Below, piece after piece: positions 1 to 64,000 of a DNA stretch of 64,000 nucleotides. The notes beneath the pieces were generated by a model, which ran no database searches, was not told where the DNA came from, and was given only the letters and a program-made list of their open reading frames with translations. How positions within the stretch are numbered: position 1 is the first letter of the stretch; every line of letters begins with the position of its first letter. The position numbers and the translations under genes were made by a program. Origin of the DNA: Pseudanabaena sp. ABRG5-3 (GTDB lineage Bacteria; Cyanobacteriota; Cyanobacteriia; Pseudanabaenales; Pseudanabaenaceae); contig NZ_AP017560.1 of assembly GCF_003967015.1 (NCBI RefSeq), forward strand, positions 3,718,048 through 3,782,047, read 5' to 3'.

Positions 1-1
1 A

Positions 2-199
2 ACTGCCACAAAAGCTGTCAAACAGGCTGAAGAAGCCCTTCGTTTAGCACGTCTCCGTCTGGATGCAGGTGTGGGTACACAGCTAGAGGTACTTACGGCT
101 GAGTCCGACTTCACCCGTGCCGATGTTAACCGTGTTCAAGCAATTATTGGCTATAACCAAGCTCGGGCAAATCTCGAACGTGCAGTAGCGGGGCTATAA
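2..199 (+). CDS. TolC family outer membrane efflux protein, C-terminal end (partial)
   Basis: Only the last 65 residues are in the window; the gene starts before base 1. The visible part is an amphipathic helix rich in A, L, E and R (EEALRLARLRLDAGVGTQLE, then AESDFTRADVNRVQAIIGYN), the pattern of the last periplasmic helix pair of TolC-type outer membrane channels. In that family the protein forms a trimeric tunnel that works with an inner-membrane pump and a periplasmic adaptor. The stop codon is followed at once by a repeat-built hairpin that probably ends the transcript. The family call rests on helix pattern alone, since the barrel and N-terminus are missing. Confidence 0.8.
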   Translation, partial: TATKAVKQAEEALRLARLRLDAGVGTQLEVLTAESDFTRADVNRVQAIIGYNQARANLERAVAGL

Positions 200-201
200 A
201 A

Positions 202-254
202 TTAGAAATTTGCTTAGAAATTTGCTTAGAAATTTGCCTTGGGCAAATTTCTAA
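202..254. terminator. Bidirectional terminator built from 12-bp tandem repeats
   Basis: TTAGAAATTTGC occurs three times head to tail at 202-213, 214-225 and 226-237, and its reverse complement follows at 243-254. The last direct copy and the inverted copy form a 12-bp hairpin between two convergent genes, so it can end transcription from both sides. Confidence 0.6.
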
Positions 255-263
255 TTCTATGAT

Positions 264-806
264 TCAGTCTGTACCGCCCCAAGTCCAGATGGGATTGCCA
301 TTTTTAACATCTTTTTTCAGAATTACTGCCGTTAGTGAATTAGCATCATTCATCCCCGTCATATCCAAAATTAGATAGACATTACCATCCATAAAGCGCA
401 CTCGTAGATAGGAATGTCCCCTAAATGCCTCACCATTAATTGTGGTGATCTTAGCTGTGGCGATGCAGTTGTGATATTTAGTCTGGAGCTTAGCTGCCCA
501 AGTGACACTAAAGCGATCGCTGGTTTCAATCTTAAATTGTTTAGCAAACCAACCCAGTGATGCTGAGCCGTCGATGGTATAGCCACCTTCATAATAGGGG
601 CGGGGTGTTTCGGTGAGGCTAAATTCGGTGGGGCAGATGGGGAATGCTGCACCTGAGTCGGCGGGATAAACGCTAAAAGTAATTTGACGAGGATTTGCGA
701 AACTTGGATTGGCAAATAGCGATAGTTGCGCGATCGCCGCCACCCCAAATCCTAAGCATAGCTGCTGCAAATTTTTCTTGAGTCTTGGAAACCTAAAACT
801 TTTCAT
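264..806 (-). CDS. Hypothetical secreted protein
   Basis: I do not recognise a family. The 180-residue product starts with a basic stretch and a hydrophobic segment (LCLGFGVAAIAQLSLFA) ending in NPSFANP, a likely signal peptide, so it is probably periplasmic or outer-membrane associated. A start 27 bases further upstream is possible but would put extra charged residues before the signal peptide, so I chose ATG at 806. The mature part has three cysteines or so and beta-strand-like stretches (SYLRVRFMDGNVYLILDM). It faces the efflux gene and is divergent from argS. Function unknown. Confidence 0.6.
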   Translation of the reverse strand: MKSFRFPRLKKNLQQLCLGFGVAAIAQLSLFANPSFANPRQITFSVYPADSGAAFPICPTEFSLTETPRPYYEGGYTIDGSASLGWFAKQFKIETSDRFSVTWAAKLQTKYHNCIATAKITTINGEAFRGHSYLRVRFMDGNVYLILDMTGMNDANSLTAVILKKDVKNGNPIWTWGGTD

Positions 807-901
807 ATAATTTCTGCGCTTGATCGTCAGCATTAGGTGATCTATCTATTAACTCAGAACACCAAATTAGCTTGATGGTTCCCGCGTTTTCTTAACACCG
901 A

Positions 902-936
902 GCAAGGATAGGCTGGTAGCCTATCCTTGCCTTTTT
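902..936 (+). repeat. Perfect 13-bp hairpin with T tail in a divergent intergenic region
   Basis: GCAAGGATAGGCT at 902-914 pairs with its exact complement at 918-930 around a 3-base loop, followed by CTTTTT. It looks like an intrinsic terminator, but the genes on both sides (264-806 on minus, argS on plus) point away from it, so it may be one of the mobile palindromes that fill this window. Confidence 0.6.
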
Positions 937-1075
937 AGCGCTACCGATGACTCATAATATTGAATAGATCAGGATGAATTTGTGTACCTGCTAAAGGTGG
1001 GAACCCAACCCATTTACATCATGCGCTGGAAAAGCGTTATATTGATCTGCCTATGCTCAAAGCAATTATTAACCC

Positions 1076-2833
1076 ATGACCACTTCTGTTTTATCCGATC
1101 TGAAAATTCGCTTCTCTAAGGCGATCGCCTCCGCCTTTGGTGAAGAATATACCAACCATGATCCTGCTGTTGCCCCTTCTAAGGATGCAAAATTTGGGGA
1201 TTATCAATGTAATGCGGCTCTGGGATTGACCAAGAAGCTAAAACAAAAGCCGCAAGATGTAGCTGCAAAAATTATTGAAAATTTACTAGCCGACGCATCG
1301 ATAAATGAAATATTTGAGACTCCCACGATCGCAGGGGCAGGCTTTATTAACCTAAAGCTCAAACTTAGTTACTTAGAAACCCAATTAGCAAAAATGCAAA
1401 AAAGCGATCGCTTAGCGATCGCCAAAGTTGATCAACCTGAGCGCGTGATTGTCGATTTTTCTAGTCCCAATATTGCTAAGGAAATGCACGTCGGACATTT
1501 GCGATCGACGATTATCGGTGACAGTATTGCGCGGATTTTAGAATTTCAGGGGCATGATGTACTCCGTCTTAACCATGTTGGCGATTGGGGAACTCAGTTT
1601 GGGATGTTGATTACCTACCTGCGCGAAGTCTATCCCGATGCCTTGACGAAAGCCGATGCGATCGCGATCGGTGACTTGGTAGAACTCTATCGCGCTGCCA
1701 AAAAACGCTTTGATGAAGATGAAACCTTTAAGGAAACTTCGCGGAATGCAGTCGTCGAGTTACAAGCAGGTGAGCCATCGGCAAAATTAGCATGGCAATT
1801 ACTTTGCGAACAGTCCCGTCGTGAATTCCAAAAGATTTATGATGCTCTGAATATCCAAGTTACCGAACGCGGCGAATCTTTTTACAATCCTTTTCTCTCA
1901 GATGTAATTACCGATCTACGCGAAACTGGCTTATTGCAGGAAGATCAAGGTGCTTTATGTGTGTTCTTAGAAGGCTTTACCAATAAAGATGGTCAGCCTT
2001 TGCCCCTAATCGTCCAGAAATCCGATGGCGGCTATAACTATGCTACTACTGACCTCGCGGCTCTACGTTATCGCATCCGTGAGGACAAAGCCACTCGCAT
2101 TATTTACGTTACCGATATTGGTCAATCGGGACATTTCGCCCAAGTCTTCCAAGTTGCCAAACGCGCTAATTGGATTCCTGAAACCGTGCAGACTACCCAT
2201 GTCCCCTTTGGTTTGGTGATGGGTGATGATGGCAAAAAGTTTAAAACGCGATCGGGCGATACCGTTGCCCTCAAGAGCCTGCTCGAAGAAGCAATTACTC
2301 GCGCCCGTGCCGATATCGAGAGCCGCAATCCCGAAGCCTCAGAGGAGTTTAAACAGGATGTCGCCGAAGCCGTCGGACTCGGAGCCGTCAAATATGCTGA
2401 CCTCTCCCAAAATCGTACCAGCAACTATATTTTCAGTTTCGATAAGATGTTGGCTCTGCAAGGCAACACGGCTCCCTATATGCTCTATGCCTATGTGCGC
2501 GTGCAGGGCATCGGCCGCAAAGGCGAGATCGATTTTGCTAGTTTAAATGTGGATGCAGTTAAGCTCACGCAGGAGCCAGAGATTGTGTTAGCTAAGCATT
2601 TGTTGCAATTTGCGGAAGCGATCGATGCAGTTGCAGAAGAACTCTATCCCAATCGTCTTTGCCAATATCTCTTTGAACTCAGTCAAAAGTTCAATCAATT
2701 CTTTGAGCAATGCCCTGTGCTACAAGCCGAAGAAGCCGAACGTATCTCCCGATTGAGTCTCTGCGACATTACCGCCAAGACCCTTAAACTTGGCTTAAAT
2801 CTACTTGGTATCCGCGTTTTAGAACGTATGTAA
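1076..2833 (+). CDS. argS: Arginine--tRNA ligase
   Basis: Class I aminoacyl-tRNA synthetase that charges tRNA-Arg with arginine in the cytoplasm. The 585-residue length is normal. The HIGH-type signature is HVGHLRS near residue 138, followed by the conserved [15 protein letters not shown] block. [13 protein letters not shown] segment near residue 386 stands where other class I enzymes have KMSKS, as is usual for ArgRS. The C-terminus [21 protein letters not shown] is the family's anticodon-binding domain end. A degenerate palindrome (990-1043, ending GAAAAGCGTTATATT) lies just upstream. A strong terminator hairpin follows the stop. Confidence 0.98.
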
Positions 2834-2839
2834 AATATA

Positions 2840-2866
2840 AAGAGGTCGTGCGAAGCACGACCTCTT
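2840..2866 (+). terminator. argS terminator hairpin
   Basis: AAGAGGTCGTGC (2840-2851), loop GAA, then the exact 12-bp complement (2855-2866), starting seven bases after the argS stop. There is no long T run. Confidence 0.65.
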
Positions 2867-2886
2867 AACAAACAGGAACTCAAAAA

Positions 2887-3111
2887 ATGACTTTAGAAAA
2901 ACCTGATAGCGTTTGGAATCATAAGCCTTGGTGGTGTCAGCCTTGGAGCATCATTTTGACTGGCATCTCGATTATTAGTGGCAGTTGGCTATTGTTTAAA
3001 ATCATTTGGCTCACAATTCTTGTGGCAATTCCCATATCTGCATGGATGGGATTTTTCGTGATTCTATTTCCAAAATTAGCTCTTCAAGCAGAGAGTCAAC
3101 AATCCATCTAA
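2887..3111 (+). CDS. Small two-helix membrane protein (DUF6737-like)
   Basis: A 74-residue protein with the motif KPWWCQPWSI near residue 13 followed by two hydrophobic segments (IILTGISIISGSWLLF and IWLTILVAIPISAWMGFFVI). Short proteins with this WWCQPW motif are common in cyanobacteria and, from memory, are filed as DUF6737; the function is unknown. The ATG follows AGGAACTCAAAAA, a usable ribosome binding site. It lies 53 bases after argS on the same strand, with a hairpin between them, so it may be read from argS by readthrough or from its own promoter. Confidence 0.75.
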   Translation: MTLEKPDSVWNHKPWWCQPWSIILTGISIISGSWLLFKIIWLTILVAIPISAWMGFFVILFPKLALQAESQQSI

Positions 3112-3133
3112 TGCTTGAACTGGTAATGTTAAA

Positions 3134-3415
3134 TCATAGCGTGCCAGATTCTAGTTGTTCCAAATAGATAAAATCAGGGGATTTGACACCTGCTTCGGCT
3201 CTGATCTTGACTAACTCAGGTGATTCAAAAAATTTCTTTGCATCTTCAATCGAAGTCCATGCGGAAAAATGCACAATCTTGTTTGGTTCGTTTTCATATT
3301 TGAGAACCTGATAAGAGCGTTCACCTGCCTCGCGGCGAATGTCAGCAGCATTGTCGAAAACTTTTTTCCAAGCAGGATAATCTACGACTTCGTGAATGAT
3401 CAAAACGTATTGCAT
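3134..3415 (-). CDS. Antibiotic biosynthesis monooxygenase-like (dimeric alpha/beta barrel) protein
   Basis: A 93-residue single-domain protein. MQYVLIIHEVVDYPAWKKVF followed by a central strand (YQVLKYENEPNKIVHFSAW) and a helix (SIEDAKKFFESPELVKIRAEAG) is the layout of the ABM/dimeric ferredoxin-like fold. Members dimerise and act as small monooxygenases, cofactorless isomerases or stress proteins; nothing here fixes the substrate. It is convergent with the small membrane protein gene at 2887-3111. The region upstream of its start holds the palindromic element at 3469-3584. Confidence 0.75.
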   Translation of the reverse strand: MQYVLIIHEVVDYPAWKKVFDNAADIRREAGERSYQVLKYENEPNKIVHFSAWTSIEDAKKFFESPELVKIRAEAGVKSPDFIYLEQLESGTL

Positions 3416-3468
3416 GGGTTACTTGGTATTGGTATCAATACATTTTACGAGATTGGCGATCGCCCTTT

Positions 3469-3584
3469 TATAGCAATGTAAGAGATAGCTAGGAGAAATC
3501 AAAACCCAAATAAGTGAAGGCGGCACTTCGTGCCGCCTTCACTTATTTGGGTTTTATGTCCTAAGCAAACCTTACATTGCTATA
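3469..3584. repeat. Palindromic element family A, copy 1 (116 bp)
   Basis: Outer arms TATAGCAATGTAAG (3469-3482) and CTTACATTGCTATA (3571-3584) enclose imperfect arms and a perfect 25-bp stem: 3501-3525 pairs with 3531-3555 around loop CTTCG. The stem begins AAAACCCAAA and ends TTTGGGTTTT. A second 116-bp copy at 58466-58581 has the same arms but a different inner stem. It fills most of the gap between the ABM-like gene and def; no promoter was recognised in the remainder. Confidence 0.85.
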
Positions 3585-3736
3585 TATAAAACCTCAATCC
3601 AGAAAGACGGAGCTTTGCACCACCGTTCGGGAATCTTTTGCATTGCCATAAACAACAAAGCACATCAACCAGTGCAGTAAACTATGCCAAAATATAAATA
3701 GTTAACTACAAGCTTATATTTACAAGCTAATTGGCA

Positions 3737-4303
3737 ATGTCTGCAATTTCTATTAAAGTCCCCAAGCAAAAGGTCAGTAACCCTCCTTTACAGGTACATA
3801 CCCTAGGCGATCGCGTATTACGTCAGCCTGCTAAACGCATTAGTAAAGTCAATGACGAAATTCGGCAGATCATTGTCGATATGCTGATCACCATGTATAG
3901 CAACGACGGAATTGGACTAGCTGCACCACAGGTAGGGATTAACAAACAACTACTCGTAATTGATATCGAACTCAAGGATGAGAGTAAGCCTCCCTTAGTG
4001 ATGATCAATCCTGAAATTAAGGGTTCGGGTGGTGACTTGATTACTGGGGAAGAAGGATGTCTGAGTATTCCTGAAGTATTTCTCGATGTCGTCCGTCCTG
4101 ACCAAGTGGAAGTGGTCTATCGGGATGAAGATGGTAGACCTCAAAAGCTAGTGGCAGATGGCTTACTGGCAAGGGTAATTCAACATGAGATGGATCATTT
4201 GAATGGAGTGTTATTCGTTGATCGCGTCAAAAATGCGATCGCCTTGAATAAAGAATTAACTGCTCATGGCTTTGCCACTAAAGATGTCCAAGCGATTAAG
4301 TAG
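3737..4303 (+). CDS. def: Peptide deformylase
   Basis: Metallo-hydrolase that removes the formyl group from the N-terminal methionine of new proteins. All three family motifs are present: GIGLAAPQVG (about residues 58-67), EEGCLSIPE (about 105-113, Cys is a metal ligand) and HEMDH (about 150-154, two metal-binding His and catalytic Glu). At 188 residues it has a usual length. I chose ATG at 3737; a TTG two codons upstream is also open but gives no better ribosome binding site. A short terminator-like hairpin follows. Confidence 0.97.
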   Translation: MSAISIKVPKQKVSNPPLQVHTLGDRVLRQPAKRISKVNDEIRQIIVDMLITMYSNDGIGLAAPQVGINKQLLVIDIELKDESKPPLVMINPEIKGSGGDLITGEEGCLSIPEVFLDVVRPDQVEVVYRDEDGRPQKLVADGLLARVIQHEMDHLNGVLFVDRVKNAIALNKELTAHGFATKDVQAIK

Positions 4304-4305
4304 AA

Positions 4306-4339
4306 CCTAAAGGAGAGTTGCATCCCAACTTTCCTTTGG
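4306..4339 (+). terminator. Imperfect terminator hairpin after def
   Basis: CCTAAAGGAGAGTTG (4306-4320) pairs with CAACTTTCCTTTGG (about 4326-4339) with one or two mismatches, followed by ATTTTAG. It sits between convergent genes def and the SGNH hydrolase. Confidence 0.5.
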
Positions 4340-4342
4340 ATT

Positions 4343-5314
4343 TTAGTTCAAAAATTTTTTAGGCATTTTGTCAAAGATTGCCTTGCTAAGTAACATTTGT
4401 CCGACTTTATTGGGATGAATATTGTCACGATAGGGACTGTTCCCATTTTCAAGTGAACGACGAAAGTAAGGCTCTAAAGATGTAGGAATGATACCTATCT
4501 CCTCACAAGCCACTTTAATGCGTGCATTCCCTACTTCCGCATGACCACTTTCGATCTCTGCCCTTGTGTAATGCTGAAAAACTAAAACAGTCTTGGAACT
4601 ACTCTTGGCTAGTTTCAGGAAGTTCTGCAAATCATTAAGTGCTTTTTGTACTTCTTTTTCGTCTGCCTCTGTTGGCAATCGGTCAGCTTCAGTAACGCTA
4701 GAATTGCTGGAGATTTGAGGCAAATAACGAGGGACATATCTTTCAATGCCTTCAAGTAGAGCAGAGACTGGTGGCGCAGTTGGGTGGGTGCTTGGATTTA
4801 GGGGGGTGAAGGTGGGATTGTCAATATAATCATGACTAGAAATAACTAGAACAACAATATCTGCATCAAAGAAACCATACTCACGAGCATAGGCAAGCCA
4901 ATTGCCAGGTCCCCAACTACCTGCGGAAATATTTCCGACAACTACATTTTTGATGGCATTTTGATTTACACGTTTAGCAAGTTTTTCCTTTAAGATAGTC
5001 GTGGCTAATTCCGATTGATCGGTAAGATTACCTCCATTCACTACAGAATCACCAAAAACCATAATTCGTAATTCATTAGCACCTTTGTGAATTGGGAATG
5101 GATCTGATCGCATCGCATATTGATTGATCATGAAGTGCTTGCCAAATCTATATATATCTTGATTTGGCTTATACATATACTCAATTGTTGGGTGTGGGGT
5201 TGATAGAGCAGGTGTCCCCAGTCCAAAAGAGTAACGGGCTACAATTTCTCCAGTTAAAGCCAATAATGTAATCGAAGAAATGCTCCAGAGAATATATTTT
5301 GCTTTTATGCGCAT
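4343..5314 (-). CDS. SGNH/GDSL hydrolase family protein, membrane-anchored
   Basis: A 323-residue esterase/acyltransferase-fold protein. An N-terminal hydrophobic helix (ILWSISSITLLALTGEIVA) anchors or exports it. Block I is VFGDSVVNGG with the nucleophile Ser, and the C-terminal DNIHPNKVGQ supplies the Asp-x-x-His pair of the catalytic triad. Families with this layout deacylate or acylate cell-envelope sugars and lipids; the substrate cannot be read here. It is on the same strand as, and 46 bases downstream of, the secreted FAD oxidoreductase, so the two may share a transcript. Confidence 0.8.
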   Translation of the reverse strand: MRIKAKYILWSISSITLLALTGEIVARYSFGLGTPALSTPHPTIEYMYKPNQDIYRFGKHFMINQYAMRSDPFPIHKGANELRIMVFGDSVVNGGNLTDQSELATTILKEKLAKRVNQNAIKNVVVGNISAGSWGPGNWLAYAREYGFFDADIVVLVISSHDYIDNPTFTPLNPSTHPTAPPVSALLEGIERYVPRYLPQISSNSSVTEADRLPTEADEKEVQKALNDLQNFLKLAKSSSKTVLVFQHYTRAEIESGHAEVGNARIKVACEEIGIIPTSLEPYFRRSLENGNSPYRDNIHPNKVGQMLLSKAIFDKMPKKFLN

Positions 5315-5360
5315 GATTGATCGAATCCGTTTGATGGCTTAGGAGGTCGGATGTAGTGCC

Positions 5361-7415
5361 TTACCAAATTTTCCAATCACTCCAATTGAGATTAAAGATA
5401 GAAGTGTCTGGAAAAGCGATCGCATTATTATTTTGCACTAGGGTTTGCTGTAACTTGGTGAGGAGTGGACTAACTCTCGGCAAGTTCTCAACTAATTGAT
5501 AGGGCAGAATTCCTTCTGATAAGGCAAAGGATGCGGTTGTGCCTGCGGCAGCTCCCACTGACCACTCGTAGGAATGGACGCGATAACCTGCGGCGACGAT
5601 GTAGCTGTAGGCAATATTTTTGCCAGAGACGATCAGATTATCAATTTTTTGGGGAATGAGCGATCGCAAAGGTATTTGTCCGGGGAATGCGGCTCCGTGA
5701 CCATTGCGAACTCCTGCGCGTTCCGTATTGCCTGCTTTTTCGACAGGATATTCACTGAGGCAGGGATGGAAGTCAAGATAATATTGGGCAATACCGATCG
5801 CATCGGGATAGATGGTCGAACGGGTACGACGGGGAATTTGATTGGGTGCAGTATCATTTTTAATGACGCTAGTCGCTTCTAAACCTGCTAGAGCTTTCCA
5901 TAAATTGCGATAGGCTTCCTGTGAGAGGCTTTGGCGATAGGTTTCTGTACTAAAGTCTACCTGTGACACATCGATTTCGGACATACTGAAGCCCTCAGGA
6001 TAGCCATAGGAAGGACGACCGATAATTCTTCTTGATTCACGAATATAGGGATATTTAGATAGTCCATGCAGAGTTCCCATTGGTGAATCCAGTCCCGTCA
6101 GTAAACGATGATTTGGGAAAGGCTTTTTCCAATTTGTTTTTTGCTGAGAGTCGGTTGTACCTGCCACTAGCCAATAGTAAAAACCGAGGGCAATTTCTTC
6201 CCCACTTTTGAGGGTCTCTTGCCTCAAGCCGCCCATCCAGCCATTGGGCTCCAATTGTCCCGATCGCAATAATTGCTCTCTGGAATAAATTAAATTATCT
6301 TTGTCCGTACCAGGACGATAGTCATTTCCCCAGACCCAGTTCTGCATGGAGATATCACCTGCCTTCATCGATGAAACCCCAAATGCGTTCTTTTTCGGCT
6401 GCTCAGTTGCAGCACTCCAGATGCGGCGATAGGTAAAAATATTGTCAAAATTGGCGAGACTTGGTTTCGGGTCAGAGCCGTAATAGGGCAAATAGCGATC
6501 GTAAAAACTAGGCTTTTGTTGTGGTTGTGCCTCGCTTGTCTGCTCCATCGCAAAGGTATAGGTGAAACCCTGTGTACAGTAAGCATCATTCTCGGTGACA
6601 GGGGATGATGGATTCAGATGCGATCGCGGATCGATACCAAGACGATAGGGAACATCTGCTAGAGCAATAATTTCGCCCGTTTCTGTGGAATCAATCACAA
6701 ACCAATCACTGGGACGCTTCTGAGGATTTGAAATTTGAGAATTAGTTAAAGGAACAAAGCGAATAATTTGTTTTTGTAATCGTGATGAATTTTCGTAGCG
6801 ATAGGCATCATCGATAATTTGTGAAAGTGGCTCACTATTTAATGAGGCTGTGTTTGGTGCAGGTCGATGTTGAATCGCGATCGCGCTGTCAATCAATTTG
6901 CCATCAGCACTAATTTCTAACTTTTTAATGACCGTATTCGGAAACCATTTTAATTTGCCATTACCTTTATGTTCTGCCTCCTGTAACATTTCCACTAATA
7001 TTTGCTGTGCAGTATTAGGAATGAAACAGGAAACACTTACCCAACAGTCTCCTGCATTTAATTTGCCATATTTCTGCTCAATCCGCTTCCGAAATTCGGT
7101 ATAGCCCTTGGGGAAGTACCAGAGACTACGCTGTTTCTTCGCTTCATCCAGAGCCGAAGTACCTTGAGATGTAATCTGTCCACCGATCCAGTCGGTAATC
7201 TCCGTCATACAGACAGTTCTCCCTGCGAGCAATCCCTCATAGGCGGCGGCTGTACCTGCTACACCACCACCTGCGATCAAGATTTCACATTCTTCGTTGC
7301 GATTTGGTGACTTGGGAGATGTTTGAGCGATCGCTAAATCAGTGTTTGTCAATAATACGACGGTAGAAGCGATCGCATAGATAGAAAACCGAACTCTAGA
7401 AATAATCTGTTTCAA
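5361..7415 (-). CDS. Secreted FAD-dependent oxidoreductase
   Basis: A 684-residue flavoprotein. A signal peptide (IYAIASTVVLLTNTDLAIAQ) is followed by the dinucleotide-binding motif EILIAGGGVAGTAAAYEGLL near residue 43 and TDWIGGQITSQG. The C-terminal IVSGKNIAYSYIVAAGYRVH resembles the FAD-contact end of the FAD-dependent oxidoreductase family related to xanthan lyase/thiazole-type flavoproteins. The substrate is unknown. The first codon is TTG at 7415, without a clear ribosome binding site; no better start precedes the signal peptide. It is divergent from the porin across a 156-base promoter region. Confidence 0.85.
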   Translation of the reverse strand: MKQIISRVRFSIYAIASTVVLLTNTDLAIAQTSPKSPNRNEECEILIAGGGVAGTAAAYEGLLAGRTVCMTEITDWIGGQITSQGTSALDEAKKQRSLWYFPKGYTEFRKRIEQKYGKLNAGDCWVSVSCFIPNTAQQILVEMLQEAEHKGNGKLKWFPNTVIKKLEISADGKLIDSAIAIQHRPAPNTASLNSEPLSQIIDDAYRYENSSRLQKQIIRFVPLTNSQISNPQKRPSDWFVIDSTETGEIIALADVPYRLGIDPRSHLNPSSPVTENDAYCTQGFTYTFAMEQTSEAQPQQKPSFYDRYLPYYGSDPKPSLANFDNIFTYRRIWSAATEQPKKNAFGVSSMKAGDISMQNWVWGNDYRPGTDKDNLIYSREQLLRSGQLEPNGWMGGLRQETLKSGEEIALGFYYWLVAGTTDSQQKTNWKKPFPNHRLLTGLDSPMGTLHGLSKYPYIRESRRIIGRPSYGYPEGFSMSEIDVSQVDFSTETYRQSLSQEAYRNLWKALAGLEATSVIKNDTAPNQIPRRTRSTIYPDAIGIAQYYLDFHPCLSEYPVEKAGNTERAGVRNGHGAAFPGQIPLRSLIPQKIDNLIVSGKNIAYSYIVAAGYRVHSYEWSVGAAAGTTASFALSEGILPYQLVENLPRVSPLLTKLQQTLVQNNNAIAFPDTSIFNLNWSDWKIW

Positions 7416-7500
7416 TGTTTTAACTATGAATTAAGTGAAATAGATGGATCAAAAATGATGACAGATCTAAATTTGATTTCTTTGTAAAAGCATAAACGAA

Positions 7501-7538
7501 GCTTAACCGCACATTAAATTATAGAAGCAAATTGAACC
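7501..7538 (+). promoter_or_regulatory. Possible Pho box upstream of the porin
   Basis: GCTTAACC (7501-7508) is followed at about 11-base steps by CATTAAAT and GAACCGTA, weakly resembling the repeated CTTAACC-type boxes bound by the phosphate regulator in cyanobacteria. Only the first repeat matches well. It lies about 35-70 bases before the porin start, next to a phosphatase gene. This is an inference. Confidence 0.3.
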
Positions 7539-7571
7539 GTATGATGATTTTTAGTGTGAGAAAAAGGCATC

Positions 7572-9248
7572 ATGTTGTACATTCAAAAGTCTGCAATACA
7601 ACCACTTGCGGTTGTATCAATTTTACTTACTTCTTTCAATCTTAGCAGTGCTAATGCTAATGAACTGAAAGTGATTTCTACTTCTGCAAATGCTAATATA
7701 GCAAATACATTTCAAAAAATTGAAAAAGATACTCTCGTTGAAACTCCAACCTTAGAGTCTGATAAAACTGCCCAAAATGTTACTTCTGTATCTCAGCTTA
7801 CAGATGTCAAACCCACCGATTGGGCCTTTACCGCTTTACAATCTTTAGTGGAAAGATATGGTTGTATTGCTGGCTATCCCGATCGCACCTATCGTGGCAA
7901 GCAAGCCACATCTCGTTATGAGTTTGCAGCAGGGTTAAATGCTTGCTTAGACAAAATTAACGAAATTATTTCTGCTGGTTTAGCCGATAAGGTCAGCAAA
8001 GAAGATTTAGCCACACTTCAGAAACTTCAAGAAGAGTTTGCGGCGGAACTTGCCACTTTGAGAGGAAGAGTTGATGCCCTTGATGCTAAGGTAAGCAAAC
8101 TGGAAGCTCAGCAATTCTCTACAACGACTAAACTCAATGCCACAGTAATTTTTGCCCTTGCTGATACCTTCGGTGGAGTAGGTACAGGCACAGCACTGCA
8201 AAATCCTCAAAAAACTACTGATGCGACTAACCTCTCTTTCTCCTATCGAGCAAGATTGAACTTTGACACTAGTTTCACAGGCAAAGATTTACTGCGCCTA
8301 CGTCTGCAAGCTGGGAACAACCCAAATTTGGGCAATGCGGCTACAACTAATACCAACATGGCGCGTTTAGCCTTTGCCCAAGATACAGGTAATACCTTCC
8401 AAGTTGACAAGTTCTACTACAGATTTCCGATCGCAAATAGTTTGACTGGATATGTGGGTGTGAATGCGCTCGATCCCGATGATATTGCTAATACTCTCAA
8501 TCCCTATTTTGAAAGTAGTGATAGAGGAGCTTTATCACGGTTTGGACGTTTCGATCCCCTACTATTCCGAGGACCTTCGGGTGCGGGTATTGGTTTAGTT
8601 TATAAAGTCTCTCCTGAATTTACTGCCTCCGTCAGCTACCTTGCAAACTCCGCAACTGCGGCTAATGCCACTAGACAGGGTGGACTATTTGGTGGTGGCT
8701 ATATTGCCAATGTGCAACTGGTCTATGCGCCAACCCCAGCCTTTAAGTTTGGAGCCGTTTATGCCCGCAGTTTTGAAACCGCCGCAGCTACAGTCAATGT
8801 CAGTGGCAGTACTGGCAGTAATTTTGGGAACCAGCCCTTTGGTAATACCGATACTTCCACCGATCGCTATGGCGCTCAATTTAACTGGCAAGCTGCCAAA
8901 GGTTTTAATGTTGGTGGCTGGATTGGTTTTGCGAATGCGCGTCAGGAGTCAGGAGTTGCGAACAATGCCAACCTGTTTAATTGGAGTCTGAACCTTGCAT
9001 TCCCAGATTTGTTTGCGGATGGAAATACAGGCGGAATCATTTTTGGACAGCCTCCCAAGGTAACTTCTAACTCGATCGCCTCACGGATTGATCCAGATAC
9101 TTCATACCTTTTGGAGCTGCAATACAACATTCGTGTTAGCAAAAATATCTCAATTACCCCCGGTATCTTTGCAGTATTTAACCCCAATCAAAATGCTTTA
9201 AACCCCACCACTTGGGTCGCAACCGTTAGAACTCTATTCAGTTTCTAA
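7572..9248 (+). CDS. SLH-domain outer membrane porin (iron-uptake porin / OprB-like)
   Basis: A 558-residue outer membrane channel of the cyanobacterial type. After a signal peptide (VVSILLTSFNLSSANA) comes one SLH domain, about residues 75-130, with DVKPTDWAFTALQSLVERYG and the typical CIAGYPDRTYRGKQATSRYE. A coiled coil follows (ELATLRGRVDALDAKVSKLE), then an OprB-like beta-barrel ending in the aromatic residue F. The SLH domain tethers the outer membrane to the wall. NCBI-type models name such proteins iron uptake porins, but in this position, before phoX, passage of phosphate or phosphoesters is equally plausible. ATG follows AAAAAGGCATC. Confidence 0.9.
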   Translation: MLYIQKSAIQPLAVVSILLTSFNLSSANANELKVISTSANANIANTFQKIEKDTLVETPTLESDKTAQNVTSVSQLTDVKPTDWAFTALQSLVERYGCIAGYPDRTYRGKQATSRYEFAAGLNACLDKINEIISAGLADKVSKEDLATLQKLQEEFAAELATLRGRVDALDAKVSKLEAQQFSTTTKLNATVIFALADTFGGVGTGTALQNPQKTTDATNLSFSYRARLNFDTSFTGKDLLRLRLQAGNNPNLGNAATTNTNMARLAFAQDTGNTFQVDKFYYRFPIANSLTGYVGVNALDPDDIANTLNPYFESSDRGALSRFGRFDPLLFRGPSGAGIGLVYKVSPEFTASVSYLANSATAANATRQGGLFGGGYIANVQLVYAPTPAFKFGAVYARSFETAAATVNVSGSTGSNFGNQPFGNTDTSTDRYGAQFNWQAAKGFNVGGWIGFANARQESGVANNANLFNWSLNLAFPDLFADGNTGGIIFGQPPKVTSNSIASRIDPDTSYLLELQYNIRVSKNISITPGIFAVFNPNQNALNPTTWVATVRTLFSF

Positions 9249-9259
9249 ATCTGTCAAAC

Positions 9260-9298
9260 GGTTAGGATTGGTGGCGCTTTGCACCACCAATCCTAACC
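9260..9298 (+). repeat. 15-bp perfect hairpin between porin and phoX
   Basis: GGTTAGGATTGGTGG (9260-9274) pairs exactly with 9284-9298 around CGCTTTGCA. No T run follows. It could weaken readthrough from porin to phoX or simply be a mobile palindrome; the loop GCGCTTTGCA also occurs in the hairpin at 47597-47631. Confidence 0.7.
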
Positions 9299-9334
9299 CT
9301 AAAATCCTGCCATCTTTAGCAATACCAAAACAAT

Positions 9335-11566
9335 ATGACGATCAAACGTAGAGACTTCCTAACTTTCTTAGGTGGTATGGGCGGAGCTATGCTATTTGAT
9401 GCATTTCCCCGCAATCCTAATATCCCTAGATTCTCCATGCCCTTTATGGGTTCTGAGTCAAGCAGTCAGGCTTTTGCGGCAAATTCCTCACAATTGAGCT
9501 TCAAGCCAATTAAGGGAGTGATGCCATTAGTAACAGATGCGATCGCACCATCACAGCAGAGTCAAGCTTACAAAAATGTGGAAGTGGTGGACGATCTCGT
9601 TTTACCTGAGGGCTTTGTCTATGATGTAATTGCGGCATGGGGCGATCGCGTTGGCGATTCTCGTTTTGGCTATAACAATGACTATCTCTCCCTCGTTGAA
9701 ACCAGCAATAACGAAGGTTACTTAACCGTCAATTTTGAATATATTAGTCGCACTCCTTGGGAACAAGCCTATGAGCAGGTAATTGGCAAGTCTTTGCCTT
9801 TTAAGGAAGTCGATGCAGCACTTAAGGCGGCTGATAAGCAAGAGATTGACGTATGGTCACTTGCAGATAGCGATCCTCTCAAATCTCAAATCACCTTAAT
9901 TGCGAAGGAAGCTTTAACTGATGTGGGTATTGGCGTGATTTCGGTACGTCGTAATCCTGACGGTAAATGGGTACGTACAAATTCCTCTGCGGATCGGCGT
10001 ATTACTGGACTATCTGGATTAGAAGATGGTCGCTATCTCAAATCAACTGGTCCCGCCGTCGCTGTCTTCCGCAAAGAGAAAGGCTTGGGTTATACCGATC
10101 AACTAGGCGATCGCATTGTTGGGACATTTCATAATTGTGCAGGGGGGACAAGCCCTTGGGGAACAGTATTTAGTGCTGAAGAAAATTATCAAGAGTTTGT
10201 GCCAGAGGCTGTGATGGCTGATGGAACCTCTCTATCTCCTAGCAAGAAGAAATTTTCTCAAGATAATATTGATCTATTTGGTGTTGCTAGCGTATTTGGC
10301 TTGTCAGGTAATAAGTATGGCTGGATGGTCGAAATCGATCCTGCTAATCCAAATGACTACGGCACTAAGCACACATGGTTAGGACGCTTCCGCCATGAAG
10401 CGGTGGGCATTCGCGCTGAAGCTGGTAAACCTTTAGTGTTTTATTCTGGTTGCGATCGCCGAGGTGGACATCTCTATAAATTTGTCAGTTCAGGGATTGT
10501 TAAAGATCCCAAAGATAAAGCTAACTCCAAGCTTTTGGAATCAGGAATGCTCTACGCCGCCAAGTTTAATGCTGATGGCACTGGTAGCTGGATTGCACTG
10601 AAAACTTCGACAGCGATTAATCCCCATCAACTAGATGTCCTCGCTGGGAAAATGCTGCCACTGCCTCAACGTCCTGAAGGAGGCATCTTTAAGGCAACCA
10701 AAGAAGAAGAGATTGCCGCATTTAAGTCTAAATTTAAGACTTTAGGCGATCTTTATACGGGTAGCGATCGCGAAAAGCAAGGCGCAATCCTAATCGATGC
10801 TCACTATGCGGCGAATGCTGTCGGTGCAACCTGTACCGCCCGTCCCGAAGATACCAAAATCGCCCCCGATGGTTCTCTATTTATTGCCTTTACCTCTGGT
10901 TCTGTAAGTTCCAGTGATGGCAGTCCCGATCTACGCATCTTTAAGGGAGCCGATGGTAAGGCATACGAATATGGCTGGATCATGCGTCTTAATGAAGATG
11001 CTAATAAACCTGAAGCCATGAAATTTAAATGGTCATTGGTTGCCACAGGTGGTGAACCTGCCGAGGGTGGTCTGGGCTTTACCAATCCTGATAACTTAGC
11101 GATCGATCGCGGTGGCAATATCTGGATGGTCACAGATATTTCTAGCGACAAATACAATCTCGCTATTCCTAGTCGTAAAGATAAATCTGATAAACCTGTC
11201 AGTCAATCAAATTTGCGCGGTCTCTATGGCAACAGTTCGATTTGGTTTATGCCAACATCTGGTACAGATATTGGCAAGGCTTATCTATTCGGCTTTGGAC
11301 CAATGGAATGCGAAACGACGGGACCCTTTTTCTCCCGCGATCAGCAGACGCTTTTCCTATCGGTGCAACACCCCGGGGAAGTGACGGGCCTTCGTAAGGA
11401 CATGGCTTTCGAGTCGCGCAAATTTGCGATGCGAACCACAACTGGTAAGGAGTTTATGCAAACTCGCAAAGTCCCCATTGGTTCCAACTGGCCCTCACGT
11501 AAGCCCAATGATTCACCAAAGCCTGCGGTAGTCGCTATTCGCAAGGTTGATAACACTGCGATCTAA
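9335..11566 (+). CDS. phoX: PhoX family alkaline phosphatase (DUF839), Tat-exported
   Basis: A 743-residue phosphatase of the PhoX family, enzymes that hydrolyse phosphomonoesters outside the cytoplasm with Ca and Fe cofactors. The N-terminus IKRRDFLTFLGGMGGAML is a twin-arginine signal, as expected for PhoX, which is folded before export. Family landmarks include PEGFVYDVIAAWGDRV, CAGGTSPWGTVFSAEENY, a beta-propeller body, and CTARPEDTKIAPDG near residue 500. It follows the porin by 86 bases in the same direction and has its own terminator. Together they suggest phosphate scavenging, probably induced by phosphate starvation. Confidence 0.92.
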   Translation: MTIKRRDFLTFLGGMGGAMLFDAFPRNPNIPRFSMPFMGSESSSQAFAANSSQLSFKPIKGVMPLVTDAIAPSQQSQAYKNVEVVDDLVLPEGFVYDVIAAWGDRVGDSRFGYNNDYLSLVETSNNEGYLTVNFEYISRTPWEQAYEQVIGKSLPFKEVDAALKAADKQEIDVWSLADSDPLKSQITLIAKEALTDVGIGVISVRRNPDGKWVRTNSSADRRITGLSGLEDGRYLKSTGPAVAVFRKEKGLGYTDQLGDRIVGTFHNCAGGTSPWGTVFSAEENYQEFVPEAVMADGTSLSPSKKKFSQDNIDLFGVASVFGLSGNKYGWMVEIDPANPNDYGTKHTWLGRFRHEAVGIRAEAGKPLVFYSGCDRRGGHLYKFVSSGIVKDPKDKANSKLLESGMLYAAKFNADGTGSWIALKTSTAINPHQLDVLAGKMLPLPQRPEGGIFKATKEEEIAAFKSKFKTLGDLYTGSDREKQGAILIDAHYAANAVGATCTARPEDTKIAPDGSLFIAFTSGSVSSSDGSPDLRIFKGADGKAYEYGWIMRLNEDANKPEAMKFKWSLVATGGEPAEGGLGFTNPDNLAIDRGGNIWMVTDISSDKYNLAIPSRKDKSDKPVSQSNLRGLYGNSSIWFMPTSGTDIGKAYLFGFGPMECETTGPFFSRDQQTLFLSVQHPGEVTGLRKDMAFESRKFAMRTTTGKEFMQTRKVPIGSNWPSRKPNDSPKPAVVAIRKVDNTAI

Positions 11567-11580
11567 TCAGTAGCTCATCT

Positions 11581-11642
11581 CAACAAATGCTGCCAAATGG
11601 GAGGATTCACTTTGCGATTCTTTCCGTTTGGCAGCATTGTTG
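11581..11642 (+). terminator. phoX terminator hairpin
   Basis: CAACAAATGCTGCCAAA (from 11581) pairs with TTTGGCAGCATTGTTG (to 11642), with further GGA/TCC pairing inside, starting 15 bases after the phoX stop. Confidence 0.65.
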
Positions 11643-11667
11643 CTATCTAGTGAGTTTCAGAATACTT

Positions 11668-11728
11668 TTAGCTTTAGTTTGGTAAAACTCAGTATTAAAA
11701 GCGATCGCATCAAATAATCTCTGCAAAA
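11668..11728. repeat. Direct repeat flanking the accessory cassette, left copy
   Basis: About 60 bases (starting TTAGCTTTAGTTT, containing GCGATCGCATC and ending AATAATCTCTGCAAAA) recur in the same orientation at 14012-14071 with roughly 80 percent or better identity. The two copies bracket the nuclease-like, PRTase-like and antitoxin-like genes. The rest of 11643-11955 holds two HIP1 sites and no gene that I can support. Confidence 0.75.
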
Positions 11729-11955
11729 GGCGATCGCCTTAAATCGTTTGCAAAATGCTAGAATTATCCGAAAGTTTCAGTAGTTGTCATAGATGATCGC
11801 GATCGCACTAATATTCAGTGGTTTTTAGCTAAATGGCAAGGCTCACAGGGAGATGAGCTATTAGATTTTTTAGCGAATTGTGTTTGTCTTTGCGTTTAGG
11901 ATGTCCAGTTTTGAGCTATTTTAGAAGATATTCTTAAATATTAGGATAATCCTTA

Positions 11956-12867
11956 ATGTATTCTGACAGACAGCTTGCAGCAAATCTCAATGAGGAAAAT
12001 ATTAATTATTTACGGAATAAACATCGGGGATGACAGGTTAATCAAAAGGGCAACTCATACGAAAATTTCTTTGCAATTTATCAAATAGCATTACTGGCAA
12101 AAGAAATCATTATTCAAGAGATAGAGGACATTGATATTTTTAGTCAGATTGTGGCTTTCGTAGACGATCTGATTATTGATCGCGGAGTAGGCTTAGATTT
12201 ACAGCACTTCCAAATTAAAGAATCACAATCACTTTCATGGGGAACAAATAATAGCGATGTCAAAATTGCTTTTGATTTTAGGATGCAATTTCAACTCAAC
12301 ATAAATGCTCTCAATCGCTCATCTATAATGTCAGTCGTTGTTTCATCTGAAGATGGGGCTAAAAAATTAATTGCGAAAATGCCTATGGATATTCAGGCTT
12401 ATAGCTCCGTAATTTTCTTCCCTTATCGAAAAACGATAAATGAATTATTGACAATTAATAATCAACTGAGAGAAGCTATTTCCTATTTAACAGCTTTCGA
12501 GAATCCGACGCAAGACAAAATCGAATGTGTTGCAACGGTTTTAATAGGAGCATGGGTATCCAGTGATACATCGCAAACTACTGTGCGTAATGTTCTGGAG
12601 AAAGCACAAAACTGTCAACCATCCTTTATCCGTTCTTTTAAAGCAGATGATTCATTTGCTCTTGAGCCAAAAGTTATCTCGATTCTACAAAGTATTAATG
12701 GATTTACCTATTCTATTTCTAGAGGCTTTTTTCATTGGGAATATTCAGTACTAGGAATGGATGGTACATATCCTTTCAGTCTTGAGAGTGAAGAGTTTCA
12801 AAAATTACAGAATCTTATTCTGCAAATAAGCCCTACGACATTTGAAGATTTAGAAAATTTGCTTTAG
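11956..12867 (+). pseudogene. PD-(D/E)xK-like nuclease gene with in-frame TGA
   Basis: The frame opens at ATG 11956 (AGGA nine bases before) with MYSDRQLAANLNEENINYLR, meets TGA at 12031-12033, and continues in the same frame as QVNQKGNSYENFFAIYQIAL through to TAG at 12865. Both sides read like one protein of about 300 residues. After the stop, AFVDDLIIDRG and HFQIKESQSLSW fit the D...QxK core of restriction-endonuclease-like folds, as in Cap4/DUF4297-type dsDNA nucleases; this is a pattern match, not a firm family call. The part from GTG 12151 (238 residues) could be translated alone but would lack the N-terminus. It precedes the PRTase-like gene in the same frame. Confidence 0.6.
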
Positions 12868-12933
12868 GTTGTACAAAATCTTGGGAGAGTCTATACTCAA
12901 GGTAATATTTACAAAAATCAAGCGATCGTAACC

Positions 12934-13641
12934 GTGTCTAGAAAGTACACACAATTTGCTGGAGATAAGGAAAAAGTGCTGCTCGATGCTCTTGCTGATA
13001 AGGATAGCAGTATTGATTCCTATCGGCAAAGTATGTATCAACTAGGAGAAAGTCTGGCAGGTGCTGTTTTATCGCAGATTGTTAGTAATTCAAGTTCGGC
13101 TCATTTAGCTTGTACGGCTGAAGATGCTGATTTTCTTGCAAAAGGAATTCTTAGCCGATTGGATGGCACTCTTGCCAAGGTTACTTTTTCTTGCTTTTGG
13201 AATAAAAGGTTTAAGCCGTTTGGTATTGCTGATTTACAAGTTGCTCCTATCTTAAAGCGTTATCTTGAACCATCAGATGCTCAAGTAGATAGCTTGATTA
13301 TCGCTAAGTCGATTATTTCAGGGGCTTGTGTTGTGCGGACTAACTTGATTGACACGATCGCAAGGATATCGCCAAAACAAATATTTATCGTTGCTCCTGT
13401 TATTTATCAAGGGGCAGAGGATCGTTTAAAAAAAGGATTTTCTGAGGATATTTATAACAAGTTTCGGTATGTGTACTTAGCTGAGGATGATGTAAAAACG
13501 CCTGAAGGAATTATTGTTCCGGGAATTGGGGGTGAGGTTTATGTTCGTCTTGTTTTTGATTCGCAAGATGATAAAAATCGTTCTACTCCTGAGCTAGTCA
13601 AGCAAAGACGATTAGCCATTTCTCAGCGTCAACTTGTGTAG
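12934..13641 (+). CDS. Phosphoribosyltransferase-like protein, probable partner of the nuclease-like gene
   Basis: A 235-residue protein. The segment VDSLIIAKSIISGACVVR near residue 112, then QIFIVAPVIYQG near residue 152, has the strand-loop-helix rhythm of type I phosphoribosyltransferases, but the usual acidic pair of the PRPP loop is replaced by A-K, so catalysis as a normal PRTase is doubtful. The start is GTG at 12934. The codons between the TAG of the upstream gene (12865-12867) and this GTG are also open in the same frame and read as plausible protein (VVQNLGRVYTQGNIYKNQAI), so the true start or an ancestral fusion is uncertain. The family is a tentative call. Confidence 0.5.
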   Translation: MSRKYTQFAGDKEKVLLDALADKDSSIDSYRQSMYQLGESLAGAVLSQIVSNSSSAHLACTAEDADFLAKGILSRLDGTLAKVTFSCFWNKRFKPFGIADLQVAPILKRYLEPSDAQVDSLIIAKSIISGACVVRTNLIDTIARISPKQIFIVAPVIYQGAEDRLKKGFSEDIYNKFRYVYLAEDDVKTPEGIIVPGIGGEVYVRLVFDSQDDKNRSTPELVKQRRLAISQRQLV

Positions 13642-13727
13642 TCAATTATTAAGTTTGGAGTTCTCGCGACCCAGAGACAAAAAAGCTTGAGCGCACGGAA
13701 TACTCACTCAAAAGGCGATCGCTAATT

Positions 13728-13985
13728 TCACAAGGCGATCGCGATTTTGTCTGTTTCAGTGATAAATTTAACTGGCAGCCCCTCTTGCTGTTCTCCTTCT
13801 TGCCATTCATAGGGTTCATAGTTATCTAAACTTGATAAGTCACTCTCTAGCCAGTCTGTATCCTCTTGAGTGCGTGAGTTTTCAGTTTGCCACACCAGAT
13901 AGTTTAAGAAGCTAAGAACTTCGCGCAGCTTATCATCAGGGATAATTTCTAAGCGTTGTACTATCTCACTTTTAATTGTGTTCAT
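13728..13985 (-). CDS. Antitoxin-like small protein (DUF2281-type)
   Basis: An 85-residue acidic protein. The start MNTIKSEIVQRLEIIPDDKL, then REVLSFLNYLVW, matches the N-terminal helix pair of DUF2281-like proteins that often sit before RelE/VapC-type toxins in cyanobacteria. The middle, DTDWLESDLSSL and NYEPYEWQEGE, is a recurrent motif in the same cyanobacterial group. No toxin gene follows it on the minus strand; the next gene downstream on that strand would lie below 13728 where only the PRTase-like gene (opposite strand) is found. It may be an orphan antitoxin or regulator. The last residues AIAL are encoded by a HIP1 site. Confidence 0.6.
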   Translation of the reverse strand: MNTIKSEIVQRLEIIPDDKLREVLSFLNYLVWQTENSRTQEDTDWLESDLSSLDNYEPYEWQEGEQQEGLPVKFITETDKIAIAL

Positions 13986-14011
13986 ACTAATTTTCTCGAT
14001 TCACACTCAAG

Positions 14012-14071
14012 TTAGTTTTAGTTTAGCAAAACCTAGCAGTAAAGGCGATCGCATCAATAATCTCTGCAAAT
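14012..14071. repeat. Direct repeat flanking the accessory cassette, right copy
   Basis: Same orientation and near-identical to 11668-11728 (shared blocks TTTAGTTT, CAAAAC/TAAAAC, GCGATCGCATC, AATAATCTCTGCAAA). It lies between the antitoxin-like gene and the end of the membrane NTPase gene. Confidence 0.75.
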
Positions 14072-14094
14072 GACAGCTACTTGACTCTTCATAT

Positions 14095-16899
14095 TTAGGA
14101 GTCTACTGAGTTCAGTTTATATTTCACTACCCAATTGCGAAAGAGTTCGACTGCAATCGCCCAATTAACCATCTCATTAGTTTTTTGACTGCGGATTACA
14201 TCGTGATCTTTGAGGGGTTTGAGGGCAGCTTGCAGAGTTTCTTTAGGTAGATTAGTTTGTGAGATTAGTTCTGATTCGGTGAGTCCTTGGGGATGAGGAG
14301 CTAGGGCTTTGAGAATATCTTGCTGATGGGTTGCACCTTCAGCGGCTTGATCCCAAACTCCTTTGAAATAGTGAATTCCTGTGGTGAAGAAGTTTTCGCC
14401 TGAGCAGATGGTGCGTACATCATCGATGGTGAAGGTGCGATCGCGGGGTTTGCCTTGCTCGAACACATAGTCGTTAAACATTCGCACGAGTTGGAAGCCG
14501 ATCAGTTGGGTGAGGTAGGGTTGTCCGTTAGTGAGGTCGTAGATATGGTCAAGGGTGGCGGGTTCGTATTCGAGGAGAAATTCGGGATCGGGGTTGGCGA
14601 GGACTTGGTGGGTTGCGTCACGGGTGAGGAAGGCGACGGAGATGGGAATGAAGCTGGCATAGAAGGGCTGGAAGTAGTCGGCGTTCATTTCTTGGAGTTT
14701 GTGCAGTCCTGCAAAGGCAAAGGCGATTTTGCTGCTCATATGCACCATGCCACGCAGGAAGCCAAGAAAGCCTTTGCTTAGTTTACCTGCATCGATCAGT
14801 TCTTCGATTTTCTCGAATTCGTCGAGGGCGATGATTAGCCCTTTGCCTGTGAAGGTTTTCGTGATTTGCTCTAAATAGCGGCGAAATGTGGTTTCTGGGA
14901 ATTGGAACAGGTCGTTATTGCTTGGTACAGGAATTTCGGTAATTTCTTCGAGTGCGTCGCAAATTGCCATGAGGATGTCAGTAATGCCATTGCTGGCGCT
15001 ACTAACGCTGAGGAGGTTAACGTAGGCAACGCGAACTTCGGTATTAACTTTGGTAGTGGCGTTGCGGAGAATGGAGGTTTTACCCATGCGGCGATGTCCA
15101 TAGAGGATCACGGATTGGGGGCTAGTGTTGATAAACCAGAGTTCTTCAAGTTGGCGGAGAATGTCTTCTCGTCCGATGAATCTATTGCCGAGAACTGGAT
15201 CTCCTATGATATACGGATTAATAATTGGTTCTTTAATTTCAATTTGTCCAATTAACCCAGAAACAGAAAATAGATATTCTTGTATGATTTCTACAACATT
15301 TAAAATGATTGGAGTTTCAAATCTAACATGGCTCTTAGAAAAAGATTTTAATTTTTTAATACTCTCTATGATATGACCAAGAGATCTGTTTAGAGCAAAC
15401 GATCTTGCAGAACGTGAAGTAGAATGTATAACTATACGCAATTCTTCTACAGTAGAAAAGATTTCTTTTACTACAAACCAAGCATCAGATCTTAATACAT
15501 TACCTTCAGGAATTATTGGAGGATCGATATCGAGAAGAGATAAAACACTTCGTGCTTGGATAAATTTGCTTATGGTATGAGCTAGTTGATACATTTCCTC
15601 ACCATGCTTAATATGACGTAAACCATCAAAAAGGTTTATTGCTTTGGAGAGAAAATCAATACATTGATCCCTTTGTTGCCTGCTTGCACACATAGATGCC
15701 TCTCGAAGACACATAAATGCAACTGATGCTACATGTGAAGGTGTATGAAGTTTATTATGAAAATTCAATCTGTTAATTAGGTAAGATTTGTACGGCAACC
15801 AAAAAATACCTCTTACAAAATTTGAAACTATCTCATTCTTTAGAGATCGGTATGTATACGTTGGTATATCTTCCTCCCAAATAAAATCGTAGAGTACAGA
15901 AGCTCTTTCTAATAAATTTTCGGATTTTGTTGTATCTAGTACATTATTAATAGCAAAATCAACTGTAAATAATTGTGAAGAATATTTCAAAATCTGGTTT
16001 GCATTTACAACGCCCTGATGCCAGTCATTTTCTAACCAATTACAAAGTTGGTGATAGAGTTTAGGTGATATAAGAGGGGTAATTCTGGGGATACGTTTGA
16101 ATGTAAACCACATATTATCAAGTCTTAAAAGTGCTAACAAGCTGATTAGCCATAACAAAAAACATGAAATCAAGCCAACTAATACAGAGAAGATACTTTT
16201 ATTATAAATACCCATCAATACTGGAACTAAAATTGTAAGTAGGCTAAGATATGAAGATAGTTGTTTAACAACTGTAGTCTTGCTCCTAAATATCCCCAAA
16301 GAAATACTAGCCATTATTCCAAATCCAAAGCCAAAAGTAACACCTTCCGTCAAACGATAAACTAACTGATTAACTAAGTTATGCCATTCAAAATGCCAAA
16401 CCAAATTCCAGATTAGTTTCCATATCCACCATGCAATAGAACGCCATACACAAGAAACTATAGAAAAAATTATAGGTATAGATATACTAGTAACAATTCC
16501 ACCAGAAAAATCAAACCAAACTCCAACTGTTAGGCTAAAAAAACTACCGCAAGAAATCCATATTAAAATGCTATTCCAATCAAATTCTGCACCTAGATAC
16601 TCTGAAATAAAACAAAATAATATGGGTACGGAGGTTCCAAGACATAAACCCATGAGTACAAGTTGTCTTTTGCGCGGATTATTCTGAATCAACTCCCATC
16701 GCTGTTCCCAAGTTAATCTGGTTGACGTAGGTAAAGGTTCACAAAAAGTTTCCACATACCAACGAATTGCTTGCGGAAAATAGAACACCCAATAAAGCAA
16801 CAACAGATAATCAAGTGGATTCCAGAGTGATAGTGGACGCTTGAGTTTTGGCGAGAGGTCGAGGAGTGGAACTTGTGGTGTCGATGTTTCTTTTGTCAT
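14095..16899 (-). CDS. Membrane-embedded AAA/STAND-type ATPase
   Basis: A 934-residue protein with several hydrophobic helices in roughly residues 20-270 (for example LLLLYWVFYFPQ, LVLMGLCLGTSVPILFCFI, VLVGLISCFLLWLISLLALL), a helical middle region, and a C-terminal P-loop NTPase. Walker A is LYGHRRMGKTSILRN near residue 600 and Walker B is GLIIALDEFEKIEEL near 690; a winged-helix-like tail follows (DILKALAPHPQGLTESELIS). Such ATPases are common in cyanobacterial conflict or signalling modules, sensing something and driving a partner. ATG 16899 was chosen over TTG 16911. It starts five bases after the stop of the HTH-NTPase gene, so the pair is co-translated. Confidence 0.75.
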   Translation of the reverse strand: MTKETSTPQVPLLDLSPKLKRPLSLWNPLDYLLLLYWVFYFPQAIRWYVETFCEPLPTSTRLTWEQRWELIQNNPRKRQLVLMGLCLGTSVPILFCFISEYLGAEFDWNSILIWISCGSFFSLTVGVWFDFSGGIVTSISIPIIFSIVSCVWRSIAWWIWKLIWNLVWHFEWHNLVNQLVYRLTEGVTFGFGFGIMASISLGIFRSKTTVVKQLSSYLSLLTILVPVLMGIYNKSIFSVLVGLISCFLLWLISLLALLRLDNMWFTFKRIPRITPLISPKLYHQLCNWLENDWHQGVVNANQILKYSSQLFTVDFAINNVLDTTKSENLLERASVLYDFIWEEDIPTYTYRSLKNEIVSNFVRGIFWLPYKSYLINRLNFHNKLHTPSHVASVAFMCLREASMCASRQQRDQCIDFLSKAINLFDGLRHIKHGEEMYQLAHTISKFIQARSVLSLLDIDPPIIPEGNVLRSDAWFVVKEIFSTVEELRIVIHSTSRSARSFALNRSLGHIIESIKKLKSFSKSHVRFETPIILNVVEIIQEYLFSVSGLIGQIEIKEPIINPYIIGDPVLGNRFIGREDILRQLEELWFINTSPQSVILYGHRRMGKTSILRNATTKVNTEVRVAYVNLLSVSSASNGITDILMAICDALEEITEIPVPSNNDLFQFPETTFRRYLEQITKTFTGKGLIIALDEFEKIEELIDAGKLSKGFLGFLRGMVHMSSKIAFAFAGLHKLQEMNADYFQPFYASFIPISVAFLTRDATHQVLANPDPEFLLEYEPATLDHIYDLTNGQPYLTQLIGFQLVRMFNDYVFEQGKPRDRTFTIDDVRTICSGENFFTTGIHYFKGVWDQAAEGATHQQDILKALAPHPQGLTESELISQTNLPKETLQAALKPLKDHDVIRSQKTNEMVNWAIAVELFRNWVVKYKLNSVDS

Positions 16900-16904
16900 A
16901 GGTT

Positions 16905-17942
16905 TTAGCAATATTGACGATATAGATCAAAACAAGCTTTCATCAGTTTTTGTGGATGTCCTTGGCTCTCAAACCACAATTTTTCCATTTCAGTATTACT
17001 AAAGCAAACCCCAGTATTCTCAAGTTTTGAAGTAATAAATCTTTGTACTGTTGGCTGCTCCCAAGCCTTGAGATCCACTCGCACGCAAATCCCCTGAAAA
17101 GGTGAAGTCATTCCACTCTCATGACTATCTGGAAACAAATCATCCAAAGGAGTTCGAGCCGCTACCACCAACCTTAATGGAGCATTTCCACCTTCCGCAA
17201 GACTGCGTAATTGCTCCCGTATCTGCCGCGTAAACCCATCCCAAGACATCTTTTCCGCCTCATCCAATAGCAACAGCAACCGTTTATCTCGCATCGCCCG
17301 AAAAAAGCCATATCCCTTACAAGTCTCTATACCTAACTTCTCGCAAAAAGCCTCATAAAACTCATCTTCCGTATGTACTTCCTGCAAATTAAAGTAAATC
17401 GGTTCTCGCTTCACCCTTAGCATAGTTTCCGCCAGTCGCTCGACCTGTAGCAATACCGACGACTTACCAATTTGGCGATCGCCCAACAACTCTACCCCAC
17501 TACCACTATTCAAATACTCAAAAATAGTGCGTACTTCTTTCTCTCGATTAAAAAACTGCTCAGGATTTTCAATTCTGCAATTAGTTGGCTGAAAAGGATT
17601 ATCAAACTCTCCTAAATTATCTTGGATTACCAATGTCTCTTTTGCAGCAGAGATTATCTCCTGTTCTAATTGAGATTTGGGAGAGTTCTTAATCTCTTGA
17701 AAATACTTCCTTGCAAATGCCTCTGATTTAACCTTTTCAGAATCCTCACCAAGCGCAATCATGACATCTTCAAGTTTGCTTTTATGTCCCTCTTGTTTGC
17801 CATTTCTCAATTTTGCCACAATAGATCTATCCACTCTTAGCTGATCAGAGAGTTGAGTGTCATTCAAAGAAAACCAACCTTTTTCCTTTAATCGCTCTTC
17901 AAAGAATTTTTGACCATCGCCATTGAGTCTCCAGTTAGCCAA
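16905..17942 (-). CDS. HTH-NTPase (STAND/AAA-like) regulator
   Basis: A 345-residue protein. The N-terminus has a helix-turn-helix (LNDTQLSDQLRVDRSIVAKL, about residues 25-45), and after a linker a P-loop domain: NREKEVRTIFEYLN, Walker A GDRQIGKSSVLLQ near residue 155, Walker B LLLLLDEAEKM near 222, and a sensor-like RLVVAARTPLDDLF. The start is TTG 17942 behind a good GGAGG. It is followed immediately by the membrane ATPase. The upstream region carries four copies of a palindromic motif, plausible sites for its own HTH. Function is inferred: a nucleotide-dependent switch controlling the pair and perhaps the divergent small membrane gene. Confidence 0.75.
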   Translation of the reverse strand: MANWRLNGDGQKFFEERLKEKGWFSLNDTQLSDQLRVDRSIVAKLRNGKQEGHKSKLEDVMIALGEDSEKVKSEAFARKYFQEIKNSPKSQLEQEIISAAKETLVIQDNLGEFDNPFQPTNCRIENPEQFFNREKEVRTIFEYLNSGSGVELLGDRQIGKSSVLLQVERLAETMLRVKREPIYFNLQEVHTEDEFYEAFCEKLGIETCKGYGFFRAMRDKRLLLLLDEAEKMSWDGFTRQIREQLRSLAEGGNAPLRLVVAARTPLDDLFPDSHESGMTSPFQGICVRVDLKAWEQPTVQRFITSKLENTGVCFSNTEMEKLWFESQGHPQKLMKACFDLYRQYC

Positions 17943-17956
17943 AACTTACCTCCACC

Positions 17957-18089
17957 TGCTGAAAATCCACAAACCACTGCTGAAAATCCGCAATTCTTAC
18001 CCAAAGCCCCAAAAGCCTTTGTAAATAAGAGTTTTCAGGATTTGAAAAATCTTTTTAAAGTTGCTGATTATCCGCATTGATTATCCTCA
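17957..18089. promoter_or_regulatory. Four operator-like palindromic sites in the divergent promoter
   Basis: TGCTGAAAATCCACA (17957-17971), TGCTGAAAATCCGCA (17978-17992), TGCTGATTATCCGCA (18062-18076) and CATTGATTATCCTCA (18075-18089) share the half-palindromic form TGCnGAnnnTCnGCA. The first two are 21 bases apart, two helical turns. They lie between the HTH-NTPase gene and the small membrane protein gene, so an autoregulatory operator is the simplest reading. Confidence 0.6.
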
Positions 18090-18161
18090 GACACCCTTCT
18101 GACAGGGCTTTTAATAGGTTTAGTCCAGAAAAATTAAACTTTAAAACAGGAGCTAAAGGAC

Positions 18162-18446
18162 ATGGCTAACAATATCGATAACAACAAAGATAACCAATCA
18201 ATCAACGACACCCAGTTAGAAATCTCCGCTAACGAGCAAGGACTACACCTAGAGCTAGAAATCCCTTGGAAACGCTTACCACTCATCGCCAAAATTAGCG
18301 GATTTGTCCTATCCCATCTCATGACAATTGGTGTAACCCTCGTTAACCTACCCTCATCACCTCATATCCCAGATAGCCCAGCCCCACAAGTTGAGAAGCT
18401 AGACTGCCCATCCAATCAGTACCTCGCCAAAATCGACATTGACTAA
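18162..18446 (+). CDS. Small membrane protein divergent from the HTH-NTPase pair
   Basis: A 94-residue protein that I cannot assign to a named family. The N-terminus is polar and rich in N and D (MANNIDNNKDNQSINDTQ), then LHLELEIPWKRLPLIAKI leads into one hydrophobic segment (ISGFVLSHLMTIGVTLVNL) and a proline-rich tail. ATG is preceded by AGGAGCTAAAGGAC, a strong ribosome binding site. It shares its promoter region, with four repeated operator-like sites, with the HTH-NTPase/membrane-ATPase pair, so it is a candidate third component of that module. A comparable layout (HTH protein facing a tiny membrane protein) occurs at 28854-30468. Confidence 0.6.
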   Translation: MANNIDNNKDNQSINDTQLEISANEQGLHLELEIPWKRLPLIAKISGFVLSHLMTIGVTLVNLPSSPHIPDSPAPQVEKLDCPSNQYLAKIDID

Positions 18447-18544
18447 ATTGTAACTGAAGCGATCGCTAGATGTAAAAATTTAGCGATCGCCATCAAGCAA
18501 TTTGCATAAAGACATACTCCGCATGTCACTTCATGATCACTATC

Positions 18545-19210
18545 TTAAATTTCATCTTCAATGCCCAGTTCTCGTAATTTTGCTGCCAAGCGATCGGCGC
18601 GTTGTTTTTCGAGTTGAGCTTGTTGTTCAGCCTGAAGCAACTTTTCTGAGGCATCCTTCAGACTTGTGAATTTCTTACCATCAGGGAAATAAAGCTCTAA
18701 TTGTTCACCACTGAGATCAAAACGAATACCCAATCTAGGGCTAACCCAACCATCAATGGCATCAATTACCTCTAGCTCATTGCCTATGCGTTGCCAGCCC
18801 GTTAACTCGACATCACTAGGATCGTAAAGATAATATTCCTCAACGCCATAACGCTCGTAGAATTTCAGTTTCTTTGCCATTTCACCAGTTCTATTGCCTG
18901 GGGAAAGAATCTCGAAGGCAACCTGAGGAGCAATACCTTCCTCAACCCATTGCATATAGGAACCACGTCTGCCCTTCGGTCTACCAAATACCACCATCGC
19001 ATCGGGAGCCGTGCGAGTTGTATTATCACCTTCAATGGGATACCAGAGTAAATCACCTGCAACAAATACATTAGGATCATTGGCAAAGAGACATTCCAAG
19101 TTCTCTTTAATCATGACAATCCAGTCAAATTGCTCAGTATTGTTGCTCATTGGCAGCCCGTCATCGTCAGGATAAATAATTTTTTGAGAAGGTGGCATTT
19201 GTAAAATCAT
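18545..19210 (-). CDS. Uma2 family (DUF820) putative endonuclease
   Basis: A 221-residue PD-(D/E)xK-fold protein of the Uma2 family, which is greatly expanded in cyanobacteria; its biological role is not known. The core is TAPDAMVVFGRPKGRRG followed by PQVAFEILSPGN, where D, E and the basic residue of KLKFYERYGVEEYYLYDP form the nuclease-like pocket. The C-terminus is a short coiled coil (LQAEQQAQLEKQRADRLAAK). ATG 19210 follows GAGGTTGCGCC, a good ribosome binding site. Three more Uma2 genes or fragments occur in this window. Confidence 0.9.
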   Translation of the reverse strand: MILQMPPSQKIIYPDDDGLPMSNNTEQFDWIVMIKENLECLFANDPNVFVAGDLLWYPIEGDNTTRTAPDAMVVFGRPKGRRGSYMQWVEEGIAPQVAFEILSPGNRTGEMAKKLKFYERYGVEEYYLYDPSDVELTGWQRIGNELEVIDAIDGWVSPRLGIRFDLSGEQLELYFPDGKKFTSLKDASEKLLQAEQQAQLEKQRADRLAAKLRELGIEDEI

Positions 19211-19242
19211 GGCGCAACCTCAAAAATGTTTGGTTATCTTCT

Positions 19243-19294
19243 AAGGAACCAGATTTTTTTTAGTGCAGCTTTGCCGTAAAAAATCTGGTTCCTT
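19243..19294. repeat. Palindrome, family E (17-bp arms)
   Basis: AAGGAACCAGATTTTTT (19243-19259) pairs exactly with 19278-19294 around an 18-base loop. Related arms (GAACCA-ATTTTTT, GAAGCAGATTTTTT) occur at 23987-24042 and 50132-50174. It lies between the end of msrP and the start of the Uma2 gene. Confidence 0.75.
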
Positions 19295-19311
19295 ATTTTA
19301 CTGCATCTCTC

Positions 19312-20274
19312 TTAGTACAAACTAGCAACATAGGACGCATAGCCGTTATACATTTGCGTAGCATAGCGATCGCCTGTTCCTAACATTTTTTCACTCGCCT
19401 GAGACCAGCGTGGATGAGGGATATTCGGATTGACATTCGCGGCAAAATCATATTCTTCGGGAATACGAGTGTTCCAAAATGTGGCAGGTTGGCGATCGCT
19501 AAATTCGATTTTCTCAATGGATTTAATACTCTTGTAGCCATATTTCCAAGGCAGCACTAATCGAATCGGAGCGCCATGCTGTTTCGGTAATTCATGCCCG
19601 TAAATACCAACAGCCATAAAAGCCAGTTCATTCATCGCTTCTTTAATCGTTAATCCTTCCGTATAGGGCCAAGGCTGATTGTGCAAAATCTGTCTACTTG
19701 CCTGTTCAGTCCGCAAAAATGTGGTGAACTTGACGTGAGTAGCATTTGCTTTTGGTTCCACTAACTCGATTAAACGCTTTAGAGGGAAGCCCATCCAAGG
19801 TACTGCCATTGCCCAAGCCTCTACACAGCGATGGCGATAAAGCCTCTCTTCGATGGGCATTTTCGCGATTAAGTCCTCGATCGCAAATTTCTGAGGTTTC
19901 GCTACCAGTCCCGTGACTTCTATCGTCCAAGGATGGGGCTGAAATTTATCCACATATTTCCATACATCTTTGTCTCCACTGAATTCATAGAAGTTGGTAT
20001 AGACAGCCGCACTATATTCTTCGGTGAGAGGGCGATCGAGGGTAAAGGCAAGATTGCGAGCGGCGGTAATTGCTTTCAGTCGCTCATTCGATATTTGTTG
20101 CTTGACGATCGCTTTTTTCTCTTCGAGGGTTTGACAACCTGCCAGCAAACCCATCATACTCAGGCTCCCTAGACCAGCATTCTTTAAAAATCGGCGACGA
20201 TTTAGATACACCGACTCTGATGTGGCTTGACTTTCGGGCAGAAACCAATCAGGAAGAATTTTGATCAAGGTCAT
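19312..20274 (-). CDS. msrP: Protein-methionine-sulfoxide reductase catalytic subunit (sulfite oxidase fold)
   Basis: A 320-residue periplasmic molybdoenzyme that repairs oxidised methionine in envelope proteins (MsrP, formerly YedY). The Tat signal is LNRRRFLKNAGLGSLSMMGL ending at AGC. The molybdopterin-binding domain shows YRHRCVEAWAMAVPW near residue 149 with the Mo-ligand Cys, and HGAPIRLVLPWKYGYKSIKS. Length is normal. In proteobacteria it is paired with a heme membrane subunit MsrQ; no msrQ is visible next to it here, as is common in cyanobacteria. The gene is divergent from rnhB, with a palindrome in the shared promoter region. Confidence 0.93.
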   Translation of the reverse strand: MTLIKILPDWFLPESQATSESVYLNRRRFLKNAGLGSLSMMGLLAGCQTLEEKKAIVKQQISNERLKAITAARNLAFTLDRPLTEEYSAAVYTNFYEFSGDKDVWKYVDKFQPHPWTIEVTGLVAKPQKFAIEDLIAKMPIEERLYRHRCVEAWAMAVPWMGFPLKRLIELVEPKANATHVKFTTFLRTEQASRQILHNQPWPYTEGLTIKEAMNELAFMAVGIYGHELPKQHGAPIRLVLPWKYGYKSIKSIEKIEFSDRQPATFWNTRIPEEYDFAANVNPNIPHPRWSQASEKMLGTGDRYATQMYNGYASYVASLY

Positions 20275-20324
20275 GGTTATAATTCCTAAAGCAATTTGCG
20301 ATGAAATCTGCCAAAGCTTGTACT

Positions 20325-20386
20325 AATCTAATGAAATCTCCGCCTTCGGCGGAGATTTCATTAGATTGGTGGAAAAGCGCTATATT
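20325..20386 (+). repeat. Palindrome family D next to the rnhB start
   Basis: AATCTAATGAAATCTCCGCC (20325-20344) pairs exactly with 20348-20367 around TTC, and is followed by the tail GAAAAGCGCTATATT (20372-20386) shared with 25363-25377 and, with changes, 1029-1043 and 40631-40645. It lies between divergent msrP and rnhB, eight bases before the rnhB ATG. Confidence 0.8.
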
Positions 20387-20393
20387 TACCATT

Positions 20394-21011
20394 ATGAACC
20401 GAGAAGATTTGCGATCGCTAGAAATTGCCAACTATCCAGTTGCAGGAGTTGATGAAGTTGGTCGAGGTTGCCTTTTTGGTGAAGTGGTCGCCGCAGCAGT
20501 AATTTTGCCCATTGAGAAAATGGCATATTTAGCAGATTTAGGCGTAACCGATAGCAAAAAGCTGTCAGCATCAAGGCGTGAGCAGTTAGACAAGATTATT
20601 CGTGAAGTAGTGATCGCCTATGCAATTGGTACTGCCTCGGTTGCAGAAATCGATCAGACCAATATTCTCGCCGCAAGTCTGTTAGCAATGGAAAGGGCGA
20701 TTTCTCAACTCGACCCACAGCCCAAGCATTGTTTAGTTGATGGTAATCAGCCTTTACGCTTTCAACTAATTGAGCCTATGCCCCAAACAACCGTAGTTCA
20801 GGGCGATTCGTTATCGATTTCCATTGCGGCGGCGAGTATTGTGGCGAAGGTGTGGCGCGATCGCCAAATGCTCGAACTTGCCAAAACCTATACAGGATAT
20901 GATATTGCTACGAATAAAGGTTATGGAACTCCCAAGCATCGAGAGGCAATTAAGAAACTTGGTTACACCGACCTCCATCGGCAAACATTTAAGATTCGTG
21001 TAGCAAAATAA
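20394..21011 (+). CDS. rnhB: Ribonuclease HII
   Basis: Cytoplasmic enzyme that cleaves the RNA strand of RNA-DNA hybrids and removes single ribonucleotides from DNA. Family signature AGVDEVGRGCLFGEV near residue 18 supplies the first Asp-Glu pair; VTDSKKLSASRREQLD and HCLVDGN supply later acidic and basic residues; IVAKVWRDRQM and GYGTPKHREAI are conserved. I chose ATG 20394 (205 residues) because the 31 residues available upstream are encoded by the palindrome at 20325-20386 and do not resemble the family. The immediate upstream region holds that palindrome, which could affect translation initiation. Confidence 0.95.
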   Translation: MNREDLRSLEIANYPVAGVDEVGRGCLFGEVVAAAVILPIEKMAYLADLGVTDSKKLSASRREQLDKIIREVVIAYAIGTASVAEIDQTNILAASLLAMERAISQLDPQPKHCLVDGNQPLRFQLIEPMPQTTVVQGDSLSISIAAASIVAKVWRDRQMLELAKTYTGYDIATNKGYGTPKHREAIKKLGYTDLHRQTFKIRVAK

Positions 21012-21077
21012 GAAGCCAATTTTAGCTTCGACAATACATAGTTTTATTTTTGTATCCTAACATTTTTATAAATACAT

Positions 21078-21575
21078 CTAAATGTGCAACAGCGATAGCT
21101 GGTAATAATTTTCGGCATGGGCGATCGCATCTTGTTGTTCGGCTTCCGAAAGTTCGCGCATTACTTTTGCTGGCACACCTGCCACCACCACACCCGCAGG
21201 CACATCTTTCGTCACCACGGCTCCCGCTCCCACAATACTACCCGCACCAATTTTTACCCCTTCAAGCAGAATTGCTCCCATCCCAATTAAGCAACCTCTC
21301 CCTATTTCGGAACAGTGAATTACGGCTCGATGTCCAATGGTTACGTAATCGCCGATCACTAATGGTTTGTCGGGATCGCCGTGGATGATTGTGCCATCTT
21401 GAATATTGGTGCAGTAGCCAATATCCATGCGGTTGACATCGGCTCGGATGACGACTTTGTACCAAATATTCACGCGATCGCTAAGATGTACATCGCCAAC
21501 TACCACCGCATCATTGGCAATAAAAGCGGCTTTACTGAGATCGGGAATGGGAAGTTGAGAATAGGGAAGACGCAT
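21078..21575 (-). CDS. Gamma-carbonic anhydrase-like hexapeptide-repeat protein
   Basis: A 165-residue left-handed beta-helix protein. Hexapeptide repeats run from about residue 15 to 140 (for example [20 protein letters not shown] and [20 protein letters not shown]). Three histidines in IIHGDPDK and IGHRAVIHC match the zinc ligands of the gamma-carbonic anhydrase/YrdA group, which form trimers. Whether it hydrates CO2 is not certain, since many members are inactive or acyltransferase-like. CcmM, the carboxysomal relative, has extra domains that are absent here. It is convergent with rnhB and divergent from the ABC ATPase gene. Confidence 0.88.
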
Positions 21576-21596
21576 ATTTACTGATTTTTTCTAAAT

Positions 21597-21641
21597 AATA
21601 GAAGATAATTTGCCCGCTTTGTGGGCAAATTATCTTCTATT
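21597..21641. repeat. 19-bp perfect palindrome between divergent genes
   Basis: AATAGAAGATAATTTGCCC (21597-21615) pairs exactly with 21623-21641 around GCTTTGT. Both neighbours start here and run outward, so this is not needed as a terminator. Confidence 0.75.
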
Positions 21642-21692
21642 GCTAAGCACCCTCCTATAATAATGATTAATTCTGCTGCTAATTCATAATCT

Positions 21693-23495
21693 ATGTCACC
21701 ATCTCCAGCTTCTGACCAAGCCCCGACCCAGACTACAGATTTATTGCTTTCGGTATGCAACTTGCAAGTTAGCTTCCGTGGCGATGAGGGACTCGTCCAT
21801 GCTGTCAAAAATGTTTCCTTCGATCTTGCTCAAGGTCAAACCCTTGGCATCGTCGGCGAATCTGGCTCTGGTAAATCGGCAACAGCTTTGGCAATTATGG
21901 GTTTGTTAGGAGAATCAGGCAAAATTACTAACGGGCAGGTGCTATTTCGTCCCAAGGGCAGCCATCCCGTAGATCTGGTGCGCGTGTCGCCTCAGAAAAT
22001 GCTGCAATATCGCGGCGATCGCATGGCGATGGTATTTCAGGAACCGATGACCTCGCTCAATCCTCTATTTACCTGTGGCTATCAGGTTATCGAAGCGATC
22101 CAAATGCATCAGAAAGTTTCTAAGGAAGAAGCCGAGACTCGCACGATCCAGTTATTTAATGAGGTGCAATTACCCAATCCTGAGCAATTAATCGAACGCT
22201 ATCCCCATGAGCTTTCTGGCGGACAATTGCAACGGGTGATGATTGCGATGGCGATTTCCTGTAATCCTCAGTTGATTATTGCCGACGAACCGACTACGGC
22301 GCTCGATGTGACCGTACAGGCGGCGATTCTGAAATTGCTCAAGGAAATTCAGCGATCGCGCCAGATGTCGATGATTTTTATTACCCACGATCTGGGGATT
22401 TTGGCGGAGATTGCCGATCGCGCGATCGTCATGAACCAAGGGGAAATTGTCGAATCAGGGGATACGCAATCGATCTTCCAAAGTCCCAAACATCCCTATA
22501 CCAAAGGCTTGATTGCTTGCCGTCCTCAGCCCGATCGCCAGTTGCGTTTGTTACCAACGGTCAGCGACTTTATGGAATTACAGAACGGTGTCATCGTTGA
22601 GAAAGAACCTTCCGATCCGCGCTATTTAGAAGTTGTGCCTCCCGAAGAAACAGCCGCGCGTTTGAGTGAACTCCAAAAGCAAGAACCACTGCTTTCTGTG
22701 CAAAATCTCAGGATTGAATTTCCAATTCGCAGTATTTTAGGTTTAAAAAAACGTTATCTCGTCGCAGTTAATAATATTAGCTTTGATGTCTACCCGGGGG
22801 AAACCCTTGGACTTGTGGGCGAGTCGGGCTGTGGCAAAACGACGACGGGACGCGCAATTTTAGGCTTAACCAATTCTGTGATGGGTTCCGTAAAGTTTGA
22901 AGGTAGAGAAATCTCTAAGCTCAATGGTGAGGCTCTCCAGAATTTACGCTGTGATTTGCAGGTGATATTCCAAGATCCCTATGGTTCCCTCAATCCAAGG
23001 ATGTCCGTTGGTGATGCGATCGCTGAACCATTGATCGTCCATAGCCATCAAGAACGCTTTCAACGCTATCGTAAAGCCGAAGCTCGAAAAGAAAGAGTTG
23101 CTTATTTGCTAGAGCGAGTTGGTTTGACGGCAAGTGCCATGCGCCGCTATCCCCATGAATTTTCAGGTGGACAACGTCAGCGTATTTGCATTGCCAGAGC
23201 CTTAGCCCTAAATCCCAAATTGATCGTCGCCGATGAACCTGTTTCCGCCCTTGATGTTTCCGTACAGGCACAGGTTCTCAATTTATTAAAGGAACTACAA
23301 GCGGAGTTCGGATTAACCTATATTTTCATTTCCCACGATCTTGGTGTGGTCAAGTTTATGAGCGATCGCATCATGGTGATGAACAAAGGTGCGATCGTCG
23401 AACTAGATACCGCCGAATCAATCTATACCAATCCTCAACAGGAATATACCCAAAAGCTAATCAGCGCAATTCCAAAGGCTCTAGTTTTACAGTAA
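21693..23495 (+). CDS. Dipeptide/oligopeptide ABC transporter ATP-binding protein (fused DppD-DppF)
   Basis: A 600-residue protein with two complete ABC ATPase domains, equivalent to fused DppD and DppF (GsiA type). Domain 1 has Walker A GESGSGKS near residue 55, signature LSGGQLQRVMIAMA near 170 and Walker B LIIADEPTTALD; domain 2 has GESGCGKT near 370, FSGGQRQRICIARA near 490 and LIVADEPVSALD. Each is followed by the oligopeptide-transporter C-terminal motif (HPYTKGLIACRPQPD; QQEYTQKLISAIP). It powers uptake of peptides or glutathione-like substrates by permeases encoded elsewhere, as no permease or binding protein gene is adjacent. Confidence 0.93.
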   Translation: MSPSPASDQAPTQTTDLLLSVCNLQVSFRGDEGLVHAVKNVSFDLAQGQTLGIVGESGSGKSATALAIMGLLGESGKITNGQVLFRPKGSHPVDLVRVSPQKMLQYRGDRMAMVFQEPMTSLNPLFTCGYQVIEAIQMHQKVSKEEAETRTIQLFNEVQLPNPEQLIERYPHELSGGQLQRVMIAMAISCNPQLIIADEPTTALDVTVQAAILKLLKEIQRSRQMSMIFITHDLGILAEIADRAIVMNQGEIVESGDTQSIFQSPKHPYTKGLIACRPQPDRQLRLLPTVSDFMELQNGVIVEKEPSDPRYLEVVPPEETAARLSELQKQEPLLSVQNLRIEFPIRSILGLKKRYLVAVNNISFDVYPGETLGLVGESGCGKTTTGRAILGLTNSVMGSVKFEGREISKLNGEALQNLRCDLQVIFQDPYGSLNPRMSVGDAIAEPLIVHSHQERFQRYRKAEARKERVAYLLERVGLTASAMRRYPHEFSGGQRQRICIARALALNPKLIVADEPVSALDVSVQAQVLNLLKELQAEFGLTYIFISHDLGVVKFMSDRIMVMNKGAIVELDTAESIYTNPQQEYTQKLISAIPKALVLQ

Positions 23496-23522
23496 TTAAA
23501 TATATCGACACTGGAGGCAGAT

Positions 23523-23978
23523 ATGACACAAGCAATAAATTCCCCATCACTTTATGAACAGGATATTTTACTCTGGGTTGAGGAAACAGTTGCTAAACTC
23601 AAAGCCCATGATTTTGAGAATTTAGATCTGGAAAATTTAATCGAAGAGGTAGAGTCTTTGGGGATTTCGCAGAAAAAAGAATTGATTAGTCGCTTAATTA
23701 CTTTACTGGAACATTTGCTAAAGCGTCTTTATGTTGATCTTCCCTATGACTATAACGGATGGGAACGAACAATCCGTAATCAGCGCAATGGTCTTCAGGT
23801 TTTGCTGAAACAAGTTCCAAGTCTAAAAACTCGGTGGCATGATAGCTTTACTGATGCTTGGGAGATTGCCCTTAAAACTGTGCGTGAAGAATATCGACAA
23901 GTAGATTTTCCTGATCAATGGCAATTTGATCAGGAAATAGAAACTATGCTCAACAATCGCTTTTGGGAACAGGAATAG
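23523..23978 (+). CDS. DUF29 domain-containing protein
   Basis: A 151-residue helical protein of the DUF29 family, abundant in cyanobacteria and of unknown function. Landmarks are SLYEQDILLWVEETVAKLKA near residue 9, LDLENLIEEVESLGISQKKE near 37, and the helix LLEHLLKRLYVDLP, then WERTIRNQRNGLQ. ATG follows GGAGGCAGAT, a consensus ribosome binding site. It lies 27 bases after the ABC ATPase gene in the same direction, so it may be co-transcribed, and it ends just before a long palindrome. Confidence 0.9.
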   Translation: MTQAINSPSLYEQDILLWVEETVAKLKAHDFENLDLENLIEEVESLGISQKKELISRLITLLEHLLKRLYVDLPYDYNGWERTIRNQRNGLQVLLKQVPSLKTRWHDSFTDAWEIALKTVREEYRQVDFPDQWQFDQEIETMLNNRFWEQE

Positions 23979-23986
23979 AAAGTAAT

Positions 23987-24042
23987 AAAGAACCAAATTT
24001 TTTATGGCGCGGCTTCGCCGCGCCATAAAAAATCGGTTCTTT
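23987..24042. terminator. Long palindrome between convergent genes, family E
   Basis: Arms 23987-24013 and 24017-24042 (AAAGAACCAAATTTTTTATG... with GGCGCGGC at the tip, loop TTC) pair with one mismatch. It sits between the convergent DUF29 and gshA genes and can act as a two-way terminator. Confidence 0.7.
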
Positions 24043-24043
24043 A

Positions 24044-25189
24044 TTAGATTAGTAATAGAGCTTCTGCTAGTTCCTTATCCATCTTTTCGGCACTAGCGAT
24101 CGCATCGGTCATGATTTGGCCAGGACTAAGCCCGTTATGATAAGCCGCTAGCCAACGTTGCGCTTCATTACCCTGTTCGAGGATTTTCTTTAAGGGCGAG
24201 AGGAAACACCACACACCTGAATCCTTTGCCCGCGATCGCAATTCTTCGTAGAGATTGGACACCCATTCCCGCGCTGTAATCTCTTCACCCGTCTGCCAAT
24301 GGGTTAACACTGCATCAAGACTATTGGTAGCTGCGGCAATTTCATTGCGATCGGCAATTGCCGCAAGTTCACTCGGTGTAAATTTACTAGAATTAGGTGC
24401 AAGGGGATCGAGGGATGAGCCAATTCCTGCTTCGAGAAATTGAGTGAGGCGCATTTCTAAAAGGGAAGTGATTGCTAATAGAGCCACAGGATCAATCACT
24501 AGATCGGAAATTCTTAACTCTAAGCGATTGAGATTGTAGGGGCGATTGTCACCATTGGGGCGCACCGATGACCAGAGATGGCGCACATTTTGCATCGTTC
24601 CCAATTGCAACTGCTGCTCTGTCCATTCCACAAAATGATGATGATCGCGGAAAAGAGGAACTTCCTTTGGTGTTTTGGGAAACATTTGCCAACGGGAAGA
24701 ATGGAAACCAGTTGCCTTACCATTGAGGAAAGGGGATGCAGCACTGAGCGCTAGATAGAGGGGTGCTTCGAGGCGAATGAGGCGACAGGCGGCAATTAAC
24801 AGCTCTAAATCAGGAATACCAACATTAATATGAATACTCGCAGTGACTACATCCGTGCCATAAGTCTGTTCGATGTAGGTGTGGTAGGGATTATTGGGAT
24901 CGGAGCGATAAAAACGATCGGTTCCTCCTAGGGCAAGCGTACTCCCTGGCATCAAGGTGTAATCGCCTAGCGATCGCAAATAGCTGCGGAGTTTTTGGCG
25001 TGGTTCCACCAAAGCCATCAGTAATGGCTCATATTTGAGAAAAGGTGGAGTGATGTATTCGACATTGCGGCTATCGGGTTCGCGCACAAACCCATGCAGA
25101 TTTGCCACGATGCGATCGCTAAAGCCAATCACATCCCCCGTTGGTGTAGAGGTATATATTTCTACTTCAAAGCCTTTAGATAAAAGCAC
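24044..25189 (-). CDS. gshA: Glutamate--cysteine ligase, cyanobacterial type
   Basis: First enzyme of glutathione synthesis: joins glutamate and cysteine using ATP. The protein matches the cyanobacterial GCS2-like form: LLSKGFEVEIYTSTPTGDVI at the start, DSRNVEYITPPF near residue 62, LGGTDRFYRSDPNNPYHTYI, TASIHINVGIPDLELL and RPYNLNRLELRISDLV. I set the start at GTG 25189 (381 residues), preceded by AAAGGAAACCTCCC, since the family begins at LLSKGFE; a TTG at 25237 would add 16 unconserved residues. gshB is not in the window. Confidence 0.9.
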   Translation of the reverse strand: MLLSKGFEVEIYTSTPTGDVIGFSDRIVANLHGFVREPDSRNVEYITPPFLKYEPLLMALVEPRQKLRSYLRSLGDYTLMPGSTLALGGTDRFYRSDPNNPYHTYIEQTYGTDVVTASIHINVGIPDLELLIAACRLIRLEAPLYLALSAASPFLNGKATGFHSSRWQMFPKTPKEVPLFRDHHHFVEWTEQQLQLGTMQNVRHLWSSVRPNGDNRPYNLNRLELRISDLVIDPVALLAITSLLEMRLTQFLEAGIGSSLDPLAPNSSKFTPSELAAIADRNEIAAATNSLDAVLTHWQTGEEITAREWVSNLYEELRSRAKDSGVWCFLSPLKKILEQGNEAQRWLAAYHNGLSPGQIMTDAIASAEKMDKELAEALLLI

Positions 25190-25277
25190 GGGAGGTTTCC
25201 TTTTGCTATAGACACTATCTATTAGCGTACCCTGCAATGCGATCTCTTTAAAGATGCCTTAGGGTATACAACTTTAC

Positions 25278-25377
25278 TTACAGCGCCAAGCACTTATAGA
25301 GAGCCTAGTAGAGTAGAGGTTTGTTTCCCCGCCTTCGGCGGGGAAACAAACCTCTCTTGCTTGAAAAGCGCTATATT
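25278..25377. repeat. Palindrome family D with C/G-rich core
   Basis: AGAGGTTTGTTTCCCCGCC (25315-25333) pairs exactly with 25337-25355 around TTC, and is followed by GAAAAGCGCTATATT (25363-25377). TTACAGCGC at 25278 may be the partner end of that tail. The core CCCCGCCTTCGGCGGGG is repeated at 40593-40621. It lies between gshA and the DUF3095 gene, touching the DUF3095 stop codon. Confidence 0.75.
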
Positions 25378-26575
25378 AACTTTTCATCAGTTCCTTCATC
25401 TGCTTGGCCGCTAGGGCATAACCCCCATCAGCCCCATCCACAAAATGCACCTGACGACCATCGCGTTCAAAAACTAAACAGGTCATCAATGCGCGATCGG
25501 ATACATGAAAGCCATATACTAAGCGCCCCTCTTGAAACTTTTTCTCTAAATAATCAGCTAGTTTTTGACGCTGTTTAGTTCTACCCGAAATCACCATCCG
25601 CAATACATCATCAAATTTTTTGAAGTCCGTGGCTTCCGAGACAATCTGCTTGTAATCACCCCAATTAAAGGTTCCTGTCTTGATATTAAAAGTCATCAGG
25701 AGTAGTCCTAACAAATTAATCATACGGATTTTCCATAGATATAAAGTTTGTTTGATCCACCCCTGAGAAGCTTCAAAAACTCTCGTTTCCGACAATAAAT
25801 TTTTCCCTCGAAAAGCAAGTTGTAGGTTTTCCGTCACAACTGGATGGCATTCTGTATCTTTGCCATAGATGCGATCTATTTGGTTAATTACTTCACGATA
25901 GAGATTGTCGATCTGCGTCTGACTTGGTGCGGTCACTTGCACAATTAAACTCAAAATTTCTTCGTGACGGGTGGGGATATCTTGCCATCGGCATTCTAAA
26001 CCAGAGAAATCAGCGATCGCATATTTATGATTCAGCTTAGGACTATATAAATCCGTTGTTGCTTTGTCCTTAACTAGTCTCGTCGCGTAACTAATACCGC
26101 CACCTCTGATGATTGCTTGGGTATAGTTGTCTGAGATTCGCAACTTAGCAATTTTGACATCATAGCTTGATGTAATCGCTTCTAGTGGAACAATGCCAGT
26201 ACGTAGGATCAGGTTAAATTCCTCAGTAGCCATTTTTTGAACTGCTAGTAAAGCACGCTCAGCATCGGGAATAAATTTTGGAGGAATCAGAAGCGAGGCT
26301 CCATCGCCACCAAATACAAAGGGAATCTCTAGGTCTCCAACTAGATTTAAAATAACAATAATGGAGCAAGCCCCTAAAAGATTGACATCCTTATATCTCC
26401 CTGCCTCGATCGCTTTTGTGGAGTCGGCAATATCGGTAATAATTACTGCCCAGTCTTTAGGAACTGCATAAAAATTCTCACTATGAGTAATATCTACAAA
26501 ATTTTCAAGTACAGGTAGATTCGCATAAAAGTCTTCATTATCAGTATTCTGTTGTGGAGAGCCTTGAATACTCAT
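25376..26575 (-). CDS. DUF3095 domain-containing protein
   Basis: A 399-residue protein of the DUF3095 family. The segment DWAVIITDIADSTKAIEAGR near residue 38 resembles the metal-binding start of class III nucleotide cyclase folds, and FVFGGDGASLLIPP near 85 the corresponding glycine-rich strand, so a cyclase-like fold is likely; whether it makes a cyclic nucleotide is unknown. The C-terminal GFHVSDRALMTCLVF and HFVDGADGGYALAAKQMKEL are conserved in the family. I chose ATG 26575 (AGGA eight bases upstream) over an upstream start at 26635 whose extra residues lack conservation. Confidence 0.88.
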   Translation of the reverse strand: MSIQGSPQQNTDNEDFYANLPVLENFVDITHSENFYAVPKDWAVIITDIADSTKAIEAGRYKDVNLLGACSIIVILNLVGDLEIPFVFGGDGASLLIPPKFIPDAERALLAVQKMATEEFNLILRTGIVPLEAITSSYDVKIAKLRISDNYTQAIIRGGGISYATRLVKDKATTDLYSPKLNHKYAIADFSGLECRWQDIPTRHEEILSLIVQVTAPSQTQIDNLYREVINQIDRIYGKDTECHPVVTENLQLAFRGKNLLSETRVFEASQGWIKQTLYLWKIRMINLLGLLLMTFNIKTGTFNWGDYKQIVSEATDFKKFDDVLRMVISGRTKQRQKLADYLEKKFQEGRLVYGFHVSDRALMTCLVFERDGRQVHFVDGADGGYALAAKQMKELMKS

Positions 26576-26641
26576 ATCTGTAATCCTAAATGCGAAGGGC
26601 GATTTAATTGATTTTATCAATAAAAATATGGACAAAAGTAA

Positions 26642-26703
26642 CCGCCAAGTGGCGGCTGTTTACGCTCCTTACGAAACAGCATTGAATGCTAAAACCGCTA
26701 TAC
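26642..26703. repeat. Cluster of three small hairpins
   Basis: CCGCCAAGTGGCGG, then GCTGTTT...AAACAGC and GCATTGAATGC occur in a row, followed by AAAACCGCTATACT, similar to the family D tail. The cluster lies in the divergent region before the Uma2 gene. Confidence 0.45.
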
Positions 26704-26713
26704 TAAAATGCTA

Positions 26714-26816
26714 ATACCAAAACTAAAGATGGCGTAGCCATTTTTAGTTTTGAGAACCCTTACTGGGTTTGGTTTTTAATTCACAAAATTGTTGTCGCAC
26801 TTTCGTGAATTGGTAT
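26714..26816. repeat. Palindromic element family C, copy 1 (103 bp)
   Basis: Ends ATACCAA (26714-26720) and TTGGTAT (26810-26816). Inside are a variable hairpin (AACTAAAGATGGC-GTA-GCCATTTTTAGTT), the conserved block AACCCTTACTGGGTTTGG, and a third hairpin starting AATTCAC and ending GTGAATT. A second copy of exactly the same length is at 61780-61882. Confidence 0.85.
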
Positions 26817-26845
26817 GAAGCTACGTTAATTTTTGAGGTGTCACC

Positions 26846-27454
26846 ATGACCCAAGCCCTAAGTCGCCCCACCACATCTAGCGAACAAGATCGCGATCAAC
26901 ACCTTATCTATTCGGGCATCACTTGGGAGCAGTTTAAGCTCATCCAAGCAGGTTTTGCTGATTCAAATAGAGTAAGGCTTTTTTATTATCAAGATACTAT
27001 CGAAATTCTCATGCCAGGATACACCCACGAATTCTATAAAACAATTATTGGTTTCCTGATCGAACTTTTTTGCTTAGAGAATGGCATTGAGTTTGAGCCA
27101 ACAGGGTCGATGACTCAACAGCGTGAGGGGGAAGTTTCGGTTGAGCCAGATGAATCGTACTATTTTGGAACATCAAAGCCCACTCCTGACTTAGTAATCG
27201 AAGTTGTCTTTACTAGCGGTAGCCCTAAGAAGTTACAACGTTATCAAGCTTTGGAGATTCCTGAAGTATGGTTTTGGCAAGATGGCATATTTAGTCTCTA
27301 TCGTTTACGCGATCGCACCTATGAAGTGATTTCCCAGAGTGAGATTCCAGAGCTTGCGGGTTTAGATATAGAGTTATTGACTCGCTGTGTCGCGATGGCA
27401 AAAACTTCACGATTAGAAGCAGCAAATACTTTCCGTAATGCTCTTAAAAAGTAA
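26846..27454 (+). CDS. Uma2 family (DUF820) putative endonuclease
   Basis: A 202-residue Uma2 protein. GITWEQFKLIQAGF near residue 32, IEILMPGYTHEFYKTIIGF, then EPDESYYFG near 110 and PDLVIEVVFTSG near 120 carry the PD-(D/E)xK core residues (D, E), with EIPEVWFWQDG after it. Role unknown, as for the family. ATG 26846 follows TTGAGGTGTCACC. Its last 48 codons and about 50 bases beyond recur as a degenerate copy at 28694-28890, flanking an island of transposon remains. Confidence 0.9.
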   Translation: MTQALSRPTTSSEQDRDQHLIYSGITWEQFKLIQAGFADSNRVRLFYYQDTIEILMPGYTHEFYKTIIGFLIELFCLENGIEFEPTGSMTQQREGEVSVEPDESYYFGTSKPTPDLVIEVVFTSGSPKKLQRYQALEIPEVWFWQDGIFSLYRLRDRTYEVISQSEIPELAGLDIELLTRCVAMAKTSRLEAANTFRNALKK

Positions 27455-27505
27455 GGGATACTGAATTTATTTATATAGGTGTAAGCACTCCAGAGAGATC
27501 GCGCC
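27311..27505. repeat. Island-flanking direct repeat, left copy (Uma2 tail plus downstream sequence)
   Basis: From GATCGCACCTATGAAGT the sequence matches 28694-28890 base for base over the 144 bases to the stop with few changes, and more weakly for about 50 bases beyond. The part after the stop resembles, on the minus strand, the end of the HTH-pentapeptide gene (GGTGTAAG, CACTCCAGAG versus GGTGTAAGGACACCAGAG). Confidence 0.75.
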
Positions 27506-27616
27506 ATCACCAATAAATTTCCTGCTTGCTAAGGTAAGAAAAACTACAAGATCGGCGATCGCACTATATTTCTAAGTATGTTAGCTTTATATGTAATTTT
27601 GAACTGAGGTTAAGCC

Positions 27617-27904
27617 ATGTTAACTACAGAGACTTCTACACAAATAAATGTTAGACAGGCGTTAATCCAAGAAATTGATCAGACTTCAGATTATCTTTTA
27701 AGCGAAGTTCTAGACTTTCTTTTGTTTATTAGAGCTAAACATTCACCAGTGCAGCTAGAAATACAAACAGATGTTGATGAATTAGTAGAAGATTATGATG
27801 CTCCTAAAGAAAAAATCTTAGAAGATCTGCGTCAGTCTTTAGAAGATGTTAAAGCAGGTAGAGTTCACGATATTTCTGAACTTTGGGATGGAATTGATGT
27901 CTAG
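27617..27904 (+). CDS. Antitoxin of a type II toxin-antitoxin pair (DUF2281-like)
   Basis: A 95-residue acidic protein. The helix VRQALIQEIDQTSDYLLSEV and LDFLLFIRAKH is the N-terminus of DUF2281-like antitoxins; the tail LEDLRQSLEDVKAGRVHDIS plus ELWDGIDV is typical of antitoxins encoded in front of RelE/ParE-type toxins. Its stop codon overlaps an ATG (27897) that begins MSSDNPKLKIQFTDV, the usual start of such a toxin, but the toxin is cut short by an IS66 fragment. The antitoxin is therefore left without an intact partner in this place. Confidence 0.75.
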   Translation: MLTTETSTQINVRQALIQEIDQTSDYLLSEVLDFLLFIRAKHSPVQLEIQTDVDELVEDYDAPKEKILEDLRQSLEDVKAGRVHDISELWDGIDV

Positions 27905-27940
27905 CGACAATCCTAAATTGAAGATTCAGTTTACAGATGT
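27897..27940 (+). pseudogene. RelE/ParE-type toxin, first 15 codons only
   Basis: ATG at 27897 overlaps the antitoxin stop (ATGTCTAG). The readable part MSSDNPKLKIQFTDV matches the first strand of cyanobacterial RelE-type toxins. After it the sequence turns into the end of an IS66-type transposase gene on the other strand, so the toxin domain is lost. Confidence 0.65.
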
Positions 27941-27949
27941 TGTAATTAC

Positions 27950-28489
27950 TCAACCTAAAGCAAACAAGGATTTGACGGGGTTCAAAGCGATGAGAATGGA
28001 CTCAAAAGCGGAAAAGCCTTGTCTTCTTCCAGTATTGACAATGGAACGAACAGCCGCAAAAAAATCACGCCCCCAATCAGAGCGAAACCCATTCGTAACT
28101 TTTCTAAAAATGACGCTCCAACGCAAAGCCTGTTCGCTAGAGTTATTAGTTGGTGGAATAGTGGGGTCATCCAAAAACAGGAATAAGTTTTCTCGTAACT
28201 CCAGATATCGCTTCTGTAATCTCAGTCCATCTTCTTGAGTCGGTGACAGAGCCAGAATACTGTCAAGGTCTCGATACAATCGACATCGATATTGATAACG
28301 AGTAGAGTCAGCTAAATCCGACCATCGCCTTCGCAGCACAAAAGCTCGTAGCAGTAGCTTTTTCATCCTGCCAGAGAAAATATAGTCTCCTGCATCAATA
28401 CCATACTGACAATCTCTGAGTTGATGGGCAAGACAAACTTGCCATGCTGTGGCTGGATTGGTCTTTTGGGCGCTAAATAAATCTGATAC
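27950..28489 (-). pseudogene. IS66 family transposase, C-terminal fragment
   Basis: About 180 residues of the catalytic C-terminal part: TAWQVCLAHQLRDCQYGIDA, later NNSSEQALRWSVIFRKVTNG and GFRSDWGRDFFAAVRSIVNT, which are IS66 hallmarks including the last catalytic Glu. The N-terminal two thirds are missing: at about 28490 the frame runs into the antisense of an ISKra4 fragment. It inserted into the toxin gene at its downstream end. Not functional. Confidence 0.85.
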
Positions 28490-28493
28490 CCGT

Positions 28494-28628
28494 TCAGGAG
28501 CAGTTGAGTCTGCGGTAAAGCAGATTGACCGTCGCACTAAAATCTCTGGTGCTCAGTGGAACAAAGAAAATGTCCCTCAGGTGCTTGCCCATCGTTGTGC
28601 TTATCTCAATGGTTTATTGGCTTTCTAG
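28494..28628 (+). pseudogene. ISKra4 family transposase, C-terminal fragment
   Basis: About 44 residues, SGAVESAVKQIDRRTKISG then AQWNKENVPQVLAHRC and AYLNGLLAF, which is the conserved end of ISKra4-type transposases. The rest of the gene is absent, replaced by the IS66 fragment. Twelve bases after the stop comes CCAAAAAAGTGACATGCTCC, evidently the right end of this element. Confidence 0.75.
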
Positions 28629-28639
28629 ACTATCCCAAA

Positions 28640-28655
28640 AAAGTGACATGCTCCC
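28640..28655. mobile_element. Solo terminal inverted repeat of the ISKra4-type element
   Basis: AAAGTGACATGCTCCC; its complement GGGAGCATGTCACTTT differs by one base from the 16 outer bases of the MITE at 54370-54468 (GGGAGCATCTCACTTT). It directly follows the ISKra4 transposase fragment. Confidence 0.65.
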
Positions 28656-28693
28656 CAATTAGGTGCGTTACATTTGATTTACCTACAATCTCG

Positions 28694-28837
28694 GATCGTA
28701 CCTATGAAGTAATTTCCCAGAGCGAGATTCCAGAGCTTGCGGGTTTAGATATAGATTTATTGACTCGCTGTGTCTCAATGGCACAAACTTCACGATTAGA
28801 AGCAGCAAATACTTTCCGTAACGGTCTTAAGAAATAA
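28694..28837 (+). pseudogene. Duplicated tail of the Uma2 gene
   Basis: The last 48 codons of the Uma2 gene at 26846-27454 recur here with few changes (RTYEVISQSEIPELAGLDI, then LLTRCVSMAQTSRLEAANTF). No Uma2 core precedes it; upstream lies the ISKra4 end. The homology continues weakly past the stop to about 28890, into the end of the HTH-pentapeptide gene. Confidence 0.8.
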
Positions 28838-28853
28838 GCGACACCTAAATTGT

Positions 28854-30131
28854 TTATACAGGAGCAGGTGTAAGGACACCAGAGCGATCACCTAATGAAT
28901 CATCAAAAATGGCTCCTCTATAAATCAAATCAAATTTCATCACTTCAGAAATCCCTAAATTATCAGAAAATCTTGCTTTAGCAACATATGTATCAGTGAG
29001 AGTTGCTCCACTAAGGTTTGAGCTAGTGAGGGTTGCTCTACTAAGATTTGCTTTACTGAAGTTTGCTAGACTAAGATTTGCTCTATTAAGGTTAGCTAGA
29101 CTAAGATTCGCTCCAATTAAGTTCGCTCCAATTAAATTTGCTCCAATTAAATCAACTCCGATTAGATTTGCTCCAATTAGATTGACTTCTCTAAGATTAG
29201 TTCCAATAAGATCAGATCTACTAAGATTTGCTCCAATTAGTTCGGCTTCACTGAGATTTGCTTCACTGAGATTTGCTTCACTAAGGTTGCTACCAATTAG
29301 TTTGGCTTCTCTAAATTCAGATCCAATGAGTCTAGTTCCTTTAAACTTAGCTCCAATAAGATTAGCACCTCTAAAATTGGCACCTTTAAGGTCAAGTTCA
29401 CTGAGGTTAGCACCTCTAAGATCTGCACCTCTAAAGTCAAGTCCATTAAGATTTACACCTCTGAAGTCTGCACCTCTAAGATCTGCACCTCTAAGGTCAA
29501 GTTCACTGAGAGTAATCTTACTAAGATTCGCACCTCTGAGATCAAGTTTATCAACAGGAGTTTCTCTAGGAGCAGTTCCCATTAAACTATCAAAACTTAC
29601 GCTAACTATAGGAATTCCGTCAACCTCAGTAAAAAGCCCTGATTCATAAAGCTTTTGAATCATAGTTAGGGCTTCTGGTGTACCTGTCAAAATAATCTTG
29701 ATACTACCTTCTTGAATATCAACGATTTCCAGTGAAGCATCACCAGTGATTTTCTGTAGTTGCTTTACTAGAGCCTGAATTTTTGCCTGTGTTAAAGCGT
29801 CAACAGGGAATGAGCCTTCTATGACAAAAGCCGCCAAACGAGGAGAATTGGTTTCGACATCTAGAGTATTTTCAATCTGGTAGTTATCAGGCTTCATAGG
29901 ATTATCCTTCTCAACAATTTCTTCCCATTTAAGGTTCAAAGTTTTACAAATTTCCGTGAAGTAAGGATGATCAATTGGCTTTGTCCTATTAAAAAAGCTG
30001 CTAATTGTCGATCTAGAAATACCAAGTTTTTTTTCCAAACCTGTTTGGTTTATTCCAAGATCAATTAATGCCTTCCTAGCACGCTCAATTCCCTTTTCTG
30101 ATGCAATTAGCGATCTTGTTGCCTTAGTCAT
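28854..30131 (-). CDS. HTH plus TRADD-like-N plus pentapeptide-repeat protein
   Basis: A 425-residue three-part protein. Residues 10-65 hold an XRE-type HTH (INQTGLEKKLGISRSTISSF). Residues about 100-180 (FVIEGSFPVDALTQAKIQAL and LEIVDIQEGSIKIILTG, PEALTMIQKLYESG) resemble the TRADD-like N-terminal adaptor domain reported in bacterial conflict systems; this is an inference from pattern. From about 195 to 405 run some 40 pentapeptide repeats (A-N-L-S-x type: GANLSKITLSELDLRGADLR), which fold as a square beta-helix. ATG 30131 after GAGGC was chosen over TTG 30143. A 54-residue membrane protein gene is divergent across a 172-base gap. Candidate sensor/regulator of a conflict module. Confidence 0.75.
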   Translation of the reverse strand: MTKATRSLIASEKGIERARKALIDLGINQTGLEKKLGISRSTISSFFNRTKPIDHPYFTEICKTLNLKWEEIVEKDNPMKPDNYQIENTLDVETNSPRLAAFVIEGSFPVDALTQAKIQALVKQLQKITGDASLEIVDIQEGSIKIILTGTPEALTMIQKLYESGLFTEVDGIPIVSVSFDSLMGTAPRETPVDKLDLRGANLSKITLSELDLRGADLRGADFRGVNLNGLDFRGADLRGANLSELDLKGANFRGANLIGAKFKGTRLIGSEFREAKLIGSNLSEANLSEANLSEAELIGANLSRSDLIGTNLREVNLIGANLIGVDLIGANLIGANLIGANLSLANLNRANLSLANFSKANLSRATLTSSNLSGATLTDTYVAKARFSDNLGISEVMKFDLIYRGAIFDDSLGDRSGVLTPAPV

Positions 30132-30303
30132 TGCCTCACCCAACTACCTACCACCATTCTAAACATATACAAACTCAAACACAACACCAACATAACCTAG
30201 ACCCAACTCATGCATCTAAAACAAGCCAAAGTCATACAGAGTCGTACCCTACTCAAACATCACAGGTTTTACATTAGCAACATACTGATTCAAGACTTTA
30301 AAC

Positions 30304-30468
30304 ATGGAAACAAAAGTAAATAACCAAGCAGTCATTTCAGTTCCCACAAATGGCAATAGCAGCACGAACCAACAGCAGCAATTCTATTTTGACCCTTACA
30401 GCCCTTTCTGGATCTTAGTGGGCTTAGCCATACTCTTTGGTCAAGTTAACCCAAAACGAAAAAAATAA
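30304..30468 (+). CDS. Tiny single-helix membrane protein divergent from the HTH-pentapeptide gene
   Basis: A 54-residue open frame from ATG 30304 to TAA 30466-30468. The N-terminal 26 residues are polar with NGNSSTNQQQQ, followed by FYFDPYSPFWILVGLAILFG, one membrane segment, and a basic end QVNPKRKK. No family known to me. Its position opposite an HTH-containing adaptor protein parallels the gene at 18162-18446. The intervening gap 30144-30303 repeats ACTCAAACA twice but shows no clear operator. It shares a terminator hairpin with guaA. Confidence 0.5.
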   Translation: METKVNNQAVISVPTNGNSSTNQQQQFYFDPYSPFWILVGLAILFGQVNPKRKK

Positions 30469-30472
30469 CTCC

Positions 30473-30512
30473 TTAAATAGAAAGGGGACGCAATGCGCCC
30501 CCTTTCTATTTA
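30473..30512. terminator. Two-way terminator between the tiny membrane gene and guaA
   Basis: TTAAATAGAAAGGGG-CGCA pairs with TGCG-CCCCTTTCTATTTAA with one A/C mismatch, between the convergent genes. Confidence 0.7.
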
Positions 30513-30514
30513 AT

Positions 30515-32188
30515 TTATTCCCATTCGATCGTGCCAGGGGGCTTAGACGTAATATCTAGCACCACGCGATTGACACCTTCTACTTCGTTCACAATGCGAT
30601 TGGAAATGGTTTCCAATAGCTCATAGGGAACCCTTGCCCAGTCCGCAGTCATACCATCTTCACTACTGACAAGACGTAAAACCACAGGATGGGAATAGGT
30701 GCGCTTGTCACCCATTACACCGACACTGCGAACCGTTGGTAATAGCACCGCAAAGGCTTGCCAGAGATTATTGTATTGACCTGCACGATTGATTTCTTGA
30801 CGCACGATCAGATCAGCATCACGTAAAGTATTCAATCTCTCGCTGGTAATTTCCCCAATAATCCGAATCGCTAATCCAGGACCAGGGAAAGGTTGACGTT
30901 TGACAATCTCTTCAGGAAGACCGAGCGCAGTACCGACTTTGCGAACTTCATCCTTAAAGAGTTTACGGAGTGGTTCCACAAGGGTAAAGCGTAGATTTTC
31001 AGGCAAGCCACCGACATTGTGATGGCTCTTGATCTTGACGGCAACACGTTTACCCGTAGCAGGATCGACGTTGGTATCCGCAGATTCAATCACATCAGGA
31101 TAGAGCGTACCTTGAGCGAGAAAATCAAAAGGTCCTAAACGGCTGGATTCCTCTTCAAAGACATTGATAAATTCGCCGCCGATGATCTTGCGCTTTCGTT
31201 CGGGATCGGTGACTCCTTTTACCTTTTCTAGGAATCTTTCGCGGGCATTGACATATTCCACATGGATATGGAACTGCTCCTCAAAGAGTTTGACAAGGCG
31301 CTCAGGTTCTAGCTTCCGCATGAAGCCTTGATCGATAAACATACAGGTCAGTTGATCGCCGATCGCTTTATGCAGTAGGAAAGCAAGCGTAGAAGAGTCC
31401 ACACCACCTGAGAGGGCTAGTAAAACGCGCTTAGTCCCAACCTGTTCGCGGATTTCACGAATCGCATTTTCGATAAAGGCATCGGTAGTCCAGCTTGGTT
31501 CGCATTGGCAAATGTGATAAACAAAGTTGCGAATCATTGCCATGCCACCTGCGGAATGCACCACTTCAGGATGGAATTGCACACCGTACAGCTTTTTGAC
31601 ATGATCAGCGATCGCGGCACAGGGAGTATTCGCAGTATGGGCAAGCACTTCAAATCCTTTAGGCAGATCCACTACGGAGTCGCCATGACTCATCCACATA
31701 GTGATCCCTGTATCGACATTGGTGAGTAGATCCGTGGGATCGTCGATTTGTAATTCTGCTTTGCCATATTCCCCACGATCAGCGCGTTCGACAGTGCCGC
31801 CGAGCTGTTTCGCCATGAGCTGCATTCCATAGCAAACGCCTAAAACAGGAATACCTAAATCGAAAATCTTAGGGTCACATTGTGGCGCACCTTCGTCGTA
31901 AACAGAACTAGGACCACCCGACAAGATAATCCCTTTAATGTTTGATTTCAGCAAATTTTCTGCTGATGTATGGTAGGGTAAAACCTCGGAATAAACTTGT
32001 GTCTCACGGATACGTCGAGCAATTAGCTCCGAGTACTGAGACCCGAAATCAAGAATAGCAATCATGGAACGAGTGATTTTATTGGCTGTGGTACTATCAG
32101 AACTTGTGCTAGCTGAATCTATACTAGATGAAAGCGCACCTTCAAGATTGAGTACGGCATTCGATGATGTTGGGGGGGAAGAAACCAC
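30515..32188 (-). CDS. guaA: GMP synthase (glutamine-hydrolysing)
   Basis: Makes GMP from XMP, ATP and glutamine. The amidotransferase domain starts at [20 protein letters not shown] (residue 42), with [18 protein letters not shown] as nucleophile Cys motif and [11 protein letters not shown] as the catalytic His/Glu. The ATP pyrophosphatase domain has the P-loop [17 protein letters not shown] near residue 260, and the C-terminus [18 protein letters not shown] is the family end. The 41 residues before the first domain are serine-rich and may be a cyanobacterial extension or a start chosen too early (GTG 32188; ATG 32065 is the alternative). Confidence 0.98.
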
Positions 32189-32280
32189 AGTAGATACCTC
32201 TATCTTAATGAGATAGCATTTAATGAGAGTGTCAGGCTTTCGTTAAGCCTATCGCTGCGAAAAAAGTAGCTATTCGTACA

Positions 32281-32883
32281 ATGCTAGCAAAATGGTACGT
32301 GTTTATGTATAAAAAAGTTATGATAGCGATCGCATTGTTACCAGTTTTAGGGTTGCCAGTTTTAGGATTGCCGATTTTGGAAGCAGGAGCAGTGCAATTA
32401 CGCGATGGTAAGACTTATTTCCTACATTTACCAACCTTCCTAGAGGCTGAGTCAACCGTAAATGTGATCTATGCGCGGAATGCCACTTATTATTTCAAGA
32501 TCGCGCTTCCCCAGAGTATGGGAGAAAACTTAGAAAGTCTGGAAATAGTTCAATCAGAAGGTTTTGAGACGATTGACTTTCGACTTGATGAAACAATTGC
32601 CTATTTACTAGCTCCCTCAGGCGATCGCATTCCTATTTCTGGTAAAGCTGAAATTCTCCAAAATCAGGATCGCGATCAAAGGAAAATTGTCATTACTTTT
32701 GATCCCCCAATTCCTGCGAATGGTGAGCTTAATCGCCAACTCGTAGTCGGGCTAAGACCATTTCGCAATCCCCGTTATGATGGGGTCTATTTATTTGGAG
32801 TCTCTGCATCTCCGCAAGGCGATCGCCCTAACACCCAATTTCTGGGCTATGGCAGATTAAACTTCTATGATCCCTTCCGCTAA
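32281..32883 (+). CDS. DUF2808 domain-containing secreted protein
   Basis: A 200-residue exported protein. A hydrophobic stretch (VMIAIALLPVLGLPVLGLPI) serves as signal peptide; the ATG at 32305 would give a more compact signal than ATG 32281. The mature domain, with YYFKIALPQSMGENLESLEI, VITFDPPIPANG and LVVGLRPFRNPRYDGVYLFG, matches DUF2808, a cyanobacterial envelope family of unknown function. The internal repeat LPVLGLPVLGLPIL is an unusual leucine-proline-glycine triplication within the signal. It runs toward gvpK with a 29-base gap. Confidence 0.88.
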   Translation: MLAKWYVFMYKKVMIAIALLPVLGLPVLGLPILEAGAVQLRDGKTYFLHLPTFLEAESTVNVIYARNATYYFKIALPQSMGENLESLEIVQSEGFETIDFRLDETIAYLLAPSGDRIPISGKAEILQNQDRDQRKIVITFDPPIPANGELNRQLVVGLRPFRNPRYDGVYLFGVSASPQGDRPNTQFLGYGRLNFYDPFR

Positions 32884-32912
32884 ATTCTGCAAAAACACTA
32901 TGCAAAAACATA

Positions 32913-33365
32913 ATGACTGATAGCAATGATAGTTTAATCGTCAAGCCCAAAAAATCTGGACTAGCGCCATTGATTCTCACTTTGGTGGAATTGTTGCGCC
33001 AGCTAATGGAAGCGCAGGTAATTCGGCGGATGGATGCGGAGAAATTAACTGAGTCGGAAATCGAGAGGGCAGCGGATAGTTTACAAGCTCTAGAGAAACA
33101 GATTTTCAATCTTTGCGAAGTTTTAGAAATTGATCCCGAAGACCTAAATCTCGATCTTGGTGAATTTGGGAAGCTTTTGCCTAGACGTGGAGCCTATTAT
33201 CCAGACAAGTCCTCAAGTGAGTCATCGATTTTGGAATTACTTGATCGCTTGATTAGTACAGGTATTGTCCTTGAAGGTGATGTGCAGATTGGACTCGCCG
33301 ATATTAACCTGATTGACCTCAAATTAAAGTTATTACTAACTTCAGGCGATAAATCCGCTTCTTAA
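32913..33365 (+). CDS. gvpK: Gas vesicle protein K
   Basis: A 150-residue protein of the GvpK family, an accessory protein needed for gas vesicle assembly. The GvpK domain covers residues 14-90: LAPLILTLVELLRQLMEAQV, then RAADSLQALEKQIFNLCEVL and DPEDLNLDLGEFGKLLP. After a serine-rich linker the tail SILELLDRLISTGIVLEGDV and LADINLIDLKLKLLL resembles the beta-hairpin of the shell protein GvpA/GvpJ. No other gvp gene is in the window; neighbours are DUF2808 and larC, so it is isolated or part of a scattered set. Confidence 0.9.
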   Translation: MTDSNDSLIVKPKKSGLAPLILTLVELLRQLMEAQVIRRMDAEKLTESEIERAADSLQALEKQIFNLCEVLEIDPEDLNLDLGEFGKLLPRRGAYYPDKSSSESSILELLDRLISTGIVLEGDVQIGLADINLIDLKLKLLLTSGDKSAS

Positions 33366-33887
33366 CTAGAGATTGGCTTTGCCAATCTCTAGCAAAATTT
33401 CTCCTTCAAGCTTTACAGCTTCTTGAATACGAGTTAATGGCACATGATGCGATCGCGCTAACTTCGCGCAGTCCTCATATTCTGGTTGAATCGTCCAGAA
33501 ACCATCCCGCCATGCTATCTTCACTCGCGCCTTGCCAAATTCTGTTTCAACTTCACGGATTTCGCGATGGAGGATTTTGCGCTCTTGCCAACGATAGCGA
33601 ATGCCGAGAGTGCTAGTTTCGCGAAAGAGAATTTGCTCACAAACAGTTTGGCGATCGCAGAGACAAATAACGGTAATTAGAGTTCCGTTACGGGATTTTT
33701 TCATACCCACTGCTTGGGTATACACATCCAGAGCGCCATTTTGCAATAACTGCTCCATCGTGTAAGCGATCGCTTGAGCAGACATATCATCAACTTGAGT
33801 TTCCAGAATGACGATAGTTTCAGTAATGCTTGCAATTGTTTGCTGTTTGGCAACTTCTTGAATAAAAGCAGCATTAATCTTTAATCT
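33366..33887 (-). CDS. larC: LarC C-terminal half (reached by -1 frameshift)
   Basis: Second part of LarC, which completes the nickel-pincer nucleotide cofactor by inserting Ni and cyclising the metallo ring. In the -1 frame the sequence is open from the run of nine A: RLKINAAFIQEVAKQQTIA, then TIVILETQVDDMSAQAIAYT and VYTQAVGMKKSRNGTLITVI, all normal LarC. The first ATG in this frame (33785) lies inside the conserved ETQVDDMS segment, so independent initiation would lose conserved residues; joining to the upstream half is the sensible reading. The 3' end forms a 12-bp hairpin with gvpK's end (33366-33392). Confidence 0.85.
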   Translation of the reverse strand, partial: RLKINAAFIQEVAKQQTIASITETIVILETQVDDMSAQAIAYTMEQLLQNGALDVYTQAVGMKKSRNGTLITVICLCDRQTVCEQILFRETSTLGIRYRWQERKILHREIREVETEFGKARVKIAWRDGFWTIQPEYEDCAKLARSHHVPLTRIQEAVKLEGEILLEIGKANL

Positions 33888-34777
33888 TTTTTTTTATCCT
33901 TTGACTTACTCTTTCCAACCCACAATCGCAAGGCATTAGGAATTTCCAAATCCTGAGAACCTGCACCTAAACCCACTTTTTTGATTTTCATTAAGGGAAC
34001 TTTGCCAAACTTTTCACTGAGAGTGACAGCGATCGCCGCTCCCGTGGGGGTGACTAATTCCTTGCGAATGCCATTGTCAAAGGTAGTTACGCCATGTAGT
34101 TCCCATAGTTTCAAGGTTGCAGGGGCAGGTACTGGCATCTTGCCATGATCACAATTGACATAGCCACCACCCGCAGGCAAAGCCGAACAATAGATTTTTT
34201 CGACTTCTAACCAAGCAAAACCTGCACAGGTGCAGACAATATCAACGATCGCATCGATCGCCCCCACTTCATGAAAATGTACTGCCTCTGGCGCGATCCC
34301 ATGCACAGATCCCTCTGCGATCGCGAGTTCTTTAAATATCGCTAAACTCCATTTCTCAACCTGCGCTGACAACTTAGCATTACGAATGATTTTCTCAATA
34401 TCAGGCAAATGCCGATGCACTTTATGGGTATTGACTTCATGATGATGATCATGACTATGGGAATGTTCTCCATGATTGTGCGCGTCATGATCGTGGGAGT
34501 GACTATGGGTGTGATCATGACTATGCTCATGGGAATCGGTGGCGGCTACGGTTGGTGGCTCATTACCGACATAATTTAATAACTCCACATGGAGCTTTGT
34601 CGCTTGAATACCTCCACGATAAACAGATTCTGTCCATAGCTTCACTTCGCGATCGAGTCCCAACTTATGCACAATATCTTGCAGATATTCTAATGGGACA
34701 CCTGCGTTCACTAGCGCCCCCAAACACATATCACCTGCGATACCTGTCGGGCAATCTAAATATGCAATGGTTCCCAT
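33881..34777 (-). CDS. larC: LarC N-terminal half (nickel insertion protein for the pincer cofactor)
   Basis: First part of LarC (298 residues before TAA). YLDCPTGIAGDMCLGALVNA at residue 5 is the family start; HRHLPDIEKIIRNAKLS, EGSVHGIAPEAVHFHEVGAI with DAIVDIVCTC, and RKELVTPTGAAIAVTL are conserved. Residues about 82-120 are a histidine-rich insert (SHEHSHDHTHSHSHDHDAHN and onward), likely to hold nickel or zinc. The frame runs out right after KDKKKD, encoded by AAA AAA AAA GAT TAA, and the rest of LarC follows in the -1 frame. Partners larB and larE are not in the window. Confidence 0.9.
   Translation of the reverse strand: MGTIAYLDCPTGIAGDMCLGALVNAGVPLEYLQDIVHKLGLDREVKLWTESVYRGGIQATKLHVELLNYVGNEPPTVAATDSHEHSHDHTHSHSHDHDAHNHGEHSHSHDHHHEVNTHKVHRHLPDIEKIIRNAKLSAQVEKWSLAIFKELAIAEGSVHGIAPEAVHFHEVGAIDAIVDIVCTCAGFAWLEVEKIYCSALPAGGGYVNCDHGKMPVPAPATLKLWELHGVTTFDNGIRKELVTPTGAAIAVTLSEKFGKVPLMKIKKVGLGAGSQDLEIPNALRLWVGKSKSKDKKKD
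33887..33895 (-). other. Slippery run of nine A: -1 frameshift site in larC
   Basis: On the coding strand GAT is followed by nine A and GATTAA. Zero frame stops six bases later; slipping back one base reads AAA-AGA-TTA-AAG and continues into the C-terminal half. A run this long allows ribosomal slippage, transcriptional slippage, or length variation at the DNA level; a sequencing error cannot be excluded. Confidence 0.7.
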
Positions 34778-34880
34778 ACTTAATCACTACAGAAATTATA
34801 AAACTACTCTCGTCTGCATCCTAGCATTGATAGTGATTTTCATGGCATCCAAGATCTGAAAAGTGACGCTGGCAGATCTT

Positions 34881-35978
34881 CTATGGCAGCGAGAATCCAA
34901 TTACTCCTTGAAGATTAGCACCTTCCCAAATCGTACTTTCCACTAACGCATCTGTTAAATTAGCATTAGCGAGATTTGCCTTTGTGAGATTTGTTCCCAT
35001 AAAGTTAGCACCACTTAAATCTGCACCGCCCAAGTATGAATTCTGCAATTCAGCCACAGCAAAATTTGCCTGTTTGAGAATTGCCATACTTAAATCAACT
35101 TCCTTCATTTCTGTATGACGAAATTTAGTTTCGATACAGATTGCCTGTGTCAAGATTGCTCTGTACAAGTAGGCGCGACTGAAATCAGCATGACTAAGAT
35201 TTGCCTTAGTTAAATTCGCCATACTCAAAAAAGCATCACCTAAAAAAGCGTCACATAGTTCAGCACCAAATAGTTGTGCTCCACTTAAGATTGCGCCTCC
35301 CAGATTAGCTTTATTGAGAATTGCCTTATTTAAGATTGCCTCGCTAAAATTTGCCATCAGGCAACCAGCCATACTGATATCCGCAAAGTCAAGTGATGCT
35401 CCACATAAATTTGCACGAGTTAGCAAGGTTCCCCGTAGTTTGGCACGACTCATCTTGGCATTACTTAAATTCACATTGCTCAAGTTTGCGCCACTAAAAT
35501 CAGTGTTTTGGAGATCTGCTCCACTGAGGTTTGCACTATGGAGATTAATCTTTTTGAAACTCTCTCCACTTAGGTTTACACCACGTAAATCTGTATCACT
35601 GAGATTTGCGGAACCAAGATTGATGCCTCTAAGCTCTAGCGATCGCAAGTCCGTACCAGCTAAATTAACATCTTGGACATTCGCTTGACTAATATTAGCC
35701 TGAGCCAAGATTGCACCACGCAAATCGGCTCCCTTTAAGTTGGCATTAGAAAACACGGCTTCGCTTAAATTTGCACCGACTAAATTTGCGTAGCTTAAGT
35801 CCGTCCTACTAAAATTAGCCTTGCTGAGGTTGACTTGACTCAAATTTGCGCCACTAAGCTTTAGCCCAGACAAATCTACTTTTGCAAGATTGATCGCTTC
35901 AGGTTGAGCTTTTTCGCGCCAAGCATTCCAATGCTCAGCACCATCTTTAATATGTCGAACAATTTTTAGATCAGCCAA
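34881..35978 (-). CDS. Pentapeptide-repeat protein
   Basis: A 365-residue protein almost wholly made of A(N/D)LSx pentapeptides (from residue 38: LSGLKLSGANLSQVNLSKAN, to about 350), predicted to form a right-handed quadrilateral beta-helix. The first 36 residues (LKIVRHIKDGAEHWNAWREK) are a short helical cap seen in many cyanobacterial members. No enzymatic domain is visible. Function unknown; proteins of this type act as scaffolds or, in the Qnr group, as DNA mimics. The start is TTG 35978; no ATG is available upstream in frame. It is the last gene of a minus-strand run after queG. Confidence 0.85.
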   Translation of the reverse strand: MADLKIVRHIKDGAEHWNAWREKAQPEAINLAKVDLSGLKLSGANLSQVNLSKANFSRTDLSYANLVGANLSEAVFSNANLKGADLRGAILAQANISQANVQDVNLAGTDLRSLELRGINLGSANLSDTDLRGVNLSGESFKKINLHSANLSGADLQNTDFSGANLSNVNLSNAKMSRAKLRGTLLTRANLCGASLDFADISMAGCLMANFSEAILNKAILNKANLGGAILSGAQLFGAELCDAFLGDAFLSMANLTKANLSHADFSRAYLYRAILTQAICIETKFRHTEMKEVDLSMAILKQANFAVAELQNSYLGGADLSGANFMGTNLTKANLANANLTDALVESTIWEGANLQGVIGFSLP

Positions 35979-36079
35979 GATGATAGTTACTCAAATTTAT
36001 GCTTGGGTATCATTCTAATCTAAGGTTTTTTATTCAATAAATCTAGATAAGCGAAATGGCTGATATGGCTATAGACCAC

Positions 36080-36122
36080 AATATTTTTGATGGTGCAACT
36101 TCGTCGCACCATCAAAAATATT
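36080..36122 (-). terminator. queG terminator hairpin
   Basis: AATATTTTTGATGGTGC (36080-36096) pairs exactly with 36106-36122 around a nine-base loop and overlaps the queG stop codon. Confidence 0.7.
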
Positions 36123-37080
36123 AAATTAGCAATGTTTTAGCGTTGCGATGCCAGCGATCGCGCTTAATTCGTCGCAGAGCCGAGCCTGTAAAATGCTGAT
36201 CCCATTCTTCTTCAGTCATATTGACTAAATCTGTTAATTGGGGATCGACATTATGGGGAAAAGGATGAAAATCTGTTTCTAAGGTCTCTTGAGCAAATCG
36301 CTGATTCCAAGGACAAACATCTTGGCAAATGTCACAGCCTGCAACCCAATTTTGTAAATTAGCGGCAATTTCCTTAGGAATTTGCTCAGCTTTGTTTTCA
36401 ATAGTGTGGTAGGCAATACAGCGATTAGCATCTACCACAAACGGCTGGGCGATCGCCCCCGTTGGACAAGCATCAATGCAGCGAGTACAAGTTCCACAAT
36501 GTTCGGTATGGGGGAGATCGGGTTCAAGTTCGAGATTGGTGAGAACTTCTCCGAGAAATAACCAAGAGCCATATTCACGAGTAATCACATTGCTATGTTT
36601 GCCAATCCAACCGATTCCCGCCCTTTGAGCAAAGGCTTTTTCGGCGATCGGCCCCGTATCTACATAGTAACGAGTTTGGATTTTTTCCCCTTGATCATCT
36701 CCCATTGCCTCTAGCCAAGTTGCTAAAGCTTTTAACTTTTTAGTCAAAACCTTATGATAGTCTCGCCCCCAGCCATAGCGAGAAATTTTACCCACTTGGC
36801 GATCGCTTGAATGTTGATGGGGGGTGTAGTAATTCAGCGCTACGCAAATGACCGACTTTACCCCTGCCATTACCTGAGTGATATCTTGGCGCTTGGGATT
36901 TGCCATCCAGTCCATATCCGCTTGATAGCCCAGAGATAACCATTCTTGCAAGCGCTCTGCCTCAATCCCAGACTCAGCTTTGGTAATTCCGACTTTGCTA
37001 AATCCTAGATCTAAGGCTTTTTGCGCGATCGCCTGCTTAAGTTCTTGTGGAGATAGTGGAGATAATTGATGCTCTTTCAT
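36121..37080 (-). CDS. queG: Epoxyqueuosine reductase
   Basis: Last enzyme of queuosine tRNA modification: reduces epoxyqueuosine using a cobalamin and two 4Fe-4S clusters. Length 319 is normal. Cluster ligands are HCGTCTRCIDACPTGAI near residue 193 and VAGCDICQDVCPWNQ near residue 252. VICVALNYYTPH, FFLGEVLTNL-like LFLGEVLTNLELEPDLP and RYYVDTGPIAEKAFAQRAG (cofactor-binding loop) are conserved. It is preceded and followed by perfect hairpins, so it is probably transcribed alone. Confidence 0.96.
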   Translation of the reverse strand: MKEHQLSPLSPQELKQAIAQKALDLGFSKVGITKAESGIEAERLQEWLSLGYQADMDWMANPKRQDITQVMAGVKSVICVALNYYTPHQHSSDRQVGKISRYGWGRDYHKVLTKKLKALATWLEAMGDDQGEKIQTRYYVDTGPIAEKAFAQRAGIGWIGKHSNVITREYGSWLFLGEVLTNLELEPDLPHTEHCGTCTRCIDACPTGAIAQPFVVDANRCIAYHTIENKAEQIPKEIAANLQNWVAGCDICQDVCPWNQRFAQETLETDFHPFPHNVDPQLTDLVNMTEEEWDQHFTGSALRRIKRDRWHRNAKTLLI

Positions 37081-37087
37081 ATTTCAA

Positions 37088-37122
37088 ATCAAAAATGCGA
37101 TGCTAAGCATCGCATTTTTGAT
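37088..37122 (-). terminator. Terminator hairpin between the J-domain gene and queG
   Basis: ATCAAAAATGCGATGC (37088-37103) pairs exactly with 37107-37122 around TAA. On the minus strand it comes after the queG start region; it ends ahead of queG, so it closes off the J-domain gene's transcript. Confidence 0.65.
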
Positions 37123-37126
37123 ACTT

Positions 37127-38215
37127 TTAGCCTCCACCTAGCCAACCAAAAAAACCACCTTTTTTCTCTTCTTTAGGTTTGGATTGAGATTTATCTGTAT
37201 TTGTGGCTATACCGCTAACTTGGTTAATGTACTGGAGTGCTAATGGCTCTTCAGGATTTAGTTTCAAGGCTTGCTGGAAACTGACTTTTGCCATACCTGC
37301 TAATTTTTGATTCATATAGACAAAGCCTAACAAAGCATGACATTTGCTGTTATTACAATCAATTTGAATGGCACTCCGCAGTTCTTTTAATGCTGAAGCC
37401 CATAATTTTTGACTAATATAGGTTTCAGCCTGACGAATATATTGACTACTAGAAATATCATTAGCATTACTAGCATTGCTACTAGCTTGGTTCGTATTTT
37501 TGATCGATGAGTCATTATTGGCAGTATTGTTTGCCGCATTACGGGATGACATTTGAGCTTCACTCCGCATTTGGTAACTGCTATTTGAACTATTAGCATA
37601 GGAAGCATTGACTCTACTAGTGCTAGCACTACTAGCAGCATTATTACTATTGGTATTGTTAGCAAAACTCTGAGGCGAAGATTTTGGTGTACTAATCCCT
37701 GAAGTTGTTAGCGACTCTGATGTATGCCTATATCCTTCTTGTAACAGGATATGCACTAAATTAAGCTCACTTAGTAAGCCAATATGTTCGAGAACTTGAT
37801 CGAGATCTTGATACTGAGCTTTTGCAATTGTTTGAACTGTTTGCTCATAATTGATCTCTGTCGCAGAAGTTAAATATTTTTTGGCAATTTCTGATTGGGG
37901 CAGAAATGTCTGGTTACGTTTCATTAAACGCTTGCCAAGTAGTTTTAGAATCGCCGAATATTCTGTACGTTCACGCTCTTGGGAAAGTACATCGTAGGCA
38001 GGATTGACGAGTTTGGATAGATATTGCGTAGCTACTTGCTTTTCTACTGGTGTGCGTCCATGAATGTCTGGATGCAGGCATTTTGCGATCGAGAGATAGC
38101 GTTTACGCACATGGGAAGCTTCGGCTGTCAGTGGTAAGCCTAATACAGCATAGTAATCATTAAAGTCATACTGACCGATGCCACGCTCTATACGAAATGT
38201 TTTTGGGTTTTCCAC
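37127..38215 (-). CDS. J-domain protein with TPR-like tail
   Basis: A 362-residue co-chaperone-like protein. Residues 14-75 are a J domain: DYYAVLGLPLTAEASHVRKR, then AKCLHPDIHGRT with the HPD tripeptide that stimulates DnaK. The middle (about residues 170-260) is low-complexity, rich in S, N and A, suggesting a flexible linker. A TPR-like pair follows (ASALKELRSAIQIDCNNSKC, ALLGFVYMNQKLAGMAKVSF), and the end KEEKKGGFFGWLGGG is a glycine-rich cap. GTG start at 38215. Likely recruits Hsp70 to a specific partner. Confidence 0.85.
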   Translation of the reverse strand: MENPKTFRIERGIGQYDFNDYYAVLGLPLTAEASHVRKRYLSIAKCLHPDIHGRTPVEKQVATQYLSKLVNPAYDVLSQERERTEYSAILKLLGKRLMKRNQTFLPQSEIAKKYLTSATEINYEQTVQTIAKAQYQDLDQVLEHIGLLSELNLVHILLQEGYRHTSESLTTSGISTPKSSPQSFANNTNSNNAASSASTSRVNASYANSSNSSYQMRSEAQMSSRNAANNTANNDSSIKNTNQASSNASNANDISSSQYIRQAETYISQKLWASALKELRSAIQIDCNNSKCHALLGFVYMNQKLAGMAKVSFQQALKLNPEEPLALQYINQVSGIATNTDKSQSKPKEEKKGGFFGWLGGG

Positions 38216-38468
38216 TATCGATCCTCGGCTTTTTGCGACCCAAACAAAATTTTTTAGATTTTAAACTAGATAAGTAATAATAGCTTACCCATAATTATTA
38301 ATACAGCTATGATCGCCACAATTACACATTTTCCATAGATAAAATACAGCACTTTATGGAGAAATATAGAAGATATCTACAAGCTAAAAATTAGACTCAG
38401 CAAGGTTTTGAGCTATAAATTTTACCTGCGGCAAGATCTAAGGTGCTGTATTTAAAATTTACACAAGG

Positions 38469-39221
38469 TTATAAGCTCGCTAAAACCTGTTTTGCCGTTT
38501 GGATTTGATCGTTGCTAAAACCTGCTTCATTCAGAAAGTTTAAGAACTCAGAACTGCGATATCTGGCATCAACACCGATCGCTTCCCGAAATGTTTTTTT
38601 GGCGCTGGGCTGATTACTAGATGTCCATTGGGCGATCGCTAGAGCAACGAAGGGGTGAGGATTAGTCGGTTCGAGTTCGATCGCATTTTTGGCATAGGCG
38701 ATCGCAAGGTCATATTGTTGCAAGCGCTGATAGGCAAGGCTGAGATTATAGTGAGCAATCTCATTATCAGTTTTGAGGATTGCTGCCCAACTATGCAAAA
38801 CTACTGACTGGGGCAGATCTCCACGCACAAGATAGACAATACCGATCGCATTAAAAGCTTGTAAGGATGTGGGTGATCGATAAATTGCTTCCCACAGTGA
38901 TGCTGCTGCGGTGTCATGTTTTTTCGCAAGGTGCTGTGTCCAGCCAAGGATAATTCTGCCATCGATATTCTGAGGATCGAGGGTGACTGCTTTTTGTAAA
39001 GCAGCGATCGCATCATCAAGGCGTTCTTGTTTGCGATAAGCTAGTCCCAATTGGCGATATTCTTCGGCAGCCTGTTTATCGGCTTGAGATGTTTTGGTAG
39101 ACTGTGCTGAGTTGGATTTAGGCTGAGCCGCAATTGCGGATGACGCAGATGATATTGATATCCAGCTAGTGATGAGTATCAGCAAATTTAACAAGCTGAA
39201 AATATTAGACAATCTTTTCAA
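38469..39221 (-). CDS. TPR protein, exported
   Basis: A 250-residue protein. An N-terminal hydrophobic segment (IFSLLNLLILITSWISISSA) ending SAIAAQ is a signal peptide. Then come about four tetratricopeptide repeats: AEEYRQLGLAYRKQERLDDA, IDGRIILGWTQHLAKKHDTA, LQAFNAIGIVYLVRGDLPQS and EIAHYNLSLAYQRLQQYDLA. It probably scaffolds protein assembly in the periplasm or at the thylakoid. I set the start at TTG 39221; a TTG at 39257 is open but lies within the terminator hairpin of the upstream gene. The 253 bases between this start side and the J-domain gene (38216-38468) hold no gene that I can see. Confidence 0.8.
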   Translation of the reverse strand: MKRLSNIFSLLNLLILITSWISISSASSAIAAQPKSNSAQSTKTSQADKQAAEEYRQLGLAYRKQERLDDAIAALQKAVTLDPQNIDGRIILGWTQHLAKKHDTAAASLWEAIYRSPTSLQAFNAIGIVYLVRGDLPQSVVLHSWAAILKTDNEIAHYNLSLAYQRLQQYDLAIAYAKNAIELEPTNPHPFVALAIAQWTSSNQPSAKKTFREAIGVDARYRSSEFLNFLNEAGFSNDQIQTAKQVLASL

Positions 39222-39239
39222 AGCAAGTTGTATCCCTAG

Positions 39240-39274
39240 AATAAAAAAGGTTCGCAAAGCGAACCTTTTTTATT
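39240..39274 (-). terminator. Terminator hairpin
   Basis: AATAAAAAAGGTTCGC (39240-39255) pairs exactly with 39259-39274 around AAA, with T-rich arms on both strands; it ends the gene at 39291-40334. Confidence 0.75.
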
Positions 39275-39290
39275 CTATTTTATTGCTGGT

Positions 39291-40334
39291 TTATTTGCTG
39301 GCAGTAAGTTGACGATAAGCTCTCGTAACGAGTTTGTCATCGACAAAAGTGGCATTCAGATTCATGTCTTTGTTTGACCAGCTCACGATCACTGCACGAT
39401 CGCCAAACTTGTGATCAATGCCTAAAGGTTTACCTTCGCCTCCCAAGATGCTAGCTACTTGGTCATAACGCATTCCTCGTCCTAAGCAAACATAGTTTTT
39501 GAGAGTGACCCCCGGATTACCACAACGGTACTGCACATTGGTGATGTTGTTGTCATAGTGGCGTGGAGGAAGCAGGGCAAGGTTGATTGTTGGTCCCGAT
39601 AGTGCTTCGGTTAGCCAATATAGACAGATCAGCAATACTCCCAGCACTAAGACATCTTCAATCACAGCACGAACTAAATTGCGCTGATGGCGACGTTTGA
39701 TTTGTTGGGCTTTTTCCTTTGTCCAAGTTTCCCAAGGAAAAGTATCCACCCATTGGATCGTGTCATTAAACTTAGCAATCGCACTAGTACGAATTGCCTC
39801 TAATGCCCCTTTAGGATCGCGGATGGTAATGCGGCTAGTAGTGCGGGCGGCGGCAATGGTTTTCGGATCAAGTAACCATCCACGGAAACGACGAACCAGA
39901 TTGCCTGCTTTAGATTTGCCCTTCGACAATGCACTTTGCTGTGAATTCCGAGTAAGCGATCGCTTGTCCTCTGTCCTTGCAAGCGCACTTTTAGGTAAGG
40001 GTGCTGGTGCAGCAACTAATGGAATATCTCTTCCCTGTGATAGGACTAAAGTATCTTCCCCAATGACATAAAATTCCCATTCAATGCGGCGTACCCCGAC
40101 CAACTGTAAGCGATTGAAGTATCGATCAATGCTTTGAGTAAATTCATTGAGGCGATCGCGATCGGAGTTAGCAGCAATCAAAGTAAAAGCAATGGATAGA
40201 ACTTGCTGTTCAAACTTAAATTCCGTTTGCTCAGCAGCTACTAGATCCATATAGTCGGAAGCAAGACTGGTCAGAACATATTGCAATTTCTGCCAAGCCT
40301 GTCTATCTTCAAGATTTAACCGCACTGCTTTCAT
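39291..40334 (-). CDS. Membrane protein with C-terminal SmpA/BLIP-like domain
   Basis: A 347-residue protein with no name I can give. Residues 1-110 form a mixed alpha/beta region (WQKLQYVLTSLASDYMDLVA, RRIEWEFYVIGEDTLVLSQG). One transmembrane helix near 235 (AVIEDVLVLGVLLICLYWL) follows a basic stretch. The extracytoplasmic tail, CGNPGVTLKNYVCLGRGMRY then DQVASILGGEGKPLG and VSWSNKDMNLNATFVDDKL, resembles the small SmpA/BLIP-like fold, with two cysteines that could form a disulfide. A similar C-terminal domain occurs in the protein at 50350-51513. Confidence 0.6.
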   Translation of the reverse strand: MKAVRLNLEDRQAWQKLQYVLTSLASDYMDLVAAEQTEFKFEQQVLSIAFTLIAANSDRDRLNEFTQSIDRYFNRLQLVGVRRIEWEFYVIGEDTLVLSQGRDIPLVAAPAPLPKSALARTEDKRSLTRNSQQSALSKGKSKAGNLVRRFRGWLLDPKTIAAARTTSRITIRDPKGALEAIRTSAIAKFNDTIQWVDTFPWETWTKEKAQQIKRRHQRNLVRAVIEDVLVLGVLLICLYWLTEALSGPTINLALLPPRHYDNNITNVQYRCGNPGVTLKNYVCLGRGMRYDQVASILGGEGKPLGIDHKFGDRAVIVSWSNKDMNLNATFVDDKLVTRAYRQLTASK

Positions 40335-40473
40335 GATTTATCCTCATCTTAGACCTTAACTCGGTCTCAGTCCCTAGCAACTGGTTTTGGGTATGTAGTT
40401 GCTCTGTTTGTAACACTCACGATGTTACCCAAACTAATAAAGGTTTTTAACATGGCTAGAAAATATAGCAATT

Positions 40474-40520
40474 CTCAATGATTTACGAGATGTATATTGC
40501 ACATCTCGTAAATCATTGAG
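40474..40520. repeat. 20-bp perfect palindrome
   Basis: CTCAATGATTTACGAGATGT (40474-40493) pairs exactly with 40501-40520 around ATATTGC. TATAGCAAT just before it recalls the ends of family A. It sits in the 316-base gap between ald and the SmpA-like gene, which also holds the next palindrome and no gene. Confidence 0.75.
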
Positions 40521-40557
40521 GATTCCCCAATAAATAAGTCCTATTATCACAAATTTG

Positions 40558-40645
40558 GAATGACGGCGCTTTGCGCCGCAATTCTAAGAGAATTGTTTCC
40601 CCGCCTTCGGCGGGGAAACAACTCTCTGTTGAAAATCGCTGTATT
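40558..40645. repeat. Double hairpin of palindrome family D
   Basis: CGGCGC-TTT-GCGCCG at 40564-40578 with GAAT/ATTC outside, then TTGTTTCCCCGCC (40593-40605) pairing with 40609-40621 around TTC, then GAAAATCGCTGTATT (40631-40645). The C/G core and the tail match the element at 25315-25377. It abuts the end of ald. Confidence 0.75.
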
Positions 40646-40650
40646 TGTAT

Positions 40651-41733
40651 TTATAAGTCAGGAAATGCTTCGGCGACGGCGGGATAGACAATTTTGCCAT
40701 TTTGAATATTTAGTCCTTTCGCCAAGGTGCGATCGCGTTTTAATGCTTCCAGCCCAAAATCCGCCAACGCACAGGTATAGGGAAGTGTGGCATTGACCAA
40801 AGCTTGAGTAGCAGTCCAAGGCACTGCCCCCGGCATATTTGGCACACCGTAATGCAAGACTCCCTCCTCTACATATATAGGAGAGGTGTGGGAAGTTGGG
40901 CGCACTGTTTCGATACATCCCCCTTGATCGACTGCCACATCAACAATTACGGAACGCGATCGCATTTTCTGCACTAGTTCACGATTTACTAGAGTTGGTG
41001 CGCGTTTACCTGCGATTAAGACTGCACCAATAACGAGATCGGCTGAACTAACCAACTCAGCAACATTGCTACCGTTGCTATATAACAATTGCACCCGTGA
41101 ACCAAAGAGGGATTCTAATTCACCAAGACGTTGAAGATTCACATCTAAAATTGTCACCCTTGCCCCTAGTCCGATCGCCATTCTTGCCGCCTCTGTACCA
41201 ACTACACCACCACCTAGTACAACGACATGTCCTGCTCTGACTCCGGGAATGCCTCCGAGTAAGACACCACTGCCTCCCTGTTGCTTAGTCAAGTAATGCG
41301 CCCCAAACTGTACAGATAGCCTTCCTGCGATAATGCTCATCGGTACAAGCAAAGGCAACTGACCATTATCTAACTGTACTGTTTCATAGGCGATACAGGT
41401 TGCACCCGAGTTGATGAGCGCTTCGGTTAATTGGCAATCGGCTGCGAGATGGAGATAGGTAAAGAGAATTAGTTGCGGATGGAGTAAAGCATATTCACTA
41501 GGTAAAGGCTCTTTCACCTTGACCACCATTTCTTGAGCGTACACTTCTTGGGGTGTGGCGACAATTTTTGCCCCTGCGCGGATATACTCATCATCGCTAA
41601 AGCCAGAACCAATCCCCGCCTTGGTCTCAACAAAAACTTGATGCGATCGCGCTGTTAAAGTTGCTACACCCGCAGGTGTAAGCCCCACACGAAACTCAAG
41701 ATCCTTAATTTCCTTTGGTACACCAATTTTCAC
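40651..41733 (-). CDS. ald: Alanine dehydrogenase
   Basis: NAD-dependent enzyme interconverting L-alanine and pyruvate plus ammonia. The start [20 protein letters not shown] carries the conserved PKEIKxxExRV motif; [20 protein letters not shown] has the substrate-binding Lys; the nucleotide fold is [20 protein letters not shown] near residue 170; [18 protein letters not shown] and [20 protein letters not shown] are conserved. Length 360 is normal. GTG start at 41733 preceded by GGAGAAATCGCA. Confidence 0.95.
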
Positions 41734-41809
41734 TGCGATTTCTCCTCAAAAATCAAGAACTTGACTAATTTCATCTAATTAGCTTGGCACAATTAAGAAC
41801 TAGAAGAAC

Positions 41810-41910
41810 TAAGTAGCTCAACTTAATTAAAACCCAAAACCAGAGTTTGTTCCGCACGCTACGCGTGCGGAACAAACTTCTTGGTTAGTTTACTTATGTC
41901 TAGCTACTTA
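41810..41910. repeat. Palindromic element family B, copy 1 (101 bp)
   Basis: TAAGTAGCT at the left end (41810) and AGCTACTTA at the right end (to 41910) enclose AATTAAAA arms and a perfect 15-bp inner stem AGTTTGTTCCGCACG (41844-41858, partner 41864-41878). Same ends as the elements at 54297-54503 and 59351-59454; the inner stem differs. Confidence 0.8.
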
Positions 41911-42019
41911 GAACCTGTAGCAAGCTGCGCTTGCGCTAAAGTTTCTGGTTTATATTTAATTGCGATAGCAACACAAAGTATTACCATCAATTAATTTTAA
42001 TAATTTTAAAACTCATTGT

Positions 42020-44332
42020 CTAAGCCTTGTGTGCGCTATGCTGCGATCGCAATAGAGCCTCCACTAACAAATTGACATTGACAGGTTTACTCACATAGTC
42101 ATTCATCCCCGCAGCCAAACAGAGTTCGCGATCGGCATCCATTGCATTTGCTGTAACAGCAATGATGTAGGGCTTATTTTCCAAACCTAGATCATTAACT
42201 ATCTGCTTAGTCACCTCAATCCCGTCTATTTCAGGCATTTGTACATCCATCAAAATCACATCATAGGTATGTTTGCGTAAGGTTTCCAAAACTTCGATTC
42301 CATTAACAGCAATATCAATTTCTTCGTAACCTAATCTATTTAAAATTTTACAAGCAACTTTTTGGTTAACGATGTTATCCTCAGCAATCAGAATCTTCAA
42401 AGGAAATTTCTGTGCTAAGTTTTGCTCAAAATATGATGGTTGACTAACTTCCAGTACATCATTTTGAGGTGTAGTCAATATAAGTTTAGGGACTTGCAGA
42501 CTGACGGTAAACAGAAAAACACTGCCAATTCCTCTTCGACTATTGACAGTTATTTTACCTCCCATCATGTCGGCAATTCTTTGACTAATTGATAATCCTA
42601 AACCAGTACCTTGATTTTTAAAGTTACTTTCACCTGCTTGTTCAAATGGCAAAAATATAGATTCCAACTTACTACTATCAATGCCGATCCCTGAATCTTC
42701 AATCTCAAATTTAAGTGACACTAATTTGTTTAATGAATTATCAGATGATAGCATTTCAAGTTGAGAAGACTTTAGAGAAGCAACTCGAAATATCACATGA
42801 CCTTTATTCGTAAACTTAACGGCATTACCAAGTAAATTTAGCAGAATTTGCTTGAGCCTTTTACTGTCTGCATAAACTAATTCAGGTAGATCAGGTGCAA
42901 ACTGATAAATGAAATCAATCTTCTTTTGGTTAGCTTGAACTTGAATGATTTCTACTAAATTTTTGACAAATGACAACAGGTGTAATTCTTGGAGATGAAG
43001 CTCCATTTTGCCAGATTCTATCTTAGAAATATCAAGTATGTCATCAATTAGAGTTAGTAAATGTGTGCCAGATTGATAAATCGTCTGAATATCTAATTTC
43101 TCTTGATTATCAATATTTTGAGATTCTTGTAAGAGTTGGACTAAGCCTAAAATTGCATTAAGAGGAGTCCTTAACTCATGACTCATATTAGATAGGAATT
43201 CAGTTTTAGTACGATTCGCTAATTCCGCAATTTGTTTTGCCTCTGTTAGGGCTAGATTTTGTTGCTCCAAAATGAATGCAGTATCATTTAGAATCGATTT
43301 GCTTTTTTCGAGTTGAATTGATTTATTAGTTAATCTTAGCTTTGACTGTTGTAAATTTGTGATTGCCTGTTGTTTCTCTGAAAGTATGGCAATTAGGCTG
43401 AGAGTAGTTACAACAATAACAATAATAAAAGACTGCAATAAAACTAATGCCGAACTATTATTTTTAGCTGCAAATGTTCCAAATCCCTGAACAGTTCCTG
43501 AAATTGCAATCGTTGAAATAATAACAATTAAACTTGTTGCCCCTAGTTGCCCAAACCTTAGGACTGTCCATACAAGACAAGGAATTAACATATATTCCAA
43601 GTCATATCCTTTATAAAAGGATATAAACCCTAGACAAATCACAATGACAACTAAAATAATTGCTTCTATTATTTGCCATTGATGAATTTTGGGTGGTTTT
43701 GGTTTTGCAATATTAAATAAAATTTTGCTGTCTTTAGGAATCTTGAAATTCTTTAAATAAAATTCATAAAAGCTTAAAATTACGGGCGTAAATATACATA
43801 TACCCGCAACATTAGAAATCCACCAAGTTAACCAAGTAATACCAAAATTTGACCAAGTAACTTTGCTGCCTAGGCATAAACAAACTACGCCGACAGTAGC
43901 ATTAATCATTGGTGCAAAAACGCAGGTCAAAAGGAGAAATTTATAAACATCATTCAATCTTCTAAATGGATGTTTTCCTTTAACTGTTTTGCGTAATAGA
44001 TAGCCACCAACCCCAGTGCCAATACTTGTACCGATCGCAATTCCTAATACTTGAAGGATGGAAGCAGTCACCGTAGACCAGCTCTGAGCATCCCAAAATG
44101 CCCAAATATTGGCAAGAAACGAACCAATTAAAACCCCTGGTAAAACCTGATACCCCAAAATTATTACTGCCGCAGATGCAAATCCATCAGGTGGCCACAC
44201 AGGTGTAACAGATTGGGGTGTAGCTGCCACATGCCGTGAAATTTCAGATGTGCCGTAATAAACTAGCGCCAATATTACAATTGCTACAATTCTTGGGAAT
44301 GTCTTTAAACGTTTCTGTGAAAGAACCAACAT
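42020..44332 (-). CDS. MASE1-domain hybrid sensor histidine kinase
   Basis: A 770-residue membrane sensor. About eight hydrophobic helices in residues 10-320 form a MASE1 sensor (TPQSVTPVWPPDGFASAAVI is its hallmark). A coiled coil leads to HisKA with NMSHELRTPLNAILG near residue 384 (phospho-His), and HATPase_c with N box KQILLNLLGNAVKFTN, G1 FEIEDSGIGID and G2 GTGLGLSISQ. A receiver domain ends the protein, LKILIAEDNIVNQKVACKIL with phospho-Asp in VILMDVQMPEIDG near 695. It could pass phosphate to an Hpt protein such as that at 56641-57072. ATG 44332 preferred over TTG 44377. Confidence 0.9.
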   Translation of the reverse strand: MLVLSQKRLKTFPRIVAIVILALVYYGTSEISRHVAATPQSVTPVWPPDGFASAAVIILGYQVLPGVLIGSFLANIWAFWDAQSWSTVTASILQVLGIAIGTSIGTGVGGYLLRKTVKGKHPFRRLNDVYKFLLLTCVFAPMINATVGVVCLCLGSKVTWSNFGITWLTWWISNVAGICIFTPVILSFYEFYLKNFKIPKDSKILFNIAKPKPPKIHQWQIIEAIILVVIVICLGFISFYKGYDLEYMLIPCLVWTVLRFGQLGATSLIVIISTIAISGTVQGFGTFAAKNNSSALVLLQSFIIVIVVTTLSLIAILSEKQQAITNLQQSKLRLTNKSIQLEKSKSILNDTAFILEQQNLALTEAKQIAELANRTKTEFLSNMSHELRTPLNAILGLVQLLQESQNIDNQEKLDIQTIYQSGTHLLTLIDDILDISKIESGKMELHLQELHLLSFVKNLVEIIQVQANQKKIDFIYQFAPDLPELVYADSKRLKQILLNLLGNAVKFTNKGHVIFRVASLKSSQLEMLSSDNSLNKLVSLKFEIEDSGIGIDSSKLESIFLPFEQAGESNFKNQGTGLGLSISQRIADMMGGKITVNSRRGIGSVFLFTVSLQVPKLILTTPQNDVLEVSQPSYFEQNLAQKFPLKILIAEDNIVNQKVACKILNRLGYEEIDIAVNGIEVLETLRKHTYDVILMDVQMPEIDGIEVTKQIVNDLGLENKPYIIAVTANAMDADRELCLAAGMNDYVSKPVNVNLLVEALLRSQHSAHKA

Positions 44333-44438
44333 TTTCCCATACCTATGTAGTAGAGATTGTAAGTTGAAATCGTACAATGGCTAGTTTTTTAGCTACTTTT
44401 TATGTACATAGTGAGTATACATAAAAAAATAAGTTGCT

Positions 44439-45080
44439 TTAGATTTCCTTAAAAGTATCTTTCAAAACGGTGCGAGCGGCTAACTGACTTCTTGTAGACG
44501 ACAATATTTCTGCCTCACGACGCAGTCTAGCGGCTGTATCAAGAGTCTCCAATAATGATTGCTGCTCTAGGCTAGCACCTTGAAAATTGCTCGCTACCCA
44601 GTAAGACAATTCAATCGGGCTGCGTGGAATTTTGGGTAACTCAATTTCTTGGTCGGTTAACTTTTGGGAAAGACGGATCACATCATTGAGCAGTTCTCGA
44701 ACTTCTGTAGCTAATAAATATGGCGCGTCACTGCTCGGCTCATCTTGAATCCACTCCACTAATCCAACTCGGTAGGGGGTTTCACGCACATACTCTAGTA
44801 CCCGAAAACGTTGTTGTCCCATAGTCAGAAGCTTAAAGCGATCGTCTGGTAGACGGTGATACTGCACGATTTGGGCAACGCATCCGATATTTGCGGGTTT
44901 ACCTGTCTCCGAGTCCCACATTAGTACACCAAACATGCGATCGCTCTCCAAGACAGTATTAATCATCATGCGATAGCGATACTCAAAAATATGAAGCGGC
45001 AGAGACTGTCCCGGAAATAACACCAACTCAGGTAAGGGGAACAGAGGTAATTCTCTAACTGAAACTGATGATGAAGTCAT
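44439..45080 (-). CDS. LON peptidase substrate-binding domain protein
   Basis: A 213-residue protein consisting of the N-terminal domain of Lon without ATPase or protease parts: ELPLFPLPELVLFPGQSLPL near residue 10, HIFEYRYRMMINTVLESDRM, and QIVQYHRLPDDRFKLLTMGQ with RFRVLEYVRETPY. The C-terminal helices (LSYWVASNFQGASLEQQSLL, LDTAARLRREAEIL) complete the domain. Such stand-alone proteins are widespread in cyanobacteria, possibly as adaptors or chaperones; the partner is not known. It lies 61 bases before the kinase gene on the same strand. Confidence 0.9.
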   Translation of the reverse strand: MTSSSVSVRELPLFPLPELVLFPGQSLPLHIFEYRYRMMINTVLESDRMFGVLMWDSETGKPANIGCVAQIVQYHRLPDDRFKLLTMGQQRFRVLEYVRETPYRVGLVEWIQDEPSSDAPYLLATEVRELLNDVIRLSQKLTDQEIELPKIPRSPIELSYWVASNFQGASLEQQSLLETLDTAARLRREAEILSSTRSQLAARTVLKDTFKEI

Positions 45081-45161
45081 GTTGCTGAGCTTGACACTAA
45101 GACGTTTTTCCTAGTTTAGCCTGTTAAAGCCAGAAATGAGAGTGGCGACTTTACTTGTCCA

Positions 45162-46148
45162 TTATTCCCAGATTGCCGTCTGGTTGCGTCCTTGTTGTTT
45201 TGCGTTATAGAGAGCTTGATCTGCCTGATTAATTAGAGATTTCTGTGATTTGTCTAAACTAGGAACCAAGGTGGCTACCCCTAAACTAATCGTGACTATA
45301 TTACTCACCTCAGAAGCTTGGTGGGGAATACCTAAGTCTTGAATAGTACTATGCAGCTTCTCAGCCACAGCGATCGCACCTTGTGCATCTGTATTCGGCA
45401 AAATAATCACAAACTCTTCGCCACCATAACGAGCCACTAGATCGGCTGAACGACATACTACCTGTTGTGTAGCTTGAGCTAGTTTCACCAAACACTCATC
45501 ACCAATTTGATGTCCATAGGAATCGTTATAGCGTTTGAAATAATCAACATCAAACAAGAGCAAGGAGATTGGTTGCATTTCTCGACATAACCTAAACCAT
45601 TCCTGTTCTAAGCGATCATCAAAACAGCGACGATTAGCAATTTTGGTTAATCCATCAATATTTACTAGCTTTTCTAGCTTCTGAGTTGCACAGTGTAACT
45701 CTTCATAGAGATTTCGCAATTCTTTTTCTGTTTGTTTCTGTGCAAGGATTGCTGTCTCAGCAATCTTCTTTGACTTTAAAATCTCATCTTCGTAATGAAT
45801 ACGCTGACCAATCGGGATCAGAATGCAATTATTGACTAGAGTTTCTGAGTAATATTGACGCGCTGCATTAATCAGCATAGGAATATCTATTCCCTCTTTA
45901 GTTCTTAGAGAGAAATAAATTTCTTCAGCTTTATTATGAAGTTTTAAAAGAGGCAAAAAATGAGTTTGATAAAAAATTTTGCTACCAATTGGCAAGATTA
46001 ATTCTATTTTTTTTCCTACGATTTCATCTATTGAGTATCCCAGTATTTCTAATAGTGTGGCATTGACTATTAAAATCTTGCCATTGTCATTGAATGAGAG
46101 GAATCCACAGGGTGCTGTATCTAATATAGAGTCTATCTGATAATCCAC
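45162..46148 (-). CDS. PAS-GGDEF diguanylate cyclase
   Basis: A 328-residue cytoplasmic signalling enzyme predicted to make cyclic di-GMP. A PAS domain at residues 5-115 (CGFLSFNDNGKILIVNATLL, LEILGYSIDEIVGKKIELIL) senses an unknown input; a coiled coil leads to the GGDEF domain starting LVNIDGLTKIANRRCFDDRL, with the active-site loop ARYGGEEFVIILPN near residue 243. The metal-binding LLFDVDYFKRYNDSYGHQIG is intact, so it should be active. No RxxD inhibitory site was seen at the expected place. No signal peptide or membrane helix. Confidence 0.92.
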   Translation of the reverse strand: MDYQIDSILDTAPCGFLSFNDNGKILIVNATLLEILGYSIDEIVGKKIELILPIGSKIFYQTHFLPLLKLHNKAEEIYFSLRTKEGIDIPMLINAARQYYSETLVNNCILIPIGQRIHYEDEILKSKKIAETAILAQKQTEKELRNLYEELHCATQKLEKLVNIDGLTKIANRRCFDDRLEQEWFRLCREMQPISLLLFDVDYFKRYNDSYGHQIGDECLVKLAQATQQVVCRSADLVARYGGEEFVIILPNTDAQGAIAVAEKLHSTIQDLGIPHQASEVSNIVTISLGVATLVPSLDKSQKSLINQADQALYNAKQQGRNQTAIWE

Positions 46149-46408
46149 AGAAATAAGCTTATTTAGTAAAAAAAATAAAAAATATTGATGACATAATCAC
46201 CTTTATTTGATCTATTTTATCGTAGATAAAATGATAATTAACCTAAGTTCAGATAAAGCCGCAGATGGTAAAAATACTCCATCTGTAAAGAAGATTGCTT
46301 AGGTTAATAACCATAAGCAAAACTCCCACAAATAACACCTCATTCATTGACGCATATGCATCTTGAGACAAAAGACGGCTTTCTTCGCAATTACAGTCCG
46401 TTGAGGGA

Positions 46409-47014
46409 TTAAGTAGTACAGTAACAACACTTAGTAAACCAATTTTTGAAGAAATCTTTTTCTAACAAGTAAGGGAAAACGTTGATTAAATGCTGAAGTA
46501 GTTTTTGAGACTGAGGTCTAAGCAATCTAATAAAATATTTGAGAACCGACCACATCATCTCAATTGGATTAAAATCAGGAGAATAGGTGGGTAAGTACAA
46601 AATCTTAGCGCCTGTCTCTGTAATTGCTTTTGCGACCCCCTCAACTTTATGGCAGTTGAGGTTATCCATGATTATCCTATGTTCAGGACGTAATTTAGGT
46701 ACTAGGTCATCTTGGATAAAGGTGAGAAAATCTTCCCCTTTCATTGAACCCTGAATCTTTTTCAGGCAAACAATACCATCGACCGAAATAGCCCCAATGA
46801 CTGTGTATTTCTGACCTTTGTAAAAGGGACGATGACTGAATACTCTCTTGCCACACTCACTTCTTGCCACAGAGCGTTCCATTCCCTGCCATACTCCCGT
46901 TTCATCAATACAAATAAGATCTTCAGCTTTTACCCCCTGCAATGCTTCCCAAAATTCACATCTTTGCTGTTGTACTGCCTCACTTTTTACCTTTTCATGG
47001 CGATAGGTCTTTTT
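46409..47014 (-). CDS. IS630 transposase, part B (DDE catalytic domain, -1 frame)
   Basis: The DDE domain: DLICIDETGVWQGMERSVAR supplies the first Asp, HRIIMDNLNCHKVEGV the second, and YLPTYSPDFNPIEMMWSVLK the catalytic Glu region. A plain ATG start exists at 46942, but the -1 frame is open from the A-run at 47009-47017 (KKKTYRHEKVKSEAVQQQRC), and those residues are normal IS630 sequence, so the product is made as a fusion with part A by frameshifting. All catalytic residues are present; the element may still be active. Confidence 0.8.
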   Translation of the reverse strand, partial: KKTYRHEKVKSEAVQQQRCEFWEALQGVKAEDLICIDETGVWQGMERSVARSECGKRVFSHRPFYKGQKYTVIGAISVDGIVCLKKIQGSMKGEDFLTFIQDDLVPKLRPEHRIIMDNLNCHKVEGVAKAITETGAKILYLPTYSPDFNPIEMMWSVLKYFIRLLRPQSQKLLQHLINVFPYLLEKDFFKNWFTKCCYCTT

Positions 47015-47355
47015 TTTAGCGTGATGTTATGCCTCTGGAAAAATCGGCACATACTGCCCGTGGTCACTGATACTCCTGTTTGTTCTGCTACTTCCTCACA
47101 GTACTGCCATAGTGTCCAATCTGGATGCTCTGTCGCAATTTTGAGGATTTTCTCTCGATGGGCTTCGAGCGGACTTTTGATTTGACTCCCTAATGGTTTG
47201 TGGTTTAGTTCTCCTGTCTCTCGGTATTGATTCAGCAGTGTTTGCACTGTTTTTGTCGCGACTTGAAATTGCTTAGCTACTTCACGAATCGATGTATTTC
47301 CTGCTTCGTAGGTTGCTACGATCTTTTGCCTAAGATCTAGTGAGTAAGGTGCCAT
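46987..47355 (-). CDS. IS630 transposase, part A (HTH domain)
   Basis: The 122-residue N-terminal part with two HTH motifs: LDLRQKIVATYEAGNTSIRE plus VAKQFQVATKTVQTLLNQYR for the first, and the DWTLWQYCEEVAEQTGVSVT region for the second. It binds the terminal repeats. The zero frame ends shortly after the A-run at KKRPIAMKR. ATG start at 47355. Confidence 0.85.
   Translation of the reverse strand: MAPYSLDLRQKIVATYEAGNTSIREVAKQFQVATKTVQTLLNQYRETGELNHKPLGSQIKSPLEAHREKILKIATEHPDWTLWQYCEEVAEQTGVSVTTGSMCRFFQRHNITLKKRPIAMKR
47009..47017 (-). other. Slippery site A8G in the IS630 transposase
   Basis: Eight A followed by G on the coding strand contain the classic A-AAA-AAG heptamer. A -1 slip joins part A to part B. 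Confidence 0.75.
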
Positions 47356-47443
47356 TTTTTACTCTCTTTTTTGTTCTGCTATCCTATCTTATCTTGTACT
47401 ACTCTTTCCCTCAATAGGCTGTATTGATTAAATGGGGATATTA

Positions 47444-47588
47444 AGATTCTTCCTTGGTGATTGGCACTTTATTTTGCCGATCATCCCATAGAAAATTCAG
47501 CATCACTAATCTTGCGACTTTTTGAGCATTGTCTTTGGTGAGATTGTTTATGATAGTTAAGTTGGAAAGGAGATCGCTTTCAATAGAC
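47444..47588 (-). pseudogene. Possible C-terminal remnant of an unknown gene
   Basis: On the minus strand an open frame without a start codon reads SIESDLLSNLTIINNLTKDN then AQKVARLVMLNFLWDDRQNK and VPITKEES before TAA. The composition looks like real protein, but I cannot assign it. Being next to the IS630 element, it may be the end of a gene disrupted by the insertion; no matching part is seen on the other side. Confidence 0.3.
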
Positions 47589-47596
47589 TTTTAGGA

Positions 47597-47631
47597 TTAG
47601 TACAGGTAGCGCTTTGCACTACCTGTACTAA
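47597..47631 (+). repeat. 13-bp palindrome with GCGCTTTGCA loop
   Basis: TTAGTACAGGTAG (47597-47609) pairs exactly with 47619-47631 around CGCTTTGCA, followed by GGATCGCTGT. Same loop as the hairpin at 9260-9298. It lies 41 bases before the rhomboid start. Confidence 0.7.
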
Positions 47632-47672
47632 GGATCGCTGTCAAAACTTGCTTTAAGTCTGGAGTAAAAATC

Positions 47673-48248
47673 GTGAAGCAAAAGCTACAAACAATTAGTG
47701 GAGAGCTAAAAACTCAATTTAAGATTTTAGGAAGTTGCGTCATAGTCTTTTGGGCTGTAGTTATTGTTAATGAATTATTGTTTAGTGGCAGGCTTAATGC
47801 TTTCGGGATTCTGCCTCATCACTTGATAGGTTTGCGCGGTATTCTGTTTGCTCCCTTTTTGCATGGAGGCTTTTATCATGTTGCCGCTAATACACTGCCC
47901 TTTATTGTTTTAGGGTGGTTTGTGATGTTGCGAAACATCAATGATTTTTATTTTGTATCTTTTATGGCAGCGTTAATCGGTGGTCTAGGAACATGGCTAG
48001 TTGGTAGACCTGATTCTGTGCATATTGGTGCGAGTGGCGTAATTTTTGGATATTTGGGATATTTGCTATTTCGGGGTTATTTTGAGCGAAGTTTTGTGGC
48101 GATCGCAATTTCGCTGATAATTTGTATTACCTATGGTGGCTTAGTTTGGGGAGTGTTACCAACGCGATCCTATATTTCTTGGGAAGGACATTTATTTGGA
48201 TTTATTGGTGGAATTGTCGCTGCAAAATTGTTAGCAGATAAAAAATAA
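47673..48248 (+). CDS. Rhomboid family intramembrane serine protease
   Basis: A 191-residue membrane protein with six hydrophobic helices. HGGFYHVAANTLPFIVLGWF near residue 65 has the loop His and oxyanion Asn; the nucleophile Ser is in HIGASGVIFGYLGYLL near residue 119; the catalytic His is in WEGHLFGFIGGIVAA near residue 172. It cleaves membrane-spanning substrates, which are not known here. GTG start at 47673 with no strong ribosome binding site (GGAGTAAAAATC is ten bases ahead). A long terminator follows. Confidence 0.93.
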   Translation: MKQKLQTISGELKTQFKILGSCVIVFWAVVIVNELLFSGRLNAFGILPHHLIGLRGILFAPFLHGGFYHVAANTLPFIVLGWFVMLRNINDFYFVSFMAALIGGLGTWLVGRPDSVHIGASGVIFGYLGYLLFRGYFERSFVAIAISLIICITYGGLVWGVLPTRSYISWEGHLFGFIGGIVAAKLLADKK

Positions 48249-48286
48249 AAAAGAAGCGGTGCAAAGCACCGCTTCTTTTTTATTTT
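48242..48286. terminator. Two-way terminator, 21-bp stem
   Basis: AAAATAAAAAAGAAGCGGTGC (48242-48262) pairs exactly with 48266-48286 around AAA, with A/T runs on both sides, between the convergent rhomboid and response regulator genes. Confidence 0.85.
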
Positions 48287-48300
48287 AAGAAACAATATTT

Positions 48301-48678
48301 TTAAGAAACACTTTTAATCGCTTCTAGTAAACTGCGAGTACAGGCTCCTTTATCGCAAAAAGCATCAATATTTGCCCCATTCGAGATCGCCTGTGCTTTG
48401 CCGCCATCGGCTGCGGAATAAGCCACAATCTTGACATGAGGATATTTATTTTTGATTTCACTGGATGCTGTCCAGCCATCCATCACGGGCATATGTAAGT
48501 CCATGACCACAACATCAGGCTCAAGCTTTTGGACTTTAGCGATCGCTTCTTTACCATTAATGGCTACTTCTACAGATCCTATGCAGGCTTGTAAAGAAAG
48601 TGCTAGTTGTAAAGTACATCGGGTGAGTTCGTGGTCATCCACCACCAAAACGCGCAAAGTTTTTGTAGAAGATGTCAT
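48301..48678 (-). CDS. Single-domain response regulator (CheY-like)
   Basis: A 125-residue receiver domain with no output domain. RVLVVDDHELTR (acidic pair D14-D15), phospho-acceptor Asp60 in DVVVMDLHMPVMDGW, conserved Ser in KIVAYSAADGG, and the Lys position in AFCDKGACTRSLLEA are all present. It would relay phosphate from a kinase to another protein. The gene stands alone between two terminators; the upstream neighbour sqdB is on the same strand but separated by a long terminator and 130 bases. Confidence 0.93.
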   Translation of the reverse strand: MTSSTKTLRVLVVDDHELTRCTLQLALSLQACIGSVEVAINGKEAIAKVQKLEPDVVVMDLHMPVMDGWTASSEIKNKYPHVKIVAYSAADGGKAQAISNGANIDAFCDKGACTRSLLEAIKSVS

Positions 48679-48766
48679 GGTAGGTACGGTAAGAAGGTCT
48701 TGACAATAACTCTGTTATGTAACCTAAGATACCTCTTTTTTGTTGTGAAAGCTTCTATCGCAGGGA

Positions 48767-49975
<1,209 letters not shown>

Positions 49976-50131
49976 TTACAACTATTTTGAGTTACAGTTT
50001 CCAAATTAACCCTATCAGGATTTTACGGATTTGTGATGTGCAAGACCGAAATTTATTAACCCTTGTGTATCTAGCAATACATAGAGTATTGGGGGCGGAG
50101 GATTTCTAGATGGCGATCGCTACTTAGGAAT

Positions 50132-50174
50132 TAAAGAAGCAGATTTTTTGCGTCGCAAAAAATCTGCTTCTTTA
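50132..50174. repeat. Palindrome family E in a divergent region
   Basis: TAAAGAAGCAGATTTTTTGC and its complement meet around GTC at about 50152-50154, giving a stem of about 20 bp. It lies between sqdB and the gene at 50350, which point away from each other; the rest of 49964-50349 shows no gene or recognisable promoter. Confidence 0.75.
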
Positions 50175-50349
50175 CTAAATCGTTTCAGTGTATATTCGTA
50201 ACTAGCTCAATGAGATTGAGAATACATTCACACACTCACGCAATTTAGCGGATCGCCGCCTTTCCCAAGCAAGTGTAATGTATTGAAATTAAGATAACCA
50301 AGAATAGTTAATAGCTATTCGTTAGTTAGACTAGGACGATTAGTCAAGT

Positions 50350-51513
50350 ATGCTTTCGATTGCCGAACTTGCCCATCAACGAGATCCACAGGCGATCGCC
50401 GAAATTATTCGTCAGGAATTACAAACTCTTGACTCCAATCACCTTGACGTAGAGGTGTCTATTGTTGATAGCAATTTAGAACTACAAATTCGGACAGATT
50501 CTGCCATTGACAAGGAAAAACTGCTGACATTAGTATCTAGTAATCTGAGAACTTTGCATATAGAATCCGTGGCAAAGTTTAAGATTCACTGCTGGCGCAA
50601 TGATGATGAAATGAATGAACAGCGTCTTCTATGGACAGAGCAATTTATGATGGAGTCACTACCATCATCTTTATCCAAACCCCTAGAATTGGAGTCGGAA
50701 CATCTCGAACTTCCAGAATCCTTAGCTCTAGAAAAACGTTCGCCCGAAACTCAGCTTTCTAAGGATTCGGTATTACAGAAAGCAATCAATAATCTTTCAT
50801 CCAACTCTACAAAGACAAGAAAGCAGTTGCAGCCTGCTGAGCAATTGCAAGAAACGATACTTGTAGGCAAATCATTAAGTAATTTAGCAAATACAACTAC
50901 AGAAAAACATCAAACTCCTAAATCCACTGACTCCACATCTAATAATTATCATTTGCAGCTATTACTAGTCGGATTATCGATTGTCTTATTAGGATTAGGG
51001 ATAGGAGCCTTAGTAAGGGCAATTACAAGTAAGAATGTCATATCTCCAACTGCGGAAATATCCTCTGGTAATTTATCCTCTAGTAATTTATCTGTTAATA
51101 AGTCCTCAGATCAAAATCCTCAAAACATCAAGAGTCAGAGCATTGATCCAGTGCTAACTACTAACCCTACTAAACCCTCATCTACGACAGTTCTCCCCAC
51201 ATTACCTGCCGATGCAACTGTAAATCCAACGCCTAATATTTCTGACCTAACCTCATCAAATCCTACTCAATCCCCCAGTGCTTCCCAAGAAGACGACAAG
51301 CCAATTACCCTCGAAAAGTTTAATCGCGTGCAAAAGGGAATGACCGTTGAGCAAGTAGACAAAATCTTTGGTGTGTCGGGAAAAGTCATTGCCGAAAATA
51401 CAACGAATAATAGTGTTGGTCGAGTTTACTCTTGGAAGAATCCTCAAGGCAGTAATGCGATCGTAGAGTTTAAGGATGGTCAAGTTGTAGCTAAGGCTCA
51501 AGCAGGTTTATAG
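50350..51513 (+). CDS. Single-pass membrane protein with SmpA/BLIP-like C-terminus
   Basis: A 387-residue protein without a known name. Residues 1-95 form a small alpha/beta domain (IAELAHQRDPQAIAEIIRQE, VAKFKIHCWRNDDEMNEQRL). A polar, serine-rich linker leads to one transmembrane helix near 205 (LQLLLVGLSIVLLGLGIGAL), another Ser/Thr/Pro-rich spacer, and a C-terminal domain (EKFNRVQKGMTVEQVDKIFG, RVYSWKNPQGSNAIVEFKDG) of the DUF3862/SmpA type, probably outside the membrane. The protein at 39291-40334 has the same cytoplasmic-domain, helix, SmpA-like order. Confidence 0.65.
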   Translation: MLSIAELAHQRDPQAIAEIIRQELQTLDSNHLDVEVSIVDSNLELQIRTDSAIDKEKLLTLVSSNLRTLHIESVAKFKIHCWRNDDEMNEQRLLWTEQFMMESLPSSLSKPLELESEHLELPESLALEKRSPETQLSKDSVLQKAINNLSSNSTKTRKQLQPAEQLQETILVGKSLSNLANTTTEKHQTPKSTDSTSNNYHLQLLLVGLSIVLLGLGIGALVRAITSKNVISPTAEISSGNLSSSNLSVNKSSDQNPQNIKSQSIDPVLTTNPTKPSSTTVLPTLPADATVNPTPNISDLTSSNPTQSPSASQEDDKPITLEKFNRVQKGMTVEQVDKIFGVSGKVIAENTTNNSVGRVYSWKNPQGSNAIVEFKDGQVVAKAQAGL

Positions 51514-51545
51514 ATAAGTATCGCTAAGTAGTTTTTGATCAAAAG

Positions 51546-51604
51546 AACCACAAGAAAATTTTTAAAAGCGTTGCTTTGCAACGCTTTTAAAAATTTTCTT
51601 GGTT
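51546..51604 (+). terminator. Long hairpin after the SmpA-like gene
   Basis: AACCACAAGAAAATTTTTAA... (51546-51574) pairs with 51578-51604 with a small bulge, around TTT. Followed by AAGCGCAAAGCGCTGTAAGT, another small palindrome similar to the family D tail. Confidence 0.7.
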
Positions 51605-51794
51605 CGGGTTTAAGCGCAAAGCGCTGTAAGTGATATTTATCTGGTTGAAAAATATGAATCCTAGCCCCATATCTCCTTTTTGGGTTTTGAGTGACGATAG
51701 CTATATTGCTATAAAATTACATCTTGGGTGTCTAAACTCAGCTTTTACTAGCTAGTCAGTCAAACCCAGTTAAAGCCTAGTGGGAGAAAATTTT

Positions 51795-52436
51795 TTGGGT
51801 ATCGATTTACGCAGCTATGTCTACTTGGACAACTTACAGCGACAACATGCTGCTTATTTAGGAACGATCGCACAAGGATTTTTACCCTTACCAGGTGACA
51901 CCTCACTTTGGATTGAAATTTCTCCTGGTATTGAAATTAACCGTATTACAGATGTAGCCCTTAAGTCCACATCGGTTAGACCGGGGGTACAGATTGTTGA
52001 GCGTTTGTACGGATTGTTAGAAATTCATTCTGCTAGTCAAGGCGAAACCCAAGCCGCAGGTAGAGCAATTCTGCAAATGTTGGGTGTAACTGAGGAAGAT
52101 CGGATTAAGCCAAGATTATTATCTAGTCAAATTATTCGTAATGTTGATGCCCATCAAACTCAACTGATTAACCGCTTTCGCCGTGGACAGATGCTTTTGT
52201 CGGGGCAAACTCTATACATCATGGAAGTTGAGCCTGCTGCCTATGCTGCCCTTGCGGCCAACGAGGCGGAAAAAGCGGCTTCAATTAATATTTTGGAAAT
52301 TGTCGCGGTAGGTAGTTTTGGGCGTTTATATCTCGGTGGTGAAGAGCGAGATATCATGGCAGCTTCGGCAGCAGTACTTAATACCATCGAAAATATTAAA
52401 GGTCGCGATGTCTATGGCAACGATCGCAAAGAGTAA
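51795..52436 (+). CDS. ccmP: Carboxysome shell protein CcmP (tandem BMC domains)
   Basis: A 213-residue protein, the known length of CcmP, the tandem-BMC trimer of beta-carboxysomes that stacks face to face and gates metabolites. [20 protein letters not shown] starts domain 1 and [20 protein letters not shown] closes it; domain 2 has [20 protein letters not shown], then [20 protein letters not shown] and [12 protein letters not shown] chose TTG 51795 because GGGAG lies seven bases before it and the protein then begins [11 protein letters not shown] like known CcmP; GTG 51780 would overlap that ribosome binding site. As usual it is away from the main ccm operon. Confidence 0.9.
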
Positions 52437-52465
52437 TCAAAATTTGCTAGGCAAATTTTGATTAC
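52433..52465. terminator. Two-way terminator between ccmP and the zinc-ribbon gene
   Basis: GTAATCAAAATTTGC (52433-52447) pairs exactly with 52451-52465 around TAG. Both arms overlap the stop codons of the convergent genes. Confidence 0.7.
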
Positions 52466-52752
52466 AGATCGTCTTCCCAGCCACAACATTTACAACGCCA
52501 TTGCTCTGGTGGCAGTCTGAGGCGCGAGAATGCGGTACGGCATTCAGGACACTTTCCTGTAAAGATAGGATGCCAACCACATTCAGCTTCCATTGCGGGA
52601 TCATAACTATTAGGATCATCGGGTTCCCACAAATCGGCGGATACAAAATCTGAGCAGACTCCCCATTTTGGTCCATAGGGATGTACAGCACAGACTAATA
52701 GGTTAGTGTGCGAGTAAAAATCACAGCGATCGCATAGAGATATTTTTGCCAT
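52462..52752 (-). CDS. Small zinc-ribbon-like protein
   Basis: A 96-residue cysteine-rich protein conserved in cyanobacteria, as far as I recall, without a known function. Cysteine pairs: LCDRCDFYSHTNLLVCAVHP near the start, AECGWHPIFTGKCPECRTAF in the middle, and WRCKCCGWEDDL at the end. The last two blocks form a C-x(n)-C-x2-C...C-x-C-C zinc ribbon. The middle EPDDPNSYDPAMEAE is acidic. It follows the DUF3084 gene on the same strand with an 85-base gap in between. Confidence 0.7.
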   Translation of the reverse strand: MAKISLCDRCDFYSHTNLLVCAVHPYGPKWGVCSDFVSADLWEPDDPNSYDPAMEAECGWHPIFTGKCPECRTAFSRLRLPPEQWRCKCCGWEDDL

Positions 52753-52837
52753 AAATATATTTTCAATATATTTGAATTTGCAATATTTAGGATTGAGATT
52801 AGGGTTCGCAGCTCAACATTTCAGATTCTAATTGGGT

Positions 52838-54202
52838 TTAACTAAACCGAGCAATTTCAATACCATTTTGACGGATAACTAGCTCTAGAGTAAGAGAACT
52901 GGCAGGAAAAATTGCTTCCTTTGCCACTGCCCTAATTTCGTAGGTCGATTTAAGCTCACTGGCAACTCTAAAAAGTTCGGTTAGGGCATCAGGGGGAAAG
53001 TTACCGACTTTGCCTGTGACGGGATTTGCGAGTACACCCTCACGCCTTGCCCGAAAACTTACTAACAGAAATAGTTGCTCGATACGTGATGCTAAAGCCT
53101 GTGGTGTAAGGTTTGGCATAAATTGGAGAGTAGCAATTTCATCGCCCCGTGCAAAGATCTGACGATTGAGAGTGACATCGGCAGCGATCGCTACTTTAGT
53201 TTCCCGCTTCAAAAAATTGCCTGCGGAGAGAATCCGAATCACATAACTCTTTCCATCTTTGATCCGATCCAGCAGTCCTTCAATTTGAGCATCAGTAATT
53301 CTGATGACTGGCTCCTTGGGTGCTTGATCGGGCAGAAAATCAAGAAGCTCACGGGCATTACGCTCAGCCTGTTGTAGTAGTTGGATACTGGCTTGACGCA
53401 ATTCCGCATTGCTTAAATTAGGACGCACCACCCCGATTGATAAAATCTGATCGGCAAAAATTGCTACGTTGCCTTTGCGTAGAGCCTCAAGGCTGATGAT
53501 CAATTGTTCGCGGGCGGATTCTAGAGAGGCGATCTCGGAGGTGAGATCAACTCGTTGTTTTTCGATCGCAACCAAACGCTGCTCTGATTCATCAACTTTT
53601 TGTTTGAGAGTTTCACGATCACGGGAAATACTTGCGAGTTCGCCCGAAATCCGTTCTTTCTCTTGCCGCAGTTGATTGCTTTCAGTTTGAAGATTTTCTT
53701 GCTCTTTGGTCAAATTTTGAATGCGATCGCGTAAATCTGCTTCTTGTTGGGAAGCCTTTTTGAGTTCTTCATCTGCCTTTTGAAATTTGGTTTCGACATT
53801 TTGTAACAAAGCCTGAGTTTCTGCTTGCTTACGCACTGCTTGGACTAGTGACTTATTAATTTCTTCTAAGCGTTGTTGGGCTTTTTCCTGCTCGTTTTTA
53901 GCGGCATTTAGCTCAGTCTCAACTTTCTGCTTTTGCTGTTGACTGCTTGATAGCTCTGAGCGAATGCTTTCTAAACGAAATAGTCCATCCCTTAACTGTC
54001 CACTGAGGAGCAACAAAATTCCTAACGTTGACGCAGAAATCATACCACCTGTGGCGATTGTCACTAAGGTCGCGGTGTCACGCGGTCTCAGGTTGAACAT
54101 GCTAAGTCGCGCCCTACCAACCTTAGTGCCAATGCGATCGCCTAGCGTCGCAATAATGCCGCCTAAGATCAAAATCGCTAAAACCAGCGTATATCCAGCC
54201 AT
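52838..54202 (-). CDS. DUF3084 domain-containing coiled-coil membrane protein
   Basis: A 454-residue protein of the cyanobacterial DUF3084 family. Two N-terminal membrane helices (YTLVLAILILGGIIATLGDR; TLVTIATGGMISASTLGILL) flank the conserved GTKVGRARLSMFNLRPRDTA. Residues 80-235 are a long coiled coil (SSQQQKQKVETELNAAKNEQ and onward). The C-terminal DUF3084 domain includes RITDAQIEGLLDRIKDGKSY and VLANPVTGKVGNFPPDALTE. Function unknown; the shape suggests a membrane-anchored tether. Confidence 0.9.
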   Translation of the reverse strand: MAGYTLVLAILILGGIIATLGDRIGTKVGRARLSMFNLRPRDTATLVTIATGGMISASTLGILLLLSGQLRDGLFRLESIRSELSSSQQQKQKVETELNAAKNEQEKAQQRLEEINKSLVQAVRKQAETQALLQNVETKFQKADEELKKASQQEADLRDRIQNLTKEQENLQTESNQLRQEKERISGELASISRDRETLKQKVDESEQRLVAIEKQRVDLTSEIASLESAREQLIISLEALRKGNVAIFADQILSIGVVRPNLSNAELRQASIQLLQQAERNARELLDFLPDQAPKEPVIRITDAQIEGLLDRIKDGKSYVIRILSAGNFLKRETKVAIAADVTLNRQIFARGDEIATLQFMPNLTPQALASRIEQLFLLVSFRARREGVLANPVTGKVGNFPPDALTELFRVASELKSTYEIRAVAKEAIFPASSLTLELVIRQNGIEIARFS

Positions 54203-54296
54203 GTAACTCCTGAGTCCTCACGCTGTTGATTTTAGCAGACAAACAAGAGAGACTGCGAATGCCCCAATCACAGAAACCTATTGCATTGTCTATCTT

Positions 54297-54503
54297 TAAG
54301 TAACTGGGCATAATTAAAAAATAGAACCAAAAGCTGTGGCGCACGCTGTTCGTGCGCCACAGCTTTTGGGGGAGCATCTCACTTTGGAACATTTGGCAAA
54401 GACAAGGGGCTTAAGCCCCTTGTTCTAGGCTTAGGAAAATTGGGACTACGCCAAAGTGAGATGCTCCCGCTTTTGGGGTTATTTAATTGCGTCTAGATAC
54501 TTA
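54297..54503. repeat. Palindromic element family B, copy 2, split by a MITE
   Basis: TAAGTAACTGGGCATAATTA at the left (54297) and its imperfect mirror ending GATACTTA at 54503 enclose the stem CCAAAAGCTGTGGCGCACG (54327-54345) and its exact complement (54351-54369). Without the 99-bp insertion and its 8-bp duplication it would be 100 bp, like the other copies. It lies between divergent DUF3084 and MoxR genes; nothing else was seen in 54203-54583. Confidence 0.85.
54370..54468. mobile_element. 99-bp MITE with 18-bp perfect inverted ends and 8-bp target duplication
   Basis: GGGAGCATCTCACTTTGG (54370-54387) and its exact complement (54451-54468) bound the element. GCTTTTGG is duplicated directly on both sides (54362-54369 and 54469-54476). 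The middle holds the perfect palindrome ACAAGGGGCTTAAGCCCC-TTGT (54402-54423). It carries no gene. Its ends match the ISKra4-type end at 28640-28655. Confidence 0.85.
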
Positions 54504-54583
54504 CACATTGATTAAGTCATAATCATGATGGTGTTACGCTAAAGCAAGTAATAAACAGTAAATTAGTCCAGCTTGCGCTGTTT

Positions 54584-55552
54584 ATGGACTGGCATAGGTT
54601 TTTAGAGCAAAATATGGAAAAGCAACTCAAAATACAACAGTTAGTTGACAATCTCGCAAAGGCGATCGTTGGCAAGGATGAAGCGATTCAACTAGTTTTA
54701 GTGGCGCTATTTTCGGGTGGTCATGCCTTGCTCGAAGATGTCCCAGGGGTAGGTAAAACTTTATTAGCAAAATCTCTCGCTGCTTCTATTTCTGGCAAAT
54801 TCCAACGGGTACAATGTACGCCTGATCTATTACCCACAGATATTACAGGTACAAACATTTGGAATCCTCAAAAGGGGGAATTTCAGTTTTTGCCAGGGCC
54901 AATCTTTGCGAATGTCTTGTTAGCTGATGAGATCAATCGTGCGACTCCACGGACTCAATCAGCCTTGCTGGAGGTAATGGAAGAAACGCAAGTAACGGTT
55001 GATGGCATCTCGCGTAAGGTTCCTTCACCATTTTTTGCGATCGCTACGCAAAACCCAATTGAATATCAAGGGACTTTTCCATTACCAGAGGCGCAACTTG
55101 ATCGCTTTGCGTTATCTTTTAGCATTGGCTATCCCAGTGAAGTTGAAGAATTGGAAATGCTCAAACGCTTGCAATCGGGGCAAATTGGATCAGCGAACTT
55201 AGAACCCTGTATTACCCCTGAAGAAGTTCTAGAGATCCGCAATCTTGCCACCCAAGTGCCTGTCAGCGATGCAACTAGCGAATATATTGTCAATGTGGTG
55301 CGGGCGACGCGCAATGATGAAGAAATTACTCTCGGTGTTAGTCCTAGAGGTACTTCTGCACTATTGCGATCGGCTCAAAGCTATGCCTTAATCCAGCAAG
55401 CGCTCGATCCTAGTCGCCAGTCTAATTATGTGCTACCTGATGATGTTAAGTTTCTCGCACCCTACGTGTTAGGACATCGCATTATTGTCGCTGGTAGGCG
55501 ATCGCCTAAGAATATTATTCAGCGCTTACTAGATGCTGTTACTGTTCCTTAA
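54584..55552 (+). CDS. MoxR family AAA+ ATPase
   Basis: A 322-residue chaperone-like ATPase of the MoxR group. HALLEDVPGVGKTLLAKSLA is Walker A near residue 55; NVLLADEINRATPRTQSALL is Walker B with the family's DEINRA; FFAIATQNPIEYQGTFPLPE (sensor 1) and DRFALSFSIGYPSEVEE follow; SPRGTSALLRSAQSYALI is sensor 2. MoxR proteins usually act with a von Willebrand-A domain protein to insert metals or assemble complexes; the usual DUF58 partner is not downstream. ATG 54584 or 54614 are both possible starts. Confidence 0.94.
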   Translation: MDWHRFLEQNMEKQLKIQQLVDNLAKAIVGKDEAIQLVLVALFSGGHALLEDVPGVGKTLLAKSLAASISGKFQRVQCTPDLLPTDITGTNIWNPQKGEFQFLPGPIFANVLLADEINRATPRTQSALLEVMEETQVTVDGISRKVPSPFFAIATQNPIEYQGTFPLPEAQLDRFALSFSIGYPSEVEELEMLKRLQSGQIGSANLEPCITPEEVLEIRNLATQVPVSDATSEYIVNVVRATRNDEEITLGVSPRGTSALLRSAQSYALIQQALDPSRQSNYVLPDDVKFLAPYVLGHRIIVAGRRSPKNIIQRLLDAVTVP

Positions 55553-55563
55553 ATATTCAAATC

Positions 55564-55613
55564 ATCAATAAAACAAAGAGAGTTGCGGCGCAACTCTCTT
55601 TTGTTTTATTGAT
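55564..55613. terminator. Two-way terminator between MoxR and arsS genes
   Basis: ATCAATAAAACAAAGAGAGT... (55564-55586) pairs with 55590-55613 with a single extra T, around GGC, between convergent genes. Confidence 0.75.
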
Positions 55614-55619
55614 ATTGTG

Positions 55620-56612
55620 TCACAGTAATGCACCACCGCAGCTAGAGCCACTACCTGCGGTGCAGCCATAACAGTAGTCTGCTGTTTGAATTTCTTGGAT
55701 GATATCTAAAGTTCCCTGTTCGAGAATTTTGGCAATAGTGAGAATTTCTCCATTAGGCGATCGCGCGGGTAGGTTTTCCATCTGATTAAAATCGCAATCA
55801 TAGATATTCCCTTGATAATCGACTGAAAGCTGATTGCGACACATGACATGACCAAGTGTAGTCGGATTAAAATTGGTTTCTAGGAAAGATGTATACTCCT
55901 CTTCTAATTTGCGATGCTGTAAATGGAACTTACTTCTACCAATGGGAAGATTGGTAATTGTAAACAGGTTGTTAAAAACAATGCCGAAATGCTCTTGAAG
56001 ATGGGCTTTGTAAGCGGCTTGTAAATTCTGTTGATTGGGAGCAAGGGAAAATTTATTAGCAGTGGGAAGTTGGGGATTGTATACCAAGTCTAGGATTAGC
56101 TGAGGATCGCTGCCATAGCCTAAGCGATTGAGCCATTGCAGAGCCTGAATTGATTTGTCAAATACGCCTTTCCCACGCATTTTATCCACATTGTCCTCAA
56201 GATAACAGGGCAATGAAGCCACCACTCGCACCTGATGCTGAGCAAAGAACTCAGGAATATCCTCGTAGCCCTTCTCAAAATAAATCGTCAAATTAGAACG
56301 GGTGATCGCTTCTTTGCCAGATGCTCTTGCTGTTTGGACTAATTCACGAAATCCATAGAGCATTTCTGGAGCGCCACCCGTGAGATCCACTGTCTGGATT
56401 TGGGGAAAGCGTTGAATGATTTCAATTAGTTGGCGGCAAATTTCTGGGGATAATTCCTCAGTGCGATGGGGGCTTGCCTCTACATGACAATGGCTACAAG
56501 CGAGATTGCAAATCTTGCCTAAGTTGATCTGTAACACCGAAATATCATGTTTTAAAAGTGGGGCTGTGAGCTTATGGGAAAAAGGTGTAATCGCGATCGC
56601 AGGAACTTGCAT
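55620..56612 (-). CDS. arsS: Arsenosugar biosynthesis radical SAM protein
   Basis: A 330-residue radical SAM enzyme that transfers adenosyl to dimethylarsenite in arsenosugar synthesis. The 4Fe-4S motif is C35-x3-C39-x2-C42 (ICNLACSHCHVEASPHRTEE), followed by TVDLTGGAPEMLYGFRELV. The C-terminal half is the DUF3641 domain with CRNQLSVDYQGNIYDCDFNQ and the Cys-rich end YCYGCTAGSGSSCGGALL. I chose ATG 56612; a TTG at 56627 adds five residues. The methyltransferase arsM that normally works with it is not next to it, so arsenic handling must be completed from elsewhere. Confidence 0.93.
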   Translation of the reverse strand: MQVPAIAITPFSHKLTAPLLKHDISVLQINLGKICNLACSHCHVEASPHRTEELSPEICRQLIEIIQRFPQIQTVDLTGGAPEMLYGFRELVQTARASGKEAITRSNLTIYFEKGYEDIPEFFAQHQVRVVASLPCYLEDNVDKMRGKGVFDKSIQALQWLNRLGYGSDPQLILDLVYNPQLPTANKFSLAPNQQNLQAAYKAHLQEHFGIVFNNLFTITNLPIGRSKFHLQHRKLEEEYTSFLETNFNPTTLGHVMCRNQLSVDYQGNIYDCDFNQMENLPARSPNGEILTIAKILEQGTLDIIQEIQTADYCYGCTAGSGSSCGGALL

Positions 56613-56640
56613 ATATAGACAATCCAAGTCAATTTCTCAC

Positions 56641-57072
56641 TCATTCTGCCATAAACTCAATTACACTGACTTGGATAGCCTGAATCACTTGTTCATATTC
56701 ATTAGTTAGCAAATACACCATGTCTGATGAGACACTAATATTTCCAGTTTTACCAACCTGTTCCAAATACTTACATATCTGCGACAGTCTGACCGCACCA
56801 ATACTAGCGCTGGTTGATTTGAGCGAATGAGCTGACAAGCTAAACTGACTAGCATCTTGATTAGCAAAGGCCATTTGAATTTCGTCTAGCAAGTTTTCCG
56901 CAGAATTTAGATAAATCGTGACTAGGTCAGAAAACATCAGATCATCATCGATTGATTGGCGTAAACCCTGAAATGTATCAACATTTAGAGTTGGCAAATC
57001 AGCAAATTCTGGATAGTTTTTTACTATTGTTGATATATCTATAATCGCGTTGGTTTCTATATTTCCAACCAT
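56641..57072 (-). CDS. Hpt domain phosphotransfer protein
   Basis: A 143-residue four-helix-bundle protein. The phospho-acceptor is His82 in SAHSLKSTSASIGA, followed by VRLSQICKYLEQVGKTGN, the standard Hpt pattern; SDLVTIYLNSAENLLDEI is the preceding helix. It shuttles phosphate between receiver domains, for example from a hybrid kinase. ATG 57072 was preferred because AGGAG lies eight bases before it; starts at 57090 and 57117 lack this. It precedes arsS on the same strand, but a functional link is not evident. Confidence 0.88.
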   Translation of the reverse strand: MVGNIETNAIIDISTIVKNYPEFADLPTLNVDTFQGLRQSIDDDLMFSDLVTIYLNSAENLLDEIQMAFANQDASQFSLSAHSLKSTSASIGAVRLSQICKYLEQVGKTGNISVSSDMVYLLTNEYEQVIQAIQVSVIEFMAE

Positions 57073-57199
57073 AGTATTGCTCCTATCCATAGCGATGTAA
57101 CTTGCAAAAAAGACCAAAGTTATTAGTCTCTTCTTATAGCAGTTTTCATTTTGCTGTAAGCTAAAGGAAAACTCAAGAATTTGCTTAAGATTGATTTTG

Positions 57200-57233
57200 G
57201 ATTTTCAAATGAGTATGCACTCATTTGAAAATC
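57200..57233 (-). terminator. Terminator hairpin after the aminotransferase gene
   Basis: GATTTTCAAATGAGT (57200-57214) pairs exactly with 57219-57233 around ATGC. Confidence 0.65.
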
Positions 57234-57244
57234 GCGATAATTGC

Positions 57245-58402
57245 CTACAGTTTTAGTTTACGCAAATTATCAACCGCTAATGCAATCGTGCTATCTTTCT
57301 TAGCAAAACAGAACCTTAATCCATTTACTTTGTCTCGTTCAGGATGACTAAAGCAAGTTCCAGGTACAGCCGCTACTAACGCTTCCTTGGCTAGACGAAA
57401 AGCGGCACTTTCTGCATCCTTGGCGATCGCTGAGCTATCCGTCCAAATATAGTATGCACCTTTGGGAAGTACTGGCGATAAACCAAGTTCGACTAAAGCT
57501 GGATATAGCAAATCACGCTTGCGTTTGTAGTCTAGTGCCATATTGGTAAAGTACTCGCGTCCAAACTGCATCGCCGTAAGGGCCGCATGTTGTAGAGGGG
57601 CAGGCGCACAGATCGTGATGAAATCATGGATACGACGCATGGCAGCAGTTAAGACTGGGTTCGCGACTGTATAGCCCAAGCGCCAGCCTGTGATACAAAA
57701 GGTTTTCGAGAAGCCATTCACTACAATTGTGCGATCGCGCATTCCTTCAATGCTCATCAAGCTAATATGCTCTTGTTCATAGATGATGTATTCGTAAATT
57801 TCATCGGTAATCGCATAGACATCGTACTGCTGGCAGAGCTTGGCAATTAATTCCAATTCTGTCCTTGTCCATACCTTGCCTGTAGGATTAGCAGGACTAT
57901 TGATGATTACGGCTTTAATTCCTTTTTTAAAAGCAGGTTCAAGGATTTCTTGGGTAATTTCCCACTGTGGTGGTTGCAGGGTAATAAATTCAGGGATACC
58001 TCCTACCGTTGCTAAGTTGGGAATATAGTTTTCATAAAATGGCTCAAAAATTAAAACGAGATCGCCTTGATCGATCAGCGACATTAGGGCAATATTTAAG
58101 CCTTCAGTTGCCCCACAACATACCGTAACTTCAGTGTCAGGATCAACGGTAATCTGATTATCCCGTTGCATTTTTTCGGCGATCGCCACGCGCAGTTTTT
58201 CCCAGCCCCAGCTATCAGCATATTGATTAAAATCTGAAGCGATCGCGTCTCTGGCTGATTCCTTAAGAGCTTCTGGTGCAGGGAAGTCAGGCAAACCTTG
58301 GGCGAGATTAATCGCACCAAATTTTTCGCAGTAACGGGATGCTTCACGAATTTGGGATTCTTTGGTTTGCAGGGCGCGTTGGGATAGCGGAACGATAGTC
58401 AA
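57245..58402 (-). CDS. Pyridoxal-phosphate-dependent class I/II aminotransferase
   Basis: A fold-type I aminotransferase of about 385 residues, related to aspartate/methionine aminotransferases and kynurenine--oxoglutarate transaminase. AINLAQGLPDFPAPEAL at the start, VTVCCGATEGLNIAL, IINSPANPTGKVWTR, AITDEIYEYIIYE and the Schiff-base Lys in VVNGFSKTFCITGWRLG are all present. The substrate is not determined by the sequence. I place the start at TTG 58402 (LTIVPLSQRALQTKESQIRE); the only ATG further up (58537) is inside palindromic element A and would add unconserved residues. Confidence 0.9.
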   Translation of the reverse strand: MTIVPLSQRALQTKESQIREASRYCEKFGAINLAQGLPDFPAPEALKESARDAIASDFNQYADSWGWEKLRVAIAEKMQRDNQITVDPDTEVTVCCGATEGLNIALMSLIDQGDLVLIFEPFYENYIPNLATVGGIPEFITLQPPQWEITQEILEPAFKKGIKAVIINSPANPTGKVWTRTELELIAKLCQQYDVYAITDEIYEYIIYEQEHISLMSIEGMRDRTIVVNGFSKTFCITGWRLGYTVANPVLTAAMRRIHDFITICAPAPLQHAALTAMQFGREYFTNMALDYKRKRDLLYPALVELGLSPVLPKGAYYIWTDSSAIAKDAESAAFRLAKEALVAAVPGTCFSHPERDKVNGLRFCFAKKDSTIALAVDNLRKLKL

Positions 58403-58465
58403 GGTAATATCTCTAAATTTATCTCTAAGTTGATTGATCGGGTGCTGGAGGCACTTTCCCCAATA

Positions 58466-58581
58466 TATAGCAATGAAAGCCTTACTTAAGACATAAAACC
58501 CAAAAGATGAGTTGCGGCGCTTCGCGCCGCAACTCATCTTTTGGGTTTTAATTTGTCCTAGCTATCTCTTTCGTTGCCATA
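58466..58581. repeat. Palindromic element family A, copy 2 (116 bp)
   Basis: TATAGCAATGAAAG at 58466 and CTTTCGTTGCCATA ending 58581 are the outer arms. The inner perfect 26-bp stem is 58495-58520 paired with 58524-58549 around TTC; it begins AAAACCCAAA like copy 1 but continues AGATGAGTTGCGGCGC instead of TAAGTGAAGGCGGCA. It is inserted in the opposite sense relative to copy 1, and lies between the aminotransferase start and the end of the Uma2 gene. Confidence 0.85.
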
Positions 58582-58601
58582 TCAATTAGCATAGCTAGAA
58601 A

Positions 58602-59183
58602 TTATGAAATGCCTAAAATTCCTTTTAGTTTGAGGCTAAATCCCACTAAAACATCTTCTCCTGAGAGAGATTCAGGTTTTTGAAGTATCTCTACGGGGCT
58701 TGATGGACGATAGATTTCTACAGTTTGTGATTCTGGATCGATTAACCAACCTAGCCGCAAGCCATTATCTAAATATTCCTGCATTTTTGCCTGTAATTCC
58801 TCAAGAGCGTCACTAGATGACCTCAACTCCACGACGAAATCGGGACAAAGCGGCACATATTTCTGTTTTTGAGTGGGGGTTAAGGTCTGCCAACGCTCAT
58901 TGCTAATCCATGCAGCATCAGGAGAGCGGATGGCTCCATCAGGCAACCGAAAGCCAGTCGAGGAATCAAAACTTTCACCAAATTCTGCTTGTTGATTCCA
59001 AAACCACAGTTGCCCTGTCAAATTAGAATTGCGTCTACCTGTTTCACCACCATTTAAAGCCATAACAATTAATTCTCCCTCAGGCGATCGCTCTAGCTTC
59101 AGGTTGGGGTTAGCGCGAGAAATCTGTTCGAGTTGCTCATCTGTAACCTGAATGGTTGGACGCAAGTTCAATACTAGAGCCAT
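58602..59183 (-). CDS. Uma2 family (DUF820) putative endonuclease
   Basis: A 193-residue Uma2 protein. IQVTDEQLEQISRANPNLKL and LERSPEGELIVMAL at the start are the family's first strands; SPDAAWISNERWQTLTPTQK carries the first acidic residue; LCPDFVVELRSSSDALEELQ has the D, E core and DNGLRLGWLIDPESQTVEIY the conserved end. Role unknown. ATG 59183 follows GGAGACTACTGAG. The 413-base gap to ndhF holds a family B palindrome. Confidence 0.92.
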   Translation of the reverse strand: MALVLNLRPTIQVTDEQLEQISRANPNLKLERSPEGELIVMALNGGETGRRNSNLTGQLWFWNQQAEFGESFDSSTGFRLPDGAIRSPDAAWISNERWQTLTPTQKQKYVPLCPDFVVELRSSSDALEELQAKMQEYLDNGLRLGWLIDPESQTVEIYRPSSPVEILQKPESLSGEDVLVGFSLKLKGILGIS

Positions 59184-59350
59184 CTCAGTAGTCTCCTTAG
59201 CAAATTTAGGGGCAAAAACTGATCTGTAATTCTTTTATATTTTAGTCCCAGTTCTAACAAAGGCATCAGATTTTTGGTGGCTTGACTTTGCCTTGTCAAC
59301 AAAAATCTTGAAATCGCAGAACCCTAAACGTGACTTTCAGGCGATCGCAA

Positions 59351-59454
59351 TAAGTAGCTGGGCATAATTAAAAACCAGAGCCAAAACCTGTGGCGCACGT
59401 TGCGCGTGCGCCACAGGTTTTGGGGTTTTATATTTAATTGCGCCCACCTACTTA
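59351..59454. repeat. Palindromic element family B, copy 3 (104 bp)
   Basis: TAAGTAGCTGGGCATAATTA at 59351 is mirrored by TAATTGCGCCCACCTACTTA (with small changes) ending 59454. The stem CCAAAACCTGTGGCGCACG (59391-59409) pairs exactly with 59415-59433 around TTGCG. It lies between the divergent Uma2 and ndhF genes; the remaining gap shows nothing that I can name. Confidence 0.85.
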
Positions 59455-59596
59455 GCAGGTCAAGCATTAACTTTTTCTAAAATTTTAGCTTCATAAGTAA
59501 CAATGCTCATAGTTAACACATCGCGCCCGATCGCCCTGTAGTACACTAATCATTTAAAAGCGTCTCTACAGTAAACTTTGCGTTTCAACGCGACCT

Positions 59597-61609
59597 ATGG
59601 ACTTTGCATATCAATACGCATGGCTGATTCCCCTGCTGCCACTTGCCGCAGCACTGATTATCGGCACAGGACTGATCACCTTTAACGAATCAACCAACAA
59701 ACTGCGATCGCTCTGGTCTGTCCTCAGCGTATCCGCCACAGGCGGCGCAGCCGTCATCGCCTTTAACCTACTCTGGAGTCAGATCCAAGGACATGCTCCT
59801 TATACCTACACCTTTGAGTGGGCTCAAGCAGGCTTATTTCATCTGAACATGGGATTTGTGATCGATCACCTCACCTCACTCATGCTCGTCATCGTCACCA
59901 CCGTTGCCTTTTTGGTGCAAATTTACACCGATGGTTACATGTCGCATGATCCCAGCTATGTCAGATTCTATGCTTACCTGAGTTTATTCACCTCCTCCAT
60001 GTTGGGACTAGTTGTGAGTCCCAACTTGGTACAGATTTATATTTTCTGGGAACTAGTGGGGATGTGTTCCTACTTGCTGATTGGCTTTTGGTTCGATCGC
60101 AAAGGAGCAGCCGATGCTTGCCAAAAAGCATTCGTCACCAACCGCGTCGGTGACTTCGGGCTATTACTAGGCTTACTTGGTTTGTACTGGGCAACAGGTA
60201 CGTTTGAATTCACAGAAATGGGAGAAAAGCTGACTCAACTAGTTGAGTCGGGTGGATTGAGCGTGGGACTCGCTACCCTATTTGCGATCCTCGTATTTAT
60301 GGGACCTGCGGCTAAGTCGGCTCAGTTTCCACTCCATGTATGGCTACCAGATGCAATGGAAGGTCCTACACCAATTTCGGCATTAATCCATGCAGCAACG
60401 ATGGTTGCGGCTGGTGTATTTTTAATCGCTCGCATGTTCCCCGTATTTGAAGAAATTCCTGCGGTGATGAATACGATCGCTTGGACGGGGGCCTTTACAG
60501 CATTTCTCGGCGCAAGTATCGCCATTACCCAAAACGACATCAAAAAAGGCTTAGCCTATTCCACCGTTTCCCAATTGGGTTACATGGTTATGGGTATGGG
60601 CGTTGGCGCTTACGGTGCAGGGCTATTCCACCTGATGACCCATGCTTACTTCAAAGCGATGATGTTCCTCGGTTCTGGTTCCGTCATTCATGGTATGGAA
60701 GAAGTCGTCGGCCATGATCCCGATGTCGCTCAAGATATGCGCGTGATGGGTGGTTTACGCAAATACATGCCAATCACTGCGATCACCTTCTTTATCGGTA
60801 CTCTTGCGATTAGTGGGATTCCTCCCTTCGCTGGTTTCTGGTCAAAGGACGAGATTCTCGCTTCTACCTTCAAAGCAAATCCTGTGCTGTGGGGAATTGG
60901 CTTCCTGACCGCAGGGATCACTGCCTTCTATATGTTCCGTATGTATTTCACCACCTTTGAAGGTGATTTCCGAGGTACTGACAAGAAGCTCGTTGCCGCA
61001 GTCAAAGCAGAAAACTCCGTAGGCAAGGAAGCCCAAGCTGATGACGGTCACGGACATCATCATGCTAGCAAGCCCCATGAGTCACCAATTACGATGACCT
61101 TCCCTCTGATGGTCTTGGCAATTCCTTCGATGCTGATTGGTTTAGTCGGTACGCCCTTGGGTAATTACTTCGAGTACTTTATCCATGCTCCCTCAGAAAA
61201 GATCACGGAAGTACCTATTGAAGGTTTCACTCCTGAATTTTTGTTAATGGGTGGCAGCTCGGTCGGTATTGGTTTGATTGGAATTTCTATAGCGATCTTG
61301 ATGTATTTGCAAAAGAAAATCGATCCCAGCGCGATCGCCAAATCCATCGAGCCTCTCTACAAGCTCTCCAAGAACAAATGGTACATTGACGAAATTTACG
61401 AAGCTGTATTCGTAATTGGTTCCCGCCGCCTAGCCCGTCAAGTGCTAGAAGTTGATGCCAAAATCGTCGATGGTGTGGTTAACCTTGCAGGTTTCGTAAC
61501 TGTTGTTACTGGTGAGGGCTTAAAGTACTTTGAAAATGGCAAGGCGCAGTTCTATGCTCTCGTCATCTTCATCGGTGTTCTCGGTTTCGTCATCGTGACT
61601 TCGATTTAA
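59597..61609 (+). CDS. ndhF: NAD(P)H-quinone oxidoreductase subunit 5 (NDH-1)
   Basis: Membrane subunit of the thylakoid NDH-1 complex, which passes electrons from ferredoxin to plastoquinone and pumps protons. The 670 residues contain about 16 hydrophobic helices; LVGMCSYLLIGFWFDRKGAA and PLHVWLPDAMEGPTPISALI followed by HAATMVAAGVFLIARMFPVF are the proton-channel core shared with NuoL. A histidine-rich loop (DDGHGHHHASKPHES) near residue 480 precedes the long C-terminal helix. The length and N-terminus fit NdhF1 of the respiratory NDH-1L form; ndhD is not adjacent. Strong terminator downstream. Confidence 0.95.
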   Translation: MDFAYQYAWLIPLLPLAAALIIGTGLITFNESTNKLRSLWSVLSVSATGGAAVIAFNLLWSQIQGHAPYTYTFEWAQAGLFHLNMGFVIDHLTSLMLVIVTTVAFLVQIYTDGYMSHDPSYVRFYAYLSLFTSSMLGLVVSPNLVQIYIFWELVGMCSYLLIGFWFDRKGAADACQKAFVTNRVGDFGLLLGLLGLYWATGTFEFTEMGEKLTQLVESGGLSVGLATLFAILVFMGPAAKSAQFPLHVWLPDAMEGPTPISALIHAATMVAAGVFLIARMFPVFEEIPAVMNTIAWTGAFTAFLGASIAITQNDIKKGLAYSTVSQLGYMVMGMGVGAYGAGLFHLMTHAYFKAMMFLGSGSVIHGMEEVVGHDPDVAQDMRVMGGLRKYMPITAITFFIGTLAISGIPPFAGFWSKDEILASTFKANPVLWGIGFLTAGITAFYMFRMYFTTFEGDFRGTDKKLVAAVKAENSVGKEAQADDGHGHHHASKPHESPITMTFPLMVLAIPSMLIGLVGTPLGNYFEYFIHAPSEKITEVPIEGFTPEFLLMGGSSVGIGLIGISIAILMYLQKKIDPSAIAKSIEPLYKLSKNKWYIDEIYEAVFVIGSRRLARQVLEVDAKIVDGVVNLAGFVTVVTGEGLKYFENGKAQFYALVIFIGVLGFVIVTSI

Positions 61610-61707
61610 GCAACCATCAATAATCTGGGGAATATCAAAATCACGATTATTGAGACTACAAGATTTCTTAATAAATCTTATTAGTCTCTAACCTAGCCAA
61701 CTAAAAA

Positions 61708-61754
61708 AACATACGAAAAAAGAGAGTGCTAAGCACTCTCTTTTTTCGTATGTT
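61708..61754 (+). terminator. ndhF terminator, 22-bp stem
   Basis: AACATACGAAAAAAGAGAGT... (61708-61729) pairs exactly with 61733-61754 around TAA; TAGCCAA/TTGGCTA extends the arms outward. Confidence 0.8.
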
Positions 61755-61779
61755 TGGCTAATTTAGGGTTAAGGGAATA

Positions 61780-61882
61780 ATACCAAATAGAGAAATGGCT
61801 AAGTCATTTCTCTATTTAAAAACCCTTACTGGGTTTGGTTTTCAATTCACAAAAGTGTAGTCACACTTTTGTGAATTGGTAT
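61780..61882. repeat. Palindromic element family C, copy 2 (103 bp)
   Basis: ATACCAA (61780-61786) and TTGGTAT (61876-61882) are the ends. Inside: hairpin ATAGAGAAATG/CATTTCTCTAT, block AACCCTTACTGGGTTTGG, and hairpin AATTCACAAAAGTGT/ACACTTTTGTGAATT. Same length and plan as 26714-26816, with a different first hairpin. Confidence 0.85.
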
Positions 61883-62325
61883 AAGTTCATAGACTTAGAG
61901 ATAGATAATGAGTAGAAAAATGAATTTATGTCAGCACATTAAACTATTTGTGTTGTTTTTTTGCTCAAAAACATAAAGATGTCAATCACTAAAGAGATAT
62001 ATTTTTTAATGAATATATTTTTTCATAGATATCTGTCATCACAAAAAAATAAAAAACAACTATAGTAAGTAAATTAAGTCAAGAAATTATGTTACTTAGT
62101 TCAAGATAAAAATCATCATAATGTCATTATTAAATAACATTTCTATATTTATTTGTTGATATTTTTTGACAATATTTATTCACATATCAAGTCTAAATAA
62201 AAATCTATAGGACATGCTGCACAAGTGCTACAGGTTTTAGCTCTAGCTTTTAATTATCCCCCAAAGAATCCTCATAATTTCACATTTTAATTTGATGGTC
62301 TTAGATCATTTATCAAACAAACATC
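61883..62325. other. AT-rich intergenic stretch before the methyltransferase gene
   Basis: About 440 bases, visibly richer in A and T than the rest of the window, with near-repeats such as ATATATTTTTT (twice) and AATAACATTTCTATATTTATT. No gene, tRNA or hairpin family member was recognised, and HIP1 sites are absent. It may hold the promoter of the methyltransferase gene or be the edge of acquired DNA. Confidence 0.5.
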
Positions 62326-63237
62326 ATGTCACAAGAAAAAACTCAAATTTTGCAAGAATATCTGTCATGGGATAAAGCTGTTAGCTTCAATAAGAACGCT
62401 ATTGCAGAATGTCTAATTACTGATCCTAGCTGTTGGCTTTTAGCTAATAGTTATTATTTCGGACATCCAGAATGGGCAAAAAACTATTTTGATTCCTGTC
62501 ATCGACATGCAAATTTTAAAGAACGATGGATTGCGGCTACAGGAGGCTTGGATAATAAAATAGTCATTGATATTGGCTGTGGTCCTGGGAACTTATATGC
62601 CACACTGGGTGGAACCCCCAAGATTTTGATAGGTGTTGATGTTAGTCGCGGAGCCTTAGAAATGGCTAAAGACATTGGCTATACTCCGCTATTAGCAGAT
62701 GCTCAAAATCTTCCATTTGTTTCTAGATTTGCCGACATTGTTGCAGTTAATGCAACTCTACATCATTGTGATGATATGTCCAAAGCTCTGTCAGAAGCAG
62801 CCCGACTTGTCCGTCTTGGTGGACTCTTAGTAATTGATCATGATCCGCAACTAACTGCTTGGAACTTTAAGGGGATTGCGATGCTATTTTATAAGGTGAG
62901 ACTCGCAATTTATAAAATGTTTTTGAGTAACCTTCACATCCCCAAAGAAGAGCGGCTTTGTGCTTTATCAACTGAAACACATCACAAACCTGGGGATAGT
63001 GTTACACCCAATTTATTTCGCAACATCCTTGAACCTATGGGTTTTGAAGTTAAGCTTTACCCTCATAACCATACTGTAGGCGCTGATGTACTCTCTGGAA
63101 ATATTGGAAAACCACCTCATTGGAGATATCGCTTAGGTCAGTTCTTATCGGGAATAAACCCCTATTCCTCCGAAGCTGCTCTATCACTAATGTGTATTGC
63201 TCAACGGAATAAAGATATATCCCCAAGTGAAGACTAA
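62326..63237 (+). CDS. Class I SAM-dependent methyltransferase
   Basis: A 303-residue Rossmann-fold methyltransferase. Motif I is VIDIGCGPGNLYATLGG near residue 85, then LIGVDVSRGALEMAKDIGYT, DAQNLPFVSRFADIVAVNAT and RLVRLGGLLVIDHDP (post-II/III). The N-terminal 75 residues (WDKAVSFNKNAIAECLITDP) and the C-terminal cap are not characteristic of a family I can name; substrates may be small molecules or lipids. It sits alone behind an AT-rich region and is convergent with the STAS gene. Confidence 0.85.
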   Translation: MSQEKTQILQEYLSWDKAVSFNKNAIAECLITDPSCWLLANSYYFGHPEWAKNYFDSCHRHANFKERWIAATGGLDNKIVIDIGCGPGNLYATLGGTPKILIGVDVSRGALEMAKDIGYTPLLADAQNLPFVSRFADIVAVNATLHHCDDMSKALSEAARLVRLGGLLVIDHDPQLTAWNFKGIAMLFYKVRLAIYKMFLSNLHIPKEERLCALSTETHHKPGDSVTPNLFRNILEPMGFEVKLYPHNHTVGADVLSGNIGKPPHWRYRLGQFLSGINPYSSEAALSLMCIAQRNKDISPSED

Positions 63238-63248
63238 AACATCTATGC

Positions 63249-63629
63249 TTACTGATTATCTTCCACTTCTACTTCAGACTGCATGAAAGTTAAGTAGGCA
63301 TCTAGCTCTTCAGTGCTGGCAAATACTTCAGAAATAGGGACAGCCTTGACAATATCAAACACTTTTTTGACTTGAGGTGTGGGGTTTGTAAAAAACACCT
63401 TACCGTTTTTCAGCTTTAGAGTTTTTCTTGCTTTGGCAAATACTCGCAGACCCGCACTGGAGACAAAACTCAATTTCTGAAGATCAAAAATTAATGTCTG
63501 AGTATCCTGTTGTAGATTCGTTTGAATAGACTTTTCTAAATCATTGGCGGTCAAGGTATCAAGTTGTCCGTCCAAAGCTATGGATAATGTGTTGGGGCTA
63601 GTATTGTCAGTCAGGATTTGCAAAGCCAT
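63249..63629 (-). CDS. STAS domain anti-sigma factor antagonist
   Basis: A 126-residue STAS protein. LSIALDGQLDTLTANDLEKS near residue 15 and QTLIFDLQKLSFVSSAGLRV near residue 45 contain the phosphorylatable Ser-Ser pair of SpoIIAA/RsbV-type antagonists. In such partner switches the unphosphorylated form binds an HPK-like anti-sigma kinase. The kinase-like protein encoded just upstream (63715 to the window edge) is the natural partner; the same strand and 85-base gap suggest one operon. Confidence 0.9.
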   Translation of the reverse strand: MALQILTDNTSPNTLSIALDGQLDTLTANDLEKSIQTNLQQDTQTLIFDLQKLSFVSSAGLRVFAKARKTLKLKNGKVFFTNPTPQVKKVFDIVKAVPISEVFASTEELDAYLTFMQSEVEVEDNQ

Positions 63630-63714
63630 AGATTTTATCTTGAGAGCAAAATAATTTGTAGTTTAGCTTGAGAATGCCTTAGCAGAATTTTTGTTACTCA
63701 AACTTAGCAAAATC

Positions 63715-64000
63715 TCAATTACAAATTGACTGACTAACCGTCAGGATATTCTTGGCACTGTGATAGGTGTAATCTAAATGATCGGATAGCTCTTGGACTA
63801 AGAAAAAGCCAAAGCCACCGAGCGATCGCTGATCATCGTCACGATCTAAATTGGGTGTTGATATCTCTGTGAGGGGGTTAAAAGGTTTACCGCTGTCGGC
63901 AAAAGTCATGGTTAGCTTTTGATCAGTTATTTCAATCCGTAAATCAATCGCTCCATCCCTACGATTGTCATAGCCATACTGAATAATATTGACCACAATT
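63715..64000 (-). CDS. RsbW/SpoIIAB-like ATP-binding anti-sigma kinase (partial)
   Basis: The last 95 or so residues of a GHKL ATPase; the gene begins beyond base 64000. N box VVNIIQYGYDN (here with the Asn and Y-G-Y-D of the RsbW type), G1 TFADSGKPFNPL, and G2 RSLGGFGFFLVQELSDHLDY are visible. It should phosphorylate the STAS protein encoded next, as in RsbW-RsbV partner switching, and it may be part of a longer phosphatase-kinase protein. Confidence 0.85.
   Translation of the reverse strand, partial: IVVNIIQYGYDNRRDGAIDLRIEITDQKLTMTFADSGKPFNPLTEISTPNLDRDDDQRSLGGFGFFLVQELSDHLDYTYHSAKNILTVSQSICN

What the first reader, a model, noticed from the sequence alone, without database searches (positions are those of the whole stretch)
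33366..34777. larC split by a -1 frameshift on nine consecutive A
The N-terminal half of LarC ends in TAA six bases after nine A; the rest of LarC is open in the -1 frame starting on the same A run, with no sensible start codon of its own. In Lactobacillus plantarum larC1/larC2 are known to be joined by programmed frameshifting, so a split larC in a cyanobacterium on a different slippery site would suggest that frameshifting is a recurrent control of nickel-pincer cofactor synthesis. A run of nine A would also allow transcriptional slippage or on/off variation in DNA.
Basis: partly seen in the sequence, partly recalled or inferred. Interest (0 to 1): 0.8.

Follow-up and report, generated by a model that had tools for sequence, protein, structure and literature searches.

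The report
Frameshifted larC in Pseudanabaena cyanobacteria
A gene for the enzyme that puts nickel into a rare cofactor is broken into two reading frames at a run of A's, and because the same break is kept across nearly a whole family of cyanobacteria, the cell most likely slips frame there on purpose to make the full protein.

Summary
larC lies on the minus strand (33366-34777). LarC1 stops one codon after nine A (33887-33895), and LarC2 is open one frame back from that run, with no ATG, GTG or TTG before its conserved core. Of 37 genomes of the window's family (genus inferred to be Pseudanabaena) with larC, 34 are split and 3 intact. Of the 34, 33 shift by -1 and one draft by +1. Of 32 split loci measured, 31 carry A9 or A10 and one A6G, each with an in-frame A_AAA_AAR heptamer. 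Runs of nine or more A/T are rare here (2 in 464 kb). LarC2 is under purifying selection. In 15 of 32 loci a strong RNA hairpin follows the run (0 of 128 control windows), and two hand-picked hairpin groups covary. The window's own clade lacks the hairpin. Best reading: programmed -1 ribosomal frameshifting; RNA polymerase slippage stays open, most of all for this clade. Frameshifting in this protein family (DUF111) is already published, and Lactobacillaceae plasmid copies use the same kind of site (A10). So this is a well-conserved new member of a known kind. All evidence is comparative; no fused protein was observed.

The parts
33881..34777 (-). larC1: N-terminal part of LarC, 298 aa, zero frame, ends KKKD-stop
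   Evidence: TIGR00299, 216.9 bits, cut-off 90; PF01969 positions 1-241
33887..33895 (-). run of nine A; the in-frame slippery heptamer A_AAA_AAA is 33893-33887
33881..33883 (-). zero-frame stop TAA, one codon after the run
33366..33893 (-). larC2: open in the -1 frame from the A run to its stop; no ATG/GTG/TTG before the conserved core
   Evidence: NF052512 148.8 bits, cut-off 50; PF01969 positions 236-374
33414..33821 (-). part of larC2 matching the solved LarC C-terminal domain (PDB 6bwo)
   Evidence: residues 25-160 of P0001

Best explanation
larC of this Pseudanabaena is one gene expressed by programmed -1 frameshifting. Ribosomes read LarC1 to the run AAA AAA AAA. Most then stop at the TAA one codon later and release LarC1 alone. 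A fraction slip back one base on A_AAA_AAA and go on in the -1 frame through LarC2, giving full-length LarC, the CTP-dependent nickel-inserting enzyme of nickel-pincer cofactor synthesis. In many sister species a long RNA hairpin just after the run probably raises the slip rate; in the window's own clade the bare A run seems to suffice. Shown: the split, its conservation and direction, selection on LarC2, hairpin covariation in relatives. Inferred: that the slip is by the ribosome, its rate, and that both products are used.
For: 34 of 37 family genomes with larC are split; 33 of the 34 are -1. An in-frame A_AAA_AAR heptamer sits at the junction in 32 of 32 loci measured, and the two-frame overlap is 25 nt or less in 23 of 32. 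Two genomes of genus g7 have only A6 but the heptamer A_AAA_AAG (G031, G431), shorter than the homopolymers usually linked to polymerase slippage (PMC3711429 passages give more than 7). LarC2 dN/dS median 0.16 over 162 genus pairs, against 0.10 over 177 pairs for LarC1. A 3' hairpin with z of -3 or lower in 15 of 32 loci, against 1 of 32 upstream windows and 0 of 128 control windows. Covariation: group A, 9 of 24 pairs changed on both sides, 0 of 500 shuffles as high; group B, 9 of 16, 4 of 500 shuffles as high. The hairpin core of group A occurs in 4 of 26 genus genomes, at one place each, always at larC. One shift direction is the published pointer to ribosomal frameshifting (PMC3711429 section 10). 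DUF111 sites gave up to 39% frameshifting in E. coli (PMC3711429 section 24).
Against: No hairpin in the window itself (z 0.45 over 60 nt, 0.09 over 147 nt) nor in its four nearest relatives. Two of those relatives instead show the strongest folding 5' of the run (L033 z -3.4, L051 z -2.9), the side on which polymerase-slippage stimulators lie; the window itself does not. The first two A of the run are not needed for a ribosomal heptamer in phase 0, yet the run keeps at least 9 A in 31 of 32 loci, which suits polymerase slippage. G430 (83% complete draft) has A8 and needs a +1 shift. The genome has tRNA-Lys genes for both AAA and AAG, a setting in which Thermus uses polymerase slippage (PMC5009743 passages). 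17 of 32 loci have no strong 3' hairpin. No fused protein was observed.
Confidence: 0.68

Rival explanations
1. RNA polymerase slips on the nine A. A share of mRNAs carry ten (or seven) A and are translated normally into full-length LarC.
For: Run of at least 9 A in 31 of 32 loci, the length at which bacterial polymerase is reported to slip well in vivo (PMC5009743 passages); both tRNA-Lys genes present; no 3' hairpin in the window's clade, and some 5' folding in two of its relatives; G430 with A8 needs the other direction; Thermus dnaX precedent (PMC5009743 passages).
Against: A6G instead of A9 in two genomes of genus g7; 33 of 34 splits share one direction; the covarying hairpins lie 3' of the run, whereas the described slippage stimulator is a hairpin in the RNA 5' of the site (PMC5009743 passages).
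Confidence: 0.23
2. LarC1 and LarC2 are made as two separate proteins, LarC2 from its own start or by coupled re-initiation, as the two-gene larC of some Bacillales suggests.
For: In the Niallia and Paenibacillus plasmids larC2 lies in another frame and an ATG follows a ribosome-binding-like sequence. 19 of 31 cyanobacterial loci do hold at least one ATG/GTG/TTG in the linker.
Against: In 12 of 31 loci checked, the window included, there is no ATG/GTG/TTG between the run and the conserved LETQVDD motif; in the others the positions differ between clades. It does not explain the conserved A run or the constant direction.
Confidence: 0.06
3. Sequencing error, or a decaying pseudogene.
For: Homopolymer runs are common error sites; G430 (A8) and G261 (no run, sister genome G432 intact) may be such cases.
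Against: Same split in 34 of 37 family genomes, from one-contig assemblies to drafts; purifying selection on LarC2; covarying hairpins.
Confidence: 0.02

Closest known systems
DUF111 cluster of programmed frameshift genes (Antonov et al. 2013, PMC3711429)
   Same: Same protein family (DUF111 is taken here to be PF01969, now Ni_insertion/LarC; that renaming is recalled). Two ORFs joined by frameshifting, tested in E. coli reporters at up to 39% (section 24 read).
   Different: Species in that cluster were not visible to me (supplements not readable), so whether cyanobacteria were included is unknown. Covarying 3' hairpins for DUF111 are not mentioned in the sections and passages I read.
larC1/larC2 of Lactobacillaceae (plasmids; the L. 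plantarum frameshift itself is recalled, not read)
   Same: -1 shift at a poly-A run between the LarC1 and LarC2 parts (A10; computed for plasmid pW56; same run in four other copies). The LarC2 of the L. paracasei plasmid copy L110 is identical over 149 residues to the solved structure 6bwo.
   Different: A11 fused versions coexist with A10 split ones; larB, larC, larD and larE stand together in L110. In the own Pseudanabaena genome larB, larC and larE are scattered and LarA is not found.
dnaX frameshift sites (E. coli A_AAA_AAG plus 3' hairpin; Thermus A9)
   Same: A-run slippery site, with a downstream hairpin in many relatives of the window.
   Different: In E. coli dnaX the frameshift makes the shorter product; here it would make the full-length one. 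An upstream Shine-Dalgarno-like stimulator was not tested here.
IS630-type transposase in the same window (46392-47423)
   Same: A8G run near the end of orfA, with orfB in the -1 frame.
   Different: Mobile element, not a cofactor gene.

Membership tests
LarC (nickel-pincer cofactor nickel insertion protein, PF01969) | Both LarC1 and LarC2 domains present above curated cut-offs | tested here: met
LarC (nickel-pincer cofactor nickel insertion protein, PF01969) | LarB and LarE in the same genome | tested here: met
   LarB over cut-off in 26 of 26 and LarE in 24 of 26 genus genomes, own genome included
LarC (nickel-pincer cofactor nickel insertion protein, PF01969) | CTP-dependent nickel insertion activity | not testable with these tools
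   Nickel insertion by the Synechocystis homologue in an E. coli system is reported in PMC11796402 (passages)
Programmed -1 ribosomal frameshifting | In-frame slippery heptamer at the junction, conserved | tested here: met
   32 of 32 loci plus G431
Programmed -1 ribosomal frameshifting | One conserved shift direction | tested here: met
   33 of 34 are -1; exception G430, a draft with A8 and +1
Programmed -1 ribosomal frameshifting | Stimulatory structure 3' of the site (usual, not obligatory) | tested here: inconclusive
   Strong fold in 15 of 32 loci, covarying in the two groups tested, absent in the window
Programmed -1 ribosomal frameshifting | Fused product made from unedited mRNA | not testable with these tools
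   needs proteomics and cDNA sequencing
Programmed transcriptional slippage | Homopolymer long enough for polymerase slippage (about 9) in every member | tested here: not met
   31 of 32 have 9 or more; G031 and G431 have A6G, G430 has A8
Programmed transcriptional slippage | mRNAs with changed run length | not testable with these tools
   needs cDNA sequencing

The most novel reading that the evidence does not exclude
The shift is a kept control device rather than a tolerated accident. It sets a ratio of free LarC1 to full LarC for a cofactor whose user protein in cyanobacteria is unknown, and Pseudanabaena lineages have built different 3' hairpins around one fixed slippery site while nearly the whole family kept the split.
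Probability: 0.3. Interest if true: 0.65.

Novelty: new member of a known kind. Interest (0 to 1): 0.5.

Why it matters
To my knowledge (recalled), few frameshift sites in housekeeping genes, outside insertion sequences and dnaX or prfB, are known to be kept across a whole family. Here the same cofactor gene carries a poly-A -1 site in lactobacilli and in cyanobacteria, which makes testable whether free LarC1 has a role of its own. It also gives a natural series (bare A9, A9 plus hairpin, A10, A6G) for measuring what a bacterial frameshift site needs, and warns that annotation will call this gene broken or as two genes.

Tried and rejected
Sequencing error or pseudogene: rejected, since 34 of 37 family genomes are split and LarC2 is under purifying selection. 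Hairpin as a dispersed repeat: tested for group A only; its core occurs at one place in each of 4 of 26 genomes, all at larC; the other hairpin types were not searched genome-wide. Known Rfam element: none in the 6 loci searched. Stimulator in the window: none found within 60 or 147 nt downstream. tRNA explanation (a missing tRNA-Lys CUU where A_AAA_AAG is used): not supported, G031 has a 94% identical match over all 72 bases of the gene (its anticodon was not read). G261 as an independent frameshift site: rejected, no A run and its genus mate is intact. A reading of G430 as another -1 case was dropped after checking frames, it is +1. A wider survey of Firmicutes genomes could not be run. Literature: searches with larC or related names and frameshift words returned no paper; one search listed two lar papers (PMC3496567, PMC7702098; passages, without frameshifting); brought the DUF111 paper; of the papers listed, passages of PMC11796402 and PMC11770544 were read and speak of no frameshift. 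The L. plantarum frameshift is therefore recalled. Rows dropped before counts: L044 (N half in two frames) from the tree and dN/dS; L055 (no N half) throughout; L035 had been listed for hairpin group B and was left out of the alignment.

Full report
What is there. On the minus strand at 33366-34777 lies larC, the gene for the nickel-inserting enzyme of nickel-pincer nucleotide synthesis. Its N-terminal part (33881-34777, 298 aa) ends GAT AAA AAA AAA GAT TAA. The C-terminal part is open in the -1 frame from 33893 to 33366. NCBIfam calls the halves LarC1 (216.9 bits, cut-off 90) and LarC2 (148.8 bits, cut-off 50), and both match PF01969. The break lies in the linker just before the solved C-terminal domain: residues 25-160 of ORF2 match 6bwo. 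The genus is inferred: of the 10 named close relatives found, 8 are called Pseudanabaena, one Phormidium tenue and one an uncultured cyanobacterium.

It is not an error. A search of 58 genomes found larC in 25 of 26 genomes of the genus and in 9 of 9 others of the family. All 25, and 7 of the 9, are split; G026 and G033 are intact. Three more family genomes add one intact (G429) and two split (G430, G431). In all, 34 of 37 are split. G015 has no larC match. In the tree of 58 sequences the family forms one group (support 83/89, below the 95/80 mark) with the two intact sequences G026 and G033 inside it. One origin with a loss in that genus, or two origins, both fit.

Direction. Of 32 loci read, 31 gave -1 directly. 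The 32nd (G013), whose N half carries a further frame break upstream in that assembly, gave -1 on the named copy of the same contig (L080). G431 is also -1, and G430, an 83% complete draft, has A8 and needs +1. So 33 of 34 are -1. The run has 9 A in 27 loci, 10 in 4, and is A6G in 1. All 32 hold an in-frame A_AAA_AAR heptamer, and in 23 of 32 the two frames overlap by 25 nt or less. The four A10 loci did not regain one frame.

Background. In 464 kb of the own genome (window plus 400 kb sampled) there are 2 A/T runs of 9 or more. In-frame A_AAA_AAR occurs 28 times in 127,630 codons of ORFs of 100 aa or more. Five of these lie within 40 nt of an ORF end: larC, three copies of one sequence (an IS630-type orfA), and one other.

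Selection. Within the genus (24 loci), median dN/dS is 0.10 for LarC1 (177 pairs) and 0.16 for LarC2 (162 pairs), pairs filtered to dS 0.1-1.5; the highest LarC2 value is 0.35. In 12 of 31 loci checked, the window included, no ATG/GTG/TTG stands between the run and LETQVDD; 19 of 31 have at least one.

RNA structure. In 60-nt windows, the RNA just 3' of the run folds with z of -3 or lower in 15 of 32 loci; 5' of the run in 1 of 32 (L033, with L051 at -2.9; both are near relatives of the window); in control windows inside larC1 in 0 of 128. An earlier pass with 70-nt windows gave 14 of 31. Two groups of seven loci were chosen by hand after seeing the folds; L035 had been meant for group B and was left out; the hairpins of L038, L042 and L054 were not tested for covariation. 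Group A has 24 pairs, 9 with changes on both sides, 97.0% of cells paired, slid versions 40-50%. Group B has 16 pairs, 9 with changes on both sides, 90.2% paired, slid versions 38-54%. Shuffles reached the count of such pairs 0 of 500 times in A and 4 of 500 in B, and the number of further pair types 17 and 5 of 500 times. The core of hairpin A is found in 4 of 26 genomes, at one place each, at larC. The window's own clade (5 genomes) has no such hairpin.

Mechanism. Ribosomal -1 shifting on A_AAA_AAA fits the constant direction, the A6G variant in genus g7 and the 3' hairpins. A published rule infers ribosomal shifting from a single direction (PMC3711429, section 10). Polymerase slippage fits the retained nine A, the two tRNA-Lys genes, G430, and the bare site in the window. 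PMC5009743 (passages) reports efficient slippage in vivo at nine A or T and a 5' nascent hairpin as stimulator. I put ribosomal at 0.68 and transcriptional at 0.23. That one or the other joins the frames I hold at about 0.9.

Elsewhere. Outside the family, a phylum sample had 245 of 386 genomes with a match, 4 of them in the genus. Five of the other 241 showed two or more matches and were searched again. G155 is split at A9, -1, while the other 16 members of its family in the sample had single matches. G261 is -1 without a run, and its one genus mate is intact. G039 is in frame with a long linker. G068 and G288 were not resolved. A single match was taken as unsplit and not read base by base. 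In one search, G036, G041 and G042 also had two matches; their halves are in one frame at the linker. On plasmids, 10 of 14 Lactobacillaceae records were read: 5 have A10, 4 have A11, 1 is fused without a run. The -1 shift was computed for one A10 copy and the fusion for one A11 copy; for the rest I go by the same run length, with annotation as two or one CDS where given. The Niallia and Paenibacillus plasmids appear to carry larC1 and larC2 as separate genes.

Biology. LarB is over its cut-off in 26 of 26 and LarE in 24 of 26 genus genomes, LarA found in 0 of 26. PMC11796402 (passages) states that most cyanobacteria lack LarA-like proteins, that Synechocystis LarC works in an E. coli system, and that the user of the cofactor is likely a protein not yet identified.

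Novelty. Frameshifting in DUF111 was tested up to 39% in 2013 (PMC3711429, sections 10 and 24 and passages). So the kind is known. What is added is the depth of conservation, the direction count, the covarying hairpins, and the match with the Lactobacillus poly-A site.

Noticed in passing
window 46392-47423: IS630-type element: HTH_Tnp_IS630 orfA (46987-47355) and DDE_3 orfB (46409-46942) on the minus strand in different frames, an A8G run near the end of orfA, 29-nt imperfect terminal inverted repeats (79%). The same orfA end occurs in two of the 20 sampled stretches (L094, L101). It looks like a second A-run frameshift in the same window.
   Followed up: partly
L110, L111, L178-L184: Lactobacillaceae plasmids carry larC with A10 or A11 at the same site: 5 and 4 of the 9 copies with a run. 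Run-length switching or sequencing error cannot be told apart here.
   Followed up: partly
G015 (no locus): A 99% complete Pseudanabaena-genus genome with LarB and LarE but no larC match.
   Followed up: no
L055 (G024:C17:476624-477040): A second LarC2-like C-terminal half about 7 kb from the split larC in G024.
   Followed up: no
L106:14183-16567: The only other A9 run in the 464 kb sampled lies in a histidine kinase/response regulator ORF, in phase, 153 nt before its end.
   Followed up: partly
L112, L115: Niallia and Paenibacillus plasmids carry larC1 and larC2 as apparently separate genes, so a split LarC may work as two proteins in some bacteria.
   Followed up: no
L216 (G430): larC with A8 and a +1 relation between halves in a draft genome, against A9 and -1 in its genus mate G030.
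   Followed up: partly
L033, L051 (60 nt upstream of the A run): Two near relatives of the window show moderately strong folding 5' of the run (z -3.4 and -2.9), the opposite side from the hairpins of other species.
   Followed up: no
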